This document shows, piece after piece, positions 1 through 64,000 of a stretch of DNA of 64,000 bases. The stretch is from NCBI RefSeq assembly GCF_015689195.1, contig NZ_CP065044.1, positions 434,001 to 498,000 on the forward strand, read 5' to 3'. This stretch comes from Pectobacterium aroidearum (lineage in GTDB: Bacteria > Pseudomonadota > Gammaproteobacteria > Enterobacterales > Enterobacteriaceae). The notes beneath the pieces are model-generated. The model did no database searches, was not told the DNA's origin, and worked only from the letters and a program-made list of their open reading frames with translations. Within the stretch, counting starts at the first letter, position 1. Each line of letters starts with the position of its first letter. Position numbers and translations under genes: made by a program.

Positions 1-180
1 ACGAACCGATTGATTCATTTTCGAACCGTGCCGCAGCCAGGTGATTTACTGATTTACGCGAATACGGCGGGATACCAGATGGACCTGCTGGAGAACGCGT
101 TTCATCGACATCCGCTGCCTGCGCGCTTGTGTGCGTTCAAAGGTAAGAAAGGTGAGCTGATTTTTTCCAGTGATAACTGA
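1..180 (+). CDS. PLP-dependent decarboxylase, C-terminal end (partial)
   Basis: Only the last 59 residues and the TGA stop lie in the window. The reading frame is open from base 1 and contains the segment GDLLIYANTAGYQMD, which resembles the C-terminal beta-barrel end of fold-III PLP decarboxylases (DapDC/ornithine decarboxylase type, such as SbnH or rhizobial Y4yA). In that family this region helps to form the dimer active site. The stop is 13 bases before the ATG of the SbnA-like gene, so the two are probably co-transcribed. In staphyloferrin B synthesis an enzyme of this fold decarboxylates a diaminopropionate conjugate. The exact substrate here is unknown, and the family call rests on a short fragment. 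Confidence 0.6.
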   Translation, partial: TNRLIHFRTVPQPGDLLIYANTAGYQMDLLENAFHRHPLPARLCAFKGKKGELIFSSDN

Positions 181-193
181 ATGGAGCAGAACC

Positions 194-1210
194 ATGATCC
201 TGAATAAAGTAACTGATTTGATTGGTAATACCCCCGTTATACAAATTCCGGTTCCCTATGGGGATACGCGTTTGTTTTTAAAAGTGGAGAAGAACAATCC
301 CGGCGGCAGCATGAAGGATCGAATGGCGCGCAACATGATTGTCGCCGGGCTGAAGTCAGGCAAAATTCGCCCCGGCGGCACCATCGTCGAGTCGTCGTCG
401 GGTAATACCGGTATCGGGCTGGCGCTGGCGTCGATCGAATATGGCCTGCGCTTTATCGCCGTGGTCGATCATCATGCGGCACAGGACAAAATTGCCATCA
501 TGCGCGCGCTCGGCGCGGAAATTCGCTACGTCTCCGGCGACTACGGTGAAGATGAAGTGGCGGTGGTGGAACGTCAGCGCATGGCGGCACAGCTGGCACA
601 GGAAATTCCCGGCGCGGTGTTTATGAATCAATCGGATAACGCGGCGAATGCGGGCGGCTACGCTGATTTTGTGCGTGAGCTGTTCAGCCAGATTGGCAAG
701 ATCGACGCGTTTGTCGGCTGCGTGGGCACTGGCGGATCGATGACCGGTATTTCTCACGGCCTGAAAGTCCATAACCCGGATATTACGACCATTGCCGTTG
801 AGCCTGTGGGTTCTATTGTCTTCGGCCACCCCGGCAAACCTTACTACCAGTCTGGCACCGGTACGCCAGCGGGAGATACCGTGGGGCTGGTGCTGGATTA
901 TAGCTGCATCGACTGTGGCGAGCAGGTTTCGGATGCGCAGGCGTTTGAAACCGCACGCTATATCGCGCGGCACTATGGTTTGCTGGTCGGCGGCTCGACG
1001 GGCGGGGTGATCTATAAAGCACTGGAGTTGATCTATCAGGATCGCATCGGCGGCAACGTTGTACTGGCGATTGCCGACGGTGGTGAAAAATACCTGCATA
1101 CGGTGTTTAACGAAGAGTGGCTGGCGGCGCGTAATCTGACAGATAGCGGCGTATGGCACGATCTGGATCGCTGGCTGGGCAACGCGATTTCTCTGGAGCA
1201 GGCAAGCTAA
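194..1210 (+). CDS. SbnA-like cysteine-synthase-fold enzyme (probable O-phosphoserine-dependent Dap precursor synthase)
   Basis: This 338-residue protein belongs to PLP fold type II (cysteine synthase/cystathionine beta-synthase). Visible landmarks are the PLP-lysine motif PGGSMKDR near residue 40, the substrate loop SSSGNTG near 70, and the phosphate-binding GTGGSMTG near 180. The family member SbnA joins O-phospho-L-serine to L-glutamate to give ACEGA, a precursor of 2,3-diaminopropionate (Dap). Ordinary cysteine synthases use O-acetylserine. The neighbours (opine dehydrogenase, exporter, SbnI-like kinase) favour the SbnA role over cysteine synthesis. I chose the ATG at 194, which follows GGAG at 183-186; a GTG at 170 would add 8 residues and overlap the upstream gene. 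Substrate specificity is inferred. Confidence 0.75.
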   Translation: MILNKVTDLIGNTPVIQIPVPYGDTRLFLKVEKNNPGGSMKDRMARNMIVAGLKSGKIRPGGTIVESSSGNTGIGLALASIEYGLRFIAVVDHHAAQDKIAIMRALGAEIRYVSGDYGEDEVAVVERQRMAAQLAQEIPGAVFMNQSDNAANAGGYADFVRELFSQIGKIDAFVGCVGTGGSMTGISHGLKVHNPDITTIAVEPVGSIVFGHPGKPYYQSGTGTPAGDTVGLVLDYSCIDCGEQVSDAQAFETARYIARHYGLLVGGSTGGVIYKALELIYQDRIGGNVVLAIADGGEKYLHTVFNEEWLAARNLTDSGVWHDLDRWLGNAISLEQAS

Positions 1211-1220
1211 GGAGTTAAGG

Positions 1221-2378
1221 ATGACCGAAGCGCTAAGCGGGCAGCCGCTTAACGTGGTGATTTGCGGGGCCGGTAAGACCGGCCATCTCGCCACGGTACT
1301 GTTTACACAACTACCGGATGTCAGGGTGACGCTGCTGGGTAGCCATCCGCGCCTGCCGGAAGCCTATCAGCAGCACGGTAAACGGCTACATGCCCTGTTG
1401 CCGGATGGCGAGACGCTGACGGCCACGCCGGACTGCGTGACCTGCGATCCGGCGGAAGCCTGCCGCGATGCGGACGTCGTTATCATCACCGTTCCCGCTA
1501 ACTTCCGCGCCGATCTTCTGGCGCGGATTGTTCCTCATCTGCCCGCCAACAAACCGGTTTATGTTGGCGCCATTCCCGGTTTTTGCGGTTTTGACTGGCT
1601 GGCTGAACGCGAGCTGGCCGCTCGTCCGAACGCGGTGATTTGGGGCATGAAGGACGTTGCGCACATTGCGTTTGATTTGCTGCCGGGTCAGTCGATCAAA
1701 ATGGGCGGCGAAAAGGCCACGCTGTATGTCGCCACGCATCGGCGTGAAACGGCTGCGAGCCAGCAGGCGCTGATGGCACTGTTGCAACGACTCTATTCTG
1801 CACCAGTGGTGCTGTTACCGGATTATTTGGAGATCACGCTGACGCCGGGTAACCCGATTATGCACAGTGCGGTGATTTATGGCCTGATCGGTCCCTATGG
1901 ACAGTGGCACGCCCGACCGCTCTCACAGCCGCTGTGCTGGTGGAATGATTGCCCGGAACTCGGTGCCTATTATCTGGAACGTATGGACGAGGAGAACCAA
2001 CGGCTGTGTGCAGCGCTGGAGGCGCGGCTTGGTGTGCAGTTGGATTCGGTGCTGCCGCTCAAGCAGGAGATTATCGATGCCTATGGTGAGCAGATTACCG
2101 ATGCGCACACGATGCTCTCTGTGCTGCGCACCAATCAGGCTTACCACGGCATCGGTCTGCCGCTGCGAAAAGATGGCGCGGGCGGGTATGTGTTTGATAC
2201 GCAGCATCGGGTGTTTCAGGAGGATATCGCTTACGGCCTGAGCCTGCTGGTGACCATCGCGGAGAATCTGGCTGTTAGCGTGCCGTACATTGAGGAAGTC
2301 TACCGGTGGTGCAGCGATTATATGGGCACTTCCACGCAGGATCGTCCCGACTATTTCCCGCGACAGTGGTTGAAATGA
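1221..2378 (+). CDS. opine (octopine/nopaline-type) dehydrogenase family protein
   Basis: This 385-residue NAD(P)-dependent enzyme has an N-terminal Rossmann motif, CGAGKTGHLA, around residues 15-24. Its C-terminal octopine-dehydrogenase domain includes NPIMHSAVIYG at 211-221, where H215 aligns with the catalytic histidine region of opine dehydrogenases. Family members reductively condense the amine of an amino acid with a 2-oxo acid, as in metallophore enzymes of the staphylopine/pseudopaline type, or run in reverse to cleave secondary amines. An AAGGAG-type ribosome site precedes the ATG, and the gene starts 10 bases after the SbnA-like gene, so coupling is likely. In this setting it could replace SbnB, which oxidatively cleaves ACEGA to Dap and 2-oxoglutarate, or make a true opine metallophore. 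Family certain, reaction inferred. Confidence 0.75.
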   Translation: MTEALSGQPLNVVICGAGKTGHLATVLFTQLPDVRVTLLGSHPRLPEAYQQHGKRLHALLPDGETLTATPDCVTCDPAEACRDADVVIITVPANFRADLLARIVPHLPANKPVYVGAIPGFCGFDWLAERELAARPNAVIWGMKDVAHIAFDLLPGQSIKMGGEKATLYVATHRRETAASQQALMALLQRLYSAPVVLLPDYLEITLTPGNPIMHSAVIYGLIGPYGQWHARPLSQPLCWWNDCPELGAYYLERMDEENQRLCAALEARLGVQLDSVLPLKQEIIDAYGEQITDAHTMLSVLRTNQAYHGIGLPLRKDGAGGYVFDTQHRVFQEDIAYGLSLLVTIAENLAVSVPYIEEVYRWCSDYMGTSTQDRPDYFPRQWLK

Positions 2379-2415
2379 GACGGGGTGACGCCGTGAAAGC
2401 AGAAGGAATTGACGC

Positions 2416-3666
2416 ATGCGCTTGAGTGGGCAGGTGGCGTTTATCATCCACTTTATGTTTGTCGTACAACTGGTGGCGATGGGGGCGATGGAGATGAGCG
2501 GGCCGTTTTGGCCGCTGCATCTGGAAAGTATGTCATCCGGTGCGGAACTGAGTATCGCGGGGATTGCCGTGTACATCGGGCCGATGCTGGGCATTATGCT
2601 GACCAGCGCCTTCTGGGGACGAATGGGCGATCGGCTGGGTAATAAAGCCATGATGATCCGCGCGCTGTTCGGGCTAGCGTTAACCCAGCTTGGGCTGGCG
2701 TGGGCCAATGACATCTGGACGATCGTCGCGCTGCGTTTTATTCAGGGCGCCTGTGCGGGGTATATCGCGCCCGCGCAGGCCTACGGCGTCGCGGTCGTCA
2801 GTCCGTTACAGCGTACGCGGCTGTTCGCCTGGCTTCAGGTGTCTACCAACGTCGGATCGCTGCTGGGGGCGATTGTCGGCGGGCTGATCCTCGACTACCT
2901 GAACTTCTTCTGGATCAACCTGAGCGCCGCTATCCTGTGTGCGCTGTGCGGCATTACTGTGGCGCTGTTCCTGCCGCATGTCGCCCCCGATGTCCCTGCG
3001 GTTCCGCCTGCGGATGCACAGGAGAAAAGTACACCGCGCAGTCGGCTTTGGGCGCTGTCGCCGATTTCCGGCCTGCTGCTGATTTCCGGCCTGTTGCTGG
3101 CCAGCCGCATGATTCCGCAAACGCCGTTTTCCCTGTATATGGATGGCATTTTTCAGGTGGATAAATGGATTATCGGCCTGTGCTATGGCTTGCAAGCGAC
3201 CGGTGTGATTGTCTCTGCATCGCTGTGGGCGCGCTATTTTGAAAACCTCTCGCTGTCCCAGACGCTGAGCCGCTTGTGTGTGGTCATGCTGGCCTGCGCC
3301 ATCATCACATTGACGGCCGCCACGATCCTGAATATCGCGATTTTCATCCCACTTTATTTCCTGTGGGGCGTCCTGCTGGGGGCGACGACGCCAGTTCTGA
3401 TGGCGCTGATTTCTCGTGCGGCTGGTGCCGGACAGCAGGGTTACATACTCGGTGTGGCGCAAAGCGTCAGCCAGTTTGCCTCGATTCTGGGCATTGCTTT
3501 GGGCGGATTGGTGCTCTACTCCCCCGGACTACGTTCGCTGTTCTTCTGCGTTGGCGCCGCGTATCTGGTGACCTTCCTGGTCTCGCTGATGCTGCTACGA
3601 CACCTGCGGAAACAGGCGGAAAAACATGACTCTCTCTCGACGAAGGGAAATATCGAAAATGTGTAA
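2416..3666 (+). CDS. MFS transporter, probable metallophore exporter
   Basis: This 416-residue integral membrane protein has about 12 hydrophobic segments. The MFS motif A, GRMGDRLGNK, lies in the loop after the second segment, at about residues 69-78. A polar central linker near residues 190-210 divides the two six-helix halves. The drug:H+ antiporter-like architecture and its place between a biosynthetic enzyme and a periplasmic binding protein suggest inner-membrane export of the operon's product, as SbnD does for staphyloferrin B. An AGAAGGAA ribosome site precedes the ATG by about 8 bases. The 3' end overlaps the next coding region by 8 bases. The exported substrate is not determined by sequence. 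Confidence 0.75.
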   Translation: MRLSGQVAFIIHFMFVVQLVAMGAMEMSGPFWPLHLESMSSGAELSIAGIAVYIGPMLGIMLTSAFWGRMGDRLGNKAMMIRALFGLALTQLGLAWANDIWTIVALRFIQGACAGYIAPAQAYGVAVVSPLQRTRLFAWLQVSTNVGSLLGAIVGGLILDYLNFFWINLSAAILCALCGITVALFLPHVAPDVPAVPPADAQEKSTPRSRLWALSPISGLLLISGLLLASRMIPQTPFSLYMDGIFQVDKWIIGLCYGLQATGVIVSASLWARYFENLSLSQTLSRLCVVMLACAIITLTAATILNIAIFIPLYFLWGVLLGATTPVLMALISRAAGAGQQGYILGVAQSVSQFASILGIALGGLVLYSPGLRSLFFCVGAAYLVTFLVSLMLLRHLRKQAEKHDSLSTKGNIENV

Positions 3667-4819
3667 TCGTTGGACGCGGCAATATTGCCGTCGGTTATTG
3701 CTGAGTGCGCTGTTGATGGTCGGTCTGTCGCCGCTGGTGGCGCAGGCTGAGCAAACTGCGCAAACCTCAACGCTTATTAAGGATGTGCTGGGGCGTGAGG
3801 TGAGGGTCAACACGCCGGTGCAGCGCGTCATGTTGGGGGAAGGACGTCAGCTTTATCTGGTCGCGATGCTCGACAGGGAAGATCCGGCGAAAAGGATCGT
3901 TGCCTGGCGGCGCGATCTGATTCAGTCCGATCCGGCAACGTGGCACCAGTACCGCGATCGTTTTCCTCAACTGGCGAAAATTCCGACGTTCGACGGCACG
4001 GAGAAAGGGACGTTTGACGTGGAACAGGCGGTATCGCTGAAGCCGGACGTCATCATTATGAATATTGAGGCGCAGCGGGCGATTGTCGATGCGGGCTATG
4101 ACCGGATACTGGATAGCGTCGGCATTCCGATTGTGTATGTCGATTTTCGCTATCACCCGCTGGAAAACACCGCGCCGACCCTGCGTCTGTTCGGCAAGCT
4201 GTTTCATCAGGAAGCGCGCGCCGAGGCGTTTCTCGCGTTCCGTGAGGCGCAGCTAAAACGTGTTTCCGACGTGCTGGCGGCGAAAAAGCCGCGTTCACCG
4301 CGCGTTTTCATTGAGCGGCTGGGGGGCTACACCGATGAATGCTGCCTGACCTTCGGTCCGGATAACTTCGGTAAGTTCGTGCAACTGGCTGGTGGCGATA
4401 ACGTTGCGGCAAAAAATGCGCCGAGCACTTTTATGCAGATGCATCCTGAACAGGTGATTGTGGAAAACCCGGAAGTGGTGGTGATCACCAGCGGCAACTT
4501 TGAAGCCTTCGTACCCGGCGGGCGCTGGATTGGATTGGGGCCGGGGCAGGATGTGGTTGAAGGACGCAAGCGGCTTGAATGGTTTTTGGGACGGCCTGCG
4601 TATACCAACACCCTCGCGAAGCAGAAACGCGCGTTCCATGCCATCTGGCATCAGTTTTATAACGGGCCCTATGATTTCATCGCGATTCAGCAATTGGCTG
4701 AGTGGTTTCACCCCGATCTATTCCGCGATCTCAACGCGGATGACACTTTCCGCCAGCTTCATCAGCAATTTTTACCGGTGGACTACCAGCCGGGCTATTT
4801 CGTCAGTCTTGCGCCGTAA
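3659..4819 (+). CDS. iron/cobalamin-type (TroA-like) periplasmic ABC substrate-binding protein
   Basis: This 386-residue protein has an N-terminal signal peptide: basic residues, a hydrophobic core RRLLLSALLMVGLSPLV, and probable cleavage after AQA near residue 30. The mature part follows the class III binding-protein pattern used for Fe(III)-siderophores, haem or vitamin B12. That pattern includes a strand-turn such as VNTPVQRVM and the LKPDVIIM segment at the start of the second half. It would capture a metal chelate in the periplasm. No permease or ATPase of a matching transporter is in the window. I preferred the ATG at 3659, inside the MFS stop region and after AAGGGA; an upstream ATG at 3626 would add 11 charged residues before the signal sequence. 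Confidence 0.7.
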   Translation: MCNRWTRQYCRRLLLSALLMVGLSPLVAQAEQTAQTSTLIKDVLGREVRVNTPVQRVMLGEGRQLYLVAMLDREDPAKRIVAWRRDLIQSDPATWHQYRDRFPQLAKIPTFDGTEKGTFDVEQAVSLKPDVIIMNIEAQRAIVDAGYDRILDSVGIPIVYVDFRYHPLENTAPTLRLFGKLFHQEARAEAFLAFREAQLKRVSDVLAAKKPRSPRVFIERLGGYTDECCLTFGPDNFGKFVQLAGGDNVAAKNAPSTFMQMHPEQVIVENPEVVVITSGNFEAFVPGGRWIGLGPGQDVVEGRKRLEWFLGRPAYTNTLAKQKRAFHAIWHQFYNGPYDFIAIQQLAEWFHPDLFRDLNADDTFRQLHQQFLPVDYQPGYFVSLAP

Positions 4820-4827
4820 ATGAGAGG

Positions 4828-4852
4828 CAGCTCCGACGTTACGTCGGAGCTG
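4828..4852 (+). other. perfect intercistronic hairpin in the metallophore-like operon
   Basis: The sequence has two perfectly complementary 12-base arms, CAGCTCCGACGT and ACGTCGGAGCTG, around a single T. It begins 8 bases after the stop of the binding-protein gene and ends 30 bases before the ATG of the SbnI-like gene. No T-run follows, so it does not look like an intrinsic terminator. It could stabilise the upstream mRNA, tune expression of the last gene, or be an operator. Confidence 0.6.
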
Positions 4853-4881
4853 TGCGTAACCGTTACGTCAGGAGGTGGATA

Positions 4882-5292
4882 ATGTTTGAAGGTATGACCT
4901 ACCAGATCGCTCTTACGCCCGTGCAGTTCCTGCTTCCCTCTGAAAATGTTGATATGTCGAACGTGGAATGTCTGATGGAGGACATTTGCCGCTGTGGCTG
5001 CTGGACGACACCAGTACCCATAGAGAAAAAAACCGGAATTATCATGGATGGCAATCATCGGCTACGTGCGGCTACCGAGCTGGGATTGAAGCACATCCCC
5101 TGCGCGTTGCTTGATTATGAGGATCCTCGCGTGTCCGTTTATCACTGGAAGACCGGGCAACCTTTTTGCAAAAATCTGATTATGCAGACCATTGTGACGG
5201 AAAAGGGCCTGTTTCCCTACAAGACCACACGTCATCTTTTCCAGCCTGCGCTGCCGTCGGTGAGCGTGGTGCTGGATGAACTGATGCGCTAA
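4882..5292 (+). CDS. ParB-fold protein, probable SbnI/SerK-like free L-serine kinase
   Basis: This 136-residue protein carries the ParB/sulfiredoxin-type motif IIMDGNHRLRAATELG, with DGNHR at about 56-60, and a following LLDYEDPRVSVYHW segment. Both match the SbnI and archaeal SerK group rather than chromosome-partition ParB. In that group the protein phosphorylates free L-serine to O-phospho-L-serine, the substrate of SbnA. Its position as last gene of an operon that also encodes an SbnA-like enzyme supports the same job here. The ATG at 4882 has a strong AGGAGGTGG ribosome site; a GTG at 4852 would fall in the hairpin. There are several cysteines near residues 30-40 (CLMEDICRCGC), which could reflect a metal or redox feature. 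Function inferred, not proven. Confidence 0.65.
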   Translation: MFEGMTYQIALTPVQFLLPSENVDMSNVECLMEDICRCGCWTTPVPIEKKTGIIMDGNHRLRAATELGLKHIPCALLDYEDPRVSVYHWKTGQPFCKNLIMQTIVTEKGLFPYKTTRHLFQPALPSVSVVLDELMR

Positions 5293-5295
5293 TTA

Positions 5296-5329
5296 CGGCT
5301 ATGTGTTAACCACGGCTATGCATTAACCA
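5296..5329. repeat. 17-bp direct tandem duplication
   Basis: CGGCTATGTGTTAACCA (5296-5312) is followed directly by CGGCTATGCATTAACCA (5313-5329), with two mismatches. It lies just after the stop of the SbnI-like gene. Confidence 0.8.
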
Positions 5330-5429
5330 CTTTACGTTGCCGCTCTGGATCCGGGGGGCAACGCCCTTTCTCTTCTCTTTTCTCCTGCTTTTGCCACTAC
5401 CGTGCCTTTTTATTGTCGGCGGCGTTACT

Positions 5430-5493
5430 ATAATCTCCGTAAACGATAATCTTCGTAAACGACAATCTTCGTGAGTGACAACCACCGTAAATC
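5430..5493. repeat. four tandem 16-bp units upstream of ompR
   Basis: The units are ATAATCTCCGTAAACG (5430-5445), ATAATCTTCGTAAACG (5446-5461), ACAATCTTCGTGAGTG (5462-5477) and ACAACCACCGTAAATC (5478-5493). Units 1 and 2 differ at one base, and units 3 and 4 have diverged progressively. The array ends about 165 bases before the ompR start. Confidence 0.75.
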
Positions 5494-5657
5494 GCCGATT
5501 ATTTTATGACTGACGGCAAAGGAAATGATTGATTACACGAATTTTAATATGCTTTGTAACAATTTTGCCTAGAATGTATACCAGAAACGACTGTCAGTAA
5601 TTCGTGTGTTTCTGAACAATAGCAGCGTCGGCGCTATTACGCCTTTGGAGAAAGAGA

Positions 5658-7735
<2,078 letters not shown>

Positions 7736-7816
7736 GTATTTTGGGCAGTCTCAGTATTAAGAGGAAAGGCGTAATTCCGCGTCTTCAGACCGTTGACAAT
7801 CTATTTGCCGAATGGG

Positions 7817-8003
7817 AACGGTAGTAACGGAATAGAAGAGTAAAGCGTTTGCGCCATGGACAAAAACGTCAGGAACGTTTTTGAACGTCGCTAGCGACGG
7901 CCCTGCAAGGGTGAATCTCAGGGATGAGATTCATATCTGCGCAATCCGAGCGCACAGGGATGTGTTCACAGCGTCTTTACGATCTATCCGTTACTACCGC
8001 TCG
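7817..8003 (+). repeat. MITE-like multi-hairpin repeat, copy A
   Basis: This element of about 187 bp has imperfect terminal inverted repeats: GGTAGTAACGGAATAGAAG on the left, and the complement of GGTAGTAACGGATAGATCG on the right. Inside are three further stems: CAAAAACGT/ACGTTTTTG (7861-7883), the palindrome CGTCGCTAGCGACG (7886-7899), and GAATCTCA/TGAGATTC (7913-7932). A copy of the same length and about 90% identity lies inverted at 46113-46300. There is no coding capacity. It may be a non-autonomous mobile element or a structured RNA repeat. Confidence 0.85.
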
Positions 8004-8023
8004 ACAGTCCCTGTAGTAATCTT

Positions 8024-8049
8024 AAAAGGCGCGGAATCCGCGCCTTTTT
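8024..8049. terminator. bidirectional terminator between envZ and pckA
   Basis: AAAAGGCGCGGA pairs with TCCGCGCCTTTTT in a GC-rich stem with A/T tails on both sides, suitable for ending transcription from either convergent gene. Confidence 0.85.
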
Positions 8050-8074
8050 CGTTATGGGTTTTCCTACAAGCCGC

Positions 8075-9694
8075 TTAGCGCTTCGGCCCTGCTTTCACCA
8101 GCGCGGCACCTGCTGGTGCATCGGTGTATTTATCGAAGTTGGTGATAAAGCGCTGTGCCAGATCGTCCGCTTTTTCCTGCCACTGTTCGACGCTCGCGTA
8201 GGTATCACGCGGGTCGAGAATGTCAGGATTAACGCCGGGCAGCGACGTCGGGATGGCCAAATCGAAGACCGGCAGCGTCTGCATTTCTGCATCATCAATG
8301 CTGCCGTTCAGAATGGCGTCAATAATCCCGCGCGTATCTTTAATGGAGATACGTTTACCGCTGCCGTTCCAGCCAGTGTTCACCAGATAGGCCTGTGCAC
8401 CAGCCGCCTTCATGCGTTTTACCAGCACTTCAGCGTACTGCGTTGGGTGCAGCATCAGGAATGCCGCGCCGAAGCAGGCGGAGAAGGTCGGTGTCGGTTC
8501 CGTCACGCCGCGTTCGGTTCCCGCCAGTTTGGCGGTAAAGCCGGACAGGAAATGATACTGCGTTTGATCGGACGTCAGGCGAGAAACAGGAGGCAACACG
8601 CCGAATGCGTCAGCCGTCAGGAAGATCACTTTCGTCGCATGTCCGGCTTTGGAGACCGGTTTAACGATATTCTGAATGTGATAAATCGGATAAGAGACGC
8701 GGGTGTTCTCGGTTTTCGAACCGTCGTTGAAGTCCACTGTACCGTCTGCCAGTACCGTGACGTTCTCCAGCAGTGCATCACGTTTGATCGCACCGTAGAT
8801 ATCCGGCTCTGCCTCTTTGGATAGTTTGATGGTTTTGGCATAGCAGCCGCCTTCAAAGTTGAAGACGCCGTCGTCGTCCCAGCCGTGTTCGTCATCGCCA
8901 ATCAGCTGGCGTTTCGGATCGGTGGACAGCGTGGTTTTGCCCGTACCGGACAGACCAAAGAAGACCGCGACATCGCCTTTTTCGCCGACGTTTGCCGAAC
9001 AGTGCATAGAGGCGATGCCTTTCAGCGGCAGCAGGTAGTTCATGATGGAGAACATCCCTTTCTTCATTTCGCCGCCGTACCAGGTGCCGCCGATCAACTG
9101 GATGCGTTCTGTCAGATTGAACGCGACAAAGTTCTCGGAGTTCAGCCCTTGTTCCTGCCAGTTCGGGTTGGTGCATTTCGCGCCGTTCATTACGATGAAG
9201 TCTGGCTCAAAGCCCTCCAGTTCCTCATCGCTTGGGCGGATAAACATGTTTTTGACGAAATGCGCCTGCCACGCCACTTCCGTGACGAAACGTACGCTGA
9301 GGCGGCTGTCTGGATTCGCGCCGCAGAAGGCATCGATGATGAACAGGCGCTTGCCGGAAAGCTGTGTGGTAACAAGCTGCTTCAGGTGCGTCCAGGTTTC
9401 CTGACTCAGTGGGTGGTTATCGTTCTTACCTTTACCCTGATCGGACCACCACACGGTGTCGCGGGTTACATCATCGCGCACGATGTATTTGTCTTTCGGG
9501 GAACGGCCGGTAAAGATGCCAGTATCGACGGCTACCGCACCCAGTTGGGTTTCGATGCCGCGTTCATAGCCTTGTAGGGTAGGAGAGCGTTCTTCTTCAA
9601 AAAGCAGTTCATAGCTGGGATTGTAGACAATATCGCGGACATCGTGGATTCCATAAGCCGTCAGGGCTTGCGGGGTAATACCGTTGATCTGCAT
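8075..9694 (-). CDS. pckA: phosphoenolpyruvate carboxykinase (ATP)
   Basis: This 539-residue cytosolic enzyme converts oxaloacetate and ATP to phosphoenolpyruvate, CO2 and ADP at the start of gluconeogenesis. Diagnostic motifs are the kinase P-loop [11 protein letters not shown] at about 247-257, [11 protein letters not shown] just before it, [10 protein letters not shown] near 61-70, and the metal-binding [19 protein letters not shown] chose the start at 9694 (MQINGITPQ), which aligns with the E. coli N-terminus and has GAGGAG upstream; extending to 9709 adds only five residues. It is convergent with envZ. Confidence 0.97.
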
Positions 9695-9856
9695 GTTGCT
9701 ACTCCTCAAGTTATAGTCGTACTACTAAACATTGTAGGGAGTGAGCTTATTTTAACCGCGATAGCAATCATAAAATTAAATAAATTCATTAATAACTTTG
9801 CTTATTTAGGTGTTTGAAAAATAATCACGGCGGTTTATAGATGGGAAAATAAGCAA

Positions 9857-9883
9857 AATAAAACGGGTACTTTCGTACCCGTT
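9857..9883 (-). terminator. hslO terminator
   Basis: A perfect stem, AACGGGTAC/GTACCCGTT (9862-9883), with a four-base loop lies just after the hslO stop. On the minus strand it is followed by TTTATTTTGC. Confidence 0.85.
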
Positions 9884-9890
9884 AAAACGA

Positions 9891-10760
9891 TTAATGCAAC
9901 AGATTTCCTGATGAATCGTGCCGTATGGCGCGGATGTCCAGCGAATTAAACAGGTAGTGCGTACCGCAATAATCACAGTGCATATCGATTTCGCCATCTT
10001 GTTCGATCATCTCATTCACTTCCTGATCGGACAGCGTCATTAATGCATCGGCGCAACGATCGCGTGAGCAGTGGCAGCGGAATTCGACATCCTGCGGCTC
10101 GTACACGGTAACCTCTTCCTGATGGTAAAGGCGGTACAGGACTTCGGTGGCGGGCAGGGAAAACAGCTCTTCGCCTTTGACCGTTGTGGTGAGCTGCGCC
10201 AGATGATCAAAATCATCACGATCGGCATCCTGAGCAGGCAAGACCTGAAGCAGCATGCCGGCGGCCGCCTGCTTGCCTTCGTGCTGTCCGGTACGGATAA
10301 ACAGCCGCGTCGGCAACTGTTCGGACTGCTGGAAATAGCTTTCCAGACATTCAGCAACGGTTTCACCTTCTAAACCGACAACGCCCTGATAGCGCTCACC
10401 TTCCGTCGGCGTAATGGTAATCACCAGGTAGCCATTGCCGACCATCTCTTTCAGCGAACTCCCTGGCGCGATATCTCCTTGCAGGCGGGCAACGCCGCGC
10501 ATTTGCTGCTGATGATTGCCGTTAATCACCGCCAGTTTCAGTGGGCCATCGCCCTGAAGCTGAACGGTAATATCGCCGCTGAATTTCAGCGTGGCCGTCA
10601 ACAGGCTGGTGGCAACCAGCATTTCACCCAGCAGTGTTTGCACCGCAGACGGATAGTCGTGGTTGGTCAAAATACGTTGATACGTTTCATTAACGGTTAC
10701 CAGTTCGCCACGAACGGCATAATTTTCAAACAGATAACGATATAGTTGGTCGTGAGCCAT
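9891..10760 (-). CDS. hslO: Hsp33 redox-regulated chaperone
   Basis: This 289-residue holdase is activated by oxidation. The zinc-binding cysteines are CHC at about 229-231 and CDYC at about 262-265, the CXC...CXXC signature of Hsp33; oxidation of these releases zinc and exposes the client-binding surface. It lies 100 bases downstream of hslR in the same direction, as in E. coli. A terminator follows directly. Confidence 0.95.
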
Positions 10761-10860
10761 AATGTTTTCTCGTCTTGGTACGGCGATGAGTGATGCGGCG
10801 ATCGCTGAGTCTTCTTTCTATTGTCATCAGTTTGATGACCAACAAATGAAGGGCTGCGCG

Positions 10861-11271
10861 TTATTCCTGATCGCTGTATTTAAATTTAATCAGATCGCGG
10901 CGCTCTTTTTTATCAGGACGGCGATCGGGGTGTGGCATCGTTAGCGCATTCATTTTCCGCGCCTGCGCCAGCTTTTCTCGTTTCTCAATGCTTGCAGCCG
11001 TTTCCTGATACAGCGCCTGTGCTTCTGTCGCACTTCTGCGCTGGCCGCTAACGGCCAAAATAATCACGGTGCGTTCATCATTGCCCTGACGCAGTTTCAC
11101 CTCGGCATTCAGTTCGACCTGTTTGCTCGGCTTACCGCGTTGCCCGTTATAGTGGACTTTGCCGCCGTCGATCATCTCGCGGGCGATAGCCCGGGTCTTA
11201 TAGAAACGGGCGGCCCAGAGCCATTTATCCAGACGAACGGCGTCGTCGGCCTGCTCGGTAGCTTTCACCAT
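10861..11271 (-). CDS. hslR: Hsp15, ribosome-associated heat shock protein
   Basis: This 136-residue RNA-binding protein has an N-terminal S4 domain, with VRLDKWLWAARFYKTRAIA at about 12-30 and the GKVHYNGQR turn. A basic tail rich in Arg and Lys follows (PHPDRRPDKKERRDL). In E. coli it binds free 50S subunits carrying a nascent chain after heat shock. It begins 12 bases after the yrfG stop and so is in the yrfG-hslR-hslO transcription unit. Confidence 0.93.
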   Translation of the reverse strand: MVKATEQADDAVRLDKWLWAARFYKTRAIAREMIDGGKVHYNGQRGKPSKQVELNAEVKLRQGNDERTVIILAVSGQRRSATEAQALYQETAASIEKREKLAQARKMNALTMPHPDRRPDKKERRDLIKFKYSDQE

Positions 11272-11283
11272 TAATCCCCCTGA

Positions 11284-11970
11284 TTACTCTGCGTTAACGG
11301 AGTGACGCAGAGCGGGTAGCAGCGCAAGATAGTCGTTCATTGACGGATGTTGCAGGAATACCTTTTCCTGCTCGCCGGAATCTGGATTACGCACGCCCAG
11401 ACAGTAATGGATACCGAAGGTTTTTGCTGCATCCAGAATCGGCTCGCTGTCATCCACGAATAATGTTCTGGCAGGGTCGAAGCCGGTTTGCTGCTGGACG
11501 GCCTGCCACAAGCGCTGATTCTCTTTCGGATACCCATAAGTATGGGTGGAAAGCAATAAATCAAGGTGCTGATCCAGTCCGGTATGTTCGATTTTTACCG
11601 CCAGACTGTGTGGATGGGCGTTGGTCAGCAGAATCGTCTCTTTACCGCACTCGCGCAGCGCCGTTAAAAATGGCGTGGTGTCATCGCGCAAGCGGGCGCG
11701 CGTGCCGATATCTGTCGTCATTTGATAGATATCCAGATCGAGACGTTCTGACCAGTAATCGAAACAATACCAGTTTAGCGTGTGCTGAACCGCTTGATAT
11801 TCTTGCCTGATAAGTTGGTGTGCCTGTTCAAGGCTGATATGGCGTTTTTCACTGATCGACTGGGGCACCAGTTGAAGCCAGAAATAGCTGTCAAACGCCA
11901 GATCGAGCAGCGTGCCATCCATATCCAGTATCACGGTGTCGATGTCGTGCCAGTTAACGTGGGGATTCAT
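11284..11970 (-). CDS. yrfG: GMP/IMP nucleotidase YrfG (HAD family)
   Basis: This 228-residue HAD-superfamily hydrolase has motif I DMDGTLLDL at about 16-24 with the catalytic aspartates, motif II LLTNAHP, and motif III/IV FVDDSEPILDAAKTFG. The E. coli orthologue dephosphorylates GMP and IMP. Gene order (igaA-yrfG-hslR-hslO) matches enterobacteria. There are 127 bases to igaA, and hslR follows closely. Confidence 0.92.
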   Translation of the reverse strand: MNPHVNWHDIDTVILDMDGTLLDLAFDSYFWLQLVPQSISEKRHISLEQAHQLIRQEYQAVQHTLNWYCFDYWSERLDLDIYQMTTDIGTRARLRDDTTPFLTALRECGKETILLTNAHPHSLAVKIEHTGLDQHLDLLLSTHTYGYPKENQRLWQAVQQQTGFDPARTLFVDDSEPILDAAKTFGIHYCLGVRNPDSGEQEKVFLQHPSMNDYLALLPALRHSVNAE

Positions 11971-12097
11971 AACGACTCCAGATATCGCGCCGTGCTATAG
12001 GGAGGGTGAAGCAGGCGGCGCGCAATGCAATTATGACAATAGCGATGGGAAACCGATGCCGCTAGGTTAGCATAACTGCGGAACGGGGACGACGCCG

Positions 12098-14245
12098 TTA
12101 GCGGGGGAGCAAAGGGCGATTGTCTGGGAACGCATTCGTCATCATGTTGAACCGAGAAGCGTAATAACGCTGAATATCGGTCACGCGTTTCTGATTTTTA
12201 CGCATTTTAATGCTGGTAAGAATCGCATTAACGATAAAGGTTGCAGAAAATAGCAGCAGCAGCAGGCAACTGCCGAGATAGCGCCAGACGGTAATGACGT
12301 CGGGCTCGCTGTGCAGGCTGATGTGCTGTGTCCCGTTGGCATCGGTGTTGAGTTGGGTGATAACGCCCGTGGCATTAAACGGCGTATGCAACAGCATCGC
12401 GGAAAGCCGCTGGAGTTCCTGCCACTGATCCGATGGGCGATATTCATTGAGCGGCATCGGAGGGAGCGGGTGGTTCACGAACTGTCGTCCTTCGTCGCTG
12501 CGAATCAGGAATCCACCCGGCGGCGGGCTGTTCAGCGATTCTGCCGCGTTATTGATTTCCTGATAGAAGAATTGATCGGTAGAACTGTTGACCAAGGCTT
12601 CCAGCGTTTCTGCGCTGACGGCGGGCAGCACCACATTCATACCTTTCAGCGTGCCGGAGTTGGCGTCTTTTACCAGCGTATTCCAGTTTTTGACATCGCT
12701 CAGATTCACCAGCGCATTTTTCAGGCGGGAGCAATCGTTTTCCTGTTTACACAAATCTTGTGTTCTCAGAACAACATCAGCGAAGTTTTTCATCAGGATC
12801 AGCCCTGACTTCTGGATGGTTGATGCCAGTTGAGAGTTGACCTGACCCTCTTTTTCCGCTTGCGGATGGAGCTGGCTGTTGACTGATTTCAGCAAGGCGG
12901 AGGCTTTTTCAATCGTCTCGGATTCTGGTAACGGTAACGGCGCAGCTTGATTCCAGTAAATGGCGGAGCAGTCGAACGGGCTGAAGGCGTAGGATGACGG
13001 CGCGGAAACGGGATGAATGCCTGCTGGCACATAGCACATGCCGCTGCCACGTACCGCCAGCGTATCGCCAATGCGGAGCTGAGCCTTTTCCAGATCGCTG
13101 ACCTGCGTGACCTGAATGCGCTGCGCGCCCTGAAGCCAGGCCAGACTGAGCTTTAGCGGCAGTTCCAGTTGCACGTTCGTGACCAGTAAAATCAGGCTGA
13201 GCAGTGAACCAACGGACAGCAGCAGATTCCTGCCCCAGCGCTGTAGCGGGAAATTTTTCACTTCATCATGCAGCGAAAGATGTTCCCCCTGACGGATGAC
13301 CTGTCGATTGAGGTAGATATCGACATCCGTTTTTCTGCCCAGATCTTGCGTGATGTAGGGTTGCCAGTGAGGCGGGTAAATCAGATCGATATTACCGAGC
13401 GAGATATTGCCGAGTGGCCCCTGATTGGATTCGCCAAACAGACCCAACCCCTGTGGCGTGCCGTGAAGGCAGTGTACATCCCGCAGCTCCTGAGCGGACG
13501 GCGAACGGAAAAGCTGCCATAGGCTCCAGCCTGCTAATAAGGAGGCAGTCCCGATCAGCCAGGGGAGTAGGGCGATAGGACTATTCAGGCTAATGAACAA
13601 GAGCAGAAAAGATACGCAGAGTACGGCTGTTTCCTTCAAACCCCGGGAGTGGTGCATGGCGTGTTCTTCACGTGTTTCCTTGCGAATCGTGACTAACTCG
13701 GCATGCTCACTGCCTTCCTGACGGATGGCGGCATTCGTGACAGGAATTTCGCTCGGTAGCGGAGCCAGGGGTCGATCGTCCAGACACTCTGTTAGCGAGT
13801 GCCCGTTCAGGGAAATGACCAGTGGGATTGATCGCGTCTTTATCAGTTCGACGGTATTGTTTTCGGTAATGAACTGTTCCCAACTGGGTGGCAGATGGAT
13901 CTCTTGTGTATCAATGTAGTAGCGCCACTTATTCTGCGCATCGGTGCTCAGGCCGTAGCGTGTAATCGTATGGGTGACGGGGTAAACCCGATTACTTTGC
14001 AGGGAACGCGGCAGTTTTGGCTGCGCATTTGGGGTATCAAGCGGCGTGGTTTGCTGGCTGTTTTCCTGAGCCAGATAACGCTCAACGGCAATCCGTTCAT
14101 CTTCAGTTAGCCGCCGGGGAAGCGATTGAGAAACGGGTAGTGGCGGAGTGGATAAGAAACGACGACGCATACGGTAACCGACAACACCTCCGATCGCGAT
14201 CAGACAGGCAAGCAATATGGCCAATAAGGTAAATATTGTGCTCAT
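12098..14245 (-). CDS. igaA: IgaA/YrfF, inner-membrane repressor of the Rcs phosphorelay
   Basis: This 715-residue integral membrane protein has an N-terminal transmembrane segment (about 4-23), further hydrophobic segments near 205-245 and 340-360, a large periplasmic region with paired cysteines (for example GSGMCY and FDCSAIYW, CKQENDC), and a last transmembrane segment near 655-680. Length and topology match IgaA/UmoB, which holds the Rcs system off by contacting RcsD; loss is usually lethal or mucoid. In soft-rot bacteria Rcs affects capsule, motility and virulence. It is divergent from nudE. Confidence 0.93.
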   Translation of the reverse strand: MSTIFTLLAILLACLIAIGGVVGYRMRRRFLSTPPLPVSQSLPRRLTEDERIAVERYLAQENSQQTTPLDTPNAQPKLPRSLQSNRVYPVTHTITRYGLSTDAQNKWRYYIDTQEIHLPPSWEQFITENNTVELIKTRSIPLVISLNGHSLTECLDDRPLAPLPSEIPVTNAAIRQEGSEHAELVTIRKETREEHAMHHSRGLKETAVLCVSFLLLFISLNSPIALLPWLIGTASLLAGWSLWQLFRSPSAQELRDVHCLHGTPQGLGLFGESNQGPLGNISLGNIDLIYPPHWQPYITQDLGRKTDVDIYLNRQVIRQGEHLSLHDEVKNFPLQRWGRNLLLSVGSLLSLILLVTNVQLELPLKLSLAWLQGAQRIQVTQVSDLEKAQLRIGDTLAVRGSGMCYVPAGIHPVSAPSSYAFSPFDCSAIYWNQAAPLPLPESETIEKASALLKSVNSQLHPQAEKEGQVNSQLASTIQKSGLILMKNFADVVLRTQDLCKQENDCSRLKNALVNLSDVKNWNTLVKDANSGTLKGMNVVLPAVSAETLEALVNSSTDQFFYQEINNAAESLNSPPPGGFLIRSDEGRQFVNHPLPPMPLNEYRPSDQWQELQRLSAMLLHTPFNATGVITQLNTDANGTQHISLHSEPDVITVWRYLGSCLLLLLFSATFIVNAILTSIKMRKNQKRVTDIQRYYASRFNMMTNAFPDNRPLLPR

Positions 14246-14681
14246 GTCATCTCCCTTCCAAAACGCGAGGCTCCCTGTTTTCGTCGGAGTTTAACAAAAT
14301 TATACAATCGATGATAACCCGTATGGCATTGTTTTCTTAGATTAATAACGTAATTATGAATGGAATTAATCGCATAAGGTGATGATAGTAACAAGCAAAA
14401 AATGCCTATTGAATGAGGATATTCCTATTTTTTTAAAGTTATTGACTTTTAGCGGCGGTTTCTCATACAGGATGTATCCTGTATGTTGCTCACACGTAAA
14501 TTCATCGTCACGATAGTTGCAGCGAAGGCGACTGTTAACGCACAATGTGAACAGAATCAAAAAAGAATATTTACGATCTCCGCTTATCCAACAGCATGCC
14601 ATATTCAGGTTGCGTTAAACGCAGTCTCTCATGTGTGTTGGGCTAAGGTGCCGTTCTGGTCGTAACGCTCTGGGGGCATCA
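14246..14681. promoter_or_regulatory. divergent igaA/nudE intergenic region
   Basis: This AT-rich gap of 436 bases must carry promoters for both flanking genes. TTGACT (14442-14447), spaced 16-17 bases from CATACA/ATACAG, could be a promoter toward nudE. It overlaps a near-perfect palindrome at 14464-14485. No coding region is supportable. Confidence 0.5.
14464..14485. promoter_or_regulatory. 22-bp dyad, possible operator
   Basis: CATACAGGAT and ATCCTGTATG form 10-base complementary arms around GT. The dyad overlaps the -10 part of a plausible promoter about 200 bases upstream of nudE. No regulator is recognised. Confidence 0.5.
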
Positions 14682-15239
14682 ATGAGTCATAACCTGCAAA
14701 AACCTAAAATCCTCAAAGTAGAAACGGTAGCGCGTTCGCGCCTGTTCAATGTGGAATCCGTCGATCTTGAATTCAGCAACGGGGTTCGTCGGGTTTATGA
14801 ACGGATGCGTTCAAGCGGTCGGCAGGCGGTGATGGTTGTCCCGGTCATTGATGATGAACTGTTGTTGATCCGTGAATACGCTGTCGGCATTGAGGAATAC
14901 GAATTAGGGTTCCCCAAAGGGCTGATCGACCCCGGTGAAACGGTCTTTGAAGCGGCTAACCGCGAGCTGATGGAAGAAGTCGGCTTTGGGGCGGAACAGC
15001 TGGAGTTGCTGGCGACATTAACGATGGCACCTTCCTATTTTTCCAGCCAGATGAATATTGTGGTGGCGCGCGGGCTGTATCCGCAAAGCCTGGAAGGCGA
15101 TGAACCAGAGCCCATGCCGCAAGTCCGCTGGCCTGTGGATAACATGATGTCGCTGCTGCAAGAGCCGGATTTCCGTGAAGCGCGTAATGTCAGCGCGCTG
15201 TTTCTGGCTCACGACTGGTTACGTCGTACACCCCGCTAA
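14682..15239 (+). CDS. nudE: NudE, ADP compounds hydrolase (Nudix)
   Basis: This 185-residue enzyme contains the Nudix box GLIDPGETVFEAANRELMEE and following VGF, at about 80-102. The E. coli enzyme hydrolyses ADP-ribose, Ap3A and NADH. I chose the ATG at 14682 (MSHNLQKPK), which matches the E. coli N-terminus and follows GGGGG. It is convergent with mrcA across a shared terminator. Confidence 0.94.
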   Translation: MSHNLQKPKILKVETVARSRLFNVESVDLEFSNGVRRVYERMRSSGRQAVMVVPVIDDELLLIREYAVGIEEYELGFPKGLIDPGETVFEAANRELMEEVGFGAEQLELLATLTMAPSYFSSQMNIVVARGLYPQSLEGDEPEPMPQVRWPVDNMMSLLQEPDFREARNVSALFLAHDWLRRTPR

Positions 15240-15267
15240 TTTCTATTTTATCGGCAATGACCAAAAG

Positions 15268-15300
15268 AAGAAGGTGCCACGTTGGGCACCTTCTTTGTTT
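15268..15300. terminator. bidirectional nudE/mrcA terminator
   Basis: AAGAAGGTGCC (15268-15278) pairs with GGCACCTTCTT (15285-15295), followed by TGTTTTTG. A-rich sequence on the other side allows use from the minus strand. Confidence 0.85.
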
Positions 15301-15324
15301 TTGCGGCACGACATGATACGCCGA

Positions 15325-17880
15325 CTAGAACAGCTCTTCGCTTTGTCCGTTATCCATCAGCGTGGTGCCGACTTCGTGCACTTCATATTCTTTCGGCTGT
15401 GTACCGTCAATGAAGTATTCGGAACGGCTGTTCCCGCCACCGTTGGACAATTTGCCGCTGCTGCGGTCAATGACGACGCTGACGACGCCGGGTGGTGGTG
15501 TTAGCGGCTGTTCCGGTACGCCATCGAGCGCGGATTTCATAAAGTCATCCCACGCCGGCTGTGCTGATTTCGCGCCGCCTTCATAACCGGAAATCTGATC
15601 TTTGATGACGCCAGATGCGCTGCTGGCCCCCAGATCGCGGCGGTGATCGTCGAAGCCGATCCAGACCGAGGTAACCAGATTCGGGCCATAGCCGGAGAAC
15701 CAGGCGTCTTTGGAACTGTTCGTTGTACCGGTTTTACCGCCGATATCACGACGTTTCAAATCACGACCCGCACGCCAGCCCGTGCCCATCCAGCCTGGTT
15801 CACCAAAGACGTTGCTGTTCAGGGCGTCTTTAATCAGAAACGCCAGTGGCGTGCTGATTACATGCGGGGCGTAAGGTTGTGCGGCGCTTTGCTGTGCGGC
15901 CTCTGGTGTGACAGGTTCCAGCTCTGGCTGCGGCAAACCTTTCGGCGGCGCTTCGTTTGATGTGGCGACATCCTCAACGTCAGTCGTCGCCAGCACCGGT
16001 GAGCGTGGTGTTTCACCGTAGACCAGCGGTAAATTACAGGTATCGCAGACCACTTTCGGGGTAGCCGTAAAGACCGTACCGCCTGCTTCGCTCTCTATCT
16101 TGCTTATCAGGTAGGGATCGACCAGATAGCCGCCGTTTGCCATCACGGCATAGCCACGTACGACCTGTAGCGGAGTAAAGGAGGCGGCACCCAGCGCCAG
16201 TGATTCGGTATGGACGATATTCTGTTCAGGGAAACCGAAGCGTTGCAGATAATCCGCCGCATAGTCCACACCCATCGCACGCATGGCACGTACCATCACC
16301 ACGTTTTTAGACTGACCCAGCCCCTGACGCAGACGGATCGGACCATCATAGGTTGCCGGTGAGTTTTTCGGCCGCCAGTCAGATCCGGCACCAGCATCCC
16401 AGCGGGTGATCGGCACGTCGTTCAGAATCGTTGCCAACGTTAAACCTTTGTCCATCGCTGCGGTGTACAGGAACGGTTTGATGTTGGAACCAATCTGACG
16501 CAGAGCCTGCGTCGCACGGTTGAATTTACTTTGGTTAAAGTCAAAACCGCCAACCAGCGCTTCTATTGCACCATCTTTCGGGTTGAGCGAGACGATGGCG
16601 GAGTTGACGTCCGGCACCTGTGCCAGCCACCAGTCATCATTCACTTTACGTACCCAGATCTGCTGGCCTGCCTGCACCACGTCCGTTACGCGTTTTGGTG
16701 TTGGCCCTTGCTGCGTATCGGAACGGTATGGGCGCGCCCAGCGCATGCCCGCCATTGGCAGGGCAATATTGCTGCCGTCAGACAGGATCGCAATGGCGTT
16801 GTCTGCTGTCGTGCTGGTGACGATAGCCGGAGAGAGTGGGCCGTAGACCGGCAGCGCTTTCAGAGCGGCAATCATCTTCGCCTGATCCCAAACGCCTTCA
16901 CCCACTTTCCACAGCACTTTGCTCGGGCCGCGGTAACCGTGGCGCATGTCATAGGCCATAACGTTATTACGCAGGGCATCTTGCGCGGCAGTTTGCAGTT
17001 TTTTGGTGACCGTCGTGTAGACCTTATAACCATCGTTATAAGCATCTTCACCGTAGCGTTTCACCATCTCCTGACGCGCCATCTCCGCGACATACGGTGC
17101 GGAGAACGAAATCTCCGGTGCGTGATAATTCGCGACCAGCGTTTCGCTCCGCGCTGCGTCGTATTGCGCCTGCGTGATGTAGTTTTCATCCTTCATACGC
17201 GCAAGCACCACGTTACGGCGGGCAACGGCGCGATCATAGGAATAGAGCGGGTTGAACGTCGACGGCGCTTTCGGCAGACCGGCGATCATCGCCATTTCGC
17301 TCAGCGTCAACTGGTCAACGGGGCGGCCAAAGTACACTTGTGCCGCCGCGCCCACGCCATAGGCGCGATAGCCGAGATAAATCTTGTTCAGATAGAGCTC
17401 AAGGATCTCATCCTTGGTCAGCAACTGCTCAATACGGATAGCCAGAAACACTTCCTTGATCTTACGAATCAGGGTGCGCTCCGGGCTCAGGAAGAAGTTC
17501 CTGGCGAGCTGCTGCGTAATGGTACTCGCCCCTTGAGAGGCGTGACCCGACGTCAACGCGATAGATGCAGCGCGGATAATCCCGACGGGATCGACACCGT
17601 GGTGATCGTAGAAGCGGCTGTCTTCGGTCGCGATAAAGGCGTGTACCAACTCAGGAGGAATCTGGTCCAGCTTGAGCGGGATACGGCGTTTTTCACCAAA
17701 CTGGGCGATCAGTTCGCCATCGGCGCTGTAGACCTGCATCGGCGTTTGCAGCCGAACGTCTTTCAGCGTGGCGACATTGGGCAGTTGGGGTTCGATATAG
17801 CGGTACAAACCGTATATCGAGGCAGCTCCCAGCAGAATGCAAGAGACTGCAAGGATGAATAGATACTTTACGAACTTCAC
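15325..17880 (-). CDS. mrcA: penicillin-binding protein 1A
   Basis: This 851-residue bifunctional peptidoglycan synthase has an N-terminal membrane anchor (about 5-27). The family 51 glycosyltransferase domain shows ATEDSRFYDHHG near 85 and STITQQLARNFFLS near 120. An OB-like insert precedes the transpeptidase with SNIKPFLY (active-site Ser, SXXK), SKN (GQSKNVV) and KTGTT. Length and motifs match E. coli PBP1a. It is divergent from hofM, as in E. coli. The opposite strand has a long open frame through the gene, which is a codon-bias shadow. Confidence 0.97.
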   Translation of the reverse strand: MKFVKYLFILAVSCILLGAASIYGLYRYIEPQLPNVATLKDVRLQTPMQVYSADGELIAQFGEKRRIPLKLDQIPPELVHAFIATEDSRFYDHHGVDPVGIIRAASIALTSGHASQGASTITQQLARNFFLSPERTLIRKIKEVFLAIRIEQLLTKDEILELYLNKIYLGYRAYGVGAAAQVYFGRPVDQLTLSEMAMIAGLPKAPSTFNPLYSYDRAVARRNVVLARMKDENYITQAQYDAARSETLVANYHAPEISFSAPYVAEMARQEMVKRYGEDAYNDGYKVYTTVTKKLQTAAQDALRNNVMAYDMRHGYRGPSKVLWKVGEGVWDQAKMIAALKALPVYGPLSPAIVTSTTADNAIAILSDGSNIALPMAGMRWARPYRSDTQQGPTPKRVTDVVQAGQQIWVRKVNDDWWLAQVPDVNSAIVSLNPKDGAIEALVGGFDFNQSKFNRATQALRQIGSNIKPFLYTAAMDKGLTLATILNDVPITRWDAGAGSDWRPKNSPATYDGPIRLRQGLGQSKNVVMVRAMRAMGVDYAADYLQRFGFPEQNIVHTESLALGAASFTPLQVVRGYAVMANGGYLVDPYLISKIESEAGGTVFTATPKVVCDTCNLPLVYGETPRSPVLATTDVEDVATSNEAPPKGLPQPELEPVTPEAAQQSAAQPYAPHVISTPLAFLIKDALNSNVFGEPGWMGTGWRAGRDLKRRDIGGKTGTTNSSKDAWFSGYGPNLVTSVWIGFDDHRRDLGASSASGVIKDQISGYEGGAKSAQPAWDDFMKSALDGVPEQPLTPPPGVVSVVIDRSSGKLSNGGGNSRSEYFIDGTQPKEYEVHEVGTTLMDNGQSEELF

Positions 17881-17991
17881 CTGGGATTTTCCATTCAGTA
17901 GCGTTTGGACAGTTTATAAACAACCGGGCGCTAGTATAAAGGTAAGCCAGCACTGTGGATATGTTTATTGGATAAGGAAATCGGGTTGAAC

Positions 17992-18843
17992 ATGGCTTAT
18001 CACATCTGGCGGGTTGGATTAGATATACAAAACGGCTTCATGCGCGCTCTGGCGGTTCAGCGTCGCCGCGATGGCTGGCAGCTTCGTCACTGGTGGCAAT
18101 GTCCGCTACCAGACGATACGTTACGCACGGGTAGTCTACACCATACTGAGACGCTTTGTGAGGCCTTGCGCACATGGCGTCGTTTGCTGCCTGCACACAT
18201 TTCGCTACGGGTAGGGTTTCCTGCTCAGTTGATTTTGCAGCAGCATCTACCGATGCCTGACCGGCGTTTACAGGAGCCCGGGCGCAGTCTCTATATTGAA
18301 ACCATCGCGGCGCGTAAGCTGCCGGTTAGCAGCGAATCGCTGGCGATAGACTATCGGGAAGACCCGCAGGAGCAGGGCTCGCTGCTGGTGACGGCAGCAC
18401 GCCGACAGGAAATCGATAACTGGTTGACATGCCTGAATAGCGCAGGGCTACGCCCTGATGTTCTTGATGTCTCAACGTGTGCGCTCCGAATGATGGCGCA
18501 GCTGGCAGGGCTTGAATCTAACCGTCTGTTGCTGCACCGCCTGTTGGATGCTTGGCTGTGGGTATCCCCGCTGAACCACGCTTTTCACTCAGGGGTTATA
18601 CACCTTGATGAGCTGAACAGTGAAGCCGATATCTTATCGATTGTGAGCACTCGCTATCAGCATGACATCGACAATATCGCCTATTGCTCTGGCGTTTCGC
18701 CCGATTTACCCCACCAGAAAGCCGATATATTGCAGCCGTGGTCGCCATTAACGGTGTTTAGCCACCTACAGCCGCCGCTGCCGCGTTTTCCTCCGGCTTT
18801 TGCGATTGCGGGTGGGTTGGCATTGCGTCCTGAGGATGACTGA
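17992..18843 (+). CDS. hofM: HofM, PilM-like DNA utilisation protein
   Basis: This 283-residue protein has a PilM/actin-like ATPase-type fold. It is the first gene of the hofMNOPQ operon, which parallels pilMNOPQ of type IV pilus systems. E. coli relatives are needed to use extracellular DNA as a nutrient. The ATG at 17992 (MAYHIWRVGLDIQ) aligns with the E. coli start and follows AAGGAA; TTG at 17968 would add eight residues. It is divergent from mrcA, and its stop lies just before hofN. Confidence 0.85.
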   Translation: MAYHIWRVGLDIQNGFMRALAVQRRRDGWQLRHWWQCPLPDDTLRTGSLHHTETLCEALRTWRRLLPAHISLRVGFPAQLILQQHLPMPDRRLQEPGRSLYIETIAARKLPVSSESLAIDYREDPQEQGSLLVTAARRQEIDNWLTCLNSAGLRPDVLDVSTCALRMMAQLAGLESNRLLLHRLLDAWLWVSPLNHAFHSGVIHLDELNSEADILSIVSTRYQHDIDNIAYCSGVSPDLPHQKADILQPWSPLTVFSHLQPPLPRFPPAFAIAGGLALRPEDD

Positions 18844-18844
18844 C

Positions 18845-19414
18845 ATGCTGCTGATTAACCTTTTGCCTTGGCGCAAAACCCGGATGCGCCAGCAGGCTCG
18901 TCGCTGGCTGGGGCTGCTGTGGTTACAGATAGGGATAACGCTCTGCCTGCTCGTCGCGAGTTACCTATTTGGGCTGCATCAGCAACAACAGGCGCAGGAT
19001 GCACTCAATACGGTGTTGGCCCAGCAACAGCAACTGACGGCGTTATATCAACAAACGCATCAGGCGCGGGAAACGCTGCGCCGCTATCTGGAACAAGAAC
19101 GGGCTCAGGCGGTTATTCTGCAGGACAATCATCGCAATCTCGGTTTGTTAGAACAGATTGCTGGCATCATGCCTGCGCGTCTGTGGTTGACGGAAATTGC
19201 CGATCGCGGATCGCATCTGCTGCTGTCAGGCGTGAGTGAAAGCTATCGCGATATCATTACGCTACAGCACGCATTATTGCGCCATGCTTCCGTCGAACGC
19301 GTACAACTCCTACATACGTCCCGAGAGCGTGGGGTGAACACCGGGCTGCGCTTTTCCCTTCAGGCTAACTGGCGTGATGTGAGCACTTCCTCACAGGGGG
19401 AAGGCCATGATTAA
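18845..19414 (+). CDS. hofN: HofN, PilN-like inner-membrane protein
   Basis: This 190-residue protein begins MLLINLLPWR, the typical PilN N-terminal peptide that docks to PilM. A transmembrane helix (about 22-42) and a glutamine-rich coiled coil (QQQQAQDALNTVLAQQQQ) follow. It is second in the hof operon, starting directly after the hofM stop with GAGG upstream. An ATG at 18836 is an alternative. Confidence 0.82.
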   Translation: MLLINLLPWRKTRMRQQARRWLGLLWLQIGITLCLLVASYLFGLHQQQQAQDALNTVLAQQQQLTALYQQTHQARETLRRYLEQERAQAVILQDNHRNLGLLEQIAGIMPARLWLTEIADRGSHLLLSGVSESYRDIITLQHALLRHASVERVQLLHTSRERGVNTGLRFSLQANWRDVSTSSQGEGHD

Positions 19415-19994
19415 TCAAACACTCATGATTGACGCCGTATTGAGCCGGCCGGGATTGATTAATAAACCACTCTGGCAGCAGATAGCTCTGCAATTGGCAT
19501 GTGTCACCGCTGCCGGACTGCTGGCTGGTTGGTCGCTGATAGGCGAAGTCCGGCAGACGGTGACTGGCATAGAAGAGCAAATGATTCAGGCGCGTTTGGA
19601 TATACAAGCACTCCAGCAGAAGCTAGACGTGATGCTGCCACTGTCGGCGCTACGCGAGCAATTAGCGGAGAAAACCGCGCAAGACACTCTCTTTCAGCCC
19701 GACAGACTGGCACAGCTTATCGCTGAGCCTCTGTCATTGGCCGGTGCTTCACTGCTGTCGTGGCAGCCTGTTCCGCGTCATGCTGAGGGGACTCATCATG
19801 AACGTTGGCAATTGGTGTTTAACGCAGATTACTCGGGGGTGTTGCAGGTGCTTCGTGAGCTGGCTGCGCTGCCTTATGTGCTGCGGATTGCGCAGTTGAG
19901 CATCAAGCCTGAAGCTGGTCTAACAGCGTCGCCGCCGGAAATACCCCGTCTTCAGGTTGAACTCACGCTGATTGGGCCGGAGGTGACGCCATGA
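19407..19994 (+). CDS. hofO: HofO, PilO-like inner-membrane protein
   Basis: This 195-residue protein has one transmembrane segment (about 26-46) followed by a coiled-coil stretch and a C-terminal ferredoxin-like region, the PilO layout. It overlaps hofN by 8 bases and hofP by 4, indicating tight translational coupling. It would join HofN in the inner-membrane platform that aligns with the HofQ secretin. Confidence 0.8.
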   Translation: MINQTLMIDAVLSRPGLINKPLWQQIALQLACVTAAGLLAGWSLIGEVRQTVTGIEEQMIQARLDIQALQQKLDVMLPLSALREQLAEKTAQDTLFQPDRLAQLIAEPLSLAGASLLSWQPVPRHAEGTHHERWQLVFNADYSGVLQVLRELAALPYVLRIAQLSIKPEAGLTASPPEIPRLQVELTLIGPEVTP

Positions 19995-20368
19995 GCCATG
20001 CCTCGTTTCGTCTCACATTCATGCTGCTAGTCGTGGCACATAGTGTGCAGGCGGAAAATCCCGCAGCACGTATCGATCCGTTTCAGCCGTTGGTCACCAC
20101 GCGCTGTTTGCCCTCAGAGAGGCAGCCACCGTGGCAGCTAAAAGGTGTGATTGGTTCCGGTGAACACTGGGTTGGTTGGTTAGCGCGGCCTGAGGTCGGT
20201 TGGGTTCGGCTAGTGAGCGGCGAGACGCTCCCCCCAGGGAATTGGGTGGTCAGTCAACTGGATAAATCCGGTGCCACACTTGTCCCGACGCTGCGTGAGA
20301 CGGAGTGTGACGGCCTGCCAGATAGCCTGCTGCTGGCTTCGCCGTTTATCAATAAACCAGAAGAATAG
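19991..20368 (+). CDS. hofP: HofP, PilP-like protein
   Basis: This small 125-residue protein has an N-terminal signal sequence ending near HSVQAE (about 18-24). The ENPAARIDPFQP segment is typical of PilP/HofP, where the periplasmic domain contacts the secretin. It overlaps hofO by 4 bases, and hofQ follows after 79 bases. Sequence conservation is low, so the call rests mainly on position, size and signal peptide. Confidence 0.75.
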   Translation: MSHASFRLTFMLLVVAHSVQAENPAARIDPFQPLVTTRCLPSERQPPWQLKGVIGSGEHWVGWLARPEVGWVRLVSGETLPPGNWVVSQLDKSGATLVPTLRETECDGLPDSLLLASPFINKPEE

Positions 20369-20447
20369 GTGAAATCTGCCTGACGGAGTGTATTCGTTTT
20401 TAACCGATTTCTTTTGACAGCAGCGTATCTCGATAACAAGGAAAGTT

Positions 20448-21722
20448 ATGAAAATTAGTATGTTATTTCAGGTGCTGGTATGGGGCGGGCTGCTTTTTCT
20501 TGCCGCGTCGTTTCAGGCTCGTGCGGAAAATTCGGTATCAATGGCGTTTGAGGATTCGCCGATAGCGCGGGTACTCCAGGCGTTAGCCGAGCACCAGCAG
20601 CTTAATGTTGTGATCGCGCCGGGCGTGACGGGGAACCTGAGCGTAAGGTTGGCTGAAGTACCGTGGCAGCAGGCGCTGGATATTGTTCTGCGCATGGGTA
20701 AGCTTAGTGCGGAACGCAACGGTAATGTGCTGTTGGTTTTCCCTGCCGGGCACCTTGAATCCTTACAGAAGGAACGGGACGAACGTATGGCGGAACAGGA
20801 GCAAAAATTACCGCTGCACAATATCTCAGTCGCATTGCAGTATGCCGATGCGGCAGACGTGGCAGCCAGCGTTCAGGCTCAGCGTGGAACATTGCTCTCT
20901 GCACGCGGCAGCGTAACGGTGGATAAACGAACGAATACGTTATTGATTCGCGATACGGAAGACGCTTTGGCACAGCTCGAACCGTGGGTGAAGGAGCTCG
21001 ATCTCCCTTTAGCGCAGGTGCAACTGGCCGCGCATATTGTCACCATCAGCAGTGAACACCTTCAGGAGCTGGGCGTTAACTGGGGTCTGGGTGAAGGGAG
21101 TGCGGCGAATAATGCACTCAGGCTGAATAATTTTAATGTCGGCCTGCCAGTGGATACGCCAGCAATCAATGCGGGGTTCCATTTAGCACGACTGAATGGC
21201 CGCTTGCTGGATCTGGAACTCATGGCGTTGGAGCAGGAAAGTCAGGTCGAAATTATTGCCAGCCCTCGGCTGTTTACCGCACACCAGCAGACCGCCAGTA
21301 TTAAACAAGGTACGGAAATTCCATATCAGGTCTCCAGCGGCGCCAGCGGATCGACGTCTATTGAATTTAAAGAAGCGGTGCTCGGAATGGAGGTCACACC
21401 GGATATTTTGCGTGCCGGACGGATTACGCTGAATCTGAAAATCAGTCAAAACATGCCGGGACAGACGATTAAGCAGGGCGATAATGGCGAAGCCTTAGCG
21501 ATCGATAAACAGGAGATCCAAACTCAGGTGACGGTCGCCGATGGAGAAACTATCGTATTAGGCGGTATTTTCCAGCAGCAGAAAAAGAACAGCGACAGAC
21601 AGGTACCCATATTGGGTGAGGTTCCCGTATTTGGTCACCTGTTCAGAAACCATACTCAACAGCACACGCGACGAGAATTGGTCATTTTCATTACGCCGAC
21701 GCTGATACCCGCCTCATCGTGA
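20448..21722 (+). CDS. hofQ: HofQ, DNA-uptake/type IV pilus-type secretin
   Basis: This 424-residue outer-membrane secretin has a signal peptide (about 1-26), an N-terminal STN/N0 domain (AFEDSPIARVLQALAEHQQLNVV), an N1/KH-like domain, and the C-terminal secretin core. Core marks are QVEIIASPRLFTAHQQTASI, a gate GTEIPYQV, and the terminal VPVFGHLF plus RRELVIFITPTLI. It is shorter than PilQ, as in HofQ/ComE proteins. It would form the pore for DNA entry. Confidence 0.9.
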   Translation: MKISMLFQVLVWGGLLFLAASFQARAENSVSMAFEDSPIARVLQALAEHQQLNVVIAPGVTGNLSVRLAEVPWQQALDIVLRMGKLSAERNGNVLLVFPAGHLESLQKERDERMAEQEQKLPLHNISVALQYADAADVAASVQAQRGTLLSARGSVTVDKRTNTLLIRDTEDALAQLEPWVKELDLPLAQVQLAAHIVTISSEHLQELGVNWGLGEGSAANNALRLNNFNVGLPVDTPAINAGFHLARLNGRLLDLELMALEQESQVEIIASPRLFTAHQQTASIKQGTEIPYQVSSGASGSTSIEFKEAVLGMEVTPDILRAGRITLNLKISQNMPGQTIKQGDNGEALAIDKQEIQTQVTVADGETIVLGGIFQQQKKNSDRQVPILGEVPVFGHLFRNHTQQHTRRELVIFITPTLIPASS

Positions 21723-22072
21723 GTAAAACCAGTCGCACACTGATGCCATACGGTTATTTTTTTCCTGACAGAGCGCAATATTTTATCGCGTTCGCGCTTA
21801 TGCGTTTGACGCTGCGGCGGATTTAGCTTACAAGGGTTAGCGAATTGAGCACTGAAGTGTTGTTCCACCGAAAATGTCGATAAAACATACTGCATTGACC
21901 CTCTGTGGTCGGTGTGACATTTTATTCGGTTGCCAAACTACCCTGAGTCTTGAGATAATTTTTTGTCTGATTCTCGCACTATCGCTCATGAGGTTTCAGT
22001 TTAGGTCCCGCCGCTGGGTTGATTGGCGGGGCGGGTTATCATTAACGAATTGTCTTAGTAATACCAAAAAAC
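21723..22072. promoter_or_regulatory. hofQ/aroK intergenic region with GC-rich stem
   Basis: These 350 bases have no supportable gene. The only marked structure is a stem, CCCGCC/GGCGGG, with loop (about 22007-22030) in the probable aroK leader, 45-60 bases before the start. It should hold the promoter for the aroK-aroB-damX-dam operon. Confidence 0.45.
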
Positions 22073-22594
22073 ATGGCAGAGAAACGCAATATCTTTCTGG
22101 TTGGGCCTATGGGTGCCGGCAAAAGCACTATTGGCCGTCAGTTAGCTCAGCAACTCAATATGGAGTTTTTCGACTCCGATCAAGAAATTGAGCGACGCAC
22201 TGGGGCTGATGTGGGCTGGGTATTCGATGTGGAAGGCGAAGAAGGCTTCCGCGATCGTGAAGAGAAAGTCATTAATGAATTGACGGAAAAACAAGGCATC
22301 GTACTGGCGACAGGCGGTGGTTCAGTCAAGTCACGTGAGACGCGTAACCGTCTTTCCGCGCGCGGCGTTGTCGTTTATTTGGAAACGACGATCGAGAAAC
22401 AGCTGGCCCGCACGCAGCGTGATAAGAAGCGTCCGTTACTTCAGGTTGAAACCCCTCCACGTGAAGTATTGGAAGCGCTGGCGAAAGAGCGGAACCCGCT
22501 TTATGAAGAAATCGCTGACGTTACCATTCGGACTGACGAGCAAAGTGCCAAGGTCGTTGCTAACCAGATTATCAATATGCTGGAAAGTAACTAA
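22073..22594 (+). CDS. aroK: shikimate kinase I
   Basis: This 173-residue kinase phosphorylates shikimate at the 3-hydroxyl with ATP. The P-loop [13 protein letters not shown] lies at about 11-23, the shikimate-binding DSDQEIERR follows near 34-42, and GGGSV near 80. It is the first gene of the aroK-aroB-damX-dam-rpe-gph-trpS cluster, in the same order as E. coli. Confidence 0.97.
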
Positions 22595-22646
22595 GAGCAT
22601 ACCTTTATCCGCATTGAGCGGATCCTGAACGGGTTGTTTAACGCGC

Positions 22647-23732
22647 ATGGAAAGAATTACCGTAACACTTGGGGAACGTAGTTATCCCATTACGATAGCC
22701 GCCGGATTATTTGATGATTCGGCTTCTTTTATGCCGTTAAAAGCGGGGGAGCAGGCCATGCTGGTGACCAACCAGACCTTGGCCCCTCTGTACCTTGACC
22801 GCGTTCGTGGTGTGTTGGAAAACAGCGGCGTACATGTCGATCAGGTTATCTTACCTGATGGCGAGCAGTACAAATCGCTCACCGTATTGGATCAGGTTTT
22901 TAGCGCTCTGTTGGCGAAACCACATGGTCGTGATACGACGATTGTTGCCTTGGGTGGCGGTGTTATCGGCGATTTAGCCGGTTTTGCCGCGGCCAGTTAT
23001 CAGCGCGGCGTTCGGTTTATTCAGGTGCCGACAACGCTGTTATCGCAGGTAGATTCCTCCGTCGGTGGTAAAACCGCCGTCAATCACCCGTTGGGTAAAA
23101 ACATGATCGGGGCGTTCTACCAGCCCGTATCGGTTGTGATCGATCTGGATTGCCTGAAATCTTTACCGGCACGGGAATTGTCATCCGGGCTGGCGGAAGT
23201 CATCAAGTACGGCATTATCCTGGATCGCGATTTCTTTCTTTGGCTCGAAGAAAACATTGAAGCAGTGCGTGAATTACAGCCTGACGCGCTGGCTTACTGC
23301 ATTCGACGCTGCTGTGAAATTAAAGCGGCAGTGGTCGCGGCAGATGAACGCGAAAGTGGTATGCGTGCTCTGCTCAATTTGGGCCATACTTACGGTCATG
23401 CTATCGAAGCGGAAATGGGCTACGGCAACTGGCTTCATGGCGAAGCGGTTGCGGCAGGCATGGTGATGGCTGCACATACGGCACGTCGCCTTGGGCAGTT
23501 CTCTGCTGAGGATGTTGAACGAGTCAAATCTCTGCTGGTTCGTGCTGGCCTGCCAGTGAACGGCCCGACGCAAATGGCGCCCGAAGCCTATCTTCCTCAT
23601 ATGATGCGCGACAAGAAAGTACTGGCGGGTGAGTTACGTCTGGTGCTGCCAACGGCAATTGGCCAATCGGAAGTCCGTGGCGGCGTAGCGCATGACATGG
23701 TGCTGGCCTCAATAGCTGATTGCCTGGCCTGA
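22647..23732 (+). CDS. aroB: 3-dehydroquinate synthase
   Basis: This 361-residue NAD- and metal-dependent enzyme makes 3-dehydroquinate from DAHP. NAD-binding [14 protein letters not shown] near 103-116, [15 protein letters not shown] near 130-144, and metal-ligand segments with GLAEVIKYG and [12 protein letters not shown] are visible. It lies 52 bases after aroK in the same operon. Confidence 0.97.
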
Positions 23733-23899
23733 TGCGATAACGCTACCGGGTTGTGAAAGACGATCGGTTATGAAAGATAAGTATTAACGACAGACACGCC
23801 CTGATGGGTTATGGTTAATAAAATACAATGCGTTACGATTCAATGATTCGCCCTGACGACGTCGCGGTGGATTCGAGCTTTTTAGTGGGGAGATGTTAA

Positions 23900-24916
23900 A
23901 TGGATGAGTTCAAGCCGGAAGATGAGCTGAAGCCTGATACCAGTGACCGTCGACCTACTCGTCAGCAAAAAAGCAGCAACTTCGCGGTACCTAAAATCGC
24001 GCTTTCCAGACAGCACCTAATGATTGGTATTGGGATTGTAGTGCTGGTATTGCTGATCGTTGGTATCGGTTCTGCTTTGCAGGCACCTTCTCAGCCACAA
24101 ACGTCACAGACGCAGAATCAAGCGAGCGGCGAGAGAAATATTGATCTCTCTTCCTCGTCCTCCATGACGCAGAACGTACAGCCTTCCTCACAGGGTGAAA
24201 GCCCTGCGGCAGTGTCCGGTGAGGCCAGTCATGGTCAAGCGTCAGGGCAGGCGTCTTCTCAGATGCCGACATCGCCTCAGACATTGAGTGCTCCGCCGAT
24301 TTCCGGTACGCCGACGGATGCGCAGGTTCAGCAGCCGGTAGCAGGCCAGCAGCGTATTGAGCTGCCGGGCAATATCACCGATGCGCTGTCGCAACAGCAA
24401 GGGCGCGTGAGCGAATTCTCTCAGGGTGCGACAGGAAACTCGACGCTGCCGACGGCGCCTGCGACAGTCGCGCCGACGGGGAAAACGCCAGCTACCTCAT
24501 CCGCTAAAAATACGCACAATACGGCGCCTGCGCACGCGAATAACACCAAGCTCGCTGTGAACAGCGCACCAAAAGCGCCAGTAGCCAGCAAGCCTGCAGC
24601 TAACGCCAAAGCGGCACCGGCGGCAGCCGGGCAAAATGTCTCCGTACAGAATGCGCCTGCCAGCCACTTTACTTTGCAACTGAGCAGCGCTTCACGCGCG
24701 GACACGCTGAAAGCCTACGCGAAACAGAACAATCTCACCCATTCGTGGGTGTACGAAACGAAACGAGACGGAAAATCCTGGTATGTGTTAGTGACCGGAG
24801 TCTATGCTTCTTCTGCGGAAGCGAAACAGGCGATTGCTGCCTTGCCCGCAGAAGTTCAAGCGAAAAAACCATGGGTTAAGCCGATCCGCCAGGTGAAGCA
24901 GGACTTGAATAAGTAA
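23900..24916 (+). CDS. damX: DamX, SPOR-domain cell division protein
   Basis: This 338-residue bitopic membrane protein has a charged cytoplasmic N-terminus and a transmembrane helix at about 40-60 (MIGIGIVVLVLLIVGIG). A long low-complexity periplasmic linker rich in Ser, Gln, Ala and Pro follows, then a C-terminal SPOR domain from about 255 (FTLQLSSASRADTLKAYAKQ). SPOR binds denuded septal glycan strands and brings the protein to the division site. Linker composition explains several spurious alternative-frame ORFs. Confidence 0.94.
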   Translation: MDEFKPEDELKPDTSDRRPTRQQKSSNFAVPKIALSRQHLMIGIGIVVLVLLIVGIGSALQAPSQPQTSQTQNQASGERNIDLSSSSSMTQNVQPSSQGESPAAVSGEASHGQASGQASSQMPTSPQTLSAPPISGTPTDAQVQQPVAGQQRIELPGNITDALSQQQGRVSEFSQGATGNSTLPTAPATVAPTGKTPATSSAKNTHNTAPAHANNTKLAVNSAPKAPVASKPAANAKAAPAAAGQNVSVQNAPASHFTLQLSSASRADTLKAYAKQNNLTHSWVYETKRDGKSWYVLVTGVYASSAEAKQAIAALPAEVQAKKPWVKPIRQVKQDLNK

Positions 24917-24995
24917 CACCAATTTTAGCCCTGATGTGCTGTCTGACACAGAGTACAATCCGTGGCTCTGAAACGTATGAGTAACTAACGACGGC

Positions 24996-25808
24996 ATGAA
25001 GAAGAACCGCGCTTTTTTAAAATGGGCTGGTGGTAAATATCCGCTGGTAGAAGAGATTCGTCGCTATTTACCCGCAGGAGACTGTCTTATTGAGCCCTTT
25101 GTCGGCGCGGGTTCCGTATTTCTGAATACGGAATACGATCGCTACATATTGGCCGATATTAATAGTGACCTGATTAACCTGTACAATATCGTCAAATCGA
25201 ATGCCGATGAGTTTGTTCTCGATGCCCGTAAACTGTTTACGGAAGAGGTGAACACGTCTGAGGCGTTTTATCTGCTGCGTGATGAATTTAACCTTTGCAG
25301 CGACGCCTACCGGCGCGCGCTGCTGTTTCTCTATCTGAATCGCCATTGCTATAACGGCCTGTGCCGCTACAACATGCGTGGTGAATTCAATGTTCCTTTC
25401 GGGCGCTATAAGAAGCCCTATTTTCCTGAAGAAGAGATTCGCTGGTTCGCCTTTAAGGCGCAGAATGCCACCTTCGTCTGTGAGCATTATCAGGACACGC
25501 TGGAAAAAGCAGAGAAGGGATCGGTTATTTATTGCGATCCGCCTTATGCGCCGCTGTCTGCGACCGCAAATTTTACGGCTTATCACACCAATAATTTCAG
25601 CCGTGCCGATCAGCAGAGTCTGGCGCAATTGGCGCGCCGTCTGTCGGTAGAAAGCAAGATCCCGGTACTGATTTCCAATCATGACACGTTGCTGACCCGT
25701 GAGTGGTATCAGGAAGCCGTGCTGTATGTTGTTAAAGCGCGTCGAACAATTAGCCGTAATATTTTAGGGCGTAGTAAAGTAAACGAGTTATTAGCCCTCT
25801 ATCGGTGA
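24996..25808 (+). CDS. dam: DNA adenine methyltransferase (GATC)
   Basis: This 270-residue alpha-class N6-adenine methyltransferase has the SAM-binding motif FLKWAGGKYPLV at 7-18, FVGAGSVF near 35-42, and the catalytic DPPY at 181-184. It methylates GATC, guiding mismatch repair, SeqA control of replication, and phase-variable expression. It lies 79 bases downstream of damX, as in enterobacteria. Confidence 0.97.
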   Translation: MKKNRAFLKWAGGKYPLVEEIRRYLPAGDCLIEPFVGAGSVFLNTEYDRYILADINSDLINLYNIVKSNADEFVLDARKLFTEEVNTSEAFYLLRDEFNLCSDAYRRALLFLYLNRHCYNGLCRYNMRGEFNVPFGRYKKPYFPEEEIRWFAFKAQNATFVCEHYQDTLEKAEKGSVIYCDPPYAPLSATANFTAYHTNNFSRADQQSLAQLARRLSVESKIPVLISNHDTLLTREWYQEAVLYVVKARRTISRNILGRSKVNELLALYR

Positions 25809-25928
25809 TACCGTTGTATACAGGGTGGGGTAAACAGAGCGCAGTGAATCGGCCAATGGCGTGAAAGGCGTCATTAGCCGCGAACAGGTTACCCGCAGGC
25901 ATTCAGACTTTACCGTTTGGAGAAATGA

Positions 25929-26606
25929 ATGAAACCGTTTTTAATCGCGCCGTCCATTTTGTCGGCTGATTTTGCCCGTCTTGGTGAAGATACCGCTAAC
26001 GTATTGGCTGCCGGGGCTGATGTGGTCCATTTTGATGTTATGGATAACCACTATGTGCCAAATTTAACGATTGGCCCGCTGGTACTGAAATCCCTGCGCG
26101 ATTACGGCATTACCGCGCCGATTGACGTTCACCTGATGGTGAAACCTGTCGATCGTATCATCCCTGATTTCGCCAACGCGGGAGCCAGTTTCATTACCTT
26201 TCATCCCGAAGCCACCGATCACCTCGATCGCTCATTACAGCTGATCAAAGATCACGGTTGCAAAGCCGGACTGGTGTTTAACCCTGCGACGCCGTTAAGT
26301 TATCTCGATTACGTCATGGATAAGTTGGATATCATTCTGCTGATGTCGGTCAACCCCGGATTTGGCGGCCAGTCCTTTATTCCCAGCACGTTGGATAAGC
26401 TGCGTCAGGTGCGTCGTCTGATCGACGACAGCGGTTACGACATTCGACTGGAAGTCGATGGCGGCGTTAAAGTAGAGAATATTGGCGCGATTGCTGAAGC
26501 AGGCGCGGATATGTTTGTGGCGGGATCGGCTATTTTTGGTCATCCAGATTACCGTGCCGTCATTGATAAAATGCGTAATGAAATTTCAAGGACGAAACAT
26601 GACTGA
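25929..26606 (+). CDS. rpe: ribulose-phosphate 3-epimerase
   Basis: This 225-residue TIM-barrel enzyme interconverts ribulose-5-phosphate and xylulose-5-phosphate. Conserved segments are [28 protein letters not shown] with metal ligands, [15 protein letters not shown] and VDGGV. The end overlaps gph by 8 bases. The ATG follows TTTGGAGAA. Confidence 0.97.
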
Positions 26607-27303
26607 ATTAACCGCGATTCGCGGATTGGCTTTTGATTTAGACGGGACATTGATTCACAGCGCACCGGGTTTGGCGGCGGCAATCGATCAAGCGTTAGTC
26701 GCGCAGTCGTTACCTGCGGCGGGCGAAGCCCGTGTCGCAACCTGGATTGGTAACGGTGCGGACGTGATGGTGGAACGCGCGCTGCGCTGGGCTGGCGTTG
26801 AGCCAACGGCCGTACGCCACCAGGAAACCCGTGAGCGGTTCGATAGCTATTATGCACAGACGGTGGATAGTGGCAGCACGCTGTTTCCGCAGGTAAAAGA
26901 GACGCTGGCGCAGTTGGCGCAGCAGGGCGTGCCGATGGCGGTGGTGACCAATAAACCCACGCCGTTCGTTGCTCCGTTATTGGCAGGCCTCGGGATTGGC
27001 GACTATTTTTCGCTGATCATCGGTGGCGATGACGTCATTGTGAAAAAGCCTCACCCTGCGCCACTCTATTTGGTGCTCGGTAAGCTGGGGCTGCGTGCCA
27101 GTGAACTGCTCTTCATTGGTGATTCACGCAACGATATTCAGGCGGCACAGGCCGCGGGCTGCCGCAGCGTTGGCATGACGTATGGTTATAACTACGGTGA
27201 AGCGATTGAGCTGAGTCAGCCAGATGTTGTTCTGGATCGTTTTGCCGATATTTTGCCTCTGATCGGGCATTCTTCTTCACACAATCAGGAACCCTTAGTA
27301 TGA
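26599..27303 (+). CDS. gph: phosphoglycolate phosphatase
   Basis: This 234-residue HAD phosphatase removes 2-phosphoglycolate formed during DNA repair of oxidative damage. Motif [11 protein letters not shown] lies at about 12-21, motif II VVTNKP, and motif [15 protein letters not shown] chose the ATG at 26599 (MTELTAIRG), which follows AAGGAC and overlaps the rpe stop; the longer frame has no support. It overlaps trpS by 4 bases. Confidence 0.95.
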
Positions 27304-28304
27304 GCAAGCCCATTGTATTTAGCGGTGCGCAGCCGTCTGGTGAATTGACCATTGGTAACTACATGGGGGCGTTACGTCAGTGGGTCAACATGCAGGACGA
27401 TTACGACTGCATCTATTGCATCGTGGATTTGCACGCCATCACGGTACGTCAGGATCCGCAGGCGCTGAGAAAAGCGACGCTGGATACGCTGGCGCTGTAT
27501 CTGGCCTGTGGCATCGATCCGAAAAAGAGCACCATTTTTGTTCAGTCCCACGTGCCTGAGCACAGCCAACTGAGCTGGATACTGAACTGTTACGCCTATT
27601 TCGGCGAACTGAGCCGTATGACGCAGTTCAAGGATAAATCCGCGCGTTATGAAGAGAACATCAACGCGGGTCTGTTCGATTATCCGGTACTGATGGCAGC
27701 AGACATCCTGCTGTACCAAACGAATCAGGTGCCGGTGGGCGAAGATCAGAAGCAGCATCTGGAACTGAGCCGTGACGTTGGTCAGCGCTTCAACAGCCTG
27801 TATGGCGATATTTTCAAAGTGCCTGAGCCGTTCATTCCGAAATCGGGCGCGCGCGTGATGTCGCTGCTGGAACCAACCAAGAAGATGTCCAAATCTGACG
27901 ATAACCGCAATAACGTTATCGGTCTGTTGGAAGATCCGAAAGCGGTGGTGAAGAAGATCAAACGTGCGGTGACGGATTCCGACGAGCCGCCAGTCGTGCG
28001 CTATGACGTGACGAATAAAGCCGGGGTATCGAATCTGCTGGATATTCTGTCTGGCGTGACGGGAAAAAGCATCCCTGAGCTGGAGCAGGAATTCAACGGC
28101 CAGATGTATGGTCACCTGAAAGGTGCGGTGGCGGATGCGGTATCCGGCATGCTGTCTGAGCTGCAAGAACGTTATCATCGCTTCCGTAACGACGAGGCGT
28201 TTCTGCAACAGGTGATGCGTGAAGGTGCTGAAAAAGCGAGTGCTCGCGCACAGGAAACGTTGAAGAAAGTCTACGACGCCGTTGGTTTTGTTTCCCGCCC
28301 GTAA
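27300..28304 (+). CDS. trpS: tryptophanyl-tRNA synthetase
   Basis: This 334-residue class Ic synthetase has the HIGH-equivalent TIGNYMGAL near 18-26 and KMSKSDD near 197. It is last in the aroK-to-trpS operon. Its ATG overlaps the gph stop (ATGA). A hairpin lies just after the stop. Confidence 0.97.
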
Positions 28305-28313
28305 GTCTTAATC

Positions 28314-28346
28314 ACCGTCAGGAGATGTGCTCCTGACGGTTTCCTT
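28314..28346 (+). terminator. terminator after trpS
   Basis: The 11-base stem ACCGTCAGGAG/CTCCTGACGGT with a five-base loop is followed by TTCCTT. The T-run is weak, but position after the operon end is right. Confidence 0.7.
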
Positions 28347-28382
28347 ACTGCTTCCTACATATCCACTTCAATCAGCTTATTA

Positions 28383-29837
28383 TCACTGCGGGATAGGCGG
28401 GAACACGTCGTCTGGAATCGGGTTTTCAAACGGTGTGTGCTGCAATCTTTCCTGATGATCGGCTTTTGCCTGTGCAATCAGCTCAGGCGTCACCAGCAGG
28501 TCGATAGCCAGTGATGCCATTGCCTTCGCTGCATACTCCATGCCTTTGTGGGCAGCACCGGTTTTCCCCTGAGCGACCAGCTGCCATGAATGCGCCGGTG
28601 TACCGATGGCGTAAGTGGCGCTGCGGATCTGCACCGTCGGCACAACCCAACTCACCGTCCCAACATCGGTGGAGCCGATGAAGGCTTCATTCGGGCTATA
28701 CAGCGGATAAATCCCGTCGTGCAGCGTTAAACCCGGCTGAGGTTTGACGCCGAAACGCGCGTAGGATTCGGCAATGTCTTCGGCGCTCAGCGCCGTCTGG
28801 AACATCGCCGCCATCTTACGATCTTCGTCATCAAACGGTATCGGGCCGAGCGCCAGCAGATGTTCGTGCATACGCGCTTCCAGTGGCGGATTTGCCAGTA
28901 GGTTGGCATCACCGCTAATCACTTCGCTGCTGACCTCAGTTTCCGTCATCAGTGCCGCGCCTTCGGCAATTTTCTTCACGCGTTTGACGAGCTGGTGCAG
29001 CTCCGGCAACTGGCGTGCCCGCACGAGGTAACGCACAGTGGCGTTGGCCTGAACGACGTTCGGAGCCTGACCGCCGCTGTCGGTAATCGCGTAGTGAACG
29101 CGAGCGGAGGAAGGCATGTGTTCACGCATGTAGTTCACGCCGACGTTCATCAGCTCCACGGCATCCAGCGCGCTGCGGCCCAGATGCGGGCTGGCGGCGG
29201 CATGAGCGGCGCGACCTTTGAAGTAAAAATTCAGTTCGTTACAGGCCAGTGATACCGGGCTGTTGACGCCAGTGAAGGTTGCCGGATGCCAGCAGAGGGC
29301 GATATCGACGTCGTCAAAGACACCTTCCTTGACCATAAAACCTTTGGACGAGCCGCCTTCTTCCGCAGGGCAGCCGTAAAAACGCACGGTTCCGGTCAGC
29401 GCATGCTTTTGCAGATAATCTTTCACTGCCGTTGCCGCCTGTAGTGCTGCAGTACCGAGCAGGTTGTGTCCGCAGCCGTGACCGTTGCCCCCGTTTTCCA
29501 GCGGCTTCGGTTCTGCGACGTTCGCCTGCTGGCTCAGGCCCGGCAGCGCATCGTATTCACCCAGAATGGCGATAATCGGCAGACCTGCGCCGAATTCTCC
29601 CAATAGTGCGGTAGGCATACCGGCGATGCCTTTCGTCAGGCGAAAACCTTCCGCCTTCAGGACGGCTTCGTGCTGTGCCGCTGAACGATGCTCTTCGTAG
29701 TTCAGCTCCGGCGTATCCCAGATGCCGTCGCTCAGCGTACAGAACTGCTGTCGCTTGGCCGCAATCAGGTCGCAGATTTCTTCTACGGCTTGATGGTTGA
29801 CCGCGGGCAGCGTTCCTTCATTGTGTGTTGCATTCAT
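28383..29837 (-). CDS. M20-family amidohydrolase (AbgB/aminoacylase-like)
   Basis: This 484-residue metallo-amidohydrolase has the zinc-site motif HGCGHN at 120-125, the preceding GEYDALPG with its aspartate near 96, and the catalytic glutamates PAEEGGSSKG near 158-167. A lid/dimerisation domain lies in the middle. Relatives cleave the amide of p-aminobenzoyl-glutamate or N-acyl amino acids. It sits 94 bases after the binding protein of a polar amino-acid ABC transporter in the same direction, so it probably hydrolyses what that system imports. No signal peptide is seen, so it should be cytoplasmic. The ribosome site is weak, and the substrate is not known. Confidence 0.8.
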   Translation of the reverse strand: MNATHNEGTLPAVNHQAVEEICDLIAAKRQQFCTLSDGIWDTPELNYEEHRSAAQHEAVLKAEGFRLTKGIAGMPTALLGEFGAGLPIIAILGEYDALPGLSQQANVAEPKPLENGGNGHGCGHNLLGTAALQAATAVKDYLQKHALTGTVRFYGCPAEEGGSSKGFMVKEGVFDDVDIALCWHPATFTGVNSPVSLACNELNFYFKGRAAHAAASPHLGRSALDAVELMNVGVNYMREHMPSSARVHYAITDSGGQAPNVVQANATVRYLVRARQLPELHQLVKRVKKIAEGAALMTETEVSSEVISGDANLLANPPLEARMHEHLLALGPIPFDDEDRKMAAMFQTALSAEDIAESYARFGVKPQPGLTLHDGIYPLYSPNEAFIGSTDVGTVSWVVPTVQIRSATYAIGTPAHSWQLVAQGKTGAAHKGMEYAAKAMASLAIDLLVTPELIAQAKADHQERLQHTPFENPIPDDVFPPIPQ

Positions 29838-29882
29838 GCGTGGTGTGCTCGTTTGATTGTTCTGATAGGCATTGGCGAGGGC

Positions 29883-29908
29883 GAGTCATAGCCGGCTAGC
29901 CATGACTC
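29883..29908 (-). other. intercistronic hairpin between binding protein and amidohydrolase genes
   Basis: GAGTCAT and ATGACTC form a stem with inner GC pairs around CCGGCTA. There is no T-run. It may protect the highly expressed binding-protein mRNA or partly terminate before the amidohydrolase. Confidence 0.5.
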
Positions 29909-29931
29909 ACGATTCTGCAATCGGGTAATGC

Positions 29932-30801
29932 TTAGAGCGGCGTGGTGTCCATGCCGAACCATTTTTCGCTCAGTTTTCTGATCGTACCGTCTTGCTTGGC
30001 CTGATCGATGGCCTTGTCGAACATGGCTTTCAGCTCTGGATCGCTCTTACGCAGGCCAACGGAAGAGCCGCTGCCCAAAATGCCGCCGATGAACTGTGGC
30101 CCCGGCGTGACGATATCGGCATTGCCCGGTTTTTCCGAAATGCTTTTCAGGTAAGGTGCGGAAGCGATAACCAGATCGACACGGCCCGCTTTCAGATCCA
30201 GATCGTGTTCTTGCGTGGTTTTATATTCACGTACCTTCATCACGCCTTTCATATATTTATCCAAAAAGGCGCTGGCGATAGAGGCGGACTGTACACCAAT
30301 AGTTTTGCCTTCCAGCAGCGGTTTCAGCTTCTCAATTTCAGCCTTTGCGGTGGCTTCATCGGCTGGGTTAATGGAGAAACGCTGGCCTGCGTCTGGGAAC
30401 TCTTTGGCGAGTTTGCTGGATTTCAGTACGGCGAAAGTCTGTCCTGCCTGCGTGTACGGCTGGCTGAAATCGATCACCTCACGGCGTTTTTCCGTAGCGG
30501 ACATACCAGAAATGATGGCGTCGAACTTACCAGCATTCAGGGCAGGAATGGTGCTGGTGAACGGTTGAACCATGATCTCGCATTTCACCTGCATGTTGTT
30601 ACACAGCACTTTGTACAGTTCGATCTCCATACCATCCAGCGTGCCGTCTGGCTTGGTGAAGTTATACGGGTGGTAAGCGCCTTCGGTGGCGATGCGGACG
30701 GTCGTCCATTTCTTCTCTTCCGCTGAGGCGGTGAATGAGGCGGCCAGCGTACCTGCCATGCACAGCGAGCAGGCGAGCAGAGTCAGTTTTGATTTGATCA
30801 T
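29932..30801 (-). CDS. polar amino-acid ABC transporter, periplasmic binding protein
   Basis: This 289-residue protein has a signal peptide (about 1-27, ending TASA). The family 3 binding-protein motif VRIATEGAYHPYNF starts the first lobe, followed by DGMEIELYKVLC and FDAIISGMSATEKRREVIDFS. This resembles Lys/Arg/Orn, histidine and opine binding proteins (HisJ/OccT type). I chose the ATG at 30801 (MIKSKLT), after AGGAGAAAACC. It is fourth in the minus-strand operon. Ligand not predictable with confidence. Confidence 0.85.
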   Translation of the reverse strand: MIKSKLTLLACSLCMAGTLAASFTASAEEKKWTTVRIATEGAYHPYNFTKPDGTLDGMEIELYKVLCNNMQVKCEIMVQPFTSTIPALNAGKFDAIISGMSATEKRREVIDFSQPYTQAGQTFAVLKSSKLAKEFPDAGQRFSINPADEATAKAEIEKLKPLLEGKTIGVQSASIASAFLDKYMKGVMKVREYKTTQEHDLDLKAGRVDLVIASAPYLKSISEKPGNADIVTPGPQFIGGILGSGSSVGLRKSDPELKAMFDKAIDQAKQDGTIRKLSEKWFGMDTTPL

Positions 30802-30897
30802 GATGGTTTTCTCCTGGTACTTCATATAATTATGTTTTTCCCACTTTCATCACGCGACAGAGAGATAAATCTGCACATGAAGCTAGCGGGGCTGTGT

Positions 30898-31662
30898 TTA
30901 CCAACTGGCAATAAATTGCCGGAAGCGAGCCGACTGGCTGGCAGTGAAAACCTGCTCCGGCGTTCCCTGTTCTTCAATTTCCCCCTGATGGAGGAAGACG
31001 ATACGGTTAGAGACTTCGCGGGCAAAATCCATTTCGTGAGTCACGACCAACATGGTCATCCCTTCGTCCGCCAGCGTGCGCATCACGCGCAGCACTTCGC
31101 CAACCAGCTCCGGGTCGAGCGCGGAAGTCGGTTCATCGAACAGCATCACTTTGGGTTCCATCGCGAGCGCGCGGGCAATGGCGGCGCGCTGCTGCTGTCC
31201 GCCGGACAAATGCGCAGGATAGTAGTGGCGCTTATCGGCCAGACCGACTTTCTCTAACAACTGCTCGGCGTGCTCCACACACTCTGCCTGTGGACGCTTT
31301 AAGACGTGCACGGGCGCTTCGATGATGTTTTCCAGCACGGTCTTGTGTGACCAGAGGTTAAAATTCTGGAACACCATACCCAGCTGAGTACGAATTCTGT
31401 CGATCTGTTTAGGGTTCGACGGGCGGTTCTGCCCTTTGCGGTTCGGCTTCATTTCAATCGCTTCTCCGCCGACGAGAATCTCGCCCTGATCGGGAAGCTC
31501 AAGCAGATTGCTACAGCGCAGCAGCGTCGATTTGCCTGAACCGGACGATCCCAGAATGGAGATGACTTCCCCCTGATTGGCTTCAATGGAGATCCCTTTC
31601 AGAACGTCCAGAGAACCGAAACTTTTGTGAATGTTGCGCAGGCTAATGGCGGGTGTCGTCAT
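30898..31662 (-). CDS. polar amino-acid ABC transporter, ATPase
   Basis: This 254-residue ABC ATPase has Walker [12 protein letters not shown] at about 37-47, signature [15 protein letters not shown], Walker [15 protein letters not shown] and the H-loop VVTHEM. It belongs to the HisP/GlnQ group; the insertion after Walker A with [13 protein letters not shown] is typical of HisP/OccP relatives. Its start overlaps the upstream permease stop by 4 bases. Confidence 0.92.
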
Positions 31663-32393
31663 TGCAGGTCTCCCAATTTCTTAATTTTTTTCGCTGCCGG
31701 CTGCGCACCCGGCGCACGGAGATGAGGGGTAAGCGTAAATTCTGTCCACATCAGCAAACGTGTCAGAATGAGGTTAATAAACAGATAAATGGCACCGGCG
31801 ACCAGGAAGACTTCGAGCGCACGGTAAGTTTCTGCGATGAGGCGTGCGGCGATCCCGGTGATTTCCATCAGTGTGATGATGGAAGCCAGCGAGGTCGATT
31901 TCACCATCGAGATCAGCTCGTTGCCGTAAGCAGGGAGCGCCTGACGGATCGCCAGCGGGAAAACGATTCGCTTGAAAATCATGAACGACGGCATGCCGCA
32001 GGCGCGCGCGGATTCGATCTGGCCTACCGGAACGGACTGCAATCCGCCACGGATAATCTCGCAGGCATAGGCGCCGGTACACAGGCTGAGCGACAGCAGG
32101 GCGCACCAGTGGGGTTCCCGCAGGAACGGCCACAATATGCTCTCGCGAATCCATTGAAATTGCCCCAGCCCGTAGTAAATCAGGAACAGCTGCACCAGCA
32201 GCGGCGTACCGCGGAAAAACAGCACGTAGGTTCGTGAAATTGAGCGCAGCACGGCAAAGGATGACAGCTGCATCAATGCCAGCCCTAACGCCAGAAAGAA
32301 GCCCAGAAAAACGGAGCTGACCGCCAGTTGCAGGGTCAGCGGAATACCGGGAATAATCTCCAGAAACGTGTCGTACAGAAAAGGAAAATCCAT
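31659..32393 (-). CDS. polar amino-acid ABC transporter, permease (HisM-type)
   Basis: This 244-residue inner-membrane permease has about five hydrophobic segments and the EAA-loop [21 protein letters not shown] near 150, which contacts the ATPase. It overlaps the ATPase gene by 4 bases, and its start base coincides with the end of the other permease gene, so translation is coupled across the transporter. Confidence 0.9.
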
Positions 32394-33121
32394 CAGCGTT
32401 TCACACCCCGGGAATAATGAGACTCGGCGCGGCGCATAATCCAGCCGGAACCGATCGAAATAAGCAGATACAGCAGTGCGGCAGCCATGAAGAAATCAAA
32501 CGGTTTGCCAGTAGAGCCGGCACCGGTTTGCGACTGTGTCATCAGTTCGGCGACACCGGTAACGGAAACCAGCGCAGAGGTTTTCAGCACCAGTTGCCAT
32601 ACGTTGCCGAGCGCGGGGATGGCATGGCGCAGCAGAAGCGGCATGATGATGCGGCGCAGGCGTAGCATCGTTGGCATGCCGCAGGCTTTAGCGGCTTCAA
32701 TTTCCCCTTTGGAAACGGCGTAGAACGCGCCGCGATAAACTTCCGTCTGCTGTGCGCCGGAGGAAATGCCGACGGCGAAGACACCAGCGAGGAAGCCGGG
32801 AAAACCGAGAAATTCGTTGCTGCCAAACAGTTTAGCCAGCAGCGTTAACGCGGAACTGCCGCCGAAATAAAGCAGGTAGATGATGAGCAGGTCCGGTATA
32901 CCGCGGGTGATGGTGGTGTACCCATCAGCCAGATAGCGCACGGGGCGATTGCCGCAAATTTTGGACCAGGCGCCAATCGTGCCGATCACAGCTCCCAGCA
33001 GGAAACCGCAGATCGCCAGTGCGAGCGTCATTCCTGCCCCAATCAGTAATAATTTTCCCCAGCCATGCTCACCAAAACTGATGAGTTGCCAGAAGGTAAT
33101 GTCTTCCACAAGTGACTCCAA
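32393..33121 (-). CDS. polar amino-acid ABC transporter, permease (HisQ-type)
   Basis: This 242-residue partner permease is the first gene of the operon. The EAA loop EAAKACGMPTMLRLRRIIMPL lies near 140-160, with hydrophobic spans either side. It heads the order permease-permease-ATPase-binding protein-M20 amidohydrolase. About 220 bases of leader separate it from a strong sigma-54 promoter match at 33351-33367. Confidence 0.9.
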   Translation of the reverse strand: MESLVEDITFWQLISFGEHGWGKLLLIGAGMTLALAICGFLLGAVIGTIGAWSKICGNRPVRYLADGYTTITRGIPDLLIIYLLYFGGSSALTLLAKLFGSNEFLGFPGFLAGVFAVGISSGAQQTEVYRGAFYAVSKGEIEAAKACGMPTMLRLRRIIMPLLLRHAIPALGNVWQLVLKTSALVSVTGVAELMTQSQTGAGSTGKPFDFFMAAALLYLLISIGSGWIMRRAESHYSRGVKR

Positions 33122-33350
33122 ACTGCTTACTTATTGTTCTGCCTGGCAGAACTGTTTTTTGTGATCAAAGGACTACATGCTCCGTTTCCGTTCAGAAACG
33201 AGAGTAGAAATACGTAATGACGCGATGTATCACCCTTCGATATGTACTCATGCGTGAGGCACTAATTTCGATAAACCACGATGGCTTGACGATGAAATCG
33301 GTTCGAGATGAACGACTCAGAGGTCGTGCCGCGAATCTATTAGAAAGCTA

Positions 33351-33367
33351 AGCAATAGTCGGGCCAC
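33351..33367 (-). promoter_or_regulatory. sigma-54 promoter (-24/-12)
   Basis: On the minus strand the sequence reads TGGCCCGACTATTGCT. It differs from the consensus TGGCACG-N4-TTGCT at one base, with the required GG-N10-GC spacing. Transcription would start near 33340 and run into the ABC/M20 operon. Confidence 0.75.
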
Positions 33368-33502
33368 GTTTTACGTAAACTATTATTGATTATTTATTCA
33401 TATAGTCTGCTTATTAATGAGTTTTGTTTTAGTCAAAATAAGGCAGATATGGCCTGCGGTAAAGCATTAAAGTGACATTTTGTAAGGGGGTATGTCCAAA
33501 AT

Positions 33503-33520
33503 AGTGCATTGTTATGCTAT
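33503..33520. promoter_or_regulatory. possible second NtrC site
   Basis: AGTGCATTGTTATGCTAT is a weaker dyad (TGCAT..ATGC). It is centred 30 bases, about three helical turns, from the stronger site at 33532-33550, the arrangement typical of NtrC enhancers. Confidence 0.45.
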
Positions 33521-33531
33521 TTGGTGGGGCG

Positions 33532-33550
33532 TTGCATTATGATGGTGCAA
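33532..33550. promoter_or_regulatory. NtrC (GlnG) enhancer site
   Basis: TTGCATTATGATGGTGCAA has TTGCA/TGCAA ends and the ATGGTGCA half found in glnA-type NtrC sites. It lies about 200 bases upstream of the predicted sigma-54 start. Confidence 0.7.
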
Positions 33551-33603
33551 TAACCGCTATCCGGCAGAACGGACAGCGGGTGAGGAAGGAGGTAGGGAGA
33601 GGA

Positions 33604-34983
33604 TTATGCTGTCTGGTCAGAGAACCAGCTCAACTTTTCCCGTAGCTCGACGACGTTGCCGATGATAATCAAACTCGGGCTGCTTGCCTGCTGTGCTAAC
33701 TCGCTCAGTTGAGAAAGCTGTCCACTCAGGACGCGCTGTTTGGTAGAGGTGCCGTTTTCGATAATCGCGACAGGCACGGTTTCCGGTAACCGCTGTTCGA
33801 TCAGCTTGCTTTGAATGTACTCGGCTTGTTGCAGCCCCATATAAAACACCAGCGTCTGCTTTTCCGCCGCGAGGCTGGACCAGTCCAGATCGGTGTCGTG
33901 TTTAACGTGTCCGGTGATCAGTCTGACGCCCTGCGAGCGATCGCGATGGGTGAGTGGGATACCGCTGTAGGCTGAACAGCCCGACGCGGCGGTAATACCA
34001 GGTACGACAGAGAACGGCACGCCCGCCTGATGCAGATGCTCCAGCTCTTCGGCGCCACGGCCGAAGATAAAAGGGTCACCGCCTTTCAGCCTGACGACGC
34101 GATGGCCCGCTCGCGCTTTTTCTTCCAGCAACTGATTGATTTGCTCCTGAGGCATGCAGTGATAGCCAGACGCTTTACCCACGAAGATGCGTTCGGCGTC
34201 GCGGCGTGACAGATTGAGGATCTCTTTCGAGACCAGACGATCGTAAACGACGATATCGGCCTGTTGTAGATGCTGTAGGCCTTTCAACGTCAGTAATCCT
34301 GCATCACCTGGTCCGGCGCCGACCAACGTCACTTCACCCCGGTCATCCAGCGGGGCGGAGAAAAGCAGTTCCGTCAGTTGCTGAACGCGTTGATGGTCTT
34401 CATTTGCCAGCGCCTGCGCCAGCCGATCGTGTACGAAGAGTTTTTCCCAGAAGCGACGGCGTGCGCTCATCTTGCAGAAACGTTTTTTCACTCGGCTGCG
34501 CAGTTCACCTGCGAATGTCGCCAGCTTACCGAGATTTTGCGGCAAAATACTTTCCAGTTTTTCCCGTAGCAGACGGGCTAATACCGGTGCGGCACCGCCA
34601 GAAGACACGGCGACCATGAGCGGTGAACGGTCAATGATCGACGGCATAATGAAGCTGGCGCGTTCTGGTGAATCGACGACATTACAGAAAATCCGACGCT
34701 CGCTGGCGCTGGCATAGACATGATTATTGACGTCCTGATCGTCAGTGGCGGCAATCACCAGCCATACCTCGTCCAGCAGTGTAGGATCAAACGTGCCGTG
34801 TACCAGCGTTAACTGCGCATCCTGCTCCCAGGCGCGGAATTGATCGTTGAAATCGAGCGCATTGACGGTAATGACTGCGCCAGCGTCCAGCAACAGCCGG
34901 GCTTTGCGCTCGGCTATTTCACCACCCCCTACCAATAGACAAGGTTTATCGTGTAGCTGACAGAATATTGGCAGGTAATCCAT
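33604..34983 (-). CDS. cysG: sirohaem synthase (multifunctional)
   Basis: This 459-residue protein joins two activities. The N-terminal precorrin-2 dehydrogenase/ferrochelatase has the NAD motif [13 protein letters not shown] near 14-26. The C-terminal uroporphyrinogen III methyltransferase has [15 protein letters not shown] near 218, the [13 protein letters not shown] motif near 300, and [10 protein letters not shown]. It makes sirohaem for nitrite and sulfite reductases. I chose the ATG at 34983 ([10 protein letters not shown]), which matches E. coli CysG and follows AGAGG. It lies 81 bases after nirD with no nirC between. Confidence 0.96.
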
Positions 34984-35064
34984 GTAACGCCTCTTAAGCA
35001 CTCAGATTTTCTTGAAAAATCAAATGGGGTTGTGCCCTGCGGTCACAGGGCATCGACCATTTCA

Positions 35065-35433
35065 TTAAGGTAATGGTTGGCTATTATCAACCGCAATGTC
35101 ACGGTCTGCGATGGATATTTGCACATTACCGTTGGTTACCTGAGTATCGTAAGCTGCAACAGAATAGGCTCCATCCTCCAGGCAAAAGCCATCATAAAGG
35201 CGAAAATGCTGTTTTTTCAATGGGCTTGCTACCCAAAGCTCCTCATGATGTTCGGCCAGTATGCCACGGCTTAATACGCTAGCCTGCGCAAACGGATCGA
35301 TATTGCTGATGGCGTAAACCTGCTCGTCGTTACGCGGTCGGAACACTGCGATCTGCTGCTGTTCGACGAGCGCGCAAACGCCGGTGCCGGGCAGGATGTC
35401 GTCTAACTTACATACGGTCGTCCACTGGCTCAT
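35065..35433 (-). CDS. nirD: NADH-nitrite reductase small subunit
   Basis: This 122-residue Rieske-fold protein is the partner of NirB. The usual iron-sulfur ligands are absent: the CXH position reads SNIDPFAQASVLSRG. This matches the cofactor-less enterobacterial NirD. It overlaps nirB by 4 bases. Confidence 0.93.
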   Translation of the reverse strand: MSQWTTVCKLDDILPGTGVCALVEQQQIAVFRPRNDEQVYAISNIDPFAQASVLSRGILAEHHEELWVASPLKKQHFRLYDGFCLEDGAYSVAAYDTQVTNGNVQISIADRDIAVDNSQPLP

Positions 35434-37982
35434 GCGCTTTCCCCTTCTAGTTCAATCTGTTTCACCGGAATACGTTCAGCAGGGCGTGCCGGACGATGTT
35501 GTTGACGTTCACTGACCATTTGCACGTTCGGGTCACGTTCCGGGCTGTTAATGAAGTGGGTAAAACGTTTCTGTGCTTCCGGGGATTCCAGCGTCGCCTG
35601 CCATTCACAGACGTAGCCTTCGCGCAGCCGGGCGATATCGGCTTCAAGCTGATCGTTAATGCCCAGTTTGTCTTTCACAATCACGTTGCGCAGATAGTCG
35701 ATACCGCCTTCGAGATTATCCAGCCAAACGGAGGTTCGCTGGAGCTTATCGGCTGTGCGGATATAGAACATCATGAAGCGGTCCAGATAGCGGATTAAGG
35801 TGTCGCGATCTAAGTCGGCTTCCAGCAGGTCGGCGTGGCGTGGCTTCATTCCACCGTTGCCGCACACATAGAGGTTCCAGCCTTTCTCGGTGGCGATAAT
35901 CCCGACGTCCTTACCCTGTGCTTCTGCACATTCCCGCGTACAGCCGGAGACGCCAAATTTCATTTTGTGCGGCGTGCGGATGCCTTTGTAGCGGTTTTCC
36001 AGCTCGACGCCAAAGCCCACGCTGTCGCCGACGCCAAAACGGCACCAGGTGCTACCGACGCAGGTTTTTGCCATACGTAACGCCTTGGCATAAGCGTGGC
36101 CAGTTTCAAACCCGGCTTCGATGAGCTGAGCCCATACGTCCGGCAGGTCGTCTTTTTGCACGCCAAATAGCGCCATGCGCTGGGAGCCGGTCATTTTGGT
36201 GTACAGGTTATATTGCTTCGCGATGCGACCAATGGCGATCAGGCCATCCGGCGTGATTTCTCCGCCTGCGGAGCGTGGGATTACGGAGTACGTGCCGTCT
36301 TTCTGGATGTTGCCGAGGAAGTTATCGTTGGAATCCTGTAGCGGTGTGTGCTGTGGTTTGAGCACGTATTCATTCCAGCAGGAAGCCAGCAGGGACGCCA
36401 CGGTCGGTTTACAGACCTCACAGCCGTAACCTGAACCGTGTTTCTCCAACAACTGATCAAATGTTTTGATTTTCTCGATTTGGATCAGGTGGTACAGCTC
36501 CTGACGTGAATAGGCGAAGTGTTCGCACAGGTGATTATTGACTTCAATCCCCTGTTTGCTGAGTTCCGCGTTCAACACCTGTGTCAACAGCGGGATGCAG
36601 CCGCCGCAGCCAGTACCGGCTTTGGTGGTTTCCTTAATGGCAGCAACGGTATGACAGCCGCCGTTAATCGCTTTGATGATGTCGCCTTTGGAGACGTCGA
36701 AGCAGGAGCAGATTTGGGCGCTTTCCGGCAGCGCATCTACACCCAGCATCGGTTTCGCACTGCCGGCCGCAGCAGGAAGAATCATCGCTTCGGGTGAATC
36801 CGGTAGCGGGATCTTGTTCAACATGAATTGCAGCAGGTTGCCGTAATCCCGCGTGTCGCCGACCAGCACAGCGCCGAGCAGCGTTTTGTTGTCGGCGCTG
36901 ACGATCAGACGTTTGTAGGTTTCTTTCTGTTCATCCAGCCACATGTAGCTGCGAGCGCCCGGCGTATGGCCGTGTGCGTCGCCAATCCCGCCGACATCGA
37001 CGCCCATCAGCTTCAGTTTGGCGCTCATGTCGGCGCCCTGGAAGCGGTTTTCATGCCCTAACAGATGGTCGACGGCAACCTGTGCCATCTTGTAGCCGGG
37101 CGCGACGAGACCAAACGGTCTGCCCTGCCAGGCGGCACATTCGCCGATGGCGTAAACGTCAGGGTCGGAAGTCTGGCACCAATCGTTAATGGTGATACCA
37201 CCGCGTGGGCCGATTTCCAGCGCACATTGGCGCGCCAGTTTGTCCTGCGCGCGGATGCCGGTAGAGAACACGATAAAATCGACTTCCAGCGTGCTGCCGT
37301 CGGCAAACACCATCGTCTTGCGGCTTTCCAGTCCGGAATGCTGGATGGCCTGCGTATTCTTGCTGGTGTGTACGCGCACACCCATGTTTTCAATCTTGCG
37401 TTGTAGCAGAGCGCCGCCCTGCGCATCCAGCTGTTCGGCCATGAGCACCGGAGCGAACTCAATGACGTGTGTTTCTACGCCAAGGTGTTTCAGTGCGCCT
37501 GCGGCTTCCAGACCTAACAGACCTCCGCCGATCACCGCGCCACGTTTGCTGCGGCGGGCGCAGTTTTCGATGGCGTTCAGATCTTCAATGGTGCGGTAGA
37601 CGAAACAGTCTTGCCCGTTTGACCCTTTGATTGCCGGGATCCAGGGATAGGAGCCAGTTGCCATGATGAGCTTGTCGTAATACACGGTACGACCGGAATT
37701 GGAGTGAATGGCTTTTTCACTGCGGTTGATGGTGATGGCACGTTCACCGAGCAGGACGTTAACGCCGTTCTTTTCGTAATAGCCTTCACGTACTAAAGAG
37801 AGTTCTTCTACCGTGTGGTGAGCGAAGTAAGAAGAGAGGTGGACACGATCGTAGGCGACGCGGGGTTCTTCACAAAAGACGGTAATTTCGTAGGTGGACG
37901 TTGGGGCCTTATCCAGCAACTCTTCGATAAAACGGTGGCCAACCATCCCGTTACCGATAACAGCGAGTCTGACTTTGTTCAT
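35430..37982 (-). CDS. nirB: NADH-dependent nitrite reductase large subunit
   Basis: This 850-residue cytoplasmic enzyme reduces nitrite to ammonium with NADH. Order: FAD/NAD(P) Rossmann domain (VIGNGMVGHRFIEELL at 8-23; second motif GGGLLGLEAAGAL near 150), BFD-type [2Fe-2S] domains (CSCFDVSKGD, CGGC), then the sirohaem/[4Fe-4S] domain with TCVGSTWCRFG and FGVSGCTRECAEAQ. It is first in nirB-nirD-cysG, preceded by FNR and NarL/NarP sites. Confidence 0.96.
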   Translation of the reverse strand: MNKVRLAVIGNGMVGHRFIEELLDKAPTSTYEITVFCEEPRVAYDRVHLSSYFAHHTVEELSLVREGYYEKNGVNVLLGERAITINRSEKAIHSNSGRTVYYDKLIMATGSYPWIPAIKGSNGQDCFVYRTIEDLNAIENCARRSKRGAVIGGGLLGLEAAGALKHLGVETHVIEFAPVLMAEQLDAQGGALLQRKIENMGVRVHTSKNTQAIQHSGLESRKTMVFADGSTLEVDFIVFSTGIRAQDKLARQCALEIGPRGGITINDWCQTSDPDVYAIGECAAWQGRPFGLVAPGYKMAQVAVDHLLGHENRFQGADMSAKLKLMGVDVGGIGDAHGHTPGARSYMWLDEQKETYKRLIVSADNKTLLGAVLVGDTRDYGNLLQFMLNKIPLPDSPEAMILPAAAGSAKPMLGVDALPESAQICSCFDVSKGDIIKAINGGCHTVAAIKETTKAGTGCGGCIPLLTQVLNAELSKQGIEVNNHLCEHFAYSRQELYHLIQIEKIKTFDQLLEKHGSGYGCEVCKPTVASLLASCWNEYVLKPQHTPLQDSNDNFLGNIQKDGTYSVIPRSAGGEITPDGLIAIGRIAKQYNLYTKMTGSQRMALFGVQKDDLPDVWAQLIEAGFETGHAYAKALRMAKTCVGSTWCRFGVGDSVGFGVELENRYKGIRTPHKMKFGVSGCTRECAEAQGKDVGIIATEKGWNLYVCGNGGMKPRHADLLEADLDRDTLIRYLDRFMMFYIRTADKLQRTSVWLDNLEGGIDYLRNVIVKDKLGINDQLEADIARLREGYVCEWQATLESPEAQKRFTHFINSPERDPNVQMVSERQQHRPARPAERIPVKQIELEGESA

Positions 37983-38039
37983 TTTTGCCTCAAATTTGCT
38001 TCTTCTGAGGCTACCTTATCGCGCTACAAAGGCCGCTTA

Positions 38040-38053
38040 TTGATGTATATCAA
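38040..38053 (-). promoter_or_regulatory. FNR box of the nirB promoter
   Basis: TTGATGTATATCAA is a perfect TTGAT-N4-ATCAA FNR site. If centred at -41.5 as in E. coli, the nirB transcript starts near 38005. Confidence 0.85.
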
Positions 38054-38066
38054 GTTGTCTTTTATA

Positions 38067-38082
38067 TACTTCTTTGTGGGTA
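38067..38082 (-). promoter_or_regulatory. NarL/NarP 7-2-7 site of nirB
   Basis: On the minus strand it reads TACCCACAAAGAAGTA, two inverted heptamers with a 2-base spacer. Its centre is 28 bases upstream of the FNR centre, the same distance as the -69.5 and -41.5 sites in E. coli nirB. Confidence 0.75.
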
Positions 38083-38459
38083 TGTTGATGATTTTACTTA
38101 TTTTTTATTAAGTATTGGTTTTTGTTGGAGTTTTCGTGACTGGCAAAAATGAGATCTATAGCACGCTTTTGGTCACAAGCCGACTGATTAGCGGCCAATC
38201 CGGTATCAGAGTAATCATCCCCCTCATCAATCATTCGCGCGTCTGAGCGTTTAAAAATAAAACTAAGGGATTATCCATTTGTTTAATAAGGATATGAAAT
38301 TTTCTGGTGATAATGCTCACAGCTTTATGTGCGATTGCACAATTATCGGCGACATAATTTCGTCATATGGAAGAAATTGCCTAATGACTAACGGCGTAAC
38401 AACCTTAATAATTGAAAATAAAACACCATTTTTTTTTAATTAGCACGCTATTTCTATTC

Positions 38460-38475
38460 TGTGACGTTGATCGAC
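38460..38475. promoter_or_regulatory. possible CRP site upstream of the enolase-family operon
   Basis: TGTGACGTTGATCGAC matches TGTGA-N6-TCACA at the first half and three bases of the second. It lies about 145 bases before the start codon. Confidence 0.35.
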
Positions 38476-38618
38476 TTATAAGGTCGTACCAGAGAGAGTG
38501 GTGCTTTTTATCTACCCGTCCCAACGTAGTCAGTGGCGTTATTCGTTACTTATTTTATATGGCTTACATTCGCAAATCTTGTACATGAGTTGTGTTAAAC
38601 ATCAAGGCAGGTAGCAAC

Positions 38619-39773
38619 GTGAAAATAGAATCAATTGATGTCACCGTCTTTACTTATCCCACACGCCGGGTTTCCGACAGTGCGGGTCATTCACACCCGG
38701 GACCTGAAAATCAGGCCAAGATGGCGCTGTTAACCATCACGGCAGATGACGGCCAAAAAGGCTACGCTTTCGCACCGCCGGAAGTGATTCGTCCTCATAT
38801 TGTTAATGCTTTCTTCCGCAAGGTGCTGATTGGGCAGAACCCGTTCGACCGTGAACGTCTCTGGCAGGATCTGGTGCACTGGCAACGCGGTAGCGCCAAC
38901 CAACTGACCGATCGCGCGCTGTCGATTGTGGAATCCGCACTGTGGGATCTGCAAGGCCGCGTACTTAACATGCCGGTGCATAAACTGCTCGGCGGCTATC
39001 GTGAAAAAGTCCCTGCTTACGGCAGCACCATGTGCGGTGATGAGCTGGAAGGTGGCTTATCGACGCCAGAGGAATACGGCCAGTTTGCAGAAAAGCTGGT
39101 GCAGCGCGGCTATAAAGCCATCAAGTTGCACACCTGGATGCCGCCAGTATCGTTCGCACCCAGCCCGAAGATTGACGTGAAAGCCTGTGCCGCAGTACGT
39201 GAAGCCGTTGGCCCGGACATCTGCCTGATGCTGGATGGCTACCACTGGTACAGCCGCAGCGATGCGCTGTATATCGGTCGTGAATTGCAAAAGCTCGATT
39301 TCACCTGGTTTGAAGAACCGATGGAAGAACAGAGTATGGCGTCCTATAGCTGGCTGACCAAGAGCCTGGATATCGATGTCATCGGGCCGGAAAGCCTGTC
39401 AGGTAAATACTTCAGTCGTGCTGACTGGGTTAAAGAAGGCGCATGCGACATTTTACGCGCGGGCGTGCAAGGCGTGGGCGGTCTCTGGCCGTGTATGAAG
39501 GTCGCTAGCCTGGCGGAATCCTTCGGTATGGACTGCGAAGTTCACGGTAACGGCGCGCCAAACCTCAACGTCGTTGGGGCGATCAAAAACTGCCGCTGGT
39601 ATGAGCGCGGTCTGCTGCATCCTTTCCTTGATTACGACGAACCTGCTGCTTATCTGAATTCGATTGTCGATCCGATGGATGACGAGGGCTTTGTGCATCT
39701 GCCGCAACGTCCGGGGTTGGGAGAAGATATCAATTTTGACTGGATTGAGGAGCATACCCTAAGTAAAGAATAA
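38619..39773 (+). CDS. enolase-superfamily (mandelate racemase-type) dehydratase or racemase
   Basis: This 384-residue protein has a capping domain and TIM barrel. Barrel landmarks: K169-X-H171 (KAIKLHTW) at the second strand, metal ligands D206 (LDGYHWY), E232 (FEEP) and E258 (GPESL), D277, and catalytic H309 (EVHGNG). The D/H pair is typical of the mandelate-racemase subgroup, mostly acid-sugar dehydratases. It precedes a complete peptide-type ABC transporter in the same direction, with 99 bases to its binding protein, so it probably acts on the imported compound. I chose the GTG at 38619 (VKIESIDVTVF), after AGGCAGG; a GTG at 38592 adds nine residues. Substrate unknown. Confidence 0.75.
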   Translation: MKIESIDVTVFTYPTRRVSDSAGHSHPGPENQAKMALLTITADDGQKGYAFAPPEVIRPHIVNAFFRKVLIGQNPFDRERLWQDLVHWQRGSANQLTDRALSIVESALWDLQGRVLNMPVHKLLGGYREKVPAYGSTMCGDELEGGLSTPEEYGQFAEKLVQRGYKAIKLHTWMPPVSFAPSPKIDVKACAAVREAVGPDICLMLDGYHWYSRSDALYIGRELQKLDFTWFEEPMEEQSMASYSWLTKSLDIDVIGPESLSGKYFSRADWVKEGACDILRAGVQGVGGLWPCMKVASLAESFGMDCEVHGNGAPNLNVVGAIKNCRWYERGLLHPFLDYDEPAAYLNSIVDPMDDEGFVHLPQRPGLGEDINFDWIEEHTLSKE

Positions 39774-39872
39774 CTTTTTTGTATGAATGGTTTTTTGTTC
39801 GATCTGAAAGATAGCCTTACCTAAAAAATAAAAAGTTGTCGTCTTCCATGCTCCCACACCTGGAGAATAATG

Positions 39873-41483
39873 ATGAAAGCACGAGCAATACTCCGTACCC
39901 TGCTGTTAGGTTCACTCTGCATGGCCGCTACGCCGGCCATTCTATCGGCAAAAACCCCTGACGATCAGCTGATCGTGGGGATGAACATGAACAACATGCT
40001 CTCACTCGATCCGGCCGCCATGACCGGTAATGAGGTGGTGGGCATTATCGTCAATCTCTATGACTCGCTGGTGGTGCTGGATCCCGCCAACCTGAGTAAC
40101 ATCCAGCCTTCTCTGGCGAAAAGCTGGAGCGTCAGTGATGACGGCAAAGTCATTACCTTCAATCTGGTGGATAACGCCAAATTCCACTCCGGTAACCCCG
40201 TCACGGCGCAAGACTTCGCCTGGTCGATGAAGCGTCTGCTTAACCTCAACATGGCGCAGGCCACGACGTGGAAATCCTACGGCTTCACCGCGGAAAACGT
40301 GGAGAAAATGATTCGCGCCAAAGACGACCACACCGTTGAAATTGAACTGCCAAAACCAAACGACCCCAAACTGGTGCTCTACTCGCTGGCGACGCTGGGC
40401 AGCGGCTCAGTGCTGGACAGCAAAACGGTCATGAAGCATGAGAAAAACGGTGACTGGGGCAACGGCTGGCTGACCACGAACGAAGCCGGTTCCGGCCCGT
40501 TCAAGCTGGACGTGTGGCAGGCGAAAGACGTGCTGCGCATTAGCAAAGTTGAGAACAACTGGCAGGGCGACGCTAAAATGCGGCGTGTGATCTTCCGTCA
40601 TATGACCGAATCACAGGCGCTGCGCCTGATGATTGAAAAAGGCGACATTGACGTGGCCTCTGGTATGTCGGTGCCGGATATCAACGCGCTGAAACAAGAT
40701 AAAGACGTTGTGGTTGATGAGGTGAAAAAAGGCACGCTGTACTACGTTGCCATGAGCCTGAAAAATGAATACTTCGCTAAACCGAAAGTGCGTGAAGCGG
40801 TTCGCTACCTGATTGATTACGATGGCGTTAATAAAACAGTGATGCCAGGCTACGGTTTCTATCATCAGCGCCCCATCCAGAAAGGGATGGATGCGACGTT
40901 GCCGGATCCGGGCTACAAGCTTGACGTGCCGCGCGCCAAAGCGCTGCTGGCCGAAGCGGGCTACCCAAATGGATTTGAAACCACGCTGCGTGTTCTGTCC
41001 GATCAGCCGTTCCTGAATCTGGCGACATCGGTACAGTCCACGTTGGCACAGGCGGGCATCAAAGCCAAAATCATCTCCGGCACCGGTAATCAGGTTTACG
41101 GCGCGATGCGCGATCGTAACTTCGATATGCTGGTTGGCCGCGGCGGTGGCGGCGTCGATCCGCATCCTCACTCCAGCCTGCGTTCTGTTGTCTATAACCC
41201 GGATAACAGCGACGAAGCCAAACTGACCAACTTCCAGGGCTGGCGCACCTCTTTCTACGACAAACCGCTGAACGACATGATCGATCAGGCGCTGTTGGAG
41301 AAAGATCCTCAGAAACAAAAGCAGATGTATATCAACGTACAGAATCGCTATGAAGAACTGTTCCCGGCCATTATTCCGGTGTCGCAGATGATCGATTCCG
41401 TGGTGTTGCGTAAGGACGTGAAAGGCTATGTGCCACATCCGTCTTCTACGACGCATCTGCGCGAGGTGTATAAGCAGCGCTAG
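39873..41483 (+). CDS. peptide/opine-type ABC transporter, periplasmic binding protein (family 5)
   Basis: This protein of 536 residues has a signal peptide (MKARAILRTLLLGSLCMAA, ending ILSAK). The mature part follows the DppA/OppA family: SLDPAAMTGNE, LAKSWSVSDDGKVITFNL, VTAQDFAWSMKRLL. Besides peptides, this family takes nickel, sugars, opines and plant oligosaccharides. I preferred the second of two adjacent ATGs because GGAG then lies 7 bases upstream. A perfect hairpin follows the gene. Ligand unknown. Confidence 0.85.
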   Translation: MKARAILRTLLLGSLCMAATPAILSAKTPDDQLIVGMNMNNMLSLDPAAMTGNEVVGIIVNLYDSLVVLDPANLSNIQPSLAKSWSVSDDGKVITFNLVDNAKFHSGNPVTAQDFAWSMKRLLNLNMAQATTWKSYGFTAENVEKMIRAKDDHTVEIELPKPNDPKLVLYSLATLGSGSVLDSKTVMKHEKNGDWGNGWLTTNEAGSGPFKLDVWQAKDVLRISKVENNWQGDAKMRRVIFRHMTESQALRLMIEKGDIDVASGMSVPDINALKQDKDVVVDEVKKGTLYYVAMSLKNEYFAKPKVREAVRYLIDYDGVNKTVMPGYGFYHQRPIQKGMDATLPDPGYKLDVPRAKALLAEAGYPNGFETTLRVLSDQPFLNLATSVQSTLAQAGIKAKIISGTGNQVYGAMRDRNFDMLVGRGGGGVDPHPHSSLRSVVYNPDNSDEAKLTNFQGWRTSFYDKPLNDMIDQALLEKDPQKQKQMYINVQNRYEELFPAIIPVSQMIDSVVLRKDVKGYVPHPSSTTHLREVYKQR

Positions 41484-41500
41484 TGTCCACACGTTAAACA

Positions 41501-41535
41501 GGATGATTAGCCGACACGTTCCCGGCTAATCATCC
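41501..41535 (+). other. intercistronic hairpin after the binding-protein gene
   Basis: GGATGATTAGCCG (41501-41513) and CGGCTAATCATCC (41523-41535) form a perfect 13-base stem with a nine-base loop in the 132-base gap before the first permease. No T-run follows. It is likely to raise the binding-protein mRNA level relative to the membrane genes. Confidence 0.7.
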
Positions 41536-41615
41536 CGATCAGATACGCTAAAAAGAGATGACCGCGTGAGTGGTGATTTGCTGTCGCCGCTAACCGGGAT
41601 ATCAGGAGAAAGAAC

Positions 41616-42656
41616 ATGGTTTTCTCTGATTGGATCAAGCCGGGTGGAGTACTGCGTCGTTTGGCAAAGCGTCTGTTTCAGGTGATCGTCACACTGTTCG
41701 GGTTATTAATCCTGACTTTCGTGATCGGCCGCGTGATGCCAATCGATCCGGTCCTGGCTATTGTCGGACAGGATGCCGACCAAAGTACCTATCAACAGGT
41801 TTACCAACAGCTGGGGTTGGATAAGCCGCTGTATGTGCAGTTCTTTATTTACTTCAATTCGCTGATGCATGGGGATCTGGGCAATGCGCTCCTGACCGGA
41901 CGACCGGTTATGGATGACATTATCCGCGTTTTCCCGGCCACCGTTGAGCTGGCGACGATGGCGATTATCGTCGGTGCCGGTCTGGGCGTGCCGCTAGGTG
42001 TGCTGGCTGCGGCGCGGCGCGGCAAGTGGGCGGATTATGTGGTGCGTTTTATCAGTTTGGCTGGTTATTCCACGCCAATATTCTGGGTCGGGATGATGGG
42101 GCTGCTGGTGTTCTATGCCTGGCTGAACTGGGTTGGAGGAGCAGGGCGGGTTGACATGGCCTATGACGGGCTGGTGGAAAACCGTACCGGTTTGCTACTG
42201 GTGGATTCGTTACTGGCGGGCGAGTGGGATGTATTCCGCAGTGCACTGAACCATTTGGTGCTGCCGGCTACGATTCTCGGTTTCCACTCGTTGGCCTATA
42301 TCAGCCGTATGACGCGCAGCTTCATGCTGGCGCAGCTTTCGCAGGAATACATCATTACTGCGCGAGTGAAAGGGCTGTCGGAGTTCCGCGTTGTCTGGGC
42401 ACACGCGTTTCGCAATATTCTGGTTCAGCTTCTGACGGTGGTGGCGCTGGCCTATGGCTCGTTGCTGGAAGGGGCGGTACTGATCGAAACGGTCTTCTCA
42501 TGGCCGGGCTTTGGTTCCTATCTGACAGGCAGTCTGCTGCTGGGGGATATGAACGCGGTGATGGGTTGTGTGCTGCTGGTGGGGTTGATCTTTGTGACGC
42601 TTAACCTGCTGTCGGACATGTTGTATCAAATCTTTGATCCGAGGACGAACGCATGA
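41616..42656 (+). CDS. peptide-type ABC transporter, permease (DppB/OppB-like)
   Basis: This 346-residue inner-membrane protein has six hydrophobic spans. The N-terminal region (LFQVIVTLFGLLILTFVIGRVMP) and the EAA loop (EYIITARVKGLSEFRVVWAHAFRN) are typical of DppB-type permeases. It overlaps the next permease by 4 bases. AGGAGAAAGAAC precedes the ATG. Confidence 0.92.
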   Translation: MVFSDWIKPGGVLRRLAKRLFQVIVTLFGLLILTFVIGRVMPIDPVLAIVGQDADQSTYQQVYQQLGLDKPLYVQFFIYFNSLMHGDLGNALLTGRPVMDDIIRVFPATVELATMAIIVGAGLGVPLGVLAAARRGKWADYVVRFISLAGYSTPIFWVGMMGLLVFYAWLNWVGGAGRVDMAYDGLVENRTGLLLVDSLLAGEWDVFRSALNHLVLPATILGFHSLAYISRMTRSFMLAQLSQEYIITARVKGLSEFRVVWAHAFRNILVQLLTVVALAYGSLLEGAVLIETVFSWPGFGSYLTGSLLLGDMNAVMGCVLLVGLIFVTLNLLSDMLYQIFDPRTNA

Positions 42657-43576
42657 ATATTTCCTCTGAGCCGCCGGTCACTCGCGAATCGGTAATGCGG
42701 ACACCGCCGGAAAAACGCGCGAGCCGGCTGCGGCTACGCGGTGCGCGGATCGCCGGGTTCCTGTTGATGATGCTGCGCAATCCGCTGACCGCGATTGGTT
42801 CTGCGATTGTGCTGATGTTGATGCTGGTCGCGATCTTCGCCCCGTGGATTGCGACACACGATCCGCTGGCGCAGGACTTGGCCAACGCGTTACAGGCACC
42901 GAGTGCCGCACACTATTTTGGCACCGATGAGTTCGGGCGCGATGTGTTTAGCCGTCTGGTCTATGGTTCACGCATCACGCTGTATATCGTTGCGCTGGTG
43001 TCCGTCACCGTCGGACCTATCGGGCTGCTACTGGGCGTGGTGGCGGGCTATTACGGCGGGATTGTCGATACCATCCTGATGCGTATCACCGATATTTTCA
43101 TCTCTTTCCCTAGTCTGGTGCTGGCGCTGGCGTTTGTTGCAGCGCTTGGCCCAGGGCTGGAACATGTGGTGATTGCGATTACGCTGACGGCCTGGCCGCC
43201 GATTGCCCGTCTGGCAAGGGCGGAGACGCTGTCGCTGCGTCACGCGGACTTTGTTTCTGCCGTGAAGCTGCAAGGAGCCTCGTCTATCCGCATCCTGCTG
43301 CACCACATTGTGCCGCTGTGTCTGCCGTCGGTGATTATCCGTATCACGATGAATATGGCCGGCATCATTCTGACCGCGGCAGGTCTGGGCTTTCTGGGGT
43401 TGGGTGCACAGCCGCCCGATCCTGAATGGGGAGCGATGATCTCTGCGGGTCGTCGTTACATGATGGAGTGCTGGTGGTTAGTAACTATTCCGGGGCTGGC
43501 GATTTTGATTAACAGCCTGGCGTTCAACTTCCTTGGAGACGGCCTACGTGACATCCTCGATCCCAGAACTGAATAA
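42653..43576 (+). CDS. peptide-type ABC transporter, permease (DppC/OppC-like)
   Basis: This 307-residue partner permease has an N-terminal cytoplasmic tail, then LMMLRNPLTAIGSAIVLM, the conserved HYFGTDEFGRDVFSRLVYG segment of DppC, and the EAA loop RHADFVSAVKLQGASSIRIL. It overlaps both neighbours, indicating an intact operon. Confidence 0.92.
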   Translation: MNISSEPPVTRESVMRTPPEKRASRLRLRGARIAGFLLMMLRNPLTAIGSAIVLMLMLVAIFAPWIATHDPLAQDLANALQAPSAAHYFGTDEFGRDVFSRLVYGSRITLYIVALVSVTVGPIGLLLGVVAGYYGGIVDTILMRITDIFISFPSLVLALAFVAALGPGLEHVVIAITLTAWPPIARLARAETLSLRHADFVSAVKLQGASSIRILLHHIVPLCLPSVIIRITMNMAGIILTAAGLGFLGLGAQPPDPEWGAMISAGRRYMMECWWLVTIPGLAILINSLAFNFLGDGLRDILDPRTE

Positions 43577-44435
43577 GTTTTCTCAACGTGCGCCGGGAAG
43601 CTCGCCCCTGATGGAAGTGGAAAATCTGCGGGTGAGCTTCGTGAACCGCGGGGCAGTGACTGATGCCGTGCGCGGCGTGTCCTTCACACTGGGTTGTGAA
43701 AAGCTGGCGATTGTCGGCGAATCTGGCTCCGGTAAATCGACGGTCGGCCGTGCGTTATTACAACTGCATCCGCACAGTGCGCGGATTACTGCAGACAAAC
43801 TGCGTTTCGGCGATACCGATCTGCTGAAAGCGGATGAGGCGCGGATGCGTCAGATTCGCGGTAAGCGCATATCGATGATTATGCAGGATCCAAAATACTC
43901 GCTGAACCCGGTGGTGTGCGTCGGCGATCAGATTGCCGAAGCCTATCTGGCACACCATAAAGTGTCGCACCGTGAGGCGAAGGAGAAGGTTATGGCGATG
44001 CTGGACGTGGTGCGTATTCGCCAGCCAGAGCGCGTCTATAATTTGTATCCTCATGAAATCTCAGGCGGGCAGGGGCAGCGCATCATGATTGCGATGATGC
44101 TGATTACAGAACCCGAAATCGTAATTGCCGATGAGCCAACCTCGGCGCTGGATGTCTCTGTGCGCTTGCAGGTGTTGGCAATGCTGGACGATCTGGTGAG
44201 CGAGCGCGGTCTGGGGCTGATTTTCATTAGTCACGACATCAATCTGGTACGCAGCTTCTGCGATCGCGTGCTGGTGATGTATGCCGGGCGCGTCGTGGAG
44301 TCCATCGCCGCCGCCGATCTGGACAACGCGCAGCATCCGTATACGCGTGGGTTGCTGAATTCGCTGCCGGATATCGATCATCGCCGTCCGCGTTTGCCGG
44401 TGATGAATCGCGATCCCACCTGGATCAATGGATAA
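43548..44435 (+). CDS. peptide-type ABC transporter, ATPase (DppD-like)
   Basis: This protein of about 295 residues has Walker A GESGSGKSTVG, signature ISGGQGQRIMIAMML, and Walker [17 protein letters not shown]-terminal oligopeptide-type extension contains HPYTRGLLNSLPDI. The start is uncertain: GTG at 43548 with TTGGAG upstream was chosen, TTG at 43533 is possible, and ATG at 43611 would begin at the ABC core. It overlaps the permease gene. The usual Fe-S cysteines of the extension are not evident. Confidence 0.9.
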   Translation: MTSSIPELNKFSQRAPGSSPLMEVENLRVSFVNRGAVTDAVRGVSFTLGCEKLAIVGESGSGKSTVGRALLQLHPHSARITADKLRFGDTDLLKADEARMRQIRGKRISMIMQDPKYSLNPVVCVGDQIAEAYLAHHKVSHREAKEKVMAMLDVVRIRQPERVYNLYPHEISGGQGQRIMIAMMLITEPEIVIADEPTSALDVSVRLQVLAMLDDLVSERGLGLIFISHDINLVRSFCDRVLVMYAGRVVESIAAADLDNAQHPYTRGLLNSLPDIDHRRPRLPVMNRDPTWING

Positions 44436-44446
44436 AGGGGATAATC

Positions 44447-45256
44447 ATGGCAACTGAAGCAATGAGTCAGCGTAAGCCGATGATCGAAGTGAATAACCTG
44501 AATCTCTCTTTTGGTCATGGCAGCGCGAAGAATCAGGTGTTGTACGATGTGAACCTCACCGTCAATGATGGCGATATCTTTGGTCTGGTGGGGGAATCGG
44601 GCTCCGGCAAAACCACGGTACTGAAGTGTCTGGCCGGGCTGTTTAACCATTGGGAAGGCACGCTGTTGATTGACGGAAAGAAACTGGCGCACCGGATCGA
44701 TCAGGCGCGCTGTCGTCAGGTGCAGATGGTGTTTCAGGATCCGTATGGATCGCTGCATCCCCGTCATACGGTGGAATCTATTCTGGAAGAACCTCTGTCG
44801 ATCCATCGCTTTGACGATCGTGACGATCGTATCGATAGCTTGCTGGAGAAGGTGGGGCTGGGAACGAACTTCCGTCGCCGTTATCCGCACCAGCTTTCCG
44901 GTGGGCAGCGCCAGCGTGTGGCGATTGCCCGCGCGCTGATTCTGGAGCCGAGGGTGCTGCTGCTGGATGAGCCGACGTCGGCGCTGGATGTCTCTGTGCA
45001 GGCGGAAATTCTCAATCTGCTTCTGGAGTTGCAGCAGCAGGAAAAGCTGACTTACCTGATGGTGACGCATGATTTGGGGGTGATTTCCCATTTGTGTCAT
45101 AAAGTCGCAGTGATGCAGTACGGCAAGATACTGGAAACGCTGGAAACCGACGACCTGACCAGTGATGTACCGAAGGATGCGTATACCTCAATGCTGGTAG
45201 ATGCCAGCCGTCAGTACAGCCGCGATCTGGCGGTGCGCTCGGAGCGTATGGGCTAG
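44447..45256 (+). CDS. peptide-type ABC transporter, ATPase (DppF-like)
   Basis: This 269-residue second ATPase has Walker A GESGSGKTTVLK near 50, signature LSGGQRQRVAIARAL, and Walker [15 protein letters not shown]. Its gene begins 11 bases after the first ATPase gene with AAAGGGGA upstream. The two ATPases would form a heterodimer. It is last in the operon; a strong terminator follows. Confidence 0.92.
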   Translation: MATEAMSQRKPMIEVNNLNLSFGHGSAKNQVLYDVNLTVNDGDIFGLVGESGSGKTTVLKCLAGLFNHWEGTLLIDGKKLAHRIDQARCRQVQMVFQDPYGSLHPRHTVESILEEPLSIHRFDDRDDRIDSLLEKVGLGTNFRRRYPHQLSGGQRQRVAIARALILEPRVLLLDEPTSALDVSVQAEILNLLLELQQQEKLTYLMVTHDLGVISHLCHKVAVMQYGKILETLETDDLTSDVPKDAYTSMLVDASRQYSRDLAVRSERMG

Positions 45257-45295
45257 ATACGTATGGACTAGGTACGCTGCGCGATAATCATCATG

Positions 45296-45321
45296 AGGGC
45301 CGAGCAATCGGCCCTTTTTTT
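45296..45321 (+). terminator. terminator of the peptide ABC operon
   Basis: AGGGCCGA/TCGGCCCT with loop GCAA is followed by TTTTTTATTTT. Classic intrinsic terminator. Confidence 0.92.
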
Positions 45322-45462
45322 ATTTTATATGCAGGTTTCCGCTAACAGTTGGTTACGAACAGACTTTTATACGTAAAAAAAGGTAAATGGGTAGCGTTGA
45401 AGGGTGTGGATACTTACAATCATTACGCTTTCTGTAGTCGGCCTCTTCAAAAAGGAATTCTC

Positions 45463-46035
45463 ATGTTCAAACGTACTCTGGTTGCTGCGGCAGCCCTTAT
45501 TTCACTGACGGCATTTTCTCCCGCTTTTGCGGCTTCCGACGCCAGCACGCGTGTGCTGTTGACGACGTCCGCGGGCAATATCGAACTGTCTTTAGATAAC
45601 CAAAAAGCGCCAGTTTCGGTAAAAAATTTCGTCGAGTACGTTAACAATGGTTTTTATAACGGGACGACATTTCACCGTGTGATCCCTGGTTTTATGGTAC
45701 AGGGCGGCGGCTTTTCTGGCGAAATGAACCAAAAAGCGACGAATGCGCCGATCAAGAATGAAGCTGACAACGGCCTGCGTAACCAGCGTGGTACGATCGC
45801 GATGGCGCGTACCGCAGAAAAGGATAGCGCGACCAGCCAGTTCTTTATCAACGTCGCCGATAATGCGTTCCTCGATCATGGCCAGCGTGACTTTGGCTAC
45901 GCCGTGTTCGGCAAGGTAGTGAAGGGCATGGAAGTGGTAGATAAGATCTCTCAGGTACAAACGAAAAATGTCGGGCCTTACCAGAATGTGCCGACCACGC
46001 CTATCGTGATTCAGTCCGCGAAAGTGCTACCCTGA
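45463..46035 (+). CDS. ppiA: periplasmic peptidyl-prolyl isomerase A (cyclophilin)
   Basis: This 190-residue protein has a signal peptide ([18 protein letters not shown], ending AFA). The cyclophilin domain shows [23 protein letters not shown] and [10 protein letters not shown]. It catalyses proline cis/trans isomerisation in the periplasm. I chose the ATG at 45463 after AAGGAA; the upstream extension is not supported. Length equals E. coli PpiA. Confidence 0.95.
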
Positions 46036-46070
46036 TTAACGCGATAGATAAGCAAAGAACCGAGAATACG

Positions 46071-46101
46071 CAAAGGCCACTAATGTGGCCTTTGCGTTTT
46101 T
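46071..46101 (+). terminator. ppiA terminator
   Basis: CAAAGGCCAC/GTGGCCTTTG with loop TAAT is followed by CGTTTTT. Confidence 0.88.
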
Positions 46102-46112
46102 GACAAAGCTAG

Positions 46113-46300
46113 CAAGCGGTAGTAATGGATAGATCGTAAAGACGCTGTAAATACTTCCCTGTACGCTCGGCTTGCGCAGATATGAATCTCATCCCTGAGA
46201 TTCACCCTTGTAGGGCCGTCGCTAGCGACGTTCAAAAACGTTCCTGACGTTTTTGTCCATGGCGCAAACGCTTTACTCTTCTATTCCATTACCACCGTTT
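46113..46300 (-). repeat. MITE-like multi-hairpin repeat, copy B (inverted)
   Basis: Read on the minus strand, this matches 7817-8003 along its full length, with about 90% identity by eye and all three internal stems intact. Both terminal arms read AATGG where copy A has AACGG, a paired change that keeps the terminal pairing. It lies beyond the ppiA terminator, again between convergent genes. Confidence 0.85.
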
Positions 46301-46340
46301 TACTGCGTAGATAGACGTTATTAACGTCTCGACTACCGCA

Positions 46341-47636
46341 TTATTCCAGCGCTTTTGCCATTTGCTGTAACCAGGCATCTACGCCTGTGCTCGGCACGTT
46401 CAACTGACGGTAGGTCGTGGTTGCAACGGGATAGCCGCCAACCTCTTCCTGACTGTTCACGAAGCCACCTGTCCGCTGTTTGAAATTCTCTACGATACGT
46501 TTATCGACGGCATCACGATCTTTCGGTCGTGCGCCTGCGCTTTGTAGTACCTGATTGGTGACGGCGCTGGCAGGTGCTGCGGTTAAGCCTGAAGGCCAAA
46601 TCGGGGAGACTTTGAGTAAATTAATCCCGCTGCCTGAGGTTTGCGGCGCGGCTTTTCCCTTGGCATCGTAAGCAAGGTTATCTGACATCCAAACATCGCC
46701 GGAGCTGTTGCTTCCTACCAGCCCTAAGCCTGCTTTGGTATTCGCGCCGTAATGCATCACGTTGCCTGCAACGGAGACGCGTGGGCTGGCAGGCATGGTT
46801 TTCCCTTCCCACTCGCCTTTGACGCCACCAACGCGAACGCCCCAAATGCCAGGGTTGTAGATCAGGTTATTGACCATGACACCCGTTGAACCCGCCTTGA
46901 ACCAGGCGTTGCGCTCGTTGTTGTGCGCATACAGGCTGCCAATGATTGACACATCAGTCACGTTATCGTGAACCAGCGTGCCCATCGAGTGAATGCCTTT
47001 GGTATGAGCTGAGTCGTATAAGCCTTCAGCAACAATATTATTTGAGAGCGTGATGCGGTGTGCGGTTCCCTGTGGGCCGTCATAGCGTGGGCCAGAGATA
47101 GACAAGTTTTCGTCTGTCCCCCAGGCGAAACTGGAGTGGTCGATCACGACGTTGTAGGCATCTTTACCGTTGATTGAAACATCGCGTTCAAAGCCGCTTT
47201 TTTTACCCGTACCGGCATCGCCGATGCGAAAACGGATATGCTGCATGAGCACATCATGCGTGCTAATCCCCATTCCGCCGCGAATGATGGTAATGCCGGG
47301 AGAAGGGGCGGTCTGGCCGGCAATAGTGACAAACGGCTCCGTTAAGCGGAGGTCACTTTTATTCAGGTCGATAATGCCGCCAACCTCAAAAACAATAATA
47401 CGCGGCCCTTTGGCGGCCAGCGCTTCCCGGAGTGAACCAGCCCCAGAAGAGGCCAGCGTTGTGACGCGAATAATTCGCCCACCGCTGCCTGCGACGGTAT
47501 CCGTCCCGAATCCTTTCAACTCTGGTGCTGCCGGTGTGGCAGCGTTAGCCATCGGTATGCCGATACTGAATACTAATCCAGCACTGAATACGACGCTGCT
47601 GCTGAACAGCGCGGCGGACAGAAGAGAACGTTTCAT
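46341..47636 (-). CDS. pelZ: pectate lyase PelZ-like (PL1)
   Basis: This 431-residue secreted protein has a signal peptide (about 1-32, ending MANAA). The parallel beta-helix repeats are typical of family PL1: DLRLTEPFVTIAGQTAPSPG, VLMQHIRFRIGD, VVIDHSSFAWGTDENL, TLSNNIVAEGL. It differs strongly from the three paralogues upstream. Position immediately after pelC matches the pelC-pelZ arrangement described in soft-rot Erwinia, where PelZ is a weak pectate lyase. A terminator lies 25 bases before its start, so read-through or a promoter inside the 168-base gap must drive it. Confidence 0.75.
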   Translation of the reverse strand: MKRSLLSAALFSSSVVFSAGLVFSIGIPMANAATPAAPELKGFGTDTVAGSGGRIIRVTTLASSGAGSLREALAAKGPRIIVFEVGGIIDLNKSDLRLTEPFVTIAGQTAPSPGITIIRGGMGISTHDVLMQHIRFRIGDAGTGKKSGFERDVSINGKDAYNVVIDHSSFAWGTDENLSISGPRYDGPQGTAHRITLSNNIVAEGLYDSAHTKGIHSMGTLVHDNVTDVSIIGSLYAHNNERNAWFKAGSTGVMVNNLIYNPGIWGVRVGGVKGEWEGKTMPASPRVSVAGNVMHYGANTKAGLGLVGSNSSGDVWMSDNLAYDAKGKAAPQTSGSGINLLKVSPIWPSGLTAAPASAVTNQVLQSAGARPKDRDAVDKRIVENFKQRTGGFVNSQEEVGGYPVATTTYRQLNVPSTGVDAWLQQMAKALE

Positions 47637-47660
47637 TTCATTTCCTTGAATATTAACGAT

Positions 47661-47690
47661 AAAAATGAGCGAGCCCTTAGGGCTCGCTCA
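47661..47690 (-). terminator. pelC terminator
   Basis: TGAGCGAGCCC/GGGCTCGCTCA, loop TTA (47666-47690), is followed on the minus strand by TTTTTATCG. It lies 114 bases after the pelC stop and 25 before the pelZ start. An AGGCTCC/GGAGCCT pair flanks a longer loop between the pelC stop and this stem. Confidence 0.88.
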
Positions 47691-47804
47691 AGTGCGGCCC
47701 GAACGATAAACCGACGGGCGTTAAGCTTGCTTGCAGGCTCCTATAGCACAGGACAATGAGGGGCGGAGCCTGAAGTTCGCTTATTTACGCTTTACACGTA
47801 GCAA

Positions 47805-48929
47805 TTAGTTACAGCTTGCTGCTGTCAGGACGGCAAGGTTTTTGCCCACGCCAGCATAGTTCGCCAGTTTATCCTTCACGCACTGTGGTGAAACGGTAGA
47901 GTAGCTGTAAGGAAGAGAAGGGAACGTGCCTGTGCTCTTCCAGTCTTCAGCATTCACGTAGGGCTTGGAATCTTTATCCCAGGTGATGTTGTATTTAGCG
48001 AAGTCAGCCGGGCTCATAACGTTGTTATTACGCAGATCCCACGTACCGAAGTTGGAACCGTCGTAACGTGAGGTCACTGGGTTTTTCGCATTTTCGAACC
48101 AGTTACGTTCGATCAGCGCAATCCCATTCTGGCGCACGTTCAGGCCAGAACTGGTGACGTTGGTATACAGGTTATTGTAGGCGTGAACTTTACCGCCACG
48201 TTGCAGTGGGAGACGAGCGTTAACGTCATCGTAAATATTGTGATGGTAAGTCAGGTCACGGCCCGTATCGCTGCTGCTGAAGCCGCTCAGACCGACTTTT
48301 TTGATGCCGTGAATGTAGTTGTACGATACCGTCACGTTGGTTGAGGCTTTCTTGATATCAATCGCGGATTCGAATGTGGTGTCACCGTCTTTTGTGCCTG
48401 CGCATTCAAAGTTTTTCGCGAAGATCTCGTTGTGGTCAATCCAGACGTTCGGCGTGTTATCGATACGAATCGCATCGCCGTCCTGCGCGCCGCCAGGCAT
48501 GTAGCCGAAACGCATATTGCGGATGACGACATCGGATGATTTCGTCAGCCAGATCCCGAAGTTGGCGGAAGAACCGTTAGTCCCGAGGATGGTGATCCCT
48601 TTGGTGAACTCTTTGATTTCCACACCGCGTGCGTCTTTCTTCCACTGGCCGCAGATATCGTTCTCTGCGGCTTTAATCAGCGCATCTTCATTACCGCTAT
48701 AGGTGATGACGAGCGGGTAAGCGCCTCCTTTGACTTTCTTACCTTTGGAATCCAGTTTCGCTTCTTCGATGATATCAATAATATCTTGCATGGAACGTGC
48801 GGTTTTTTTCACGGCACCGGCAACGTCGCCGCCGTCAGTGGTGGCATAACCCCCCGTATTTGCCGCCATTGTCGGTTGAGCCGCAAGTAATAACAGCCCA
48901 GCGGCTGCAGAAGGCAGTAGGTATTTCAT
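47805..48929 (-). CDS. pelC: pectate lyase (PelC of the pelABC array)
   Basis: This 374-residue secreted PL1 lyase cleaves polygalacturonate by Ca-dependent beta-elimination. Signal peptide MKYLLPSAAAGLLLLAAQPT ends MAA, about 22 residues. The active site is complete: Ca ligands D150 and D152 (DGDAIRID), E187 and D191 (ESAIDIKK), K211, and R239/R244 in RLPLQR; the structural vWiDH is at 162-166. It should leave by the type II Out system. It is closest to the array's distal member in its leader. Naming of the three copies follows position and is moderately certain. Confidence 0.9.
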   Translation of the reverse strand: MKYLLPSAAAGLLLLAAQPTMAANTGGYATTDGGDVAGAVKKTARSMQDIIDIIEEAKLDSKGKKVKGGAYPLVITYSGNEDALIKAAENDICGQWKKDARGVEIKEFTKGITILGTNGSSANFGIWLTKSSDVVIRNMRFGYMPGGAQDGDAIRIDNTPNVWIDHNEIFAKNFECAGTKDGDTTFESAIDIKKASTNVTVSYNYIHGIKKVGLSGFSSSDTGRDLTYHHNIYDDVNARLPLQRGGKVHAYNNLYTNVTSSGLNVRQNGIALIERNWFENAKNPVTSRYDGSNFGTWDLRNNNVMSPADFAKYNITWDKDSKPYVNAEDWKSTGTFPSLPYSYSTVSPQCVKDKLANYAGVGKNLAVLTAASCN

Positions 48930-49012
48930 TAAGGTACTCTCCTTGGAATTGAATTTTTTGGGTATAAATGATCCACATAACCCAGATTATATTATTGGGA
49001 TGTTTCAATAAA

Positions 49013-49031
49013 AATGAAATCAAGGTTTATT
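49013..49031 (-). promoter_or_regulatory. KdgR-type operator of pelC
   Basis: On the minus strand the sequence is AATAAACCTTGATTTCATT. It fits the KdgR pattern of AATRAAA and TTYATT arms around a short spacer. It lies just upstream of the pelC -10 element, and a related block stands before pelA. Confidence 0.6.
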
Positions 49032-49499
49032 GAAATCCCGATTAAGTGTTATCATAAAAATAAAATAATTCAATATTTAGGTATTAAATCTATCGGGTGA
49101 ATAACGCACAAAATATTGATGACTAATAAGTGTCTATTTTAAATAGTAATATTTTTTTCATTTTTTCTAAAAAATGATGTTGAGAGTTTTTATGAAAAAT
49201 AAAATTATATTTCGTTTTATTATTCTGCGATGAGGTGTTTTTGATAGCGGTGATAACTGTGAGCGATATCAATAAATAAGTAAAATTTCCTTATTGAGAT
49301 GGCAGTATCAGAAAATAGTTGATGCCGATCAAATTATTAATTAATCCCGTGTTGATGAGTCACTATTCTTTTTACTCGTTAATCCTTAATCAAAGAATGG
49401 TTTCTCATTAAGCATTAGCCATTAATTCATCAATTAAATAATTAGCGTGATACTCAATTCATTGCTTTTTTATTAGATATGGCACGCGTAAGTCCCCAT

Positions 49500-49530
49500 A
49501 AAAAACAAGCGAGCTCTAAGAGCTCGCTTG
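49500..49530 (-). terminator. pelB terminator
   Basis: CAAGCGAGCTC/GAGCTCGCTTG with loop TAA is followed on the minus strand by TTTTTTATGG. It keeps the AGCGAGC core seen after pelC and pelA. Confidence 0.9.
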
Positions 49531-49549
49531 AGGGTAAATCTGACCGCGT

Positions 49550-50674
49550 TTATTTACAGTTAGCTGCTGTCAGGACTGCCAGGTTTTTACCTACGCCAGC
49601 ATAGTTTGCCAGTTTATCTTTCACGCACTGTGCAGAAACTGGGGTGTATTTATAAGAAATGGAAGGGAACTTGCCGGTGCTTTTCCAGTCATCCGCATTG
49701 ACGTGAGGAGAGGAAGGGCGGCCCCAGGTAATGTTGTATTTGGAGAAGTCTGCCGGTTTGGTGATGTTGTTATTACGCAACTCCCAGGTACCGAAGTTGG
49801 AACTGTCGTTACGTGCCGTTACTGGGTTCAACGCATTTTCAAACCAGTTGCTTTCGATCAGCGCGATCCCTTTCTGACGGACGTTAAAGCCTGAACCGGT
49901 GATACCGTCATACAGGTTGTTGTACGCATGAACCAGACCACCACGCTGTAGCGGCAGACGTGAGTTAACATCGCGATAGATATTGTGATGATAAGTCAGG
50001 TTACGACCGGTATCCGTATTGCTTGAACCGCTCAGGCCCACTTTTTTAATGCCATGGATGTAGTTGTATGACACGGTGACGTTAGTTGACCCTTTCTTGA
50101 TATCGACGGCCGATTCAAAAGTGGTGTCATTGTCTGGTGTGCCTTTACACTCAAAGTTTTTGGCAAAGATCTCATTGTGGTCAATCCAGACGTTCGGCGA
50201 GTTATCAATACGAATGGCATCGCCGTCTTGCGCGCCGCCCGGCATATAGCCAAAGCGCATATTACGAACAACAACGTCAGATGAATTGATAATCCAGATA
50301 CCGAAGTTGGCGGATGAGCCATTGGTGCCCTGGATGGTGATCCCTTTGGTAAACTCTTTGACTTGTACGCCGCGTGCGTCCTTACTCCACTGACCGCAGA
50401 TATTTTTTTCGGCCGCTTTAATTAGCGAGTCTTCATTACCGTTATAGGTGATGATCAGCGGGTACGCACCGCCTTTGACTTTTTTGCCTTTTGAATCCAC
50501 TTTTGCGGCTTCAATGATATCCACAATTTCTTGCATGGAGCGCGCGGTCTTTTTCACGGCACCGGAAACTTCTCCGCCATCCGTCGTGGCATAACCGCCC
50601 GTATTGGCGGCCATGGCTGGCTGAGCAGCGAAAAGTAACAATCCGGCGGCTGCCGTAGGCAATAGATATTTCAT
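49550..50674 (-). CDS. pelB: pectate lyase (PelB of the pelABC array)
   Basis: This 374-residue PL1 lyase aligns with its neighbours along its full length. The leader MKYLLPTAAAGLLLFAAQPA is the well-known pelB leader with one change, Phe for Leu at position 15. The Ca and catalytic residues are the same as in pelC (DGDAIRID, ESAVDIKK, RLPLQR). The start at 50674 follows AAGGAGAC; an ATG at 50710 would add 12 non-leader residues and is rejected. Its own terminator follows. Periplasmic then Out-secreted location is inferred from the family. Confidence 0.92.
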   Translation of the reverse strand: MKYLLPTAAAGLLLFAAQPAMAANTGGYATTDGGEVSGAVKKTARSMQEIVDIIEAAKVDSKGKKVKGGAYPLIITYNGNEDSLIKAAEKNICGQWSKDARGVQVKEFTKGITIQGTNGSSANFGIWIINSSDVVVRNMRFGYMPGGAQDGDAIRIDNSPNVWIDHNEIFAKNFECKGTPDNDTTFESAVDIKKGSTNVTVSYNYIHGIKKVGLSGSSNTDTGRNLTYHHNIYRDVNSRLPLQRGGLVHAYNNLYDGITGSGFNVRQKGIALIESNWFENALNPVTARNDSSNFGTWELRNNNITKPADFSKYNITWGRPSSPHVNADDWKSTGKFPSISYKYTPVSAQCVKDKLANYAGVGKNLAVLTAANCK

Positions 50675-51334
50675 TCTGACTGTCTCCTTGGAATATAATT
50701 TCATGGGCATTTATTGCTCCATATGCCCGATGTCATAGGTACAAATTTTCCAAAAAAATGACGCTTCATTTTGATGAAAAACCAAGGGGAGTGTGGTCAA
50801 AAAATAAGTTCAGTTCAAGGGTGAAATGTTAAATGTATTACAGGTGAAACATTTTGTAATACTGATGATTGGATAATTTGAGTTTTATAGGAAACCGTGT
50901 TCTTTTAAAAGAATAGAAAATCAGTGGGTTATTTTTTCTACGGGTAAAGGTTTCACTTTAGTTTCTTTATTTATTGAGTTTTAGCCCGCAATTCTTCGGG
51001 GTAATTGTTACGACTAACGCAAAAATTCATCTTAAGTCAAAATATACTACCACAAGCCTATTCAATAGTGTTCTCGCTGTGCGTTAATTCTATATTGAGT
51101 TTTAGTTTGTTGATGAATAATTATTATGAACTTCTTTATAGATCGTTTTTAGGCGAGAAGAACATATACCTCATTGATCATTCCTTATTATTGACGAAAT
51201 GCATGACTAGCATGAAGTCTGTTGCGATAAGGGACATGCTGGCAATCTTGTGTAGGTTTCAGTAAAAAATGAGCGAGCCAAACAGCTCGCTCAGGAGGAA
51301 CCCGGCGCAAAGTGAATGCACCGGATTAACGTAT
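50675..51334. promoter_or_regulatory. pelB upstream region
   Basis: This 660-base AT-rich gap has no supportable gene; an 86-codon open frame at 51005-51265 lacks a ribosome site and homology. A dyad AATGA-CGCT-TCATT (50757-50770) is near the promoter but shorter than a KdgR box. The long conserved block before pelC and pelA is not seen here. The pelA terminator is at the far end. Confidence 0.45.
51264..51293 (-). terminator. pelA terminator
   Basis: TGAGCGAGC/GCTCGCTCA with loop CAAACA is followed on the minus strand by TTTTTTACTG. Confidence 0.9.
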
Positions 51335-52459
51335 TTATTTACAGTTAGCTGCTGTCAGGACTGCCAGGTTTTTACCTACGCCAGCATAGTTTGCCAGTTT
51401 ATCCTTCACGCACTGTGCGGAAACCGGGGTGTAGCTATACGGGACGGCAGGGAATTTGCCAGTGCTTTTCCAATCATCCGCATTGATGTGTGGTGTGGAT
51501 GGCTTACCCCAGGTGATGTTGTATTTAGCAAAATCAGACGGGCTGGTAATGTTGTTGTTACGCAATTCCCAGGTACCGAAGTTGGAGTCATCGTTACGTG
51601 CAGTCACAGGGTTGAGCGCATTTTCGAACCAGTTGCTTTCGATCAGAGCAATCCCTTTCTGGCGAACGTTAAAGCCTGAACTTTTGATGCCGTCATACAG
51701 GTTGTTGTACGCGTGCACCTGGCCACCACGTTGCAGCGGCAGACGTGAGTTAACATCGCTGTAAATATTGTGATGGTAAGTCAGGTTACGACCCGTATCC
51801 GTGTTGCTGGAACCGCTCAGACCCACCTTTTTCACGCCATGGATATAGTTGTAGGATACCGTGACGTTGGTTGAGGCTTTCTTGATATCGACAGCCGATT
51901 CAAAGGTCGTGTCGTTGTCTGGTGTACCTGCACATTCGAAGTTCTTGGCGAAAATCTCGTTGTGGTCGATCCAGACGTTCGGCGAGTTATCAATACGGAT
52001 AGCATCACCATCTTTTGCGCCACCAGGCATATAGCCGAAGCGCATGTTACGTACGACAACGTTGGAAGAGTTTACAATCCAGATACCAAAGTTAGCGGAA
52101 GAACCGTTGGTCCCGAGGATGGTGATCCCTTTGGTGAACTCTTTGACTTCTACGCCACGCGGATCTTTGCTCCATTGGCCGCAGATGTTAGCTTCAGCCG
52201 CTTTGATTAACGCATCTTCATTACCGTTATAGGTGATGACGAGTGGGTAGGCGCCGCCTTTGACCGCTTTACCGCTTGAGTCCTTTTTCGCTGCCTCAAT
52301 GATATCGACGATCTCTTGCAAAGAACGTGCGGTTTTTTTCACTGCGCCGGAAACGTCGCCGCCGTCAGTGGTGGCATAACCCCCCGTATTTGCCGCCATT
52401 GTTGGTTGGGCTGCGAGCAGCAACAGTCCTGCAACTGCAGAAGGCAGTAGGTATTTCAT
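51335..52459 (-). CDS. pelA: pectate lyase (PelA of the pelABC array)
   Basis: This 374-residue PL1 lyase has leader MKYLLPSAVAGLLLLAAQPT, the same length as the other two, and all active-site residues conserved. Its C-terminal half is closest to pelB (NALNPVTARND, and identical last residues except local changes), while its leader and promoter are closest to pelC. The start at 52459 follows AAGGAGAGTAC; the extension to 52537 is upstream sequence. Being first, it needs its own promoter. Confidence 0.9.
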   Translation of the reverse strand: MKYLLPSAVAGLLLLAAQPTMAANTGGYATTDGGDVSGAVKKTARSLQEIVDIIEAAKKDSSGKAVKGGAYPLVITYNGNEDALIKAAEANICGQWSKDPRGVEVKEFTKGITILGTNGSSANFGIWIVNSSNVVVRNMRFGYMPGGAKDGDAIRIDNSPNVWIDHNEIFAKNFECAGTPDNDTTFESAVDIKKASTNVTVSYNYIHGVKKVGLSGSSNTDTGRNLTYHHNIYSDVNSRLPLQRGGQVHAYNNLYDGIKSSGFNVRQKGIALIESNWFENALNPVTARNDDSNFGTWELRNNNITSPSDFAKYNITWGKPSTPHINADDWKSTGKFPAVPYSYTPVSAQCVKDKLANYAGVGKNLAVLTAANCK

Positions 52460-53046
52460 TGTGTACTCTCCTTGACATAGAATTTTTTGGGTATTTATCA
52501 CTACACACCCTGTGTAATAAAATGGCTGTTTCAACAAAAGTGAAATTAAGGTTTGTCTATAAAGCCGAGCTAAGTGTTAACAGAAAAAATAAACAATACA
52601 ATATGGGTTTGAAAATATATTTTTTACCTGACGTTGGAAAAGGTTTAGGGCAAGCGTGGTCTTGTGTGATAAGAAACTTATTTCTATTTTTTCTCATTAA
52701 AAATCAATACATTGATTTTTATTTATTGCTTATTAAAATAAAGTTTCTTTATTTTTCTATATTGTTTTTATGGGGTTTTTATACGAAATGGTTAATTGTG
52801 ATCTGTATCAATAATAAAATTAAATCTTAAGTGGATTTCTATCAGGTCCTGATGTTAGTCGTTTTTATGACGACGTCTTTATAGCCATTCCCATTTATTT
52901 TTTGTTACTAAAAATAGTTTCTCCTGGCAATAGGGATGCCATTACAGCAGGAGAAACGCAGGTGTCAGGATGACATCATTCTTTAATTAGAATAAAGAGA
53001 ATAAACTGCCATAACATTTTGCATCCCTATAATAGTCTATATGTTT
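52460..53046. promoter_or_regulatory. pelA upstream region
   Basis: This gap of 587 bases is strongly AT-rich with no supportable gene. A KdgR-like block is at 52549-52567. An inverted repeat GTTTCTCCTG/CAGGAGAAAC (52917-52957), followed by TATTTTTAG on the minus strand, could terminate the dehydrogenase gene that ends at 53047. Confidence 0.5.
52549..52567 (-). promoter_or_regulatory. KdgR-like operator of pelA
   Basis: The minus strand reads ACAAACCTTAATTTCACTT, homologous to the pelC operator and embedded in a conserved block with TTGAAACA downstream. The match is weaker than at pelC. Confidence 0.45.
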
Positions 53047-54111
53047 TCAGGAAGGGTTATGGTGTTCTATCTGTAATCCCATTTCACGTATTGTGTCGAT
53101 GTCAGCGGATAAATCGGCAGATTGCTCGGGGTAAGTCACGCCGGGAGCGGGGCTTAGCCGGTTATTTAGAGCCAAAACGCGCTCAACCTGATTGGCTGCG
53201 CTGATTGCGGTCATATGAGTTTGTCCAAGCCTATCTTTGACGCTGATTTTCTTTGTTCCCGTATCTTCAACGATTTCGAGTATAAATTCGTGTGATGCTC
53301 CCTGGCCTGGTCTGTATAGCAAGGCCCGGCGTTTCGCTACGGATAGCATTCCCCAAATGCCAGAGCGGGCAAAGAGTGCGAATGCGGCCGTGGTGGCGGT
53401 GTTGTCGAAAGCCATGCGTGCCGAGACACTTTCTGCATGGCCCGTCTTGACCAATGTTGTCTGATCCGGACTGGAAAAACGCCTGACGTTGATGACCCGC
53501 CCATTACTAAAACGTACAGGTTTAGGATCGGCCATTCCCCGTACGATGCGTTCCTGTCCTGCTTCATAAATGGTGAAAGGTTTGTGCATATCTACAAAAC
53601 TTGTGACGGAATCGGGTCCGGCTTTATCTGCGGACGAAAACAAGACATCAATGTCTATGCGCCGAGCAGGGTGAGACGATTGACGATACGCCGCTGCGAC
53701 GATAGCAGCGATACTCGCCATCCAGCCTGATGCTAAGACGACAGGTGAAGAAAGGCTGACGCCATGAAGTATGCGGTTAGCATCGTCTTGCCGTTTCTGC
53801 CAGCGAGCCAGATCGATGAGTGCAATACCACGGCGTGTTGCTGATAACAGCAGACGGTCGTGGTGATCATTTACCGATACGACGATTGCGTCGGGCTGGA
53901 TCGGCAGGTGCTCCAGTGGATCGGTGTCTTCTACGTCAAGGTGTACGCCAGTAGCATTGGGTAATGCCCGTGCTGTTTTTTGTGCTTGGTCGAGCGATCT
54001 TCCTCCGATGAGAAGATGAAGATGGGGATGACGTTTGGCAAGCAGGGTGCAAATTTGTCCGCCAACGATGCCATAACCGCCAACAATCAGAACATTACCC
54101 GTATTAAGCAT
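53047..54111 (-). CDS. saccharopine dehydrogenase-like NAD(P)-binding oxidoreductase
   Basis: This 354-residue protein has a Rossmann motif VLIVGGYGIVGGQICTLLA at about 7-25, a DVED strand end, and a later catalytic/substrate domain like the saccharopine dehydrogenase superfamily. No signal peptide is present. It is divergent from a TetR-family regulator across a region with three operator-like palindromes, which suggests that it is the regulator's main target. Substrate unknown; it is not an obvious part of lysine metabolism. Confidence 0.7.
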   Translation of the reverse strand: MLNTGNVLIVGGYGIVGGQICTLLAKRHPHLHLLIGGRSLDQAQKTARALPNATGVHLDVEDTDPLEHLPIQPDAIVVSVNDHHDRLLLSATRRGIALIDLARWQKRQDDANRILHGVSLSSPVVLASGWMASIAAIVAAAYRQSSHPARRIDIDVLFSSADKAGPDSVTSFVDMHKPFTIYEAGQERIVRGMADPKPVRFSNGRVINVRRFSSPDQTTLVKTGHAESVSARMAFDNTATTAAFALFARSGIWGMLSVAKRRALLYRPGQGASHEFILEIVEDTGTKKISVKDRLGQTHMTAISAANQVERVLALNNRLSPAPGVTYPEQSADLSADIDTIREMGLQIEHHNPS

Positions 54112-54237
54112 ATTTTATTTCCTCATGTTTTTTATTCGTATCCAGTGAGTTTGCATTGGCCTGGGTCCTATATTGTGCTGTATGAACGTCTGCCTGATGT
54201 TGGTGAGACAGGCGAATGTTCTCTGTATTTATAAAAC

Positions 54238-54249
54238 TGACCGCGGTCA
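54238..54249. promoter_or_regulatory. TetR operator candidate 1
   Basis: TGACCGCGGTCA is a perfect 12-bp palindrome in the divergent promoter region. An identical copy lies at 54265-54276. Confidence 0.75.
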
Positions 54250-54264
54250 TAATGATGTGTAAAA

Positions 54265-54276
54265 TGACCGCGGTCA
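54265..54276. promoter_or_regulatory. TetR operator candidate 2
   Basis: TGACCGCGGTCA again, centred 27 bases from copy 1. Confidence 0.75.
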
Positions 54277-54286
54277 ATTGTAATTT

Positions 54287-54298
54287 TGACCACGGTCG
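54287..54298. promoter_or_regulatory. TetR operator candidate 3 (degenerate)
   Basis: TGACCACGGTCG has two changes from the palindrome. It is centred 22 bases, two helical turns, from copy 2 and 23 bases before the regulator ATG. Confidence 0.65.
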
Positions 54299-54320
54299 GA
54301 AATCGTGTTATCAAGTCACG

Positions 54321-54917
54321 ATGACAAAGCGAATACAGCAACGAACAAAAGAGACACATGCGCGACTGATCGCGACAGCCCAACAATTGATTGGTGAAGG
54401 GGGGTATGATGCTTTACGGATTGAGGAGGTCGTAACACGAGCTGGTGTAGCGAAGGGCACTTTTTTTGCCCATTTCAGCGATAAGGAAACGCTGATGGAC
54501 CAACTGATTGGTGAACGTATTCATCAGTTACTCGATGAAATGGAAGCCGTTGCGATTCCTGACGGACTTGATGAATTCGTTGAACGATTGCTGCCTCGTA
54601 TGCAATTCATGACATCTGAACGCTACGTCTTTGACGTTATCTTACGTCGCTCTGGTGCGGCAGGTATTGAACAGGTTGGGCCGATTGCGCTGGCATTCGA
54701 TCGTTATATCGACATTATCATTCGCTGGCTTGAGGCGGGATACTTCCGGCAGGACGTGCCGATGGCTATCTTAGCTGAGGGCGTTCAGGCATTTGAGACA
54801 CAGGCGATGGCGATGAATTTTTGTGCTGTTCATAGCCAGTTATCACTCCACGAGCGAATACTGCCCTACCTGCGAGCTTGGCTGTTGGTCCCTGCTTGTG
54901 AAAACGTCCCCGGTTAA
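54321..54917 (+). CDS. TetR-family transcriptional regulator
   Basis: This 198-residue protein has an N-terminal helix-turn-helix, [20 protein letters not shown] then [20 protein letters not shown], at about 13-57, the TetR signature. The C-terminal part is all-helical and would bind a ligand. I chose the ATG at 54321 ([10 protein letters not shown]); longer frames run through the operator palindromes. It probably represses itself and the divergent dehydrogenase. The ligand is unknown. Confidence 0.85.
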
Positions 54918-54976
54918 TTGGCGGACATCAACAGCACAATAAAATGAATCATCAATTATTTACCGATAAGTACACC

Positions 54977-55552
54977 ATGCTCCTGATTATCGATAACTAC
55001 GACTCCTTTACCTACAACCTTTACCAATACTTTTGTGAACTTGGCGCGCAAGTCGTGGTGAAGCGTAATGATGAACTGACGCTGCGTGAGATTGAGCGGC
55101 TTGCGCCTGAGCGTTTGGTTATTTCTCCGGGCCCTTGCACGCCGGATGAGGCGGGTATTTCACTCGCTGCTATTCGTCACTTTGCCGATAAATTGCCTAT
55201 TCTGGGCGTGTGTCTTGGCCATCAGGCGATGGGGCAGGCGTTCGGCGCACGTGTGGTACGGGCACGGCAGGTGATGCATGGTAAAACCTCAGCGATTGCG
55301 CACAGCAATACAGGCGTTTTTGCGGGGCTCGCTCAGCCCTTGACGGTGACTCGCTATCATTCACTCATCATTGATGCCGCTTCGCTACCCGATTGCTTTG
55401 AGGTTACGGCCTGGAGCGAACATGAAGGTAAGCGAGATGAGATTATGGGGATCCGCCATCGCTCACTGCCGCTGGAAGGTGTGCAGTTTCACCCAGAGAG
55501 CATTCTTAGCCAGCAAGGACATCAGCTTTTGGATAATTTCCTTAAAATTTAG
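54977..55552 (+). CDS. pabA: aminodeoxychorismate synthase, glutamine amidotransferase subunit
   Basis: This 191-residue class I amidotransferase supplies ammonia to PabB for p-aminobenzoate synthesis. The catalytic triad is C79 in [10 protein letters not shown], and the His and Glu of VQFHPESI. The oxyanion segment [11 protein letters not shown] is near 50-60. The ATG at 54977 aligns with E. coli PabA; 54944 adds 11 residues. The ribosome site is weak. Confidence 0.95.
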
Positions 55553-55626
55553 TTATATAGAAAGTTATTCTCTCCAGTAGCCGATTTAATATTGCCTGTA
55601 ATTGATTTTTTATGCATATTTATTGA

Positions 55627-56898
<1,272 letters not shown>

Positions 56899-56908
56899 GT
56901 TATGCTCT

Positions 56909-56945
56909 CAACGTCGCTTGCGACGGTCCGTAGGGTGGCGAGCAG
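56909..56945 (+). repeat. short relative of the MITE-like repeat core
   Basis: AACGTCGCTTGCGACGG and the following TCCGTAGGGTG match the central palindrome and flank of the 187-bp element (AACGTCGCTAGCGACGG, CCCTGCAAGGGTG). No terminal repeats are present. Confidence 0.5.
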
Positions 56946-56957
56946 GAAGCTTGCCAT

Positions 56958-56993
56958 AAAAAAAAGCGTGAGGCCGAGGCTTCACGCTTTTTT
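56958..56993. terminator. bidirectional argD/crp terminator
   Basis: AAAAGCGTGA pairs with TCACGCTTTT across inner GGCC/GGC, with A and T runs on both sides. Confidence 0.9.
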
Positions 56994-57018
56994 GTTGGTA
57001 GGGTACAGCGACAGGGAT

Positions 57019-57651
57019 TTAGCGAGTGCCGTAAACGACAATCGTTTTACCGTGCGCAGAGATCAGGTTCTGGTCTTCTAACATTTTCAGAATGCGGCCC
57101 ACGGTTTCGCGCGAGCAGCCAACGATTTGCCCAATTTCCTGACGGGTAATTTTTATTTGCATGCCATCTGGATGCGTCATGGCATCAGGTTGTTTGGCCA
57201 GGTTGAGTAGGGTTTGGGCAATACGGCCGGTCACATCAAGGAAGGCGAGGTTGCCGACTTTCTCTGAGGTAACCTGGAGTCTGCTGGCCATTTGCGCAGA
57301 CAGACGCATGAGAATATCAGGGTTAACCTGGATGAGCTGGCGGAATTTTTTATAGGAAATTTCAGCCACTTCACAGGCGGTTTTTGCCCGCACCCAAGCG
57401 CTGCGCTCCTGACCTTCTTCAAACAGGCCGAGCTCGCCGATAAAATCGCCCTGATTGAGGTAGGAAAGAATCATTTCCTTGCCTTCTTCATCTTTGATTA
57501 GCACTGCGACAGAGCCTTTCACGATGTAGTAAAGCGTTTCTGCTTTTTCACCTTGGTGAATAAGCGTGCTCTTCGATGGATACTTGTGGATATGACAATG
57601 GGAAAGGAACCATTCGAGAGTTGGGTCTGTCTGCGGTTTGCCGAGAACCAT
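57019..57651 (-). CDS. crp: cAMP receptor protein
   Basis: This 210-residue global regulator of carbon use has an N-terminal cAMP-binding barrel, with [18 protein letters not shown] holding the phosphate-binding cassette near 72-89, and a C-terminal helix-turn-helix [18 protein letters not shown] near 169-186. From memory it equals E. coli CRP except Ser for Arg in QMASRLQ (residue 123 counting Met, 122 in mature numbering). In Pectobacterium it activates the pel genes. Confidence 0.98.
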
Positions 57652-58024
57652 TCGCTATCATCCTCTGTTGTAATTCACTGCGCAAATTACAGGGGTCAGA
57701 GTTCCCTGTACGGCGTGTTTAACTGCTAAAAAATAAAATTCAGTCTAGGCAGAATGACGTCAGGGAATATACTGGAACCACTGTACCCTTGATTTTCCGG
57801 TTGCTGCCTTGCTGCAACGTAAACGTGGCTGGGTATATCTGGCTACGTCATCATCTTCTTCGTTTCTGGCTTTGTCCAGAAAAGGTCTATTCTATTTTCG
57901 TTTTAACACAGCTTTAAGGACGTGTCTTGTGTTGTCTCGCTTCAGCATGACAAAGCTCTGATTAACGCTGGTTTTTGTACAGTAACGGTATAAATTTTCA
58001 AAAAATTTTTAGTGGAGAGGCACC
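57652..58024. promoter_or_regulatory. divergent crp/yhfA intergenic region
   Basis: This 373-base gap has no gene. A TACAGGG/CCCTGTA dyad (57688-57710) lies in the probable crp leader. TATAAAT at 57989 may be the -10 of yhfA. No clear CRP autoregulatory box was identified by eye. Confidence 0.45.
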
Positions 58025-58432
58025 ATGCAGGCACGGGTAAAATGGGTTGAAGGCTTAACGTTTTTGGGCGAATCCGCATCAGGGCACCAGATATTGATGG
58101 ACGGCAATTCCGGCGATAAAGCGCCCAGTCCGATGGAAATGGTGTTGATGTCTGTGGGGGGATGCAGCGCGATTGATGTGGTGTCGATTCTGCAAAAAGG
58201 CCGTAACGATGTGGCAGATTGTGAAGTGAAATTGACGTCAGAGCGCCGTTCGGAAGCGCCGCGTTTATTTACTCATATCAATCTGCATTTTATCGTCACG
58301 GGGAAAGGGCTGACCGATAAAGCCGTCGAGCGCGCGGTCGCCCTGTCTGCGGAAAAATACTGCTCTGTCGCATTGATGCTGGGCAAAGCCGTTGAGGTAA
58401 CGCACAGCCACGAAATTAGAGTGCTGGAATAA
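58025..58432 (+). CDS. yhfA: OsmC/Ohr-family protein YhfA
   Basis: This 135-residue protein has the OsmC fold: SGDKAPSPMEMVLMSVGGCSAIDVV carries the first conserved cysteine (about 55), and KYCSVALML the second. Relatives reduce peroxides with these two cysteines. The function of YhfA itself is unknown. Divergent from crp, as in E. coli. Confidence 0.92.
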   Translation: MQARVKWVEGLTFLGESASGHQILMDGNSGDKAPSPMEMVLMSVGGCSAIDVVSILQKGRNDVADCEVKLTSERRSEAPRLFTHINLHFIVTGKGLTDKAVERAVALSAEKYCSVALMLGKAVEVTHSHEIRVLE

Positions 58433-58545
58433 TCCCTTTCTCTGGGCACTCATTCTGGTCACTTAAGCCTGTTATTAGGGGAAACATAGGGGGAGGTTCC
58501 CGTAGGGAGGACTCACCCCTGTGGTCGCCCCGTGTATCTCGATGC

Positions 58546-59415
58546 TTATTCGATGGTTTTCCCTTCCATTAACCGCTGCACCAGCGGTGCCATGATGAGC
58601 TCCATTGCCAGCCCCATTTTCCCGCCGGGAACGACCAACGTGTTGATATGGGAGATAAACGAGCCCTGCAACATGGCGAGCAGATAGGGATAATCAATGT
58701 TATCCAACCCCTGAAAGTGAATCACAACGAAGCTTTCATCCAGCGAGGGAATCGATTTGGCGGCGAATGGGTTGGAGGTGTCCACGGTAGGCACGCGCTG
58801 GAAGTTGATGTGTGTGCGAGAGAACTGTGGGGTGATGTAGGTGATGTAGTCTTCCATTGAGCGGACGACGGAATCCATCACCGCTTCACGCGAGTGGCCG
58901 CGCTCATTAACGTCACGAATCAGCTTTTGGATCCATTCCAGGTTGACGATTGGCACCACGCCGACGAGTAAATCCACATGCTGCGCCACGTCGTTTTGCT
59001 CGGTGACTACGCCACCGTGCAGCCCTTCATAGAACAGGATATCGGTGGGTTCCGGCATCGGCTCCCACGGCGTGAATGTTCCAGGAACCTGATTATAGGG
59101 AATGGCTTCATCGTAAGTATGAAGGTATTTACGCGTCTGGCCGCGGCCATGCAGGCCATATTCGATAAACGACTGTTCCAGCAGGCTGAAGTCATTCGCT
59201 TCCGGTCCGAAGTAGCTGATGTGGCGCCCTAAATCACGCGCTTTGCGAATCGCCATGTCCATTTCCGGGCGGGTATAGCGGTGAAAGCTATCGCCTTCCA
59301 ACTGAGCGGCGCGCAGGTCAAACTGCTGAAAAATCTTACGGAAGGCCAGACTGGTTGTCGTGGTTCCCGCCCCGCTGGAGCCGGTAACCGCAATGATCGG
59401 ATGCTGATGTGACAT
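58546..59415 (-). CDS. prkB: phosphoribulokinase-like protein PrkB
   Basis: This 289-residue P-loop kinase has Walker A GSSGAGTTTTS at about 12-22, and EGDSFHRYTRPEMD. It resembles phosphoribulokinase, but enterobacteria lack Rubisco, so the true substrate is unknown. The ATG at 59415 (MSHQHPIIAV) aligns with E. coli; 59445 adds ten residues. Confidence 0.92.
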   Translation of the reverse strand: MSHQHPIIAVTGSSGAGTTTTSLAFRKIFQQFDLRAAQLEGDSFHRYTRPEMDMAIRKARDLGRHISYFGPEANDFSLLEQSFIEYGLHGRGQTRKYLHTYDEAIPYNQVPGTFTPWEPMPEPTDILFYEGLHGGVVTEQNDVAQHVDLLVGVVPIVNLEWIQKLIRDVNERGHSREAVMDSVVRSMEDYITYITPQFSRTHINFQRVPTVDTSNPFAAKSIPSLDESFVVIHFQGLDNIDYPYLLAMLQGSFISHINTLVVPGGKMGLAMELIMAPLVQRLMEGKTIE

Positions 59416-59540
59416 AAGACGCGTAACTCCGTGATCGCGATGCACGCATAGGCCGAGAGCCTGCGCGCATCCTCAAAAATGACGTAAGTTTTTATCATTG
59501 TTAGCATGTTTGGCGCATTCTTTCACGCCTTTCGGCATGC

Positions 59541-59777
59541 TCAATAGGGGGCATGCCCTCCGGCATTGAACTGGTCGCGCGGCATAATATTGAGGGTCTC
59601 ATGTAACTCAGACCACACCAGCACCACCTCGCCGGACTTGAGCTGTCTGCGAATATCTTCCACTTTCTGCGCCAGCGACCACTCCTGTTCGCCGTAATCG
59701 GTGCCCTCCCGCAGGACGAAAGATTCGATGATGTTATCCAGCGTTTCTGGATCGAGCTGTTGCCAGGGAATAATCAC
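59541..59777 (-). CDS. yheU: conserved small protein YheU
   Basis: This 78-residue acidic protein matches enterobacterial YheU (UPF0270): [19 protein letters not shown], then LREGTDYGE and [16 protein letters not shown]. Function unknown. It starts 1 base after the yheT stop. Confidence 0.9.
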
Positions 59778-59778
59778 G

Positions 59779-60783
59779 CTAGGGTTCCTGAGTCAAAGGG
59801 GAATCGGTGGCGTGGTCCAAAAATGGGCTAAGCCAGTTGGGAATGCGCTGTTCCAGCCACATTTTCGGTTTCAGCAGCGTTCCACTGACGAAACCAACAT
59901 GCCCGCCGTGTTCTGTTAGCTGATATTCAATATTAGACGGTAACTGCGACAGATCGGGAATCACCTCTGACGTCATGAAAGGATCGTCCTTCGCATGGAT
60001 GATTAGCAGCGGTGTGCGAATCTGAGGCAACAGCGGCAGGGCGCTACAGCGTCGATAGTAGTCGGCGGCATCGTGGAAACCGTGAATACGTGACGTAATG
60101 ACGTCATCAAACTCGCGTAACTGGCGGATGCGTTTCAGTTGCGGCAACTGAATCGGCAGCGTGTCCGGGTAGGCTGCCAGCTTGCGGCCGGCATTTTGTT
60201 TCAGCAGTCGCAGCAGGTAGTGCTGATAGACGCGGGAGAAGCCTTGCTCCATGCGACGGCTACAGGGTTCGAGCATCAATGGCGCGGAAACAATGACGGC
60301 AGCAGAGAGATAACAGGATTCGCCTTGCTGCGCGAGCAGATAGGCCAGCATATTGCCACCGAGGGACACGCCGATGGCGGCGGTAGGCGCATCGCCCAGC
60401 GTCTCTTGCATCCAGCGCAGGAAATAGCTGGCATCGCTGGTTTCGCCGGAGTGATAAATACGCTTCATCCGGTTGGGTTTTCCGCTGCACCCACGAAAAT
60501 GCATGACGACGGCCAGCCAGCCGCGCTGTTTACAGGCATGCAGCAGGCCGTGGGCGTAGGGGCTATGAAAGCTGCCTTCCAGCCCGTGGAACAGGACCAC
60601 GCGCGGTTTGTGCCGCGCCTGTTCGGGCGCTTCGCTCCACGCCAGATCGACGAAATCGCCGTCCGGTAACTCAAGGGGCTGCCAGACTGGCGAAAACTGC
60701 GCGTGACGGCGAATCAGACGCGGCAATAGCGTTTGCAGGTGCGGGTTATGCGCGCCGCTCAGCGGATGAAAATGGTCATACAT
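59779..60783 (-). CDS. yheT: alpha/beta hydrolase YheT
   Basis: This 334-residue alpha/beta hydrolase of the YheT/ABHD1-3 group has oxyanion [15 protein letters not shown], nucleophile elbow GVSLGGN near 146-152, an acid in AKDDPF and the catalytic His in EHGGHVGF. It is probably an esterase or lipase; substrate unknown. Co-directional with yheU. Confidence 0.92.
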
Positions 60784-60889
60784 AAAGGATATAGAAATCT
60801 TGTTGTCGGCTCTTGTACGATCAATATCACACTGTTAGCTTCAATGCTGCCAGTTGGTACGACATTTGGGTCAGGAGCGCCCACAAATA

Positions 60890-61492
60890 ATGGAACTGAG
60901 TTTATTTCTGTCGATGTTAGGGTTTTTGTGGGTGGCGGCCATCACGCCGGGGCCGAATAATATGCTGTTGACCACCTCGGGCGCGAATTTTGGTTTTATG
61001 CGTTCACTGTGGCTGATGATCGGCATCATGCTGGGCATGCAGAGTATTTTGCTGCTGGTGGCATTCGGCGTCGGTGGCTTGATTCTGATTTATCCTTCGC
61101 TGCACTTTATCCTGAAAGTCCTCGGTAGTGCCTATCTGCTTTGGCTGGCGTGGAAAATCGCCACGGCGGCTTACGAACGGCTGGAAACGTCCGTTGCGCC
61201 GCCCAAGCCGATCCGGCTTTATCAGGGGTGGTTACTGCAATTCCTGAACCCGAAAGCGTGGCTCATGGCGTTGGGCGCGGTGGCCAGTTTTAGTCTGGCG
61301 GGTGAAGAGTATAACCATTCCGTGATCGCAATAAGCATCGGGATTGTGCTGGTCAATCTGGTGTCCGGTGTTATCTGGCTCGGATTTGGCACGATCATTG
61401 GGCGACTGCTGCGCAGTAAGAAAGCGTGGATTATCTTCAATGTGTCAATGGGGCTGCTGACCGCTGCCTGCGTGCTATTGATTTGGCATTAA
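60890..61492 (+). CDS. LysE/RhtB-family amino-acid exporter
   Basis: This 200-residue membrane protein has six hydrophobic segments and the RhtB-type N-terminal motif AAITPGPNNMLL near 16-27, then GSAYLLWLAWK and FLNPKAWLMALGA. It would export amino acids or analogues. The ATG at 60890 follows AGGAGCG. It is divergent from yheT and is an addition to the E. coli gene order here. Confidence 0.85.
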   Translation: MELSLFLSMLGFLWVAAITPGPNNMLLTTSGANFGFMRSLWLMIGIMLGMQSILLLVAFGVGGLILIYPSLHFILKVLGSAYLLWLAWKIATAAYERLETSVAPPKPIRLYQGWLLQFLNPKAWLMALGAVASFSLAGEEYNHSVIAISIGIVLVNLVSGVIWLGFGTIIGRLLRSKKAWIIFNVSMGLLTAACVLLIWH

Positions 61493-61507
61493 TGCTGGTG
61501 CGATAAC

Positions 61508-61533
61508 GTCGCGAGCGGTGTTTCGCTCGCGAC
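61508..61533. terminator. hairpin between convergent LysE-type gene and yheS
   Basis: GTCGCGAGCG/CGCTCGCGAC with a six-base loop. The T-run is poor, so terminator function is uncertain. Confidence 0.5.
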
Positions 61534-61556
61534 TCCTTAGACGAGAGATACCGTAT

Positions 61557-63464
61557 TTACTCGCTCTGCATCATCTGCTCTAGCTGTTCCTGCGCATCCA
61601 GCCAGGATAGCTCCGTTTCTTCCAGCTCAATTTTGACTTTGGTTTGTTGTTGCAGGCAGTCGGTGAGTTCGGCCTTGCGGCTGATGTCGTAGATGGCGCT
61701 GTCCGCCAGTCGGGCTTCAAGCTCTGCCAGCGTTTCTCCCAGCTTTTCCATCTGCTGTTCAAGCTTGGTGATTTGTTTACGCAGCGGCTGGGTTTGCGTT
61801 CTCAACTCGGCTTCGCGACGTTTCTGATCTTTTCTGCCCTGCGCGCTGTTGGCGATATTTTCTTTTGGCGTTTCAGCGGCCGCATTTTCCTGACGTTGCA
61901 GGCCGACCAGCCACTGTTGGTAGTCTTCCAAATCGCCGTCGAATGGCTCCACTTTTTGGTCGTGTACCAGATAGAGATCGTCAGTAGTCGAACGGATCAA
62001 GTGTCGATCGTGCGAAACGACAACCAGCGCGCCTTCAAAATCAATTAACGCTTCGGTCAATGCCTGACGCATATCCAGATCGAGGTGGTTGGTCGGTTCA
62101 TCGAGCAGCAGGAGATTTGGACGCTGCCAGACGATCAGCGCCAATACCAGACGGGCTTTTTCGCCGCCGGAGAAGCGCTCGGTGATCTCAGTGACCTTAT
62201 CGCCCTGAAAACCAAAGCCGCCGAGGTAGTCACGCAGTTGTTGTTCCGTTTCCCGCTCTGCCAGACGCACCAGATGCTGCAAAGGCGACTCGTCCGCACG
62301 CAAAAACTCTAACTGATGCTGGGCGAAGTAACCGAGCTTCACGCCCTTCGCCAGTCCGATTTCCCCTTTCAGCGGGGCAAGCGTGCCAGCAAGCAATTTG
62401 ATTAGCGTGGATTTACCCGCGCCGTTATGGCCGAGCAGCCCGATGCGCGAACCCGGTACTAGATTGAGTTTAATCGATTCCAGAATCAGCTTGTCGCCAT
62501 AGCCTGCGCTGACCTTTTCCATCTTCATTAAGGGATTGGGCAACGATTCCGGGGCACGAAAGCTGAAGCGGAAAGGGTTATCGACATGCGCTGGTGCAAT
62601 CAGCTCCATGCGTTCCAGCATTTTTATCCGACTTTGTGCCTGCTTGGCTTTGGTTGCCTTCGCACGGAAGCGGTCAATATAGTGTTGCAGGTGCGCGACA
62701 CGCTCCTGCTGGTGTTCATAGAGCGACTGTTGCTGTGCGAGACGGGTGGCACGCTGGCGTTCAAACGAAGAATAGTTGCCAGTGTATTCGTTGAGCGACT
62801 GCTGCTCGATGTGCAGAATTTTGGTCACGACCGGATCGAGGAAATCGCGGTCGTGCGAAATGAGTACCAGCGTGCCAGCATAGTTTTTCAACCACTTTTC
62901 CAGCCAGATAACCGCGTCCAGATCGAGGTGGTTAGTCGGTTCATCGAGCAGGAGCAGATCGGAGCGACAGATCAGCGCCTGCGCCAGATTCAGACGCATC
63001 CGCCAACCGCCGGAAAAGGCGCTGACAGGCTGCTGTAACTGTGACTGAGAAAAACCGAGTCCGTTGAGCAGGCTTGAGGCTCTGGCCTGAATTGTCCAGG
63101 CCTGAATCGCATCCAGCTTGCCGTGCAGTGTGGCAATGGCATTGCCGTCATTCTCTTCATTTGCGGTCTGCAACGCGGCTTCCAGTTGGCGGAACTCGCG
63201 GTCGCCGTCAATCACGTAGTCCAGCGCGGGCTTGTCCAGCGCAGGCGTTTCCTGATTGACCCAGGCCAGTGACCAGTTTTGCGGGAAGGTCGCGCTGCCG
63301 CCATCGGCGCTGATTTCACCTTTCAGTAAAGACAGCAGGGTAGATTTACCACAGCCGTTCTTGCCCACCAGACCAACTTTCTGGCCGGGATTAACTGTTG
63401 CTGTCGCGTTGTCGATCAGAACGCGTACACCACGTCGAATTTGCAGCGAAGAGAAAACAATCAT
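61557..63464 (-). CDS. yheS: ABC-F ATPase YheS
   Basis: This 635-residue soluble protein has two ABC cassettes: Walker A GLVGKNGCGKSTLLS near 30 and GLLGHNGAGKSTLIK near 340, signatures SGGWRMRLNLAQAL and SGGEKARLVLAL, and two LLLDEPTNHLD segments. The linker rich in basic and Gln residues and a C-terminal coiled coil (LRKQITKLEQQMEKLGETLA) mark the ABC-F group, which acts on ribosomes. No membrane segments. Confidence 0.95.
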   Translation of the reverse strand: MIVFSSLQIRRGVRVLIDNATATVNPGQKVGLVGKNGCGKSTLLSLLKGEISADGGSATFPQNWSLAWVNQETPALDKPALDYVIDGDREFRQLEAALQTANEENDGNAIATLHGKLDAIQAWTIQARASSLLNGLGFSQSQLQQPVSAFSGGWRMRLNLAQALICRSDLLLLDEPTNHLDLDAVIWLEKWLKNYAGTLVLISHDRDFLDPVVTKILHIEQQSLNEYTGNYSSFERQRATRLAQQQSLYEHQQERVAHLQHYIDRFRAKATKAKQAQSRIKMLERMELIAPAHVDNPFRFSFRAPESLPNPLMKMEKVSAGYGDKLILESIKLNLVPGSRIGLLGHNGAGKSTLIKLLAGTLAPLKGEIGLAKGVKLGYFAQHQLEFLRADESPLQHLVRLAERETEQQLRDYLGGFGFQGDKVTEITERFSGGEKARLVLALIVWQRPNLLLLDEPTNHLDLDMRQALTEALIDFEGALVVVSHDRHLIRSTTDDLYLVHDQKVEPFDGDLEDYQQWLVGLQRQENAAAETPKENIANSAQGRKDQKRREAELRTQTQPLRKQITKLEQQMEKLGETLAELEARLADSAIYDISRKAELTDCLQQQTKVKIELEETELSWLDAQEQLEQMMQSE

Positions 63465-63586
63465 AAAGCGCCGTATGTTCAGAGTATGTTAAATTATGGA
63501 CATCTCAGGACACGCGGTGTCCTGTTTTTAGTCGTTGCGCAGCATGGTAACGGAAAACAATTATCATGACGACGCTTTGGAGGGGA

Positions 63587-64000
63587 ATGATGTCGCAGCC
63601 ACCGAAGATTTTGCTGCTGTATGCCCATCCGGAACCACAGGATTCGGTAGCAAACCGGGTCTTATTGCAACCGGCACAGCAGTTGGCGAATGTAACCGTG
63701 CACGATCTTTACGCGCACTATCCTGATTTTTTTATCGATATTCATCATGAACAACAGCTGCTGCGTGAGCATCAGGTCATTGTTTTCCAACATCCATTTT
63801 ATACCTACAGCTGTCCGGCTTTGCTGAAAGAGTGGCTCGATAGGGTGCTATCCCGCGGCTTTGCCAATGGGATTGGCGGTAATGCGCTGGCGGGGAAATA
63901 CTGGCGTTCGGTGATTACGACCGGTGAGCCGGAAGATGCCTACCATCCTGACGGGAACAACCGTTACCCGATGGAAGATTTGCTCCGTCCGTTTGAGCTG
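63587..64000 (+). CDS. kefG: KefG, ancillary protein of the KefB potassium efflux system (partial)
   Basis: The gene runs off the window end after 138 codons of about 184. It is a flavodoxin-like quinone reductase fold: [18 protein letters not shown] at the FMN site, [21 protein letters not shown], and TTGEPEDAY. It activates KefB during electrophile stress. GGAGGGGA precedes two adjacent ATGs (63587, 63590). Divergent from yheS, as in E. coli. Confidence 0.93.

Follow-up and report, generated by a model that had tools for sequence, protein, structure and literature searches.

A proteobactin-type siderophore operon in Pectobacterium aroidearum with a predicted rhizobactin-family product

INTRODUCTION

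The proteobactin operon pbtABCDEFGHI of Proteus mirabilis has the same gene set and order as the locus described here, including a citrate-lyase-like gene on the opposite strand, and differs in having two ABC transporter genes in front. It is reported to be iron-repressed and to have Fur consensus sites (Himpsl 2010, as cited in PMC11026637). According to the available part of the citing paper, CAS activity is lost in a P. mirabilis nrp/pbt double mutant, single pbt mutants have no chelation defect, and proteobactin is a predicted hydroxy-carboxylate siderophore for which PbtI is read as the oxaloacetate maker (PMC11026637). A second relative, y4yB-y4yA-y4xP-y4xO-y4xN-y4xM of Sinorhizobium fredii, carries kinase-like, decarboxylase, SbnA-like, dehydrogenase, NIS synthetase and MFS genes in one run. 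This cluster lies inside a type III secretion locus and has no CitE-like gene, its receptor gene is not adjacent on pNGR234a, and its role has been termed enigmatic (PMC3973906).

The staphyloferrin B (sbn) system has in common with the present locus a serine kinase, an SbnA-like enzyme, a PLP decarboxylase and NIS ligation, but uses three NIS synthetases; here there is one, no SbnB was found, an opine dehydrogenase is present and the lyase has RipC as its best match among the models listed. Staphylopine-type opine metallophores are completed by an opine dehydrogenase, as proposed for the class described here, in which that enzyme is of the Octopine_DH type (PF02317); none of the nine operon proteins scanned showed likeness to nicotianamine synthase.

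Rhizobactin was described in the 1980s, and its first producer strain, DM4, is a Sinorhizobium meliloti. Pseudomonas sp. FEN produces both rhizobactin (C15H27O8N3) and a larger quantity of rhizobactin B (C16H29O8N3), in which citramalic acid was identified by NMR; the authors assign the compound to rhbAB-like (rhizobactin-1021-like) genes (PMC7676072, in part). The rhizobactin clusters in the available text of PMC12815270 are cited to rhizobactin 1021. In our literature search we found no paper tying the present gene set to rhizobactin, nor one combining rhizobactin with an opine dehydrogenase or with proteobactin; Himpsl 2010 and other papers outside that search may discuss these points.

RESULTS AND DISCUSSION

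Organization of the operon

The window is a stretch of 64,000 nucleotides of the P. aroidearum contig NZ_CP065044.1 (positions 434,001 to 498,000), and was read together with its upstream flank (locus L003; window position equals L003 position minus 10000). The presence of an iron-scavenger operon is confirmed. All six features at the start of the window, described in the initial annotation as one tight metallophore operon, are present as tight, co-oriented open frames. The operon begins about 5.5 kb upstream, however, with the NIS synthetase as its first gene (Table 1). The sequence upstream of base 1, where that annotation had proposed to look, contains one IucA/IucC (NIS) synthetase and a TonB receptor, and the metallophore assignment holds for a gene set that also includes a binding protein and an exporter. 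The gene set is not new: it is of the pbt (proteobactin) type.

Table 1. Features of the operon and its flank (L003 coordinates where marked, otherwise window positions)
Feature	Position	Strand	Evidence or remark
CitE/RipC-like lyase	L003:3415-4296	minus, divergent	PF03328, E 1e-34
NIS synthetase (IucA/IucC)	L003:4547-6448	+	PF04183, E 3.5e-56
TonB receptor	L003:6531-8735	+	TIGR01783, above its cut-off
Y4yA-family PLP decarboxylase, whole gene	L003:8777-10180 (contig 432777-434180)	+	PF02784, E 1.5e-24
Decarboxylase 3' end	1..180	+	rest of gene upstream of window
SbnA-like PLP enzyme	194..1210	+	PF00291; best NCBIfam model SbnA, TIGR03945
Opine dehydrogenase, octopine dehydrogenase family	1221..2378	+	PF02317 Octopine_DH, E 3e-30
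MFS exporter	2416..3666	+	best NCBIfam match rhizoferrin exporter FslB
Periplasmic iron-siderophore binding protein	3626..4819 (probable start ATG 3659)	+	PF01497, E 2.4e-11
Inverted repeat	4828..4852	.	between binding-protein and kinase-like genes
ParB-fold/SerK-SbnI-like protein, 136 aa	4882..5292	+	SerK, E 1e-10; no Pfam match

The dehydrogenase is above the PF02317 gathering score (105.6 bits against 30). The SbnA-like protein scores 237.9 bits against TIGR03945, under the SbnA equivalog cut-off of 349.95, and the MFS protein scores 179.7 bits against FslB, below that model's cut-off of 600. The kinase-like protein likewise falls short of the SerK equivalog score (41.2 bits, cut-off 380) and, in the alignment, lacks the central part of SerK. 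Its residues E21, D56, H59 and R60 and a KTTRH motif align with SerK and are kept in 77–80 of 80 sequences; we take these SerK residues to be catalytic. RipC is the best of the NCBIfam models listed for the divergent lyase, at 153.7 bits here and 160.8 in FEN, both below the cut-off of 375.

Conservation of the gene set

A class-wide search at E 1e-60 matched only the P. aroidearum genome itself among the 369 genomes drawn, and a named collection was therefore used. Similarity to the dehydrogenase yielded 85 loci, comprising 80 of 94 contig matches and 5 of 46 plasmid records. Although the dehydrogenase alone served as query, its neighbours accompany it at 70% or more of their length: the decarboxylase in 85/85 loci, the SbnA-like enzyme, the NIS synthetase and the MFS protein in 84/85 each, and the ParB/SerK-like protein in 79/85, no kinase-like gene being present within the flanks read for the other six. 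The genes of the cluster thus co-occur more than expected by chance. The residues aligned with H212, R324 and D329 of octopine dehydrogenase are retained in all 85 sequences compared (84 loci plus the window). The core matches y4yB-y4xM, in keeping with the suggestion in the initial annotation of a wider plant-associated family that includes the y4x/y4y genes of pNGR234a. The dehydrogenase also occurs on plasmids of S. meliloti, to which the original rhizobactin producer DM4 belongs; one such cluster was read whole.

The RipC-like lyase gene is present in 34 of the 85 clusters. Positions 191 (Y/F), 198 (R/K), 484 and 601 of the NIS synthetase track its presence when L016 and L041 are excluded, a correlation confounded by descent because the lyase label changes only three times on the tree.

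Link to rhizobactin and the proposed pathway

The whole cluster, including the lyase gene, is found in Pseudomonas sp. FEN (locus L075). Of its nine proteins, eight share 50–74% identity with their P. aroidearum counterparts, and the receptor shares 46%. A search of the FEN genome, a draft assembly, found a single IucA/IucC gene, which sits inside this cluster, and rhizobactin contains a single carboxylate-amine amide. The mass balance Lys + Ser − H2O − CO2 + pyruvate (reductive) + malate gives C15H27N3O8, and the same balance with citramalate for malate gives C16H29N3O8; both formulas match the published ones. The computed [M+H]+ values are 378.1871 for rhizobactin and 392.2027 for rhizobactin B, compared with reported values of 378.1866 and 392.2020 (PMC7676072, in part). 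Each rhizobactin bond has a candidate enzyme in the cluster; the producer FEN is a Pseudomonas. Directly observed are the genes of the operon and their conservation, the occurrence of the cluster in FEN, where it holds the one NIS gene found, and the agreement of the formulas. Our preferred reading is that this is a pbt-type siderophore operon making rhizobactin and/or rhizobactin B, with a probability of roughly 0.8.

All catalytic steps of the pathway are inferred. The SerK/SbnI-like protein, as a minimal free-serine kinase, would convert serine to O-phosphoserine, in which the SbnA-like enzyme would replace the phosphate with the α-amine of lysine to give N2-(2-amino-2-carboxyethyl)lysine, which corresponds to ACEGA with lysine in place of glutamate. 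The choice of lysine as amine partner is taken from the chemistry of the FEN compounds. Decarboxylation by the Y4yA-family enzyme would produce N2-(2-aminoethyl)lysine, and the opine dehydrogenase would then condense the new amine with pyruvate and reduce the product to an N-(1-carboxyethyl) end. The single NIS synthetase would attach malate or citramalate to lysine N6, the MFS protein would export the siderophore, and the iron complex would re-enter through the TonB receptor and binding protein.

The role proposed for the lyase is modelled on that of SbnG, the source of citrate in staphyloferrin B synthesis. Working in the synthetic direction, the RipC-like enzyme would join acetyl-CoA to pyruvate (or glyoxylate) and may in this way supply citramalate (or malate). 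A broader proposal, that one pathway underlies rhizobactin, proteobactin and y4yB-y4xM, that the lyase is a dedicated citramalate synthase deciding between rhizobactin B and rhizobactin, and that a SerK of about 136 residues without its middle is an unusually small free-serine kinase, we put at even odds. If correct, the pathway would provide genes for rhizobactin, a molecule for which we found no matching genes in the literature, a predicted structure for proteobactin and a role for the rhizobial cluster. Its logic of lysine, a serine-derived ethylene bridge, opine reduction and one NIS ligation would be searchable in genomes.

Alternative readings

The initial annotation had considered that the dehydrogenase might replace SbnB, running backwards on ACEGA to release 2,3-diaminopropionate (Dap) and 2-oxoglutarate for a staphyloferrin-B-like product. 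This route would fit the grouping of an NAD(P)-type dehydrogenase with SbnA-like and SbnI/SerK-like proteins, as well as a lyase of the HpcH/HpaI family (PF03328), to which SbnG also belongs. It would also suit the absence of SbnB noted in that annotation, and none was found in the rest of the genome: the single PF02423 gene of P. aroidearum scores 89.6 against an SbnB cut-off of 326.9 and is a BhcD-like gene within a hydroxyaspartate-type operon 2.26 Mb away, and an SbnB elsewhere in this genome is rejected. FEN has three PF02423 matches, of which the one examined resembles tyramine oxidase subunit B (152.1 with the SbnB model, below 326.9), and P. batumici has two. However, exactly one NIS gene rather than three was found in each of 18 cluster-bearing genomes searched (P. 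aroidearum, FEN, P. batumici and 15 that we chose from the other loci), and the rhizobactins produced by FEN, which carries this cluster, need the opine step in the forward direction for their formation. On these grounds the dehydrogenase is rejected as an SbnB substitute, and the Dap route is very improbable. In the rhizobactin pathway the lysine coupled by the SbnA-like enzyme would be retained in the final molecule, so that SbnB would not be needed. The other option in the annotation, a forward reaction on a Dap-type amine yielding a new opine metallophore, is retained in part: the forward direction fits best and the product is of the opine type, but the amine is predicted to be aminoethyl-lysine rather than free Dap, and the product to belong to the known rhizobactin family.

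Also very improbable is that the SbnA-like gene belongs to sulfur metabolism, encoding a conventional cysteine synthase that was picked up by an operon for a simpler acid-amine chelator. The title of Lorio 2006, cited in PMC3973906, describes its relative Y4xP as a cysteine synthase. Against this reading, the gene is found together with those for the decarboxylase and dehydrogenase in 84 of 85 loci, SbnA is the best NCBIfam match of the protein, and 79 of 85 loci also have a serine-kinase-like gene. A product that follows the same pathway logic but incorporates another amino, keto or hydroxy acid in Pectobacterium, with proteobactin as one such rhizobactin-like relative, has a better though still small chance. 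The enterobacterial rows fall to one side of a starred branch in a quick tree, four of the five enzymes compared are only 50–61% identical to those of FEN, and FEN itself already makes two products. Against this, the gene set and conserved residues are common to the whole tree and the SbnA-like enzyme is 74% identical to its FEN counterpart.

Fur consensus matches

A search for the Fur consensus allowing three mismatches returned no match. The best match in the Pectobacterium promoter, 12/19, does not exceed chance, being equalled in 567 of 1000 shuffles that kept single-base composition, and a better one (14/19) lies inside the NIS gene. In the matching intergenic gap of other genera, scored without a shuffle control, the best matches are 16/19 in Serratia, 15/19 in Providencia and 14/19 in Proteus.

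Organization and setting of the cluster

The first base of the window falls within the operon, and the fetched upstream flank supplies the NIS synthetase and TonB receptor that the initial annotation had suggested looking for there. Past the decarboxylase, the genes run in the order SbnA-like enzyme, opine dehydrogenase, MFS exporter, binding protein and ParB/SerK-like protein. The NIS synthetase has FslA as its top NCBIfam model (266 bits versus a cut-off of 1000). The SbnA-like enzyme (PF00291; top NCBIfam model SbnA, TIGR03945), the exporter (top model FslB) and the small ParB-fold protein (SerK model) all score under cut-off, and the dehydrogenase matches PF02317. For the CitE-like lyase, RipC is the top NCBIfam model (153.7 bits versus 124.5 for citE, both under cut-off), and the top PDB match is 8khl, an acyl-CoA lyase beta chain.

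Coordinates of cluster genes and associated sites. L003, window start with upstream flank (window position = L003 position minus 10000); window, G000:C1:434001-498000 (G000, genome of the window organism; C1, its contig); L075, Pseudomonas sp. FEN locus; other L numbers, further fetched loci.
Feature	Location	Strand	Domains
HpcH/HpaI (CitE-like) lyase, divergent	L003 3415-4296	minus	PF03328
IucA/IucC NIS synthetase	L003 4547-6448		PF04183 + PF06276
TonB receptor	L003 6531-8735
Y4yA-family PLP decarboxylase	L003 8777-10180		PF02784
Predicted hairpin	window 4828-4852
Class-V PLP enzyme, examples	L011:12787-13971; L075:13852-15516
pNGR234a cluster	L008:11192-18237
Hydroxyaspartate-type operon (L097)	G000:C1:2691704-2692564 and neighbours
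Second binding-protein-like site (L002)	G000:C1:1451012-1451180

The outer neighbours are greB and ompR, named from their sequences. Among 16 loci tested, they bracket the cluster in all seven full-length Pectobacteriaceae loci (6 Pectobacterium, 1 Samsonia) and are both absent at six from other families, three being too short to judge. No Fur-box match above chance was found in the Pectobacterium intergenic region. A strong inverted repeat lies between the binding-protein and kinase-like genes, before the last gene; its sequence is variable, yet most of its 8 stem pairs are preserved across 8 Pectobacteriaceae. For the gap as a whole 13 pairs are predicted, of which 3 have changed on both sides; the hairpin may act in mRNA processing or stability. 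Elsewhere in the genome, a second site resembles the gene for the binding protein (69% across 169 bases).

Distribution of the cluster

The dehydrogenase frame is full-length in 16 of 25 Pectobacterium genomes and missing from seven; in G007 it is in two pieces with a TGA, and in G017 only a 23-residue remnant is left. The closest named tree row to the window organism is Pectobacterium sp. PL152 (98% identity; 1667 columns, four proteins). In that genome both the NIS and the receptor gene have split frames and the kinase-like frame stops prematurely, reflecting either sequencing error or decay. The system looks rare within the class, being found in 1 of 369 genomes drawn, the window organism's own.

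We compared 85 loci: the best 80 of 94 dehydrogenase relatives on named genome contigs, and five of 46 plasmid records (pNGR234a, S. meliloti USDA1021, P. mirabilis H63, S. marcescens pE28_003 and A. vitis F2/5). Because loci were picked on dehydrogenase similarity, recurrence of neighbours, counted from alignments covering 70% or more of a reference, is not built in. The decarboxylase is present at all 85, the SbnA-like, NIS and MFS genes at 84 each, ParB/SerK at 79, the receptor at 78 and the binding protein at 70. The CitE-like gene occurs at 33 (34 with one broken copy), and a class-V PLP enzyme (SufS/EgtE/PvdN-like), absent from the window operon, at 22, or 24 when partial copies are included. 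L041, where the contig ends, lacks NIS and MFS. The Arsenophonus endosymbiont of Aphis craccivora (L016) retains the cluster with several frames broken, including the SbnA-like and dehydrogenase genes; in Arsenophonus triatominarum (L015) the core frames are whole and the CitE-like gene is lacking.

The same gene set is known as the pbt operon (review PMC11026637) and as y4yB-y4xM (PMC3973906), of which a copy was noted in Erwinia carotovora (PMC3973906). On pNGR234a the cluster is flanked by nopX and nopL of a type III secretion locus.

A candidate route to rhizobactin

Pseudomonas sp. FEN produces rhizobactin (C15H27O8N3) and, in larger amount, the new rhizobactin B (C16H29O8N3), in which citramalic acid replaces malic acid (Kuegler and co-workers, PMC7676072). 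The FEN locus carries ParB/SerK-like, CitE-like, decarboxylase, SbnA-like, dehydrogenase, NIS, MFS, PLP-enzyme, receptor and binding-protein genes. Genome searches found one IucA/IucC gene in FEN, within the cluster, and likewise one in P. batumici and the window organism; 15 further cluster-bearing genomes, hand-picked from the loci, have one each. A single NIS fits rhizobactin, with one carboxylate-amine amide, and misfits staphyloferrin B, which has the synthetases SbnC, SbnE and SbnF (PMC7139808).

Rhizobactin consists of ethylenediamine, alanine, lysine and malic acid (PMC7676072). The SbnA-like enzyme and decarboxylase are candidates for the ethylenediamine piece, the dehydrogenase for alanine and the NIS for joining malic acid. 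Lysine + serine - H2O - CO2 + pyruvate (reductive amination) + malate - H2O gives C15H27N3O8, and the citramalate variant C16H29N3O8 (computed [M+H]+ 378.1871 and 392.2027; reported 378.1866 and 392.2020), so that every named piece has a candidate enzyme. Two published statements count against this link: the FEN authors attributed the product to homologues of rhizobactin 1021 rhbAB (PMC7676072), and Y4xP was reported as a cysteine synthase (PMC3973906). Gene set and molecule were each known; the literature searched, which excludes Himpsl 2010, yielded no link between them.

In staphyloferrin B synthesis, SbnA couples O-phosphoserine to glutamate and SbnB oxidatively cleaves the product to L-Dap and 2-oxoglutarate (PMC7139808). 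Were lysine the acceptor of the SbnA-like enzyme and kept in the final product, cleavage would be unnecessary and SbnB dispensable. The absence of SbnB noted for the window extends to the genome, whose one PF02423 gene is BhcD-like and lies beside hydroxyaspartate-type enzymes: hydroxyaspartate ammonia-lyase, BhcD-like reductase and BhcC-like aldolase form one operon.

Dehydrogenase residues H215, R330 and D335, preserved in all 85 sequences, line up with H212, R324 and D329 of octopine dehydrogenase, which act in catalysis. The solved relatives, octopine dehydrogenase and CENDH, use pyruvate, in agreement with the alanine unit of rhizobactin.

Alignment of the 136-residue ParB/SerK-like protein to SerK covers SerK residues 25-107 and, with a weak match, 206-241, the intervening part being absent; E21, D56, H59, R60 and KTTRH are preserved in 77-80 of 80. 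SerK converts free serine and ADP to O-phosphoserine (PMC5120207). Two published observations speak against a simple kinase role: SbnI has been described as a regulator too (PMC7139808), and one study found CTP bound by a SerK-like protein. The gene is absent from six betaproteobacterial loci within the fetched flanks, so O-phosphoserine there may have another source.

Malate and citramalate forms

The CitE-like gene is present at 21/21 Pseudomonas loci, 12/13 Enterobacterales loci (one broken) and in Bosea, with none seen in flanks of up to 10 kb at the other 50 of 85; its state changes three times on a quick tree (84 rows; L016 and L041 dropped). FEN has the gene and makes mainly the citramalate form. 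Rhizobial clusters in the sample are without it, and it was a rhizobial strain, DM4, whose genome lies outside the sample, that first yielded the malate form. A RipC-type enzyme splits (S)-citramalyl-CoA, releasing acetyl-CoA and pyruvate (PMC12290011); a lyase run in reverse, with hydrolysis, would yield citramalate. From these two chemotypes we infer that presence of the lyase gene may be tied to the citramalate form.
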